From assembly GCA_903847385.1 (NCBI GenBank), contig CAINDO010000066.1, forward strand, positions 1 through 32,558: a DNA stretch of 32,558 nucleotides. The letters are read 5' to 3'. Each line of letters begins with the position of its first letter. Positions within the stretch are counted from its first letter, which is position 1. This DNA is from an uncultured Myxococcales bacterium (GTDB lineage: Bacteria; Myxococcota_A; Bradymonadia; UBA7976; UBA1532). Positions 1 through 32,558 of this stretch are shown in pieces. Under the pieces are notes generated by a model that saw nothing but the letters and a program-made list of their open reading frames with translations, searched no databases and had not been told where the DNA came from. Made by a program: the position numbers and the translations under genes.

Positions 1-405
1 AAGAAGCGCGTTGGTCGTGGTGAGTCGTCGGGCTGGGGCAAGACCTCCGGCGGCGGCGGCAAGGGCCAGACCGTCCGCAGCGGTCGCCGGAAGCCGCGTC
101 GCGGCTTCGAAGGCGGTCAGATGCCCCTCGCTCGTCGCTTGCCCAAGCGTGGCTTCGTCAGCCGCAATCGGGTCGAGTACGCGACGGTGAATCTCGCGTC
201 GTTTGCCGACGCGGCCGAAGGCACTGTGGTGGACCTCAACTGGCTGCGCGAGAACGGCCGGGTTCGCAAGAACGGCGACCTCCTCAAGGTGCTCGCCGAA
301 GGCGACATCAAGGTCAAGGTCACCGTCCGCGCGCAGAAGTTCAGCAAGGCGGCGGTCGCAAAGATCACCGAAGCCGGCGGAACCGTCGAAGTTCTCGAAG
401 CCTGA
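1..405 (+). CDS. rplO: 50S ribosomal protein L15 (5' partial)
   Basis: L15 is a large-subunit protein that binds 23S rRNA late in assembly. The reading frame is open from base 1, with no start inside the window, so roughly the first 10-20 residues are missing; 134 residues are visible. The basic Gly-rich N-terminal part ([20 protein letters not shown]) and the motif [18 protein letters not shown] are hallmarks of L15, followed by the globular C-terminal part ending in VEVLEA. It is the first visible gene of the spc segment, and its stop lies 8 bases before secY, as in most bacteria. An internal ATG at 121 falls in the middle of the conserved GGQMPL motif and is not the real start. Confidence 0.97.
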
Positions 406-413
406 GGACTCCC

Positions 414-1742
414 TTGAACACGCTGGTCGCCATCACCAAGATTCCCGAGTTGAGACGGCGTGTGATTTTCACGCTCGGCCTGCTCGCAGTGTACCGCATC
501 GGTGTGTTCTGTTCGCTCCCAGGAGTCGACCGGCACAACATGATGAAGCTCATGGCCTCCGATCAGGGGGGGTTTCTGGGCCTCTTCAACATGTTCAGCG
601 GCGGCGCCATCGAGAATCTGAGCATTTTCGCGCTCGGCGTGATGCCCTATATCTCGGCCTCGATCATCTTCCAGTTGCTCACCGTGGTCATCCCGACCCT
701 CGACCGACTCAACAAAGAAGGCGAGCAGGGGAGGCGGAAGATCAACCAATGGACCCGGTACGCCACGATCCTGCTATCGATGGTCCAGGGTTACTTCATT
801 GCAATCTATCTTGAGAACTTGAGCTCCGGCGGCGGTGCCGGGCAGATCGTTCATAACCCCGGAACTTTCGCGTTTCGCGGGCTCACAGTCATCACCCTCA
901 TGGCCGGCACTGCGTTCATCATGTGGCTCGGGGAGCAGATCACCGAGCGCGGGATCGGCAACGGGATGAGTGTGATCATTTTTGCCGGTATCGTGAACGG
1001 GCTTCCCAGGGCGCTGCTTCAGATCAAGGAAAGCCTGGCCAGTGAGGGCATGAGCGTCTTCGACCTCCTGCTGCTCTGTGGCGTGGTCGCGGTGGTCATC
1101 CTTTGTATCGTGTTCATGGAGCGTGCGCAGCGTCGCATTCCGATTCAATACGCCAAGCGACTCGTCGGCAATCGAGTTGCTGCGGCCCAGAGCACGCACC
1201 TTCCGCTCCGGTTGAACATGGCGGGTGTCATCCCCCCGATCTTCGCCTCGTCCATTCTGATGTTTCCCGCCACTGTCGCGAGCTGGACCGACGTCGAATG
1301 GATGACCGCTGTTCGGAGCGCGATGACGCCTGGGACATGGCAGTACAACACGTGTTTCGTTGCCCTCATCCTGTTCTTTAGCTACTTCTACACCGCGGTC
1401 ATGTTCAACCCGGTGGACGTGGCGGAGAACTTGAAGAAGTACGGCGGCTATATTCCCGGCATTCGTCCTGGGACGAAGACGGCCGAGTACATCGATCACG
1501 TACTCTCTCGACTCACCTGCGCAGGGGCGGTTTATATCGCCGCGGTTTGTGTGCTTCCGGTCCTCATGAGGGACAAGTTCAACGTCTCCTTCTACTTCGG
1601 TGGTACCTCGCTCCTGATTGTGGTCTCCGTGGCTCTGGATACGATTCAGCAGATCGAGAGCCACCTGATCACCCGGAACTATGAGGGATTCACAGAGACG
1701 AAGGGGCCCCGCCTCCGCAATCGTCGTGGAAGCGAGGCCTGA
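414..1742 (+). CDS. secY: Preprotein translocase channel subunit SecY
   Basis: SecY forms the inner-membrane protein-conducting channel with SecE and SecG and drives export together with SecA. The product is 442 aa, the usual length, with about ten hydrophobic segments. Recognisable SecY stretches include the N-terminal [50 protein letters not shown], the cytosolic loop [29 protein letters not shown], and [16 protein letters not shown] before the last helices. The start is TTG at 414, preceded by a GAGG at 404-407 that overlaps the rplO stop. It sits between rplO and adk in conserved order, and its stop is one base before the adk ATG, so co-translation with adk is likely. Confidence 0.98.
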
Positions 1743-1743
1743 G

Positions 1744-2385
1744 ATGGGTGCGCGTCGATTCATCCTGCTCGGCCCTCCCGGGGCAGGGAAGGGTACGCAG
1801 TCCGCGCTCCTCGTGGAGTCCCTCTCGATTCCCCAGGTCTCTACCGGCGACCTCCTGCGTGCTGCCCGTAAGGCGGGCACGGATCTCGGCCGAAAGGCGC
1901 AGTTGTTCATGGATCAGGGACACCTCGTTCCTGACGACCTCGTCCTCTCGTTGGTCGAGGAGCGACTGTCCAGGGACGACGCGAAGGGTGGCTACATCCT
2001 CGACGGCTTCCCGCGGAATCTTGCTCAGGCCGATGCGCTGGATTCTCGAGGGATCGTGGTCGAGTGCGTGGTCAACGTCGACGTTCCGTTTGAGATTCTG
2101 GTCGGTCGGATTGCTGGGCGACGCGTGTGCCAAGGTTGCGGTGCGACCTATCATGCGACGAACAGTCCGCCCCGAACCGAGGGCGTCTGTGACGCCTGCT
2201 CAGGGTCCGTCGGGCAACGCAAGGACGACGATGCGGCGGTGGTCGAGAGTCGTCTGAAAGTTTATGCGTCGGAAACGGCGCCGCTGATTGACTTCTACAA
2301 GAAGCGCGGCATTCTGCGCGATGTGAACGGACTGGGGAGCACCGAGTCGGTGTACCAGGCCGTGCTTGCGGCGTTGGGAAGTTGA
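1744..2385 (+). CDS. adk: Adenylate kinase (zinc-finger LID type)
   Basis: Catalyses ATP + AMP = 2 ADP in the cytoplasm. The 213-aa product has the P-loop GPPGAGKGT at residues 10-18, the AMP-site stretch STGDLLRAA and the DGFPRN motif. It is the long type: the LID contains two cysteine pairs (CQGCG and CDACS), which bind structural zinc in this family. The ATG at 1744 is chosen because MGARRFILLGPPG is the normal N-terminus; an in-frame ATG at 1681 would add 21 residues lying inside secY. The stop TGA overlaps the TTG start of map. Placement between secY and map is the standard spc layout. Confidence 0.98.
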   Translation: MGARRFILLGPPGAGKGTQSALLVESLSIPQVSTGDLLRAARKAGTDLGRKAQLFMDQGHLVPDDLVLSLVEERLSRDDAKGGYILDGFPRNLAQADALDSRGIVVECVVNVDVPFEILVGRIAGRRVCQGCGATYHATNSPPRTEGVCDACSGSVGQRKDDDAAVVESRLKVYASETAPLIDFYKKRGILRDVNGLGSTESVYQAVLAALGS

Positions 2386-3179
2386 AAGCTCGGCGCAGCG
2401 AACTGATCCTGAAATCGAAGCGCGAAATCGACTTGATGCGCGTCTCGGCTTCAACGGTCAGCGAGATCCTTGACGAACTTGAGTTGTTGGTTGTCCCTGG
2501 CGTGACGACGTTCGATCTGGACGCGGCCGCGGAGACCAAGTGCAGGGAGCGGGGGGTGACCCCGGCTTTCAAGGGACTCTACGGATTCCCCGCTTGTCTT
2601 TGCGTTGCCGTGAACGAGGAGGTCGTTCACGGGATTCCCTCGAAGAAGCGAGTGCTGCGTGATGGCGACATCATCGGGCTCGATTTCGGGGTCGTCTACA
2701 AAGGGTGGTATGGAGACCATGCACGCACTGTGCTGGTGGGGAGCGTCGACGCGGCTTCGCAGAAGCTGGTCGAGGTGACCCGCACTTGCCTGGAGCGGGC
2801 AGTTGCCGCCTGCGGACCTGGTGTTCGACTGCACGAAATCGGCCGTAAGGTCGAGGAGGGGGCAGTTGCTCAGGGGTATGGAGTGGTTCGGGACTTTGTT
2901 GGTCACGGCGTCGGGCGAAGGCTCCACGAAGACCCGCAGGTTCCGAACTACTTCGATGCGCATGACCGGCAGGTCCTGAAATCTGGTATGGTCATCTGCA
3001 TCGAGCCAATGATCAATGCGGGTACGCACGAGGTCAGAATGCTCGCTGACGATTGGACGGCCGTGACGGCCGACGGAATGCGCTCAGCGCATTTCGAGCA
3101 TACGATCGCGATTACAGACAACGGTCCGGAGATTCTCAGTCGGTCCGGCTTCGGGGCTGCGAAAGCAGTCGCGGGGTGA
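2382..3179 (+). CDS. map: Methionine aminopeptidase, type I
   Basis: Removes the initiator methionine from nascent proteins using a two-metal site. All five expected metal ligands are visible in the 265-aa product: D101 and D112 (in GLDFG and GDHARTV), H175 (GHGVGR), E208 (IEPM) and E239 (FEHT). The start is TTG at 2382, sharing bases with the adk stop (TTGA), so translation is probably coupled by re-initiation. The N-terminus [11 protein letters not shown] is typical of type I enzymes, with no SH3-binding or zinc-finger extension. Next gene is infA, 13 bases on. Confidence 0.97.
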
Positions 3180-3192
3180 GAGAATCTGCTGT

Positions 3193-3411
3193 ATGGCGAA
3201 GGAAGAAGGCATCGAAGTCGAGGGGCGCGTGGTAGAGCCGTTGCCGAACGCGATGTTTCGCGTTGAACTGGACAATGGGCACCAGGTGCTCGCTCATATC
3301 TCCGGCAAGATGAGGATGCACTTCATCAAGATCCTGCCGGGGGACAAGGTGACGGTTCAACTTTCGCCCTACGACCTGACGCGGGGCCGGATTACCTATC
3401 GTTCGAAGTAG
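3193..3411 (+). CDS. infA: Translation initiation factor IF-1
   Basis: Binds the 30S A site during initiation and cooperates with IF2 and IF3. The product is 72 aa, exactly the common family length, and forms one OB-fold. It starts [20 protein letters not shown], continues with [20 protein letters not shown] and ends with the conserved LTRGRITYR. The location between map and rpmJ is the conserved bacterial arrangement. Confidence 0.97.
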
Positions 3412-3429
3412 TGTCGAGGAGCGCACGTC

Positions 3430-3543
3430 ATGAAGGTTCGAGCATCCGTGAAGCGGATTTGCGAGAAGTGCAAGGTGATCCGGCGTCATGGCCGGGTTCG
3501 CGTGATCTGTGAGGATCCGCGGCACAAGCAGCGCCAGGGCTGA
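3430..3543 (+). CDS. rpmJ: 50S ribosomal protein L36 (zinc-binding form)
   Basis: A 37-aa protein lying in the gap between infA and rpsM. It begins [19 protein letters not shown] and ends HKQRQG. The zinc ligands of the C+ form are all present: C11, C14, C27 and H32. It stabilises 23S rRNA near the peptidyl-transferase region. The ATG at 3430 follows infA by 18 bases with a GAGG a few bases upstream. Presence of the zinc ligands means this is the standard, zinc-replete paralogue rather than the C- form used in zinc starvation. Confidence 0.96.
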
Positions 3544-3569
3544 GCTCGGCGAACAGGAGAGTAAAGAAT

Positions 3570-3935
3570 ATGGCGCGTATTGCTGGTGTCGACTTGCCGC
3601 GTAACAAGCGGATCGAGATCGCTCTCACCTACATTCACGGCATCGGTCGGACGACTTCCCAGATGATCCTGGAGAAGTGCGGCATCGATCCGAGCCTTCG
3701 CAGTGACAATCTCTCTGAGGTCGACATCCGGAAGATCCGGACGATCCTGGACGAGAGCATCAAGGTTGAGGGTGACCTCCGCCGGGATGTGCAGCTCAAC
3801 ATCAAGCGGTTGATGGACCTGGGGTGCTATCGCGGTCTTCGTCACCGCCGTGGGCTCCCTGTTCGTGGCCAGCGCACGCGGACGAATGCTCGGACGCGTA
3901 AGGGCCCGCGTCGCGTGGTCATGAAGAAGAAGTGA
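3570..3935 (+). CDS. rpsM: 30S ribosomal protein S13
   Basis: Head protein of the small subunit that contacts L5 across the subunit interface and the P-site tRNA. The 121-aa product starts [21 protein letters not shown], contains the helix-two-turn-helix signature IHGIGRTTS and the [20 protein letters not shown] motif, and ends in a basic tail RRVVMKKK expected to reach the P site. A good ribosome binding site, AGGAG at 3555-3559, precedes the ATG. It opens the alpha segment (rpsM-rpsK-rpsD-rpoA-rplQ). Confidence 0.98.
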
Positions 3936-3951
3936 GCCCGGAGCGATAATC

Positions 3952-4347
3952 ATGCAGAAGCAGGCGACGGCCAAAGGCGCCAAGAAGAAGGTTCGCAAGA
4001 ACATTCAGTCTGGCATTGCGCACATCCAGGCGACGTTCAACAACACGATCGTCACCATCACGGATGTGCAGGGTAACTGCGTGTCGTGGTCTTCGGCCGG
4101 TGCACGCGGCTTCAAGGGTAGCCGGAAGAGCACGCCCTTTGCCGCGCAGCTCGCAGCCGAGGAGGCAGCGCGTAAAGCGATGGAGCACGGCATGCGCTCC
4201 ATCGGGATCTACGTCACCGGTCCTGGTGCGGGTCGTGAGGCGGCGCTGCGTGCGCTCCACACGGTCGGCTTCAAGATCACGCACATCCGGGATGTCACCC
4301 CGGTTCCGCACAATGGTTGCCGTCCGCCGAAGCGCCGGCGCGTCTGA
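3952..4347 (+). CDS. rpsK: 30S ribosomal protein S11
   Basis: Platform protein of the small subunit near the E site and the mRNA exit. The 131-aa product has the conserved [33 protein letters not shown] and [17 protein letters not shown] motifs, with a basic N-terminus. The [11 protein letters not shown] segment is the isoaspartate-prone region known from E. coli S11. A GGAG lies upstream of the ATG, and rpsD follows 13 bases after the stop. Confidence 0.98.
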
Positions 4348-4360
4348 GGAGTAGAGAGTC

Positions 4361-4987
4361 GTGGCCCGCTACGTTGGACCGGTTTGCCGCATTTGTCGGC
4401 GCGAAGGTTTGAAGCTTTTCCTCAAGGGCGAGCGTTGCTTCAGCGAGAAGTGTGCGTTCGATCGTCGCCCGTATGCCCCTGGCCAGCATGGCCAGGCGCG
4501 TGCGAAGCAGAGCGACTATCGCGAGCAGCTTCGTGAGAAGCAGAAGGTGAAGCGGATCTATGGCCTCCTCGAGCGCCAGTTCCGCCTCTTCTTCAAGCGC
4601 GCTGAGCGCATGCGCGGGGTCACGGGTGAGAACCTGCTGAGCCTGCTCGAGCGCCGCCTGGACAGCACCGTCTACCGTCTGGGCCTCGCGTCCAGCCGGA
4701 TCGAGGCTCGTCAGCTCGTTCGTCACAACCACTTCATCGTCAACGGCAAGAAGGTGAACATTCCTTCTTACCTGGTGAAGTCGGGTGACGAGATTGAGGT
4801 GAAGGAGCGCAGCCGCAAGGTCGTCAAGATCAGCTCGGCCATGGAGAACTCTGACCGTCGCGGTCGTGTCTCGTGGCTCGAGTTGGACAAGAAGGCCTTC
4901 AAGGGGGTCGTCAAGGGCCTCCCGGTGCGCGAGGAGCTCACGCTGCCCATCAATGAGCAGCTCATCGTCGAGCTCTACAGCAAGTAA
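4361..4987 (+). CDS. rpsD: 30S ribosomal protein S4 (zinc-binding form)
   Basis: Primary 16S rRNA-binding protein that nucleates 30S assembly and, in many bacteria, represses alpha-operon translation. The 208-aa product starts with GTG ([16 protein letters not shown]). It has four N-terminal cysteines, C9, C12, C26 and C31, the zinc-binding C+ pattern. The S4 RNA-binding domain is at about residues 97-160 ([22 protein letters not shown]). An 86-base gap before rpoA holds no gene; no S4-binding pseudoknot could be confirmed by eye. Confidence 0.98.
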
Positions 4988-5073
4988 CTTTTTCCTCAAC
5001 TTCTGGGGTGGTGCCGGCGAGGTCAAGGAGAGGCTGAGCTGCGCGTGGGCCTGGAACGTTGGTGAGGTGAACT

Positions 5074-6069
5074 ATGGAAATGATCTCCAAGAACTGGCGT
5101 GACCTGATTCGCCCGAAGGGAATCACGGTCGAAGAAGCCACCCCGACGTACGGCAAGTTCGTCGCGGAGCCCTTCGAGCGTGGCTTCGGGATCACGATCG
5201 GAAACTCGCTGCGTCGCATTCTGCTTTCGTCGCTGCAGGGGGCCGCGATCACTGCCGTTCGTATCGACGGCGTGCTCCACGAGTTCAGCAGCATCCCCGA
5301 GACGCAGGAGGACGTGACCGACATCATCCTGAACCTGAAGGAAGTTCGCCTGAAACTCCACACGCTGGAGCCTCGGGTCGTGCGCATTCAGGTCGAGGGT
5401 GAGCGCCGCATCACGGCCGGCGACATTCAGACGGACGGCATGGTCGAGGTGCTGAACCCCGATCATCACATTGCGACCCTCAATGAGGGTGGCAAGGTGA
5501 ACATGGAACTGACCGTGAAGACGGGTTGGGGCTATGTGCCGGCGGATGAGAACAAAGCGCTGGGCATGCCGGTCGGCACGATCCCCATCGACGCGATGTT
5601 CTCGCCGATCCGTCGCGTGAACTACAACGTGACCAACGCTCGCGTTGGTCAGCAGACCGACTACGACCGCCTCGTGCTCGAGGTGTGGACGGATGGCAGC
5701 GTCGCCCCCGCGGACGCCATAGCCTATGCGGCGAAGATCCTCAAGGAGCAGGTGAGCATCTTCATCAATTTCGATGAAGAGGCTGAGCCCGACTACGAGG
5801 AGAGCTCCCCGCAGAATGAGATTCTCCAGAACGAGAACCTCTATCGCAGCGTGGACGAGTTGGAGCTCTCCGTGCGCTCCGCCAACTGCCTCCAGAACGC
5901 CAATATCAAGCTCATTGGCGAGCTGGTGCAGAAGACGGAAGCCGAGATGCTCAAGACCAAGAACTTTGGCCGTAAGTCGCTCAAGGAGATCAAAGAGATC
6001 TTGGCGACCATGGGCCTCGGACTCGGGATGAAGCTGGAAGGCTGGAATCCCGAGTCGCGCCGCAAGTAA
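5074..6069 (+). CDS. rpoA: RNA polymerase alpha subunit
   Basis: The alpha dimer scaffolds assembly of core RNA polymerase, and its C-terminal domain contacts UP elements and activators. The 331-aa product has the N-terminal dimerisation domain ([28 protein letters not shown] at about 29-56). An acidic linker (EEAEPDYEE) leads to the C-terminal domain (about 260-325). The CTD carries the DNA-binding VRSANCL stretch, corresponding to the E. coli region with R265, and [13 protein letters not shown] strong GAGGTGA precedes the ATG. Confidence 0.98.
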
Positions 6070-6085
6070 GGCGAGGAGAAGAGCA

Positions 6086-6541
6086 ATGCGTCACCGGAAG
6101 TCGGGTCGCAAGCTGGGCCGCAACGCCAGTCACCGGGATGCAATGTTCCGCAATCTGGTTACGTCGCTGCTCGATGTCGAAAAGGTGCAGACCACGGACG
6201 CGAAGGCGAAAGAGCTTCGTCGGATCGCGGAACGGCTGATCACGTTGGGCAAGCGCAATGCGCCGAGCCTCGTGTCCGCTGCTCCGTCGGACGACGAGCG
6301 CGCTCGCCTGACCGCGACCCGCGTGGCTGCCGTGCGCCAGGCCGCTCGTTCAGTTCGCAGCCGTGACGTGCTGCAGAAACTGTTCAGCGATCTCGCGGAG
6401 CGGTACCAGACGCGGCCCGGCGGCTACACCCGCATGGTGCGCGTCGGCCGTCGCGCCGGCGATGGCGCCGAGATGGTCATCATCGAACTGATGCCGGACG
6501 GCATTGGTGGTGGTGACGATGCTGCCCAGGTGACCGCCTGA
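6086..6541 (+). CDS. rplQ: 50S ribosomal protein L17
   Basis: Large-subunit protein at the rim of the exit tunnel. The 151-aa product starts [29 protein letters not shown], a clear L17 signature, and ends with the [25 protein letters not shown] block. Compared with E. coli L17 (127 aa) it has an extra internal stretch (about residues 58-80, [20 protein letters not shown]) and a short acidic tail ([13 protein letters not shown]). It is the last gene of the alpha segment and is followed 33 bases later by an intrinsic terminator. Confidence 0.97.
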
Positions 6542-6574
6542 GGCTGACGTTCGGGCTCGCTTGAAGTCCGCTGG

Positions 6575-6600
6575 AAAGGCCGCCTCGTGCGGCCTTTTTC
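6575..6600 (+). terminator. Rho-independent terminator after rplQ
   Basis: The arms AAAGGCCGC (6575-6583) and GCGGCCTTT (6589-6597) are perfect reverse complements around a 5-base loop, followed by a T-rich stretch (TTTTTC). This is a textbook intrinsic terminator for the ribosomal protein operon. The A run on the left arm could let it also act on transcripts from the - strand MopE-repeat gene. The bases from 6602 to 6767 hold no gene or other signal I can see. Confidence 0.93.
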
Positions 6601-6767
6601 TTTGGTTCTTCACGCGCTGGAGGACACGCCGACACCAGCTGGACGTTGCATGATGCCGTTCGCCGGGCCAAATTGGGAGGTCGTGCGAGCGCTGCGCGGT
6701 GAAGCGTAGCGGGCGCCTCGACGAGAGCGCGGGCGGATGTCGGGGGGCGGTCGGGGAGCGGGGTGGA

Positions 6768-8780
6768 TCAGTCGATGTCGGAGAGGCTGCAGTTGTCGAT
6801 GACGACGGCGGCGCGGGCGTCGTCGGGGATGCCGAAGCCGCTCTTGGCCGGTGCGTAGTACACGCACCAGTCGCCGCTGCTGCCGGCGTTGAGGGCGTCG
6901 CGCCACCAGAGGTTCTCGACGTCGAAGAGGCCGCACCCGAAGAGCTCGGTGAGGACGTCGATGTCGTCCTGGCTGAAGCCGGCGCCGGAGAGGGCGTCCG
7001 AGTCGCAGGCGAAGTCGGCGATGGCGGCGTTGTCGGCGGGACCGATCTGCGCCCGTTCGTCGGGTCCGACGAAGAGCGGCTCGGGGAGCGTCAGCGTTGC
7101 GCAGGCGTGGACCTCGGTCGACTCGACGTAGAGCGACCAGCAGTCGACGAGGACCTGAAGGAGCGACACGCGGTGGTCCTCGCCGGAGAGGGTGCCGTCG
7201 AGCGCGCAGTAGCCGCCCGGCGTGCAGACCTCGCCGCGGGCGCCGTCGCACTGGGCGTCGCCGAGGCATTCGACACAAACGTTGCTCGGGTGGCAGAGGA
7301 AGATGCCGGTGCAATCGCAGTCCTCGGCGCAGGGGCCGCCCTTGGCCTGGTAACAGGCGAGGCCGTCGGGGTTGCACGCTTCGAGTACGAGGCATTCGGC
7401 GCCGGTGCTGCACTGGGCGCTTTCTTCGCAGGCGGAGCCGTCGGCGACTCGGCACTCCGATGCCTCGAGGTCACAGCGCAGGCCCTGGATGGGGTCGCAC
7501 TCGGCGTCGTCGCGGCACGGGGCACCGGGGCCGGAGACGCAGGTATCGTCCACACAGCGCTGACCGCGACGAGCGCACTCGTCGGTCTCGCCGTTGCAGT
7601 TGTCGTCGATGCCGTTGCAGATTTCGGCGGCGTCCGGGAAGACCATCTGGTTGTTGTCGTCGCAGTCGACGGTACCGCGCAGGCATCCGGGGCCGTAGCC
7701 ATCGCCGTCCGCGTCCGTGCAGTCGCCATTCCCGGCGGGAGAGCAGCCTCGGTCGCCGCCCATGCAGTCGTCGTCCTTGCGATTGCCGCAGACCTCGTCG
7801 CGCCCCGGGTTGACACGAGGATCGCCATCGTCGCAGTCCTGGCCGAGGCAGCCAGTGCCTTCGCCGTATCCGTCGCGGTCGCGGTCGGTGCAATCGGCCC
7901 CGAGCTGCAGGTCCTGGCCGTTGCAGTCCTGGTCGATCATGTCGCCGGGGATCTCGCGCGCGCCGGCGTTCTGGTTGGAGTCGGAGTCGTTGCAGTCGGA
8001 GCCGAGACAGCCCGCGCCGACGCCGAACGCGTCGTGATCGGCGTCCTGGCAGTTCATCGGGCAGGGGAGGTCGCCACGCAGCGCCGGGTTGTTGGCGACG
8101 TTGTCGGCGCAGTCCTGATCGACGTTGTCACCGCAGACCTCGGCGACGCCGGGGTTGCGGCGTGCGTTGGTGTCGTCGCAGTCCGGGCCGAAGCAGCCGG
8201 AGCCCTCGCCGTAGCCGTCGTGGTCGTTGTCCGTGCAGTTCTGCAGGCAGGGGAGGTCGCCGCCCTGACAGTCGTCGTCACCGAAGTTGCCGCAGATCTC
8301 GGATGCGCCGGGGTTGATGTTACGGTTGTTGTCGTCGCAGTCGGCGCCGTTCGCGGGGTTGGCATTGCACGCGGCGCTCTGGAAGCCGTCGCGGTCGAGG
8401 TCGTCGCAGGCGGCCGCGCAGCCGTCGTTGATCATGCCGTTGCAGTTGTCGTCGAGCTGGTTGGCGCAGTTCTCGGCGCGCGCCGGGCTGACGAGGTTGT
8501 TGCGGTCGTCGCAGTCACCGCCCCGGGGACTGCCCGCCGCGTTGGCGTTGCACGCCTTGTCCTGGTAACCGTCTCGGTCGAGATCGGCGCAGCCGCCGGC
8601 CGAGGGCGCGGCGGTGGGCGGGGCTGTCGGCGAACCGGTGGGAGGCGCCGTCGGTGAGGCCGTCGGCGGGGCGACGCCCATGTCGGTGAGCGGCGAACCG
8701 GTGGTGAGCGAGTCCTTCTCGCTCGAACATGCGGCGGCGGCGACGGCGGTCACTGCCAGCAAACTCAAATTCCATCTCAT
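6768..8780 (-). CDS. MopE-type metal-binding repeat lipoprotein
   Basis: A 670-aa predicted surface or periplasmic lipoprotein of unknown role. The signal peptide MRWNLSLLAVTAVAAAAC puts the lipidated cysteine at C18. A Pro/Thr/Ala linker (about 35-63) follows, then six MopE-type repeats of roughly 50 residues. Each contains a calcium-loop-like Asp string (DxDxDGYG), a DCDD block, a Pro-Gly-x-x-E-x-C block and a DDDC or DDNC block. After that comes a Cys-rich segment with many C-x5-C spacings, and a unique C-terminal globular part without repeats. The ATG at 8780 has GGGGGAA upstream and gives the signal peptide directly; an in-frame ATG 24 bases upstream would spoil it. It follows scoB on the same strand (80-base gap) and converges on rplQ. 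Calcium binding is inferred from the motif family; no enzymatic domain is visible. Confidence 0.85.
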   Translation of the reverse strand: MRWNLSLLAVTAVAAAACSSEKDSLTTGSPLTDMGVAPPTASPTAPPTGSPTAPPTAAPSAGGCADLDRDGYQDKACNANAAGSPRGGDCDDRNNLVSPARAENCANQLDDNCNGMINDGCAAACDDLDRDGFQSAACNANPANGADCDDNNRNINPGASEICGNFGDDDCQGGDLPCLQNCTDNDHDGYGEGSGCFGPDCDDTNARRNPGVAEVCGDNVDQDCADNVANNPALRGDLPCPMNCQDADHDAFGVGAGCLGSDCNDSDSNQNAGAREIPGDMIDQDCNGQDLQLGADCTDRDRDGYGEGTGCLGQDCDDGDPRVNPGRDEVCGNRKDDDCMGGDRGCSPAGNGDCTDADGDGYGPGCLRGTVDCDDNNQMVFPDAAEICNGIDDNCNGETDECARRGQRCVDDTCVSGPGAPCRDDAECDPIQGLRCDLEASECRVADGSACEESAQCSTGAECLVLEACNPDGLACYQAKGGPCAEDCDCTGIFLCHPSNVCVECLGDAQCDGARGEVCTPGGYCALDGTLSGEDHRVSLLQVLVDCWSLYVESTEVHACATLTLPEPLFVGPDERAQIGPADNAAIADFACDSDALSGAGFSQDDIDVLTELFGCGLFDVENLWWRDALNAGSSGDWCVYYAPAKSGFGIPDDARAAVVIDNCSLSDID

Positions 8781-8860
8781 CGTGTATTCCCCCAGAAAGT
8801 CCACGGATCGTGGAACATTCAGGGGCTGTCCCGCAAGAAGTCACGCCAATTCGGGCGGCT

Positions 8861-9517
8861 TCACGTGCGGATTGTCACGAGATCCGCCGCGAATTGGAGG
8901 GGCGTGCCCGCATTGGCCTGAAGTTCTTCGCGCGAGATGTCCGCGGCGATCTCACGGACGACGAATCCGGTCGGTGTGACGTCCAGCACGGCCATCTCGG
9001 TGAAGACCCTGTGGACACACCGCACGCCGGTCAGCGGCAGGGTGCAGCGCTCGACGAGTTTGGGCGCGCCGTCCTTTGCGCTCTGCAGCATCATCACGAA
9101 GACCTGACGTGCGCCGTTGACGAGGTCCATCGCGCCGCCCATGCCCTTGACCATCTTGCCGGGGATCATCCAGTTGGCCAGGTCGCCGTTGGCCGCGACC
9201 TCCATGGCGCCGAGGATGGCGACGTCGATCTTGCCGCCGCGGATCATCGCGAAGCTCTCGGCGCTGTCGAAGAAGCTCGAGCCGGGGATGGTGGTGATGG
9301 TCTGTTTGCCGGCGTTGATGAGGTCGGGGTCCTCGTCGCCGGCGTAGGGGAAGGGGCCGATGCCGAGCAGGCCGTTCTCGCTCTGAAGGACGACCTCGGT
9401 CCCCTCGGGGATGTAGTTGGCGACGAGGGTCGGCATGCCGATGCCGAGGTTCACGTAGTTGCCGTCGCGGAGTTCCCGCGCCACGCGCCGGGCCATGTCC
9501 TCTCGTGTCAGCGGCAT
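8861..9517 (-). CDS. scoB: 3-oxoacid CoA-transferase, subunit B
   Basis: Beta subunit of succinyl-CoA:3-ketoacid CoA-transferase, which moves CoA between succinyl-CoA and acetoacetate in ketone-body or short-chain acid use. The 218-aa product has the catalytic-glutamate motif [10 protein letters not shown] (E47). It also has the long conserved stretch [16 protein letters not shown], the block [20 protein letters not shown] and the LPLTG segment shared with ScoB. It starts one base after the scoA stop, with GAGGAG about seven bases upstream inside scoA, so the two subunits are translated together. Substrate preference (acetoacetate or another 3-oxoacid) cannot be read from the sequence. Confidence 0.94.
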
Positions 9518-9518
9518 G

Positions 9519-10229
9519 TCAGGTCTCCTCGGTGGGGCGGGTTCGGGTGGTGCGCTTCTCTATCCACTTATCGAAGTGATCGCCGACGATGACCCGTTGC
9601 ACGTAGATGCCGGGCAGGTGGATCTGGTCGGGGTCGAGCTCGCCGACGGGGACGAGCTCCTCGACCTCGGCGATGGTCACGCGGGCGGCCTTGGCCACGA
9701 GCGGGTTGAAGTTCCGCGCCGTCTTGCGAAACACGAGGTTGCCGTGGGCGTCGCCCTTCCATGCCTTCACCAGGCCGAAGTCGCCGGGCAGGGCGTATTC
9801 GAGGAGGTGTGGGCGGCCGTCGAAGTCCCGCGTCTCGCGGCCCTCGGCCCGGGGCGTGCCGGCGCCCGTGGGGGTGTAGAAGGCAGGGATGCCGGCGCCG
9901 GCGGCGCGCAGTCGTTCGGCCAGCGTGCCTTGGGGACAGAGCTCGACCTCGAGCTCGCCGCCGAGGAGCTGGCGCTCGAACTCCTTGTTCTCGCCCACGT
10001 AGGACCCGACCATTCGGGTGACCTGCCGCGCCTTGAGCAGAATGCCGAGGCCGCAGTCGTCAGTTCCGGCGTTGTTGCTCACGAGCCGCAGGTCCCGGAC
10101 GCCGCGTTCGTGGACCGCGCGGATGAGGTTCTCGGGATTTCCGCTCAAGCCGAAGCCGCCGACGAGCAGCGTGATGCCGTCGGCGAGGTCGGCGACGGCC
10201 GCGGCGGCCGAGGGCAGGACCTTGTACAT
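9519..10229 (-). CDS. scoA: 3-oxoacid CoA-transferase, subunit A
   Basis: Alpha subunit partner of ScoB, 236 aa. Hallmarks are the N-terminal [13 protein letters not shown] (CoA-binding glycine motif), [46 protein letters not shown] and [11 protein letters not shown]. The ATG at 10229 is chosen because it has an excellent GGAGG at 10234-10238 and gives the normal start MYKVLPSA. A longer open frame to 10505 runs into the neighbouring cytochrome gene and has no family similarity. The 100-base gap upstream separates it from the cytochrome/TPR gene; it shows no strong terminator, so read-through from the salvage operon cannot be excluded. Confidence 0.94.
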
Positions 10230-10329
10230 GTCGCCTCCGCAGATGTGTGTCGTTCGCGACGCTATCACACGCAGCCGAGGGGCGCAGCGGAGCGCCGTGC
10301 CCTGGCCGCAGCAGGTCAAGCGGGGGGCG

Positions 10330-12591
10330 TCAGCGCCCGCTCGGGGCCGACTTCCGGGCGCCGAGCCGCTCGGCCTGGGCGGTGGCGCGCGCGGCGAGCT
10401 CCGACTTGCCGGTCGCGTCCAGGGTCTCGGCGAGGAGCGCCCAGGCGACGCCGTCCTCCGGTGCCCACGACACGGCCTGGTCCAGAAACTTGAGCGACGC
10501 GTCATGCTGGCCCGCCTGGCGCGCGACCACGCCCATGGCCATTACCGCCCAAGGCTCGCGCAGGCCCCGCGTGAGGAGCCCCACGGCCTCGTTGGCGGCC
10601 TTGTCCGACTGGCCGAGGCGCGCTCGCGCCAGCGCTCGTGCAGCCGTGAGGCGATCGAGGAGCGCGGGCGGGATTTGACCACGGCCCTGTACGGCCTCGA
10701 AGGCCTCGTCGATCGTCTTCAGGGCCTCGGGCCAACGGGCGAGGAGCGAGAGGAGTCGGTAGTGGTTCAGGCGCGCCGGGACGTGGAGCGGGGCGCGGCG
10801 CGTGGCTCGTCCATAGGCTTCCGCTGCGGCGTCGGCGTCGCGGTCGAGCTCGGCGAGCAGGCCCTTGGCCAGGAGGACATCCGGCTCACCGGGGCGCAGG
10901 CTCCAGGCGTGGTCGAAGGCGGCACGCGCCTCAGCCCGGCGCTGGAGGAGGACGAGGGCGTTGGCGCGGGCGAGGCGCAACGCCACGCTGTCGGGCTCCG
11001 TCGCGAGGCCGGCGTCGACGGCGCGCAGGGCCTCCGCGGCTTTTCCGGCCGTAAGCCGACTGGCGGCGGCGCCGCGGGAAATGCGGACATCTCCCGGCGC
11101 GAGCGCCGCGGCGCGTTCGATGGCGGCGTCGAGACCGGCGCGGTTGCCGGCGAGCTGTTGCATGGAGGCGAGGTCTGCCCACCCCTCGGCGCTGCCGGGG
11201 AGCGCCTCGAGGGCGCCCGTGAGCAACTCCGTCGCGCGCTGGCGGTCGGTGTCGATGTCGGGGCCGCCGACGCGGGCCGATTCGGCGTAGGCGCGCCCGA
11301 GGAGCAGGCGCCGATCGGGATCCGACGGGTTCGGCTCGGGGTGCGCGACCCAAACGAGGGGCCCGGCGGCGTGTTCCGGCGCGGACTGGGGCGCCTCGGG
11401 GCGGACGCGGATGAGGTGGTCCGTCATGGCGACGTGGGGGATGTCGCTCGTCTGGGCGCGGTGCATGTGGCAACCGGCGCAATCGTTTCCGCCCGCGCCC
11501 TTGCAGGTCCGGTGGGTCTCGCCATGGCATTGGCGACAGGCGGTCGAGCGGTCGGCCTCGCCGTGCGGGGCGTGCGGCGCGTGGCACTGTGTACAGGCGA
11601 GCTGGCCTTCGCCACACCGACTGCGCCGCAAACGTTCACCGTGGCTGGCGATGCCGAACGCAGAGCCGGGCTGCAGCCGCACGAAGATGGCGACGGTGTC
11701 CTCGAGGCGGTCCCCGGGCAGGTACTGGCCGAACGCGCGCCCTTCGCGCGCGAGCCGGACGGCGCCGACGAGGTGGCACTGATCGCAGACATCCGCGCGG
11801 CGCGCCGCGTCCAGGCGCGACGGCATGACCGGATCGTTGGTCTTGTGGCCGGCTTGGCGGTCGGCCACGTGGGCGCGCGTGTCACCGTGGCAGCGGGTGC
11901 AACCGATCGCCACCGGGGCGGGGTCGAGGTAGCGATTGAGCGAGCCCGTGACGTGGGGGGCCGGATCGGCGTGGCAGTAGAGGCAGTCCGGCTTGATCTC
12001 GCGGAAGAGGCCGGGGTGGTCGGCGACCTCGTAGCCCGGGCTGGCGCCCCAGACCTTGCGCGCGGGATACCATGTGAGCGGCGCTTCGAAGAGAGCGTCA
12101 CCCTCGGCCCATAAGTAAGACCTTGTGTGTTCGCCGCTGCCGATGAGATAGCGCGCCGGCCGGGGGGCGGCCTCGGGCACGGCCTCGTCGCGAAACGTCG
12201 GGACGCCGCGGGCGTCGAGCGTGACGGTGAACTTCTGGCCGCCGCGGGGGGGCGCGTAGGTCGCCTTCGGCTTCTCGACGCGGGTGGGCGGGCGCTCGCC
12301 GCCGTACGCCAGCAGGCTGCGGCCCATGGGCGAGGCCTGCCAGGCCGTGACCTGGTCCGGGTGGCAGCCCACACACTCGGCTTCCGCGGCGCGGAGGGCC
12401 CCCCAGTCGAGCGCGCGGGCGGGGGCGACGGAGGCCGGCACAGTCGCGGCGGCGCTGGGGGCGGCGCTCGGCGTGACGGCGACGGCGCTCGCTGGCGCCG
12501 CGATCGGGGCGTCGGGCGACTGCGGCGAGCACGCCGCGAGATTGAGCGCGAGGGCCAGAGCGACGGCGACGGGGTCGAGAAGGGTCCGCAT
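10330..12591 (-). CDS. Multiheme cytochrome c-TPR fusion lipoprotein
   Basis: A 753-aa exported protein. The signal peptide ends in NLAAC (C21 lipidated), followed by an Ala/Pro linker. The cytochrome c554-like half has seven CxxCH heme-binding motifs at about residues 73, 203, 231, 269, 333, 352 and 371. The first sits in [21 protein letters not shown], and the last is followed by [13 protein letters not shown]. From about 430 to the end lie TPR-like helical repeats with A/L/P spacing. Proteins of this layout are widespread but uncharacterised; electron transfer at the outer or periplasmic membrane face is inferred from the hemes. It follows hpt by 19 bases with GAGG before the ATG, so it is probably the last gene of the tdk-upp-hpt transcript. 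Confidence 0.86.
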
Positions 12592-12610
12592 CGCCGGGCC
12601 TCGCGGGGGG

Positions 12611-13162
12611 TCAGGGGATCGGCTTGTCGCCGGTCACCACGCCGATGAACGGCAGGTTGCGCAGCTTGCGCGCGAAGTCGAGACCGTACCCCACGACGAA
12701 TCGGTTCGGGATGGTGAAGCCGATGTAGTCGATGGGCACGTGGACCTTCATGCCCTCGGGCTTGTGCAGCAGCGACGCGATGCGCACCGAGGCGGGCTCG
12801 CGCGTCTGCAGGTTGGCCAGCAGGTACTTCATGGTCAGGCCGGTGTCGACGATGTCCTCGACGACCAGGACGTGTTTGCCCTTCACGGGCTCGCTGAGGT
12901 CCTGCGTCATGCGGACGATGCCGCTGGACTCCTCGCGCTCGCCGTAGCTGGAGAGGCCGAGGAAGTCGACCTCGACGGGGAGGTCGATGTGGCGGCAGAG
13001 GTCGGCGATGAAGGGGAAGCTCCCCCGCAGCACGCCGACGAGGACGAGCTCTCCCTTTCCGCGATAGTCCGCGGTGATCTGCGCGCCGAGCTCGCGATTG
13101 CGGGCGTCGAGCGTGGCGGCGTCGAAGAGGACCTCGATGTGTTTGGGATCGTAGAAGGGCAC
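12611..13162 (-). CDS. hpt: Hypoxanthine phosphoribosyltransferase
   Basis: Purine salvage enzyme making IMP (and usually GMP) from hypoxanthine or guanine plus PRPP. The 183-aa product carries the PRPP signature VLVVEDIVDTGLTM, the catalytic-loop stretch SYGEREESSGIVRMTQDL and the purine-site DYIGFTIPNRFVVGYGLDF. The start is taken as GTG at 13162 (MPFYDPKHIEVLFD), eight bases after the upp stop, because it gives the normal family length. The open frame upstream runs through upp antisense to its frame and is not coding. It is the third gene of the salvage operon. Confidence 0.93.
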   Translation of the reverse strand: MPFYDPKHIEVLFDAATLDARNRELGAQITADYRGKGELVLVGVLRGSFPFIADLCRHIDLPVEVDFLGLSSYGEREESSGIVRMTQDLSEPVKGKHVLVVEDIVDTGLTMKYLLANLQTREPASVRIASLLHKPEGMKVHVPIDYIGFTIPNRFVVGYGLDFARKLRNLPFIGVVTGDKPIP

Positions 13163-13170
13163 GCTTGCTC

Positions 13171-13968
13171 TCACACCCAGCTGTTGTTCATGAGTTCGCC
13201 GAAACCACCGCCGCCGGGGACGATGTACTGGCGTTCGTCGAGGCCGCTCTCCTCGCTCCAGCGTTCGCCGGGGATCGCGGCCAGGACGTCCGGCGGCGAC
13301 ATGCCGCGGTCGAGTCGAAGGGCATAGATGTGGACGTCCGCGAACTCGGACTTCAGCCGGCGGATGAACTCCGGCGTGACGATGAGGTTCAGCGTGACGA
13401 CCTTGCGGGGCTTGCCGAGGCCGCCGTCCGTGTAGCTGTGGATGGCGGTGCAGAGGCTGCCACCGGTGGCGCCCATGGGATCGGGAAAGAGCACCACGCA
13501 GCCGTCGGCCGAGCCGCCGATCTTGCTGCCGGAGATGGCCGCACCCGTGACCTGGTGGGCCTGGTTCGTGGTGCGGGCCATGATCAGGTGGTCCTGACGG
13601 ACGACCTGCGGGTCGAGCAGGTGGTTGAGCGTATCGAAACACACCTGGCTCGGCAGGATGCCGGCGCGGGCGATGTCCACCACGACCGTCGGCGTGCGCG
13701 TGTCGATGACCTCGCCGCGGAAGACGCCGTTGCGGTTGGTCGCGAGCATGCGGGTGGGGCTCTCGGCGGCGACGCGCGGGAACTCCACGTTGATCACGGC
13801 CCGGATCAGGCTCGTGTAGAGCATGGAGATCAGGTCGTTGAAGGCCGGCTGCTGCGTCTGCGGGGAGCAGAGGCGGGCGAGCTGCGTGGTCAGGAACGGG
13901 TCATTCAAGATGTGAACCCCGCTCCCGTAGCGGTGCTCGATCTCGCTGAGCTGATACACGTTCGGCAT
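13171..13968 (-). CDS. upp: Uracil phosphoribosyltransferase-like protein (divergent C-terminus)
   Basis: Pyrimidine salvage: uracil + PRPP to UMP. The 265-aa product has the PRPP-binding loop FPDPMGATGGSL (canonical DPMLATGGS), VDIARAGILPS matching the RAGLGM region, and near the end YIVPG. It is longer than most bacterial UPRTs (about 208 aa), mainly at the N-terminus. In typical UPRTs YIVPG is followed by GDxGDRxFGT, which contacts uracil. Here it reads GGGGFGELMNNSWV, so the Asp and Arg of that loop are missing and substrate specificity may differ. The ATG at 13968 has GGGAG upstream, overlapping the tdk stop. Family assignment is firm; the exact base used is not. Confidence 0.8.
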   Translation of the reverse strand: MPNVYQLSEIEHRYGSGVHILNDPFLTTQLARLCSPQTQQPAFNDLISMLYTSLIRAVINVEFPRVAAESPTRMLATNRNGVFRGEVIDTRTPTVVVDIARAGILPSQVCFDTLNHLLDPQVVRQDHLIMARTTNQAHQVTGAAISGSKIGGSADGCVVLFPDPMGATGGSLCTAIHSYTDGGLGKPRKVVTLNLIVTPEFIRRLKSEFADVHIYALRLDRGMSPPDVLAAIPGERWSEESGLDERQYIVPGGGGFGELMNNSWV

Positions 13969-13970
13969 GG

Positions 13971-14654
13971 TCACTCCCTGAAGTTCATCGGCAGTTGCTC
14001 GGGCACCGTCGGTCGGGGGACCGACTCGGTGGCGATGGGCAGGGACTGCTGCTCGGGGGCCGACACGGGGGCGGCGTGGTGGCAGCGACGGCAGCGGGCC
14101 TCGTAGGTGTCGTGGGCGCCGATGATCACCCGACTCTCGCTGGCCGACAGGCGCTGCGAGCGGTTGGCCGGCGCGCCGCAGACCATACACACCGCGAGGG
14201 CCTTGGTGATGACCTCGGCGATGGCAAGGAGCTGCGGCATCGGCTCGAAGGGGCGGCCCTGGTAGTCCTGGTCGAGCCCGGCGCAGACGACCCGGATGCC
14301 GCGGTCGGCCAGGATGTTGACCACTTCGATCAACTGCAGGTCGAAGAACTGGACCTCGTCGATGCCGACGACGGCCGTGTCCGGGAGGACCCCCTCGAGG
14401 ATGTCCTGCGCAGTGTCCACGGGGATGCCCTCGACGCGCAGGTCGCTGTGGCTGACCACGGCCTGGGCGTCGTAGCGGTCGTCGATGCGCGGCTTGAAGA
14501 CCTGGACCTTCTGGCGCGCGATGGCGGCGCGGCGAATGCGGCGGATCAGCTCCTCGGTCTTGCCCGAGAACATGCTGCCGCAAATGACCTCGACCCAACC
14601 CGTGCCGGGTTGAAGATGGCCGGGAAAACCTGCGCCGGGGTACGTGCCGAACAT
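13971..14654 (-). CDS. tdk: Thymidine kinase (type II)
   Basis: Phosphorylates thymidine (and deoxyuridine) with ATP for dTMP salvage. The 227-aa product has the P-loop GSMFSGKTEEL (about residues 26-36), Walker-B-like VVGIDEVQFFD with the catalytic glutamate, and two zinc-binding Cys pairs (CMVCG and CRRC) that define type II enzymes. The lasso and thymidine-binding region includes SESRVIIGAHDTYEARC. A C-terminal tail rich in Pro, Ser and Gln is extra. It is the first gene of the tdk-upp-hpt operon. No Shine-Dalgarno sequence precedes the ATG, and a promoter-like element ends nine bases upstream. Confidence 0.95.
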   Translation of the reverse strand: MFGTYPGAGFPGHLQPGTGWVEVICGSMFSGKTEELIRRIRRAAIARQKVQVFKPRIDDRYDAQAVVSHSDLRVEGIPVDTAQDILEGVLPDTAVVGIDEVQFFDLQLIEVVNILADRGIRVVCAGLDQDYQGRPFEPMPQLLAIAEVITKALAVCMVCGAPANRSQRLSASESRVIIGAHDTYEARCRRCHHAAPVSAPEQQSLPIATESVPRPTVPEQLPMNFRE

Positions 14655-14663
14655 CGGGCGCGG

Positions 14664-14692
14664 AGAATACGCGAGGCCCCCCCCGCCGACAA
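14664..14692 (-). promoter_or_regulatory. Putative sigma70-type promoter of tdk-upp-hpt operon
   Basis: On the - strand TTGTCG (complement of 14687-14692) and TATTCT (complement of 14664-14669) are separated by exactly 17 bases. The -10 box ends only nine bases before the tdk ATG at 14654, and no Shine-Dalgarno lies between, so the mRNA would be leaderless or nearly so. The -35 box lies just past the stop of the upstream membrane enzyme gene. Identified by eye only. Confidence 0.5.
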
Positions 14693-14696
14693 TCGA

Positions 14697-16886
14697 CTAT
14701 TGCCGGGGTGTGACGGGACGCACTTCCCGGGCCATCCACTGCCGCAGACGCGCGTTCATCCGGGCGCGGACCTCGGGCTCCGTCGTCGCGAGATCCGTGC
14801 GCTCCTCCGGATCCGTCTCCAGGTTGAAGAGCGTGTACTCGTCGAACGTGATGCCCCACTGGTACTTCCAGGGCCAGTCGATGATGGCGCGGCGGTCGGA
14901 GTGATTGCTGTCCCGCACCATCTCGATGAAGACCGGCTCGCGCGTCGCGCCGGTGCGCGGGCTGCCGAAGGGCAGGAGCGAGTGGCCGGGCAGCTCGGGC
15001 GGGATCTCGATGCCCGTCAGGTCGAGCACAGTGGGGACGATGTCGATCAGCGCGACGGGTCGTTCGACCACCCTCGGCGGCAGGCCCGGGCCCACGAGGG
15101 TCAGGGGCACGTGCACCTGGTCATTGAACAGGTGCTGGCCGTGGTAGCGGTAGTCGTGCTCGCCGAAGCCCTCGCCGTGGTCCCCGTGGAGCATGAAGTA
15201 GGTGTTCTTCATCCAGCCCTGCTCCTCGAGAGCCTGGAGCAGGCGGCCGAGGTGCTCGTCGACGAAGCGGATCTCCTCGTCGTATCGGTCGGTGTCCTGG
15301 TCGCCGAAGTCCGTGGGCAGGTCATGGCTCTGATAGAAGTGATGCGGGTCGAAGTAGTGGATCCAGAAGTAGAGCGGGCCCTCGTCGGGTTTGTGTTTGC
15401 CCAGCCACTCCAACGCCAGGTCCGTCGTCTGTCCGCTCGTCGACACGTTGACCATGCGCGGCCCGTACTTGTTCACCAGCGTCAGGTCCCAGTCCACGAA
15501 ACCCTGGCTGAGCCCGTAGGACGGCAGGAAGAAGCGGTGCGCCGGCAGTCCGGCCGTGTGGTAGCCGACCTCTCGCAGGCGCTCGGCGAGGGTCAGGTTC
15601 TCGGGCCAGATGGTGGCCCAGGAGTCCGGTGAGCGGTCGACCTCGGAGAAGTATCGGCCGGTGAAGACCGAGGGCATCGAGACCTTGGTCTGCGCCCCCT
15701 GCGAGAAGGCCCACTGAAACCGCAGGCCCTTGGCGATGAGGGCGTCGAGGTTCGGCGTGGTCGGCCGCCGATATCCCCAGGCGCTGAGCCGGTCCGCGCG
15801 CAGCGTGTCCACGGTGATGAGCAGGATGTTCGGGCGGTGCACGACGGGCGGACGGGGCAGGGCGGCGTCGTCCGTCGGCCCGCCCGGCGCGTGGGCCCCG
15901 GGCTCGTCGAGGCCCGGCGCGTCGCCGCCGAAGCAGTCGTCGTCCAGACCGTTGAGGGGGACCTCGGGCGCGCCGGGGTAGACGTCCGGGTTGTCGTCGT
16001 CGCAGTCGCCGCCGCCGAGCAGGCCAGCGTACCCATCGCGATCGGCGTCGAAGAACGGCTGGATCTGCTGCACCAGGGGTTTGAAGAGGAGCGTCTCCTC
16101 GAGCAGCGCGGCCTTCACGGGCGGGCGGGCGTCCATGAAACGGACGAGATCGCCCGTGCCGACGAAACCCAGGCAGGCGGTCACGGCGCCGACGCGGGCC
16201 AGCGTGGGATGGCTGAGGCGACGGCGGCCCAGGCGGTGCAAGCCGAAGATGGCCAACGCCGCGGCGATGGGCCACGAGACGAGGACCACCGGCGGCCAGG
16301 TCCCGACGCTCTCCTGTAGCGCCTCGTTCTTCAGGAAGGTCGCCATGGCGAGCGAGAGCACGAAGGCGAACACCCCCGCGCCCAGGGCACGGCTCGGCGT
16401 GATGCGGCCACCGCCGAAGCGGGTGTCCAGCCGGCCGAGGGCACCGCGCAGAATCGACCACAGGTAGAAGGCCGCGAGGCCGGCGACGGGGGCGAACAGC
16501 GACAAGGCGGTCGCGCCGAGCCCGCGGTGATGCGTGCGCGTCGCGACGAGGAACGCCGCCACGAAGCTGATGCCGGCGAACCACACCAGGGCGACCAGGC
16601 CGGCGGGGGAGTCGCTGGTGGGCGGCGCCGCCTCGGCGTCGAGCTCGGCGCGGGGTCGGGCCCGCGTCCAGAGGGCGGTGAGGAACGCGGCCGTCGCGCC
16701 GAGCGTCGCGCCCAGGGCCACGAAGGGGGCGGATACGTAGAGCGCGGCCAGCACCCGGCCGGCGGTGTCCAGGCCCTCGGCGGGGGCGCGGCCGAGCGCG
16801 ATGGCATCGACGGCGCCGACGAGCGTCGAGGTGAGCAGGAGGCCGAAGAAGGCCGCGCGGGACAAGGAGGTCTGCACGGGCGGCAC
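14697..16886 (-). CDS. Polytopic membrane sulfatase/alkaline-phosphatase-superfamily enzyme with MopE repeat
   Basis: A 729-aa membrane protein. The N-terminal 250 residues hold about six or seven hydrophobic segments (for example 11-30, 45-73, 97-115, 123-145, 167-185, 200-219). Residues 280-322 form one MopE-type metal-binding repeat (DADRDGY, DCDDDNPDVYPGAPE, LDDDC). From about 353 comes a sulfatase-fold domain: NILLITVDTLRADRLS with metal ligand D360, HYFDPHHF (510-517), HGDHGEGFGEHD (D569, H570) and DIVPTVLDLTG. The nucleophile region TKVSMPSVFTG has Thr400 where sulfatases have the Cys or Ser converted to formylglycine. This favours a phosphatase or phospho-group transferase mechanism over a true sulfatase. 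GTG start at 16886 with GAGG four bases upstream. Substrate unknown; a cell-envelope polymer or lipid is plausible. Confidence 0.84.
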   Translation of the reverse strand: MPPVQTSLSRAAFFGLLLTSTLVGAVDAIALGRAPAEGLDTAGRVLAALYVSAPFVALGATLGATAAFLTALWTRARPRAELDAEAAPPTSDSPAGLVALVWFAGISFVAAFLVATRTHHRGLGATALSLFAPVAGLAAFYLWSILRGALGRLDTRFGGGRITPSRALGAGVFAFVLSLAMATFLKNEALQESVGTWPPVVLVSWPIAAALAIFGLHRLGRRRLSHPTLARVGAVTACLGFVGTGDLVRFMDARPPVKAALLEETLLFKPLVQQIQPFFDADRDGYAGLLGGGDCDDDNPDVYPGAPEVPLNGLDDDCFGGDAPGLDEPGAHAPGGPTDDAALPRPPVVHRPNILLITVDTLRADRLSAWGYRRPTTPNLDALIAKGLRFQWAFSQGAQTKVSMPSVFTGRYFSEVDRSPDSWATIWPENLTLAERLREVGYHTAGLPAHRFFLPSYGLSQGFVDWDLTLVNKYGPRMVNVSTSGQTTDLALEWLGKHKPDEGPLYFWIHYFDPHHFYQSHDLPTDFGDQDTDRYDEEIRFVDEHLGRLLQALEEQGWMKNTYFMLHGDHGEGFGEHDYRYHGQHLFNDQVHVPLTLVGPGLPPRVVERPVALIDIVPTVLDLTGIEIPPELPGHSLLPFGSPRTGATREPVFIEMVRDSNHSDRRAIIDWPWKYQWGITFDEYTLFNLETDPEERTDLATTEPEVRARMNARLRQWMAREVRPVTPRQ

Positions 16887-16910
16887 TATACCTCAGCGCG
16901 TCGCGGCGAC

Positions 16911-16916
16911 TATACT
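16911..16916 (+). promoter_or_regulatory. Possible -10 box for the glycosyltransferase gene
   Basis: TATACT ends ten bases before the ATG at 16927. The intervening bases are C-rich without a Shine-Dalgarno sequence, suggesting a leaderless transcript. No convincing -35 hexamer is seen 17 bases upstream, where the divergent gene's own leader begins, so confidence is low. Confidence 0.35.
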
Positions 16917-16926
16917 CGCGGCCCCC

Positions 16927-18561
16927 ATGAGACCCGACCTTCGCCCCGCCCGCCTCCTCGAGCACCTCGTCTCGGGTCTGTGCGCGGCCTACCTGCTCGT
17001 CTTCCTGGTCGTCGCCCTCAGCCGCCTGGTCTACCCGTTCGAGGTGGAGTGGATGGAGGGCGGCATGCTGACGCACGCGGCGCGGCTGCTCTCGGGGCAG
17101 CCCATCTACGCGGCGCCGAGTACGGACTTCGTGCCGTTCTTCTATACGCCGCTCTACCCAACCCTGCTCGCCGGGCTCTCCCACCTCACGGGCGGGCTGA
17201 GCTTCACGCTCGGCCGCGGCGTCTCGCTGGCGTTCACGCTCTACACGCTGGGCCTGCTCTTCTGGATCGGCCGTCGCGAGGCCGGGCCGCGCGCCGGGCT
17301 CATGGCCGCGGGCCTCTACGCCGCGATGTTCCGCCTCACCGGGGCCTTCTACGACGTCGCCCGCCCGGACGCGATGTTCATCGCGATCGTCCTGTCGGCC
17401 TGCACGCTGGTCTACTACGACCGCACATGGCGCGGGGTGCTGATCTCGGCGCTGCTCTTCGTCATCGGGCACTTCACCAAGCAGACCACCAGCGCGTTCC
17501 TGCCGATGGTCGGACTGTGGTTGCTCGCGCGGAACCCGAAGCAGGCCATCGCCTTCGGCGCGGTGGTCACCGTGCTCGGGATCGGCGCGACGCTCCTGTA
17601 CGACCGCTCTACGGACGGCTGGTTCTGGACCTACATCTTCAAGGGGCACCAGGGGCACCTGTTCTATTGGAAGAACATCCTGATGGAGTACTGGCGGGAT
17701 GTGCTCTTCCTGGCGCCGATCCTGTTGCTGCTGCCGCTGCTCTGGTTCCGCTACCGCATCCCGGTGCGCATCCTGACGCTGTTCCTGGTCGCCCACTGGG
17801 CGTATGCGTTCTGGTTCCGGGCCACGACGCTCGATTACGTGCCCCACATGTACTACCAGGAGCTCTGGTACGAGACGCCGCGCTGGGCGATCCTTGTGCC
17901 ACCGGCGTTGATCGCGCTGCTGATGCTGGCCCATCGGCTCTTGCAGCGACCGCTGCCCGAGCCGGCGTCTCTGCCGACGAACACGTACTTCCTGTTGATG
18001 TTCGTCGCGGGTACGGGGTCGAGCGGGTTGAACCACAGCACGCAGTGGGCCTACGCCAACTGCTTCATGCCCATCGCCGTGTTTGCATCGCTGTTCATCG
18101 CGCTCGTGGTGCGGGATCTGCGGGCGCTCGGCGCGGGCAGCGCGCTCGTTTCGGGCGCGCTGGCCGTCCAACTCGTCGCGTTCGCGTATGATCCGCGCGC
18201 CCAGATGCCGGGAGCGGCCGACTACGCCGCGCTGGCCGACTTCGAGGCCGCCCTGGCCGAGGTCCCGGGCCCCGTCTTCGCGCCCGCGCACCCGTTCGTC
18301 GCCTGGCAGCGCGACGCGCGCGTCCACGTGCACCAGATGGGCATCCAGGACGTCGCGTTCATGGGTGGCGTGAAGGATCTCGAGCGGCGCCTGGCCGCCC
18401 ACGAGTGGGCCGCCGTGGTGCTGGACGAGGACAATCGCATCCCGGGCCTGGAGCGGCACTACCGGCTCAGCCGAAAGTTCGACTGGCCGGTGAAGGATGC
18501 GTTGCGGGCGAAGACTGGGTTTCTGGTCCGGCCCCAGAGTCTCTGGGTGCCGAAGAGGTAG
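16927..18561 (+). CDS. GT-C family membrane glycosyltransferase
   Basis: A 544-aa polytopic membrane protein of the ArnT/PMT-like GT-C type, which uses polyprenyl-phosphate sugars at the periplasmic face. After the first membrane helix (about 18-35) comes the luminal acidic motif EVEWMEGG (E39, E41, E44) and the stretch IYAAPSTDFVPFFYTPLYP. That combination is characteristic of the family. Around ten further hydrophobic segments follow, then a soluble C-terminal part (about 430-544). The ATG at 16927 begins MRPDLRPARLLEHL directly before the first helix; in-frame codons further upstream lie inside the divergent gene. It shares a 40-base divergent region with the membrane AP-superfamily enzyme, suggesting a joint role in envelope glycan or lipid modification. 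Acceptor and sugar are unknown. Confidence 0.8.
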   Translation: MRPDLRPARLLEHLVSGLCAAYLLVFLVVALSRLVYPFEVEWMEGGMLTHAARLLSGQPIYAAPSTDFVPFFYTPLYPTLLAGLSHLTGGLSFTLGRGVSLAFTLYTLGLLFWIGRREAGPRAGLMAAGLYAAMFRLTGAFYDVARPDAMFIAIVLSACTLVYYDRTWRGVLISALLFVIGHFTKQTTSAFLPMVGLWLLARNPKQAIAFGAVVTVLGIGATLLYDRSTDGWFWTYIFKGHQGHLFYWKNILMEYWRDVLFLAPILLLLPLLWFRYRIPVRILTLFLVAHWAYAFWFRATTLDYVPHMYYQELWYETPRWAILVPPALIALLMLAHRLLQRPLPEPASLPTNTYFLLMFVAGTGSSGLNHSTQWAYANCFMPIAVFASLFIALVVRDLRALGAGSALVSGALAVQLVAFAYDPRAQMPGAADYAALADFEAALAEVPGPVFAPAHPFVAWQRDARVHVHQMGIQDVAFMGGVKDLERRLAAHEWAAVVLDEDNRIPGLERHYRLSRKFDWPVKDALRAKTGFLVRPQSLWVPKR

Positions 18562-18601
18562 GGCGAGGGGGAGAGCGGGGGGAGGCGGGGGCGGTCGGGC
18601 C

Positions 18602-19867
18602 TTACTGGGCCGCGGTGACGCCGGTGATGTTGACGCCTTCCATCTCGACCTGGAGGCAGACGCCGATGGCGTTGCAGTCGTCGGGCGTCTGGGGGTTGCA
18701 CTCCGAGGCCGCGCCGTCGCCGCCGACCTTGGAGTCGAAGCCGCCGAGGAACGAGCTGATCAGGCCGATGCCGGCGTCGCAGTTCTCGGGGGTGCAGCTG
18801 CCCGGGGGCAGGATGCCGTTGAGCGTGCCACAGAAGCTCGGGGGGTTGGCGGCGGCGCAGGCGGCCTGGAGGCCGGAGAGCAGACCGACGATGGAGTCCT
18901 TCGTCAGGTAGCCACCGATGAGGCCGTCGGTGAGCTTGTAGCCGAGGCCGCCGGCGCCGATGCCGACGTAGCCGGTGACCTGGGAGGCCTCGAGGGCGAG
19001 GGCGATGGGCAGGCCCTGCACCGGCAGCGTGAGCGCGAAGCGGGACGCCGGGGTGTGGAGCAGGCCGTTCGCGGCGATGCTGGCGCCGGGGAAGTGGATC
19101 AGGGGATCCTGCGAGCCCGGGACGAAGCTGACCGGGTCGACGGTCCAGTCGGCGCCGGCGGCGTCGCCGGTGAAGAGCTGGAGGTCGATGTCGCCCGTGG
19201 AGCCGAAGACCTCGCCGGGCATCGCGCCGGCCAGGATGCTGAGGAGCTTGAGCTGGATCTCACCGGCCTCGTCCGGCTGGACGTAGGCGGAGAGGCCCGA
19301 GTCGCCACACTCGCCGGGCTGCGGCTGGGGGGCGTCGGGGTTCAGCAGGGGGAGCAGACCGGCGAGCGCCGTGCCGTTCGAGGTGCCGAAGAGACGGCAG
19401 CCGACCTCGGCGCCGCACATCGGGTTGGCCGGGACGTTGATCCAGCTGACGCGCGCGGCCGGAGCCCACTCGCCGCCGTCGGTCCAGGTGCAGGGCTCGG
19501 CGTCGCAGATGGCCTGGCTCGGACCACCGGGCACGCAGACGGCGTCGCCGTCCTGGCAGCCCTCGGGGGGCGGGGGCAGCGCGCCGCCCTCGCCACCGCC
19601 GGTGCCACCCGTGGGGGTGCCACCCGTGGGGGTACCACCCGTGGGGGTGCCGCCCGTGGGGGTGCCGCCCGTGGGGGTGCCGCCCGTGGGCGTGCCGCCC
19701 GTGGCCTCGCCGCCCGTCACGCCACCGCCGGTGCCTTCGCCGCCAGCACCCTGGCCGCCCGCGCCGACACCCGTGTCCGACTTGTCCGAGGTGCTCGTGT
19801 CGTCACCACACGCGACCAGAGCTGCCGTGGCCAAAGTCGCAATCAGAAGCTCGCTCAGCTTCGCCAT
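18602..19867 (-). CDS. Lipoprotein with GTPTG repeats, unknown function
   Basis: A 421-aa predicted lipoprotein. The signal peptide MAKLSELLIATLATAALVAC puts the lipid anchor at C20. A Gly/Ser/Asp linker leads into a low-complexity Gly-rich segment with repeated GGTPT units (about residues 55-95). After it come a small Cys-rich portion (GCQDGDAVCVPGG...CDAEPC) and a C-terminal domain of about 260 residues with several cysteines and no family I recognise. The ATG at 19867 has a strong GGGAGG upstream and gives the signal peptide; an upstream in-frame start at 19906 does not. It lies after the sigma54 activator on the same strand (147-base gap) and converges on the glycosyltransferase. Confidence 0.83.
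   Translation of the reverse strand: MAKLSELLIATLATAALVACGDDTSTSDKSDTGVGAGGQGAGGEGTGGGVTGGEATGGTPTGGTPTGGTPTGGTPTGGTPTGGTPTGGTGGGEGGALPPPPEGCQDGDAVCVPGGPSQAICDAEPCTWTDGGEWAPAARVSWINVPANPMCGAEVGCRLFGTSNGTALAGLLPLLNPDAPQPQPGECGDSGLSAYVQPDEAGEIQLKLLSILAGAMPGEVFGSTGDIDLQLFTGDAAGADWTVDPVSFVPGSQDPLIHFPGASIAANGLLHTPASRFALTLPVQGLPIALALEASQVTGYVGIGAGGLGYKLTDGLIGGYLTKDSIVGLLSGLQAACAAANPPSFCGTLNGILPPGSCTPENCDAGIGLISSFLGGFDSKVGGDGAASECNPQTPDDCNAIGVCLQVEMEGVNITGVTAAQ
19606..19695. repeat. 15-bp tandem repeat (six copies) inside lipoprotein gene
   Basis: The unit CCRCCCGTGGGGGTG is repeated six times head to tail with few changes, and a degenerate seventh copy follows at 19696-19710. Each copy encodes one in-frame GGTPT unit of the lipoprotein linker. 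A change in copy number would lengthen or shorten the stalk in steps of five residues without a frameshift. There are no spacers, so this is not a CRISPR array. Confidence 0.93.
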
Positions 19868-20014
19868 TGAATCCTCCCGCGCGGGCCAGAAGTTCCCCGC
19901 TTCCATACAAGTCTCTACGCCAGAATCAGGCGTCGGGTGCTTCTATCAGATTGACGGAGGACGGTGCAAAGGATCGATGAGGGTGGATTTCGAACCCTAT
20001 CAGTTCCGCGCGAC

Positions 20015-21805
<1,791 letters not shown>

Positions 21806-21836
21806 GTTCGCGTCCGCAGGGCCGGTGTCATGGGGG

Positions 21837-22685
21837 TCAGAAGCTGAACGAGAGTCCCTGTGCCGGGGTCGGGGCGGCCGGCGGTGGCCCGAGATCGGGC
21901 TGCACGCCGGGGGCGCTGCGCTCGCGGTTCACCTCGGTCGCATCCCGGAAGGTGAGCTGCGCGTGCACGATGCCGCCGATCGCCACCAGCAGCGCGGTGT
22001 AGCCGCAGCTCAACTGGGCGGCCTGGTAGCCCTCGGCGCGGCCGACGTCGGCGCGGGCGTAGCGGCCGGAGGGCTGCCGCAGGTTCTCGGCGGCCAGATA
22101 GAACGCGCCCGAGAGTCCAGCGAGCACGACCTGTGAGCCGAGCAGGAGGCCGCCGAGCACGGGGCGTTCGTCCTGGAACTGACCCGCTCCGAGCGGCATG
22201 GCGGCCACCAGGCGGTTGTTCCGGCGCAGCTCCAGCTTTTCGACGACGATGTTGGCCTGGCGCCGGCGCTCGTCTTCCTCGGCGAGCTGCTTCTGCAGCG
22301 CCTCGCGCTGGCGGGCGAGCTCGTCGGCCAGCGCCGTGCGGATCTCCTCGTAGAAGTTCACCGCCGGCGGCGGGACGGCGAGGGGATCCAGGTGCTTCTC
22401 GGGCTCGAGGCGAACCAGGCGTTCGAAGTACTTCCGCGCCTCGGTCTCGCGCCGCAGGTAGAAACACGAGAGCCCCAGCAGCTCGTAGCTGCGGGCCAGA
22501 TCGCGTCGGTCCGCGAGCTGGCTCGTCGGGTCCACCAGGGGGGCGAGGCGCTCGATCACCCCGGCAAAGTCGCCGTAGACGAACCAGCCCTCGGCGTCGC
22601 GCAGCACGTCCACCGGGCTGGCGCTCGCCCGCAGGGGCACCACGCCCGCGGCGACGACGGCGACGATGGCGGCGCAGCGCCTCAT
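21837..22685 (-). CDS. TPR-like exported/membrane protein, unknown function
   Basis: A 282-aa protein with an N-terminal signal peptide (MRRCAAIVAVVAAGVVPLRASA). A TPR-like helical region (about 25-105) includes YELLGLSCFYLRRETEARKYFERLVRLEPE. A predicted coiled coil (about 118-160, rich in Glu, Arg, Gln) follows. Two hydrophobic segments (about 168-195 and 225-245) sit near a Pro-rich C-terminus ending GLSFSF. It lies between the membrane Ser/Thr kinase (50 bases upstream) and the FHA-sigma54 activator (31 bases downstream) on the same strand. I know no specific family; a scaffold role in this signalling set is only a guess from position. Confidence 0.78.
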   Translation of the reverse strand: MRRCAAIVAVVAAGVVPLRASASPVDVLRDAEGWFVYGDFAGVIERLAPLVDPTSQLADRRDLARSYELLGLSCFYLRRETEARKYFERLVRLEPEKHLDPLAVPPPAVNFYEEIRTALADELARQREALQKQLAEEDERRRQANIVVEKLELRRNNRLVAAMPLGAGQFQDERPVLGGLLLGSQVVLAGLSGAFYLAAENLRQPSGRYARADVGRAEGYQAAQLSCGYTALLVAIGGIVHAQLTFRDATEVNRERSAPGVQPDLGPPPAAPTPAQGLSFSF

Positions 22686-22735
22686 GCGGGGCCGACCGCC
22701 TCAGACTGCGTGGGGGGGCTCGAACCCATGCGCGC

Positions 22736-24556
22736 TCAGAAATCCACCGCTTCCGTGGTCGCTTTGCCGGCGGCGAGGCCGACTTCGCGGGTCTGGAGGC
22801 TACCCCCCGGGTCGCCGATCGTCAAGCGCAGGGCCGCCCGCAGCTCGGTCATCGGGACCAGGATGTCGGCGTTCGTCTGGCCGAGCAGCACCCCGTCGGC
22901 CTTGCGCCTCACGGGCGCGTCCCGGTTCGAGGTGATGCGCAGGCGCGCCGGCAGGGGTTTGCAGTGGAACAGGATCTCGGGCACGACGGACTGGCCGGCG
23001 GCGATCTCCACCGGGCTCATCTGGCGCTCGCAGGCCGGGTGCCGGAAGTCGAGCACGTAGCGCCCCGGCGCCAGGGGGATGCCGCCGGCGCTGCGGACCT
23101 CGTAGGCGTAGCCGTGGCGCGCGCCGTTCACGAAGACCTCGGCGCTCCACAGGTCGGCCTTCACGGGCACGGCGATCGGCTTGGGCGGGGCGGAGACGGG
23201 CGCGACGGCCGTGTTTGTCGGCGGCGCCGAGGGCCGGGGCCTCACGGGGCGCGGCGCGTCGGACCCCTTGGCGGGGGCGGTCGCCGGGGTCGGGGGCGCG
23301 GTGGGGGCCTGGGTGGGCGCGGCGGTCGGGGGCGCGGTGGGGGGCGCGGTCGTGGCCGGGGCCCGCGCCCCGCCGGTGACCGCTGCGACGTCCGGGCCGT
23401 CCACGGGCAGCGTCGGGGGCGTGGGCCAGAGCGTGATCGCGGCGGCGGCCGCCCCGGTCGCCAGCACGCCGGCGCCCAGGCCGAAAAAGAACCGCTTGCG
23501 CCGACCGCCCCGCTCGATCTTCTGCAGCAGCGCTCGCGCGTCCGGGTGCTGCTCGTCCAGGGCGAGGACGCGGTCGAGAAAGTCCATCGCCCGGGCCGCC
23601 TGATCGGCCTCCAGGGCACGCCGCGCCGCCGCCAGGTACGCCGGGACGATGCGCGCGGGCAGGGCGTCCTCGTAGGCCGTCGGGTGATCGAAGTAGGCGG
23701 CGAGCTCCTTGGCCGGATCCGTGAGGCTGGCCTCGGCGAGCTGCGCGCGCAGGGCGTCCGCCACGACCTTGGACCGCTGCGGGCGGTCGTCCGGGTGCTT
23801 CTGCAGACACTGTTCGATGAGCCGGGCCAGCGGCTTGCCGGCCGTGGGGCGCCGCTGCAGGACCGGGTCGAAGCGACACTCCAGGATGCGGCGGAAGAGC
23901 GCCGCCGGGTTCGGGCCCGAGAAGGGGAGCACGCCGCAGACCAGCCAGTAGAGCACCGTGGCCGCGCTGAAAACGTCCGCGCGGTAGGTCACGTCCTGAC
24001 CGTCCACGACCTCGGGGGCCATGTGCGCCGGCGAGCCGAGGATGGTGCCCGTCTGCGTCAGCGTCTCCATGTCCACGAGCTGCGCGATGCCGAAGTCCAT
24101 CAGGATCGGCACGCCCGCCGGCGAGACCATCACGTTCTCGGGCTTCACGTCGCGGTGCACGATGCCGGCGAGGTGCGCGTGCTCGAGCGCATCGAAGATC
24201 GGCACCATCATCATGGCCGCGACCTCGGCCCGACGGATCGGGTGTTCGTCCACGAACGCCCGCAGGGTGGGGCCGTCGATGAACTCCGACACGATGTACG
24301 CACGCTCGGAGTCCGGCGGGGCGTAGTCGAAGACCTCGAGGAGGTTGGGGTGGTGCAGGCGCGCGACGGCCTGCGCCTCGCGCTCGAACCGTTCGCGGGA
24401 CTCGGCGCGCGAGGCCAGGTGCGGGTGCAGCACCTTGAGCGCCACCGAGCGACCGAGCGCCGGATCCCGCGCCTTGTAGACGACGGACATGCCCCCGCGG
24501 CCGATCTCGCGATCGATCTCATAGCGTCCGAGGCGGGGGGCGATGGCGGGTTCCAT
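22736..24556 (-). CDS. Membrane Ser/Thr protein kinase (eukaryotic-like)
   Basis: A 606-aa Hanks-type kinase. The kinase domain is at about 12-275: glycine loop GRGGMSVVYKA (19-29), K41 in VALKVL, catalytic loop HRDVKPEN (D136), DFG at 154-156 and MAPE. A juxtamembrane helical region (about 290-345) follows. One transmembrane segment (about 352-375, FFFGLGAGVLATGAAAAAITLW) leads to a long Pro/Thr/Ala linker and a C-terminal extracytoplasmic PEGA-like beta domain (VFVNGARHGYAYEVRSAGGIPLAPGRYVLDFRHP). All catalytic residues are present. The ATG at 24556 is preferred because the kinase domain begins 11 residues later; an in-frame GTG at 24616 would translate through an inverted repeat. No clear Shine-Dalgarno is present at either. 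It starts the run kinase, TPR protein, sigma54 activator, and is divergent from a response regulator. Confidence 0.93.
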   Translation of the reverse strand: MEPAIAPRLGRYEIDREIGRGGMSVVYKARDPALGRSVALKVLHPHLASRAESRERFEREAQAVARLHHPNLLEVFDYAPPDSERAYIVSEFIDGPTLRAFVDEHPIRRAEVAAMMMVPIFDALEHAHLAGIVHRDVKPENVMVSPAGVPILMDFGIAQLVDMETLTQTGTILGSPAHMAPEVVDGQDVTYRADVFSAATVLYWLVCGVLPFSGPNPAALFRRILECRFDPVLQRRPTAGKPLARLIEQCLQKHPDDRPQRSKVVADALRAQLAEASLTDPAKELAAYFDHPTAYEDALPARIVPAYLAAARRALEADQAARAMDFLDRVLALDEQHPDARALLQKIERGGRRKRFFFGLGAGVLATGAAAAAITLWPTPPTLPVDGPDVAAVTGGARAPATTAPPTAPPTAAPTQAPTAPPTPATAPAKGSDAPRPVRPRPSAPPTNTAVAPVSAPPKPIAVPVKADLWSAEVFVNGARHGYAYEVRSAGGIPLAPGRYVLDFRHPACERQMSPVEIAAGQSVVPEILFHCKPLPARLRITSNRDAPVRRKADGVLLGQTNADILVPMTELRAALRLTIGDPGGSLQTREVGLAAGKATTEAVDF

Positions 24557-24571
24557 GCGGGTGTCGCGCAG

Positions 24572-24600
24572 CTTACGTCCGGCGGGGTGCCGGGCGTAAG
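24572..24600. repeat. 29-bp inverted repeat between kinase and response regulator
   Basis: The arms CTTACGTCCGGC (24572-24583) and GCCGGGCGTAAG (24589-24600) match as reverse complements at 11 of 12 positions around the loop GGGGT. In a + strand RNA the one mismatch would be a G-U pair. The dyad begins 16 bases upstream of the kinase ATG and has no T run, so it is not an intrinsic terminator. It may be an operator for the divergent genes or a 5'-leader hairpin of the kinase mRNA. Confidence 0.8.
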
Positions 24601-24692
24601 GTGTCATGGGTTGCACTTGCCCGGTGCGCAGGGTTTACAAGGATGCGCGACGGGTGGATATTCGAGGCCGAACGGCGCCCGACGGATGGTTC

Positions 24693-25088
24693 ATGGCCGA
24701 AGAGAAGAAGAACATTCTGGTGATCGAGGACGAGACCCACGTCCGCACGCTCGTCAGCCGCCTGCTCGAAAAGAACGGTTACGCCGTGCGCACGGCGGAG
24801 GACGGCCTCGACGGCCTGCGGGCGCTCGAGACCTTTCGCCCCGATCTCATCATCGCCGACGTCATGATGCCCAACCTGGACGGCCTGACGTTCACCAAGG
24901 CGCTGAAGAACCGGCGCGAGACGAAGATGATCCCGGTCATCTTCCTGACCGCGAAGACGGATCCGCTCTCGATGATCGAGGGCATCAACGTCGGCGCGAA
25001 GTTCTACATCACCAAGCCGTTCCAGATTGAGGACGTGCTGGCGAAGGTGAAGAAGGTCCTCACGGAGCGCGGTCACCGGATCGATTGA
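24693..25088 (+). CDS. Single-domain response regulator (CheY-like)
   Basis: A 131-aa receiver domain with no output domain. The acidic pocket is E12-D13, the phosphoacceptor D56 (IIADVMMPNLDG), with T86 (FLTAK) and K108 (ITKPF), so all residues needed for phosphotransfer are present. It may act in a phosphorelay or by binding a partner. The ATG at 24693 (MAEEKKNILVIEDE) gives the normal receiver N-terminus; an in-frame ATG at 24606 would add 29 residues unlike the family. It is divergent from the membrane Ser/Thr kinase. Its last 29 bases overlap the 3' end of the convergent OmpA-like gene. No histidine kinase is in the window. Confidence 0.94.
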   Translation: MAEEKKNILVIEDETHVRTLVSRLLEKNGYAVRTAEDGLDGLRALETFRPDLIIADVMMPNLDGLTFTKALKNRRETKMIPVIFLTAKTDPLSMIEGINVGAKFYITKPFQIEDVLAKVKKVLTERGHRID

Positions 25089-26214
25089 GGCTCGCTGCGG
25101 CCGGCGCCTTGCGCAGCACGACGATCTCGACGCGTCGATTCCGCGACTTGCCGTCCTTCGACCGGTTGTCGGCGATGGGGTCGGCTCCGCCGCGACCGAC
25201 ACTCTCCAGTTGGCCCGCGGGCACACCGCGCGCCTCGAGTCGGGCGCGGACGGACGCGGCACGCGCCGCGCTGGTCTCGACGGCGGCCTCGGCGTCGGCG
25301 CGGGCCTCGGTGTGGCCCTCGACACGGATGGGCTGCGGGCCGGCGCCGCTCAGGAGCGCGCCCACCTGGTCGATGAGCGCGAGGCGGTGGGGCATGATCT
25401 CCGTCGAGCCATCGGCGAAGAGCTGACGCACGGTGAGCACGAGGCCGCGCCCCTCCAGGCGCGCCTCGACCTCGGGCACCCGGCTCGCCCGCGCCAGCAG
25501 CTCGCGCAGACGCGACTCGACCGCCACGCGGCGTTTCTCGTCCTCGAAGCGCGGGGTGACGTCCGCCAGCAGTCGTTGGCAGTGCAGCACGGCGCGATCC
25601 ACCGCCAGATCCGTCTCCGGCGTGGCGCGCCCGGCGGAGAGCGCCTTGAGCGCGCCGTTCAGGGCGTTGACGGCCTGGAGCTCGTCGGCCGGTGCCAGGC
25701 GCGCGGCGTCGCGGGCGTAGGATGCCTCGAGGTCGGCGAGCGCGCCGAAAATGCGCTGGGCCTGCGCGGCGTCCGGCAGCGCGCGGGTGCGCGCGGTCAT
25801 CTCGGCCATGCGCCGCGTGCGCTCCTGCGCCTCGAGCGCCGAGCGTTCGCGCTGCCGCGCGTCCGCGAGGCGTTCGTCCAGAAGGCGCTGGCGATTGAGC
25901 GTCTCGGCGAGCCGCATCTGCTGGATCTTGCGCTGGCTGTATGCCTCGGCGGCCAGAAACTGGTAGCGGGCGAGCCGGGCGAGGTGTTCGGCCTCGGTGG
26001 TGCGGCCGGCGTCCTCGGCGGCCAGGGCCTCGGCGAAGCGGGCGTCGGCCTCGCCCGTCAGTTTGGGCAGGCGCTGGGCGACGTCCTCGCCGGCCACGGA
26101 GAATCGCAGGCGCTTGTACTCGCGCAGGTCGACGGGCGCGCCGACGCCGCCGCAGGCCAGGAGTGCCGCGGCCAGGGCCACGCCGCCGAGCGTCTTGCGT
26201 CCGGCGCGTTTCAC
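25060..26214 (-). CDS. OmpA-family lipoprotein with helical N-terminal region
   Basis: A 384-aa lipoprotein expected in the outer membrane and bound to peptidoglycan. The signal peptide ends in ALLAC (C21). Residues about 40-230 are strongly helical and Ala/Arg/Glu rich, resembling the DUF4398-type region often found ahead of OmpA domains. The C-terminal OmpA domain (about 255-370) contains IRVEGHTEARADAEA, ARAASVRARLEARGV, LESVGRGGADPIADN and KSRNRRVEIVV, the peptidoglycan-binding pattern. The GTG start shares bases with the stop of the preceding coiled-coil gene (GTGA). Its 3' end overlaps the convergent response regulator by 29 bases. Confidence 0.9.
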   Translation of the reverse strand: MKRAGRKTLGGVALAAALLACGGVGAPVDLREYKRLRFSVAGEDVAQRLPKLTGEADARFAEALAAEDAGRTTEAEHLARLARYQFLAAEAYSQRKIQQMRLAETLNRQRLLDERLADARQRERSALEAQERTRRMAEMTARTRALPDAAQAQRIFGALADLEASYARDAARLAPADELQAVNALNGALKALSAGRATPETDLAVDRAVLHCQRLLADVTPRFEDEKRRVAVESRLRELLARASRVPEVEARLEGRGLVLTVRQLFADGSTEIMPHRLALIDQVGALLSGAGPQPIRVEGHTEARADAEAAVETSAARAASVRARLEARGVPAGQLESVGRGGADPIADNRSKDGKSRNRRVEIVVLRKAPAAASLNRSGDRAP

Positions 26215-26711
26215 GGCGGGGTGCTCCCCGGGGGGCCGCCGCCCGCTTCGGCGGCACGGGCGCGGGCCTCGGCCTCCGTCAACACGGTCTGCGTCTGCGC
26301 GAGCTGCGCTTCGGCCTGAACGAGCGCCTGGTCCAGCTCGGCCCGGGACAGCAGCGCGTCCACGTAGTCCATCTGGGCGGCGATCTCGGTCCGCAGGGCC
26401 TCGAACTTCGCCTGGGCCACGGCGACGCGACCTTGGGCCAGCGTGCGCGCGGCGGCGCTCCCGGCCTCTCGCGCGGCGGTCTGGGCGTCATCGAGCTCGG
26501 CGAGCACGAGCTCGGCGGCCTGGAGGTCCCGGCGCACGCCCGTGAGCGGTGCGCCGAGCTGTTCCCGCGTCTCCAGCGCGTCGAGCCGGGCGAGCTCGAG
26601 CAGTTGCTCGACCAGGAACGCGCGGGGCGACTCGGGGGTCGGCTCCGCCGCCGCCCGCGAGAGTAAGGCGAACGTCAGGATGGCGCCCCAGAGCGCCTCC
26701 CGCCCCCTCAC
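26211..26711 (-). CDS. Periplasmic coiled-coil protein, unknown function
   Basis: A 166-aa protein with a cleavable signal peptide (MRGREALWGAILTFALLSRAAA, cleavage expected before EPTPE). It is followed almost entirely by Ala/Glu/Leu-rich helix with coiled-coil periodicity (about 30-155, for example LDALETREQLGAPLTGVRRD and ALVQAEAQLAQTQTVLTEAE), then a short Pro/Gly tail. No family is recognised. Both ends are locked into the operon: its GTG start overlaps the prkA stop (GTGA), and its own stop overlaps the GTG of the OmpA lipoprotein. This makes a joint envelope function with the OmpA protein likely. Confidence 0.82.
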   Translation of the reverse strand: MRGREALWGAILTFALLSRAAAEPTPESPRAFLVEQLLELARLDALETREQLGAPLTGVRRDLQAAELVLAELDDAQTAAREAGSAAARTLAQGRVAVAQAKFEALRTEIAAQMDYVDALLSRAELDQALVQAEAQLAQTQTVLTEAEARARAAEAGGGPPGSTPP

Positions 26712-28942
26712 GGCGCGCGGTGGCGCAGCTTCAGCAGCGAGCCGACGACGTCGCGCGCGACGTCCCGGTCATAGCCGAAGTCGTGCTCCAGCCGGGTGAG
26801 CGTCTGCTCGACCTGCGCGCGCTCCTCGTCGGACAGGTGTTTGCCCTCGTCCACGATGTGCGCCAGCAGGTTGTGTTTGATGCGATCCGCCGCGGCGCGC
26901 TTCTCCTCGTAGAAGGAGTCCGTGAGCCGCGCGTGCTGGTCGGCGAAGATCTCGGTCAGATCGAACAGTGCCTCGGGGTGGTCCATGCGCCATGCGGCGA
27001 CGCGGTGCAGCACGCCCTGGCGCAGGTCCGCGGGGTTGCCGTCCTGACCGAGCCGGCGCTCGACGTCGCGCATCAGGTTCTCGTCCGGATCCTCGTAACG
27101 ACCCGTCAGCGCGTTGAGGCGCTTCTCGTTGCGGACGAAGTGCGTGACGTGATCGACGTACCGCTTGAAGAGGTCCGCCGTGCGATCGGTGTCGATCAGG
27201 CCCATGGCCACGTGGAGCTCTTCTTCGACCGTGGCCAGGTACCACTCGCGGACGACGTCGACGAAGGCCTCGGGTTTGCCGAAGTCGCCGTCCCCCTCGA
27301 CGCGCAGCCACTCGTACACCTGCGTCTGCTGGCACAGGTCGCGGAGCTCCTCGAAGAGCGAGATGGGCGAGAGGCAGCGGTAGCCGTCGCGCCGTGCGGC
27401 GCCGAGCAGGGCGGCCTTGACCTCGCGCGGGCTCGCGCCGATCCGTCCCTCGTAGGGCTTGCCCGGATCGCGCTCGTGGAACAGCGCCGGGATGTGGGCG
27501 CGCAGCTCGTTGGCGATGTCCCGCGCCAGGCCGGCGGGCATCTTGGCGTGGGCGTACAACTCGGCCTTCTGCAGCGGCGTCAGCTTGGCCAGGGCCTTGC
27601 GAAGCGGGGCGGGGAACGACTCGGGCGCCGGGCGCCGCAGACGCGTCAGCACGGCCCAGAGCGCGGCCACCGTCTCCGTGTGCGGTGCGATGGTGCGACG
27701 CAGCACGTTCGGTGTGAGCTGCTCGCGGTAGATGCGCGCTTCCTGCACGTAGTCGGTCAGGTAGGGGACCTGGACCAGCTCGATGCGCGCCTTGAAGCTG
27801 GCGAAGTCGCCCATCTCCATGAAGGCGTCCAGGTGGTTCGCGTTGCTGCTCCCGATGAACACGGTGTCCAGGTGCAGCGTCATCATGTCGAGGCTTGCGG
27901 TGCCCTTTTCGCACGTCGACAGGATGTACTTGAACGCCTCCAGCGGCCGCTTCAGGAGGTCGTTGAACTCGAGCATGCCGCGGTTGGCGTCCACCAGGTC
28001 GCCCACGGCCTCGTACAGGTTCAGGTTCTGCAGGCTCGGCGGCAGCGACGACGCGCTCCGGTCCGCTGTGATCTGGCGCGCCCCGGCGTCCACCCGCATC
28101 TGGGGGTCCACGGTGACGGCCGCGGCGCGATACCGGCGCGAGAAGTGGAACCGCTCGACCTGGATGTGCCGCAGGACCTCGCCCAGGTCGCCCTGGTTGG
28201 CCTTGAGGAGGGCGTCGTAGATCGCGCGGCTGCGAGGCGAGAGGTCGCCCTCGGTCAGGGAGTCGGGCAGGGCGGCGTCCGGGCCGAGCACGCTGCGCAG
28301 GAACTCGATGCGCGCCTCGCGGGGCAGCAGGAGCAGGGGGTGGTCGCGCAGCTCGCAGCGCAGGCGGGCGTCCACGTCGGCGTCGGACAGGTGCGCGAAG
28401 GTCGACAAGTTCTCCGTCGCCTTGGCGCCCCCGAAGCCGATGCTCGTGCGCTCGAGCTTCCGGGTGGGGAACACCCAGTTGAACGAGTAGATCGCGCCCT
28501 CGGCCTCGCGGCTGTAGTGCTCCAGCGCGCGCAGGATGCAGGCGATGAAGCTGCTCTTGGCGCTGCCGTTCGGGCCGTGCAACAGGATCAGCTTGTTGAC
28601 CCGGCCCTCGCGCACGAAGTCGGAGATCAGCCCGAAGACCTGCTCCTGCACGGCCTCGTGGCCGATCAGCGGATCGCGGCCGCCATCGAAGGCGCAGTCG
28701 AACAGCTTGTAGCGGGTGAGCTTGCCGTAGGGCCGCTCGACCTTCTCCGTGCCGTAGTGCAGAAAGCAGTCCCGAACGTAGGCGGCGGCATCCCGCGCCT
28801 GAAGCGCCGGTTGCTGGCGCACGACCTCGAGATACTCGGAGAAGGAGAGCAGGCTCTTCTCGGCCACGAACCGTTCCCGTGTGCGGGCGATCGTCTGGTC
28901 GAGAAACGCCCCGGTCTCGCGGGCTTCGGTCGGCTGGCTCAT
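26708..28942 (-). CDS. prkA: PrkA-type AAA+ serine protein kinase
   Basis: A 744-aa cytoplasmic protein of the PrkA family, longer than E. coli YeaG (about 644 aa). The N-terminal AAA+ region has Walker A GPNGSAKSS (123-131), preceded by DPLIGHEAVQEQVFGLISDF, and a VFIGSSNANHLDAF segment like the sensor region of the family. The C-terminal PrkA domain includes LSPISLFEELRDLC and a long helical end. PrkA proteins are linked to stress, starvation and sporulation responses and have been described as Ser kinases or ATP-dependent proteases. The ATG at 28942 has GAGGTG eight bases upstream; an in-frame start 90 bases earlier lies inside the previous gene. The usual partners yeaH and spoVR are not adjacent; instead it is coupled to the coiled-coil and OmpA genes. 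Confidence 0.92.
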   Translation of the reverse strand: MSQPTEARETGAFLDQTIARTRERFVAEKSLLSFSEYLEVVRQQPALQARDAAAYVRDCFLHYGTEKVERPYGKLTRYKLFDCAFDGGRDPLIGHEAVQEQVFGLISDFVREGRVNKLILLHGPNGSAKSSFIACILRALEHYSREAEGAIYSFNWVFPTRKLERTSIGFGGAKATENLSTFAHLSDADVDARLRCELRDHPLLLLPREARIEFLRSVLGPDAALPDSLTEGDLSPRSRAIYDALLKANQGDLGEVLRHIQVERFHFSRRYRAAAVTVDPQMRVDAGARQITADRSASSLPPSLQNLNLYEAVGDLVDANRGMLEFNDLLKRPLEAFKYILSTCEKGTASLDMMTLHLDTVFIGSSNANHLDAFMEMGDFASFKARIELVQVPYLTDYVQEARIYREQLTPNVLRRTIAPHTETVAALWAVLTRLRRPAPESFPAPLRKALAKLTPLQKAELYAHAKMPAGLARDIANELRAHIPALFHERDPGKPYEGRIGASPREVKAALLGAARRDGYRCLSPISLFEELRDLCQQTQVYEWLRVEGDGDFGKPEAFVDVVREWYLATVEEELHVAMGLIDTDRTADLFKRYVDHVTHFVRNEKRLNALTGRYEDPDENLMRDVERRLGQDGNPADLRQGVLHRVAAWRMDHPEALFDLTEIFADQHARLTDSFYEEKRAAADRIKHNLLAHIVDEGKHLSDEERAQVEQTLTRLEHDFGYDRDVARDVVGSLLKLRHRAP

Positions 28943-28967
28943 GTGCGGTTCACCTCGAAGCCCGGTC

Positions 28968-29474
28968 TCAGGGCTTGACGTCGACGTCCCAGGACAGCTT
29001 CTCGTCGCGGATGAGCTTGCAGGTGGTGTCATTGCACACGGAGAAGTCGCCGAGGCCGGCGAGCGTGACCTTGCCCGCCGCCGCGGCGCTGAAGGCGACG
29101 CTGAAGCGGAGCATCTCGTTGGTCAGCTCGGCGTCTTCCTTGGCGAGGTCCGCCTTGGTGACCGTGACGCCCGCCGCGGGGCTCACGCGCAGGCGGGCGG
29201 GGAACTCCAGGTTCATGTGGAAGCCGGCGGCCGGGCGGACCTCGATCACGCTGGTGGCCGGCTTGCCCGCGGCGGCGTTGCCCGCGGCGATGTGGATCGT
29301 ATACGGGGCCGACTGCGGCGCGGCGGCGGCAGCGGAGACCGGCGCGGCGGTCGGCGCCGCAGAGGCGGCGGCCGGCTGCGTGGCCGGCGCCTCGGGCTTG
29401 CGCGCCTCGGGCGTGCCCTGGCAGGCGAACGAGGTCGCGAGAACGCAGACGGCAGTGAAGGCGATACGGGACAT
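28968..29474 (-). CDS. Lipoprotein with DsbD N-terminal-like domain
   Basis: A 168-aa predicted lipoprotein: signal peptide MSRIAFTAVCVLATSFAC with C18 as anchor, an Ala/Pro linker to about residue 55, then a beta-rich domain of about 110 residues. The pattern AGFHMNLEFPARLRV near the middle and the late pair C147-NDTT-C152 resemble the thiol domain at the N-terminus of DsbD. This suggests a redox or metal-handling role in the periplasm; the assignment is by pattern only. The ATG at 29474 gives the lipoprotein signal. The next gene, prkA, starts 25 bases after its stop, so it may head that operon. Confidence 0.75.
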   Translation of the reverse strand: MSRIAFTAVCVLATSFACQGTPEARKPEAPATQPAAASAAPTAAPVSAAAAAPQSAPYTIHIAAGNAAAGKPATSVIEVRPAAGFHMNLEFPARLRVSPAAGVTVTKADLAKEDAELTNEMLRFSVAFSAAAAGKVTLAGLGDFSVCNDTTCKLIRDEKLSWDVDVKP

Positions 29475-29571
29475 GCACTTTACCCTGGCCGGTGTCGGCC
29501 TGTGGAAGTCGCCCCCGCGGCGGCCGGCGCGCCATGCGCCGCCCCCTGGGGAAACGCCGCGGGATCTAGCA

Positions 29572-29584
29572 CCGGGGGCCCCGG
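29572..29584. repeat. 13-bp GC palindrome before the second kinase promoter
   Basis: CCGGGG and CCCCGG flank a central G, a perfect inverted repeat. It ends one base before the TTGCAA hexamer proposed as the -35 box of the downstream kinase, so it is placed where an operator could act. In such GC-rich DNA a palindrome of this length can arise by chance. Confidence 0.5.
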
Positions 29585-29585
29585 A

Positions 29586-29614
29586 TTGCAACGGCAGGGC
29601 AGGCGCGGTATCCG
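29586..29614 (+). promoter_or_regulatory. Putative promoter of the soluble Ser/Thr kinase
   Basis: TTGCAA (29586-29591) and TATCCG (29609-29614) are spaced by 17 bases. The -10 box ends six bases before the ATG at 29621, so transcription would start at or next to the start codon, in keeping with the lack of a Shine-Dalgarno sequence. The -10 match to consensus is weak. Confidence 0.4.
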
Positions 29615-29620
29615 TACCGC

Positions 29621-30949
29621 ATGCGAAGGCCCCGCTGGCTCGGACCCTACCGCCTGCTCTACCGGATCGCCTCCGGCGGCATGGCCGAGATCTATCGGGG
29701 CACGCGTACGATGCCGGACGCCTCCCTCTGCCCGGTGGCGCTGAAGTGCATTCTGCCCCTCTACACGAGCGATCCCGAGTTCATCGAGATGCTCAAGGAC
29801 GAGGCGCGCACCTGCGGCCTGCTCGACCACCCGAACATCGCGCGGATCTACGAGCTCGGCAACGTGGAGGAGCAGTGTTTCCTGGCGATGGAGTTCGTGG
29901 ACGGCATGGACCTGCGCTCCATCGTGCGGCGGGGCCGGGAGCGCGACACCGAGCTGCTCGCGCCCTGGGCGCTGTACGTCCTGGAGCAGGCGCTGCGTGG
30001 CCTGCACGCGGCCCACGAGCGCGGCATCGTCCACCGGGACTTCAGCCCCTCGAACATCCTCGTCGGGTACGAGGGCGAGGTGAAGCTGATCGACTTCGGC
30101 ATCGCCAAGGCCGCCCACAACCGCTCGCAGACACGCAGCGGGGTCATCAAGGGCAAGGTCAAGTACATGAGCCCCGAGCAGACGATGGGCAAACGGCTCG
30201 ACGCGCGCTCGGACGTCTTCGCCGCCGGGGTCGTGCTCTACGAGGCGCTGACCGGCAATGCCCCGTTCCACGCCCCGGACGACGTCTCGCTCATGGAGGC
30301 CATCCGGCTCCAGGACCCGGACCCGCCCTCACACCACAACCCGCGCCTGCCCGCCGCCCTCGACGCCGTGCTGCAGCGCGCGCTCTCCAAGGACGTCGCC
30401 TCGCGGTTCCCGACGGCCGCGGCCTTCGCGGACGCCCTGGCGCCACTCCTGCGCGAGATGGCGCCGGGTTTCGAGCCGTCGGAGCTCGGCGCGTTCCTGT
30501 GTCGCATCTTCGCCCGGGAACGGAGGGACGCCGAAGAGCAGCTCAGCGAGTTCGACCTGGACATCTCGCCGGACGACCTCACCCCGACGGGCGAGCGGCA
30601 GAGCTATACGCGGCTGGTGGCGATCGGACCGTTCGCGGACGCCCCGGCCGAGGTCCCCCCCGAGAGCCTGCGCGACGCGGTCGAAGAGTGGCTGGCGGCG
30701 CGCCGCGCGGCGCAGGGCACGGACGCGCCCGCCGAGGCCGGCGCCGAGTCCGTCGAGTCCACGGCCTCCACGGGGCAGGGGGACGTCTGGTCCTCGGAGT
30801 CGCGCCCGGGCTGGGTGGACGAGACCGGGCGGACGCTGGAGCTCGAGGCCATCGGCGGCCGCGAGATCGAGACGGGCGAAACCGAACGCCCCGATACCGG
30901 CGTCTTCGAACGTGAGAACGAAACCACCACCCGGACCCACGATGACTGA
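29621..30949 (+). CDS. Soluble Ser/Thr protein kinase (eukaryotic-like)
   Basis: A 442-aa Hanks-type kinase without a transmembrane segment. The kinase domain is at about 8-275: IASGGMAEIYRG, K42 in VALKC, catalytic loop HRDFSPSN (D140), DFG at 158-160, and YMSPEQ. The Lys normally found in HRDxKPxN is replaced by Ser, a variant I know from many myxobacterial kinases. After the catalytic domain is a long acidic, Ser/Thr/Glu-rich and probably disordered tail (about 330-442) with several SE, TE and ET sites. The ATG at 29621 has no Shine-Dalgarno. The last bases overlap the ATG of the acyltransferase gene (ATGACTGA), so the two are probably co-translated. Confidence 0.92.
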   Translation: MRRPRWLGPYRLLYRIASGGMAEIYRGTRTMPDASLCPVALKCILPLYTSDPEFIEMLKDEARTCGLLDHPNIARIYELGNVEEQCFLAMEFVDGMDLRSIVRRGRERDTELLAPWALYVLEQALRGLHAAHERGIVHRDFSPSNILVGYEGEVKLIDFGIAKAAHNRSQTRSGVIKGKVKYMSPEQTMGKRLDARSDVFAAGVVLYEALTGNAPFHAPDDVSLMEAIRLQDPDPPSHHNPRLPAALDAVLQRALSKDVASRFPTAAAFADALAPLLREMAPGFEPSELGAFLCRIFARERRDAEEQLSEFDLDISPDDLTPTGERQSYTRLVAIGPFADAPAEVPPESLRDAVEEWLAARRAAQGTDAPAEAGAESVESTASTGQGDVWSSESRPGWVDETGRTLELEAIGGREIETGETERPDTGVFERENETTTRTHDD

Positions 30950-31691
30950 ACCCGCGCGCAGCGCGCTCTTCGGCGACGACGCCCCCGACCGCTTCGACCC
31001 TGAGCTCCCGCGCTCCCGGGCGCCGCTGTTCGAGGCCCTGCGGCGCGTTTTCCGCCACGAGGTCCGCGGGCTGGAGCACATCCCCGAGCGCGGCCCGGCG
31101 CTCTTCGTGCTCAACCACGGCCCGTGTCCCGTGGACGCGGTGCTGTTCTGCCACACCCTGCAGCGCGAGCGCGGGCGGTGGCCCCGGTTCCTGGGCGAGC
31201 GGCTGATCTTCGAGCACCCGGCGGTCGAGCGTCGGCTTGCGCCCTGGGGGGTCGTCGAAGGCAACCACTACCAGGCGCGGCGTCGCTTCGAGAACGGCGA
31301 CTTCGTCGGTGTGTTCCCGGGGGGCGCGAACGAGGCCTGGAAACCGGCCAGCGAGCGGCGGCAGGTGCGCTGGGCCGGGCGCAGCGGCTTCGCCCGCCTG
31401 GCCTTCAAGTCGAACGTGCCGATCGTGCCCGTGGCGTGCCCGCGCGGCGAGGACCTGTATTACGTGCTGAACGACGGCATCGCCTGGGGGCGCAAGCTGC
31501 TGGGCACGGACAAGAACCTGCCCCTGCCGTTGTTGCTCGGGCTGGGGCCGCTGCCGATCCCGTACAAACTCGTGCACCACGTGGGCGCGCCGATCCTGCC
31601 GGACCGGCGGCGGGGCGAGAGTGCGGATGACGCCGTGGAGCGCCTGCGGGCGACCACGGAAGCGGCGATGCTCGAGCTCCTGCGGCGGTGA
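30942..31691 (+). CDS. Lysophospholipid acyltransferase-family protein (PlsC/MGAT-like)
   Basis: A 249-aa predicted membrane-associated acyltransferase that would transfer an acyl chain to a lipid or glycerol acceptor. It has the block I motif LNHGPCPVDAVLF, a block III-like stretch VGVFPGGANEAWK (compare FPGGxREA of the MGAT-like branch) and FARLAFKSNVPIVPVACP. Between the catalytic His and Asp there are five residues (H-GPCPV-D) rather than the usual four. The ATG at 30942 overlaps the preceding kinase stop by eight bases. It ends one base before the convergent unknown gene. Acyl donor and acceptor cannot be read from sequence. Confidence 0.85.
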   Translation: MTEPARSALFGDDAPDRFDPELPRSRAPLFEALRRVFRHEVRGLEHIPERGPALFVLNHGPCPVDAVLFCHTLQRERGRWPRFLGERLIFEHPAVERRLAPWGVVEGNHYQARRRFENGDFVGVFPGGANEAWKPASERRQVRWAGRSGFARLAFKSNVPIVPVACPRGEDLYYVLNDGIAWGRKLLGTDKNLPLPLLLGLGPLPIPYKLVHHVGAPILPDRRRGESADDAVERLRATTEAAMLELLRR

Positions 31692-31692
31692 C

Positions 31693-32558
31693 TCAGCCGC
31701 CCGCGCGCTCGCGGCAGGCGTACTCGCAGCGGCGGCGCTGGCCGCAGTCGTAGGCGCAGCCGGCGGCGTCCGCGAAGGCGTGCAGGCGGGCCTCCGCGTC
31801 GGGGGCGTCCCCGGCCGCCTCGCGCACCGCCGCCGAGGCGACCGCCAGGGCCGCGCCGTCGGGGGCGTAGGGCGTGCGCAGGAATCCGAGCCGGAACAGC
31901 GTGTCGCGCGCGGCGCGGTCCGGGAGCGCGGTGAAGGCCGCCAGGCCGGGCCGCTTGACGATGCCCGCGGCCTCGAGCTCGCGCAGCATCCAGAGGAGCT
32001 CCAGCCCGAGGAGACCGCGGCCCAACGCCGTGTCCAGGGTGCGGAAGACCTCCTCGGCCGACGTCTGCCGGTCCAGCTCGGCGGCCAGCTCCGGCAGCTC
32101 GGCGAAGCGGCGGGCGAGGAGCGAGAGCCACAGCAACGCCTGCGGGTCGACCTCGGCGGGGGCGATGTCCGGCGCCGAGCCGTCGTATAGCGCGTCGACG
32201 ACGCCGGCGGGCTCGAGGTGCGCCCAGGCGGCCTCGGCGGCGGCGGGCCCCAGGCGCAGCACCCACGTCGCCACGACGGCGAGGCGGTACAGGCTGCGCT
32301 CGGCGTCCTCGTTCCACGACTCGGCGTCCAGCCCGAAGGCGGCGGCCGACGGGGTTGCGTGCGTCAGCGAGAGCTCGCCGGACCAGGCGGCGATGCGGGC
32401 CCGGGTCTCCGTGAGCACGGGGTCGGCGAAGCGGTCGTTCGTCGCGAACCGCGCGGGCGGCACGGCGCGATCGCGCCCCAGCGGGGAGGCGTGGGCGCTC
32501 GTGACGCGGCGCGGGGCCGGCGCGGGGGCGGGCCGGGCGGCCACCGGGGCTCGGGGCG
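31693..32558 (-). CDS. Helical protein of unknown function with twin CX3C tail (5' end beyond window)
   Basis: At least 283 residues from a GTG at 32544. The frame stays open to the window edge, so the true start may lie outside. The N-terminus is Pro/Ala/Arg rich; the rest is Ala/Leu/Glu-rich and predicted mostly helical (for example LGLELLWMLRELEAAG). No signal peptide or transmembrane segment is visible in the part seen. The C-terminus carries C-x3-C-x5-C-x3-C (CAYDCGQRRRCEYAC), which could bind a metal or form two disulfides in a helical hairpin. I recognise no family. It converges on the acyltransferase with a one-base gap. Confidence 0.7.
   Translation of the reverse strand, partial: PRAPVAARPAPAPAPRRVTSAHASPLGRDRAVPPARFATNDRFADPVLTETRARIAAWSGELSLTHATPSAAAFGLDAESWNEDAERSLYRLAVVATWVLRLGPAAAEAAWAHLEPAGVVDALYDGSAPDIAPAEVDPQALLWLSLLARRFAELPELAAELDRQTSAEEVFRTLDTALGRGLLGLELLWMLRELEAAGIVKRPGLAAFTALPDRAARDTLFRLGFLRTPYAPDGAALAVASAAVREAAGDAPDAEARLHAFADAAGCAYDCGQRRRCEYACRERAGG

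Follow-up and report, generated by a model that had tools for sequence, protein, structure and literature searches.

Introduction

Why should a gene of the PrkA family stand in a tight run with genes for exported envelope proteins? The question is raised by a 32,558-nucleotide stretch of DNA from an uncultured Myxococcales bacterium (contig CAINDO010000066.1; here called the window), on which four consecutive minus-strand genes encode a lipoprotein (P1), a PrkA-type protein, a secreted coiled-coil protein (P3) and an OmpA-type lipoprotein (P4). An earlier note on this DNA held that prkA was locked to its two downstream neighbors by stop/start overlaps and suggested a PrkA-linked envelope or peptidoglycan stress module. 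Canonical PrkA, including E. coli YeaG, has roles in sporulation and in the response to starvation and osmotic stress (PMC4664914, PMC13001217), and E. coli yeaG and yeaH are functionally linked, acting jointly in nitrogen starvation (PMC4664914). The activity of canonical PrkA (kinase, protease or ATPase) is disputed (PMC13001217).

Results

The PrkA protein of the window is a paralogue

The PrkA-type gene (26708..28942, minus strand; ATG at 28942) encodes both PrkA domains, with matches to PF06798, the PrkA C-terminal domain (143.7 bits, 1e-41), and to PF08298, AAA_PrkA (86.3 bits, 3e-24), each against a cut-off of 25. As in the PrkA (YeaG) of the YeaH/YhbH-SpoVR system, there is an intact Walker A motif (GPNGSAKS, conserved) and a Walker-B-like motif. 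However, its score against the YeaG-type NCBIfam equivalog PRK15455 was 50.9 bits, below the cut-off of 576; the canonical PrkA of the same genome, at 235.5, was likewise under it. In that genome (9.5 Mb, 667 contigs, 93% complete) there are two PrkA genes: the one in the window and a canonical one on contig C4, where canonical prkA is followed by YeaH (DUF444) and then SpoVR. The two proteins share 30% identity, and in a tree of 111 sequences one branch (SH-aLRT 100) separated 90 window-type sequences from 21 canonical ones, E. coli YeaG among them. Pfam matches, identity and tree together show the window gene to be a divergent PrkA-family AAA+ ATPase, a canonical-PrkA paralogue that belongs to a separate clade, "PrkA2", spread across Myxococcota. 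The earlier note was thus right that YeaH and SpoVR do not adjoin the window gene, and both stand beside the other prkA; the window protein is a paralogue of that system's PrkA and not that PrkA itself. PrkA2 is found in genomes that carry the canonical system but forms its own clade at ~30% identity, does not adjoin yeaH or spoVR, and has exported proteins as neighbors instead. An alanine before the Walker-A lysine was considered as a PrkA2 signature and rejected, as the canonical-type PDB chain 9xip shares it. Listeria PrkA, a PASTA-domain Hanks kinase that controls peptidoglycan synthesis (PMC7286690), is unrelated to PrkA2 and has only the name in common with it, and so provides no argument for a peptidoglycan role here.

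Features of the proteins encoded beside prkA2

P1 (29474..28968, minus strand; ATG start) is a stand-alone protein of 168 residues, a small secreted lipoprotein by its lipobox (TSFAC). Residues N88 and P92 and the two members of its C-x4-C pair, C147 and C152, were invariant in an alignment of 31 sequences. The AlphaFold2 model has a core of pLDDT 97-98 predicted as an all-beta, Ig-like sandwich, with fold matches that include the Neisseria DsbD N-terminal domain 6dps (E 2.5e-3), while other Ig-like domains matched better. PF11412, the profile of that domain, gave weak matches in 17 of the 31 homologues (best 2e-4) and none for P1 of the window. The predicted fold is therefore compatible with, and not specific for, a DsbD N-terminal domain, which P1 resembles in being secreted, in its predicted beta sandwich and in the cysteine pair near its C-terminus; unlike DsbD it is without membrane and thioredoxin domains, and the profile matches are weak. 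A literature search, with most subscription journals outside its coverage, turned up no paper that connects PrkA with a DsbD-like protein.

P3 (26211..26711, minus strand) is a secreted coiled-coil protein whose GTG start lies over the prkA2 stop. P4 (25060..26214, minus strand) is a lipoprotein (lipobox ALLAC) with a long helical N-terminal part, DUF4398-like in some orthologues, and a C-terminal OmpA domain (PF00691, 63.7 bits, cut-off 27.2); its AlphaFold2 model (pLDDT 89) returned YfiB, MotB and Pal as fold matches for that domain. P4 thus shares OmpA domain, lipobox and helical N-terminal part with OmpA-type lipoproteins (Pal, YfiB, YiaD) and DUF4398/OmpA proteins, but differs from them in being paired with a secreted coiled-coil protein and at one of the two positions, an Asp and an Arg, that we take to be the diaminopimelate binders of such domains. 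The Arg position (R318) is invariant among orthologues, whereas the Asp position is Glu in P4 and variable across orthologues. Because of this replacement, a peptidoglycan role is only suggested, by the OmpA domain of P4. A literature search on SpoVR, Myxococcus and peptidoglycan returned nothing relevant.

The source genome also contains a second coiled-coil/OmpA pair (L156, 5690-7232; contig G000:C642), and a sister genome has the same extra pair (L157, 5324-6860); both adjoin ATP-grasp and poly-gamma-glutamate genes (CapB/PgsC-like, recognized by eye). These second copies suggest that coiled-coil/OmpA pairs form an envelope module of general use.

Gene order, not overlap, is the informative feature

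The positions given in the earlier note were exact: 25 bases separate the P1 stop from the prkA2 ATG, one GTGA (26711..26708) is common to the prkA2 stop and the P3 GTG start, and another (26214..26211) to the P3 stop and the P4 GTG start. Overlaps of 4-8 bases also occur in 2 of the 20 other same-strand neighbor pairs of the window (2382/2385 and 30942/30949). Since a single overlap of such size is ordinary in this window, the finding must rest on conservation instead. Among 45 prkA2/coiled-coil pairs, some species being included twice, the overlap of -4 was found only in the window and in G007 (L039/L069), with gaps of 4 to 267 bases in the rest; at the coiled-coil/OmpA junction the same overlap is common (about ten species). 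Gene starts in relatives were those of a simple codon-based caller.

The exact order P1-PrkA2-coiled coil-OmpA was present in 23 of the 29 fetched loci of the same class, in three families (f1, f6 and f7), and the whole operon occurs in a cultured member of the Bradymonadales, Lujinxingia vulgaris TMQ2 (L075). Uniqueness of the order to this genome is thereby disproved and, since the order is kept in relatives, an envelope-linked PrkA operon is real. Of the tight coupling proposed before, the conserved operon stands, while the prkA2/coiled-coil overlap proved to be lineage-specific, limited to two species. A scan of public genomes gave at least 534 candidate relatives, of which the best 80, biased to close relatives, were fetched. 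Of the loci in this set that show the gene upstream of prkA2, 60 of 76 have P1 in that place, and the coiled-coil/OmpA pair followed prkA2 in 17 of 67, all of the window's class. In a phylum sample of 141 genomes, PrkA2 was found in 58 and P1 in 84, with P1 immediately upstream of PrkA2 in 44 of the 58 (median gap 60 bases). These results show that P1-PrkA2 is the deepest linkage in the phylum and that the coiled-coil/OmpA pair was added at the level of the class. By eye, a phosphatase-like gene takes the place of the coiled coil after prkA2 in Kofleriaceae-type loci, and an APC or MATE transporter gene follows prkA2 in Polyangiaceae-type loci. The Kofleriaceae-type gene looks like one for a secreted metallophosphoesterase in L080, L084, L090, L091, L103 and L113. 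Each of 45 relatives having P1 carries a single copy. P1 was rejected as a strict marker of PrkA2, given that 29 of the 141 genomes carry it with no PrkA2 match; in one of the 29 (G168), a PrkA2 fragment adjoins P1 at a contig edge (L192). The genomes are mostly metagenome-assembled, and absence of a gene from an incomplete one is weak evidence.

Kinases and regulators around the operon

After P1, the most widely shared neighbor of prkA2 is a Hanks-type Ser/Thr kinase, STKa (29621..30949, plus strand), divergent from the operon. In 32 of 59 loci a related kinase lies divergently at position -2, immediately before P1, compared with 2.8% of genes elsewhere. On the other side, a family-conserved CheY-like response regulator (24693..25088, plus strand) is convergent with the operon, its gene and the OmpA gene (25060-26214) overlapping by 29 bases, and further downstream is a minus-strand cluster (20015..24607) encoding a second kinase (STKb), a TPR protein and an FHA protein that is also a sigma-54-type activator. 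In several genomes of families f3, f6 and f7, relatives of this cluster precede the operon, which indicates that cluster and operon travel together in differing arrangements. Because of the nearby FHA/sigma-54 activator, a sigma-54 promoter was looked for before P1, where the signal was not enriched over other genes; sigma-70 and terminator scans gave nothing useful, with one promoter-like site on the opposite strand.

PrkA2 accompanies the canonical system

Of the 141 genomes, 58 have PrkA2, 77 have DUF444/YeaH and 57 have both; YeaH occurs without PrkA2 in 20 and neither is found in 63 (Fisher 5e-21, kinship ignored). Outside the window's class the counts were 35 with both, 0 with PrkA2 only, 20 with YeaH only and 59 with neither. 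PrkA2, every canonical PrkA and SpoVR are also jointly absent from some members of families f1, f3, f10, f14 and f16, and these within-family contrasts are independent of deep kinship. In f16, PrkA2 and canonical PrkA are present in G109 and G113 and both are missing from G066, G082, G086, G089 and G149; in f3, G016 has both while G018 and G021 have neither; in f10, G064 has both and G059 neither; and G002 (f1) and G107 (f14) have neither where other members of their families have both. G113 has YeaH and canonical PrkA with no SpoVR match. These comparisons show that PrkA2 rarely occurs outside genomes that carry the canonical PrkA-YeaH-SpoVR system. There are exceptions to this dependence, in that three genomes (G005, 95% complete; G011, 75%; G048, 86%) have PrkA2 with neither canonical PrkA nor SpoVR.

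Discussion

We propose, with a probability of roughly 0.45, that PrkA2 serves as an accessory stress ATPase of the PrkA-type AAA+ kind, expressed together with envelope lipoproteins and connected to the PrkA-YeaH-SpoVR system. As read from gene order, PrkA2 would be produced along with P1, the exported lipoprotein with the thiol pair, and in the window's class also with a secreted coiled coil and an OmpA-domain lipoprotein. PrkA2 itself may be an ATP-driven cytoplasmic remodeler that belongs to the same stress or starvation program as PrkA-YeaH-SpoVR, perhaps with YeaH as a common partner or in mixed rings with canonical PrkA. The co-expressed lipoproteins would adjust the envelope within that program, with P1 perhaps sensing thiol/redox state or a bound ligand in the periplasm, and the neighboring Hanks kinases and FHA regulator would probably act as switches, either of the operon or of the ATPase. 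A bolder form, which we consider doubtful, is a Myxococcota-wide second PrkA system that would work with unlinked YeaH-SpoVR, be set by the Cys-pair lipoprotein and a Hanks kinase, and act on the envelope.

The claim that prkA is locked to the envelope pair is not supported by the comparison with relatives. A rival reading is that the genes share a promoter only, PrkA2 and the envelope proteins being required in one growth phase but not linked in mechanism, and that prkA2 was inserted into, or is lost from, a self-sufficient envelope trio. P1, coiled coil and OmpA are contiguous in G002, a member of the window's family with no PrkA of any kind, in which the trio is followed by the same response regulator, STKb, TPR and FHA genes; the trio likewise occurs in G018, G024 and G027, all PrkA-less, and in G030, which lacks PrkA2, P1 adjoins the coiled coil by coordinates. 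The f4 genomes keep the coiled-coil/OmpA pair alone, second copies of the pair lie by the poly-gamma-glutamate-like genes described above, and no such pair stands beside PrkA2 outside the class. The envelope proteins, which persist where PrkA is missing, therefore do not need PrkA2. However, adjacency of P1 and PrkA2 is kept over most of the phylum while the downstream genes change, and the pair has stayed by PrkA2 after inversion, being convergent on prkA2 in L053 (G016) and divergent upstream of it in L050 (G019). On balance we consider a shared promoter with no further link possible but somewhat unlikely. In G002, the place of the divergent kinase (L144, 4413-5572) holds no called gene and may contain a remnant. 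A possible PrkA fragment of ~31-40% identity near a coiled-coil match was seen in G013 (L149; G013:C100:23710-24750), a genome with PrkA2 on another contig.

Another rival gives the operon neighbors little weight: PrkA2 could be a diverged subunit or regulator of canonical PrkA within a mixed ring, or else a second ATPase that works with the same YeaH partner. The presence of YeaH in 57 of the 58 PrkA2 genomes and the repeated joint absences would fit such a role, both proteins keep Walker A and the PrkA domains, and an AAA+ ATPase acting with a second protein is a known pattern, as in NorQ-NorD and RavA-ViaA (PMC9976466, PMC10585395). We nevertheless consider it distinctly unlikely: the three genomes with PrkA2 in which canonical PrkA and SpoVR are both missing speak against it, the identity is only about 30%, and Pfam shows no VWA match in the genome's own DUF444 protein, so that an analogy with VWA-partner systems would be tentative. 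That PrkA2 is a Ser/Thr kinase phosphorylating the co-encoded coiled-coil and OmpA proteins is very improbable in spite of the family name and a report, as cited in PMC4664914, of in vitro kinase activity for recombinant YeaG, since P3 and P4 carry signals for export and PrkA2 lacks one, so that after export both would be out of direct reach of a cytoplasmic ATPase or kinase and direct phosphorylation is unlikely, and since B. anthracis PrkA had no detectable kinase or protease activity and its C-terminal part lacks a kinase P-loop (PMC13001217). At the position aligned with YeaG K426, where the alignment is uncertain, PrkA2 has a residue other than Lys. "PrkA serine kinase" as a plain annotation of prkA2 is misleading.

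With respect to the envelope or peptidoglycan module of the earlier note, the envelope operon holds, and the peptidoglycan part, with Glu in place of the OmpA Asp, is only suggested. The PrkA-YeaH-SpoVR system is widespread and is needed for sporulation and under starvation or osmotic stress, and its kinase label is disputed. If the bolder, Myxococcota-wide form of our reading is true, this long-unexplained pathway would act on the cell envelope. A paralogue clade that is physically linked to envelope genes and follows the gains and losses of the canonical system offers a direct genetic handle on the pathway's site of action.
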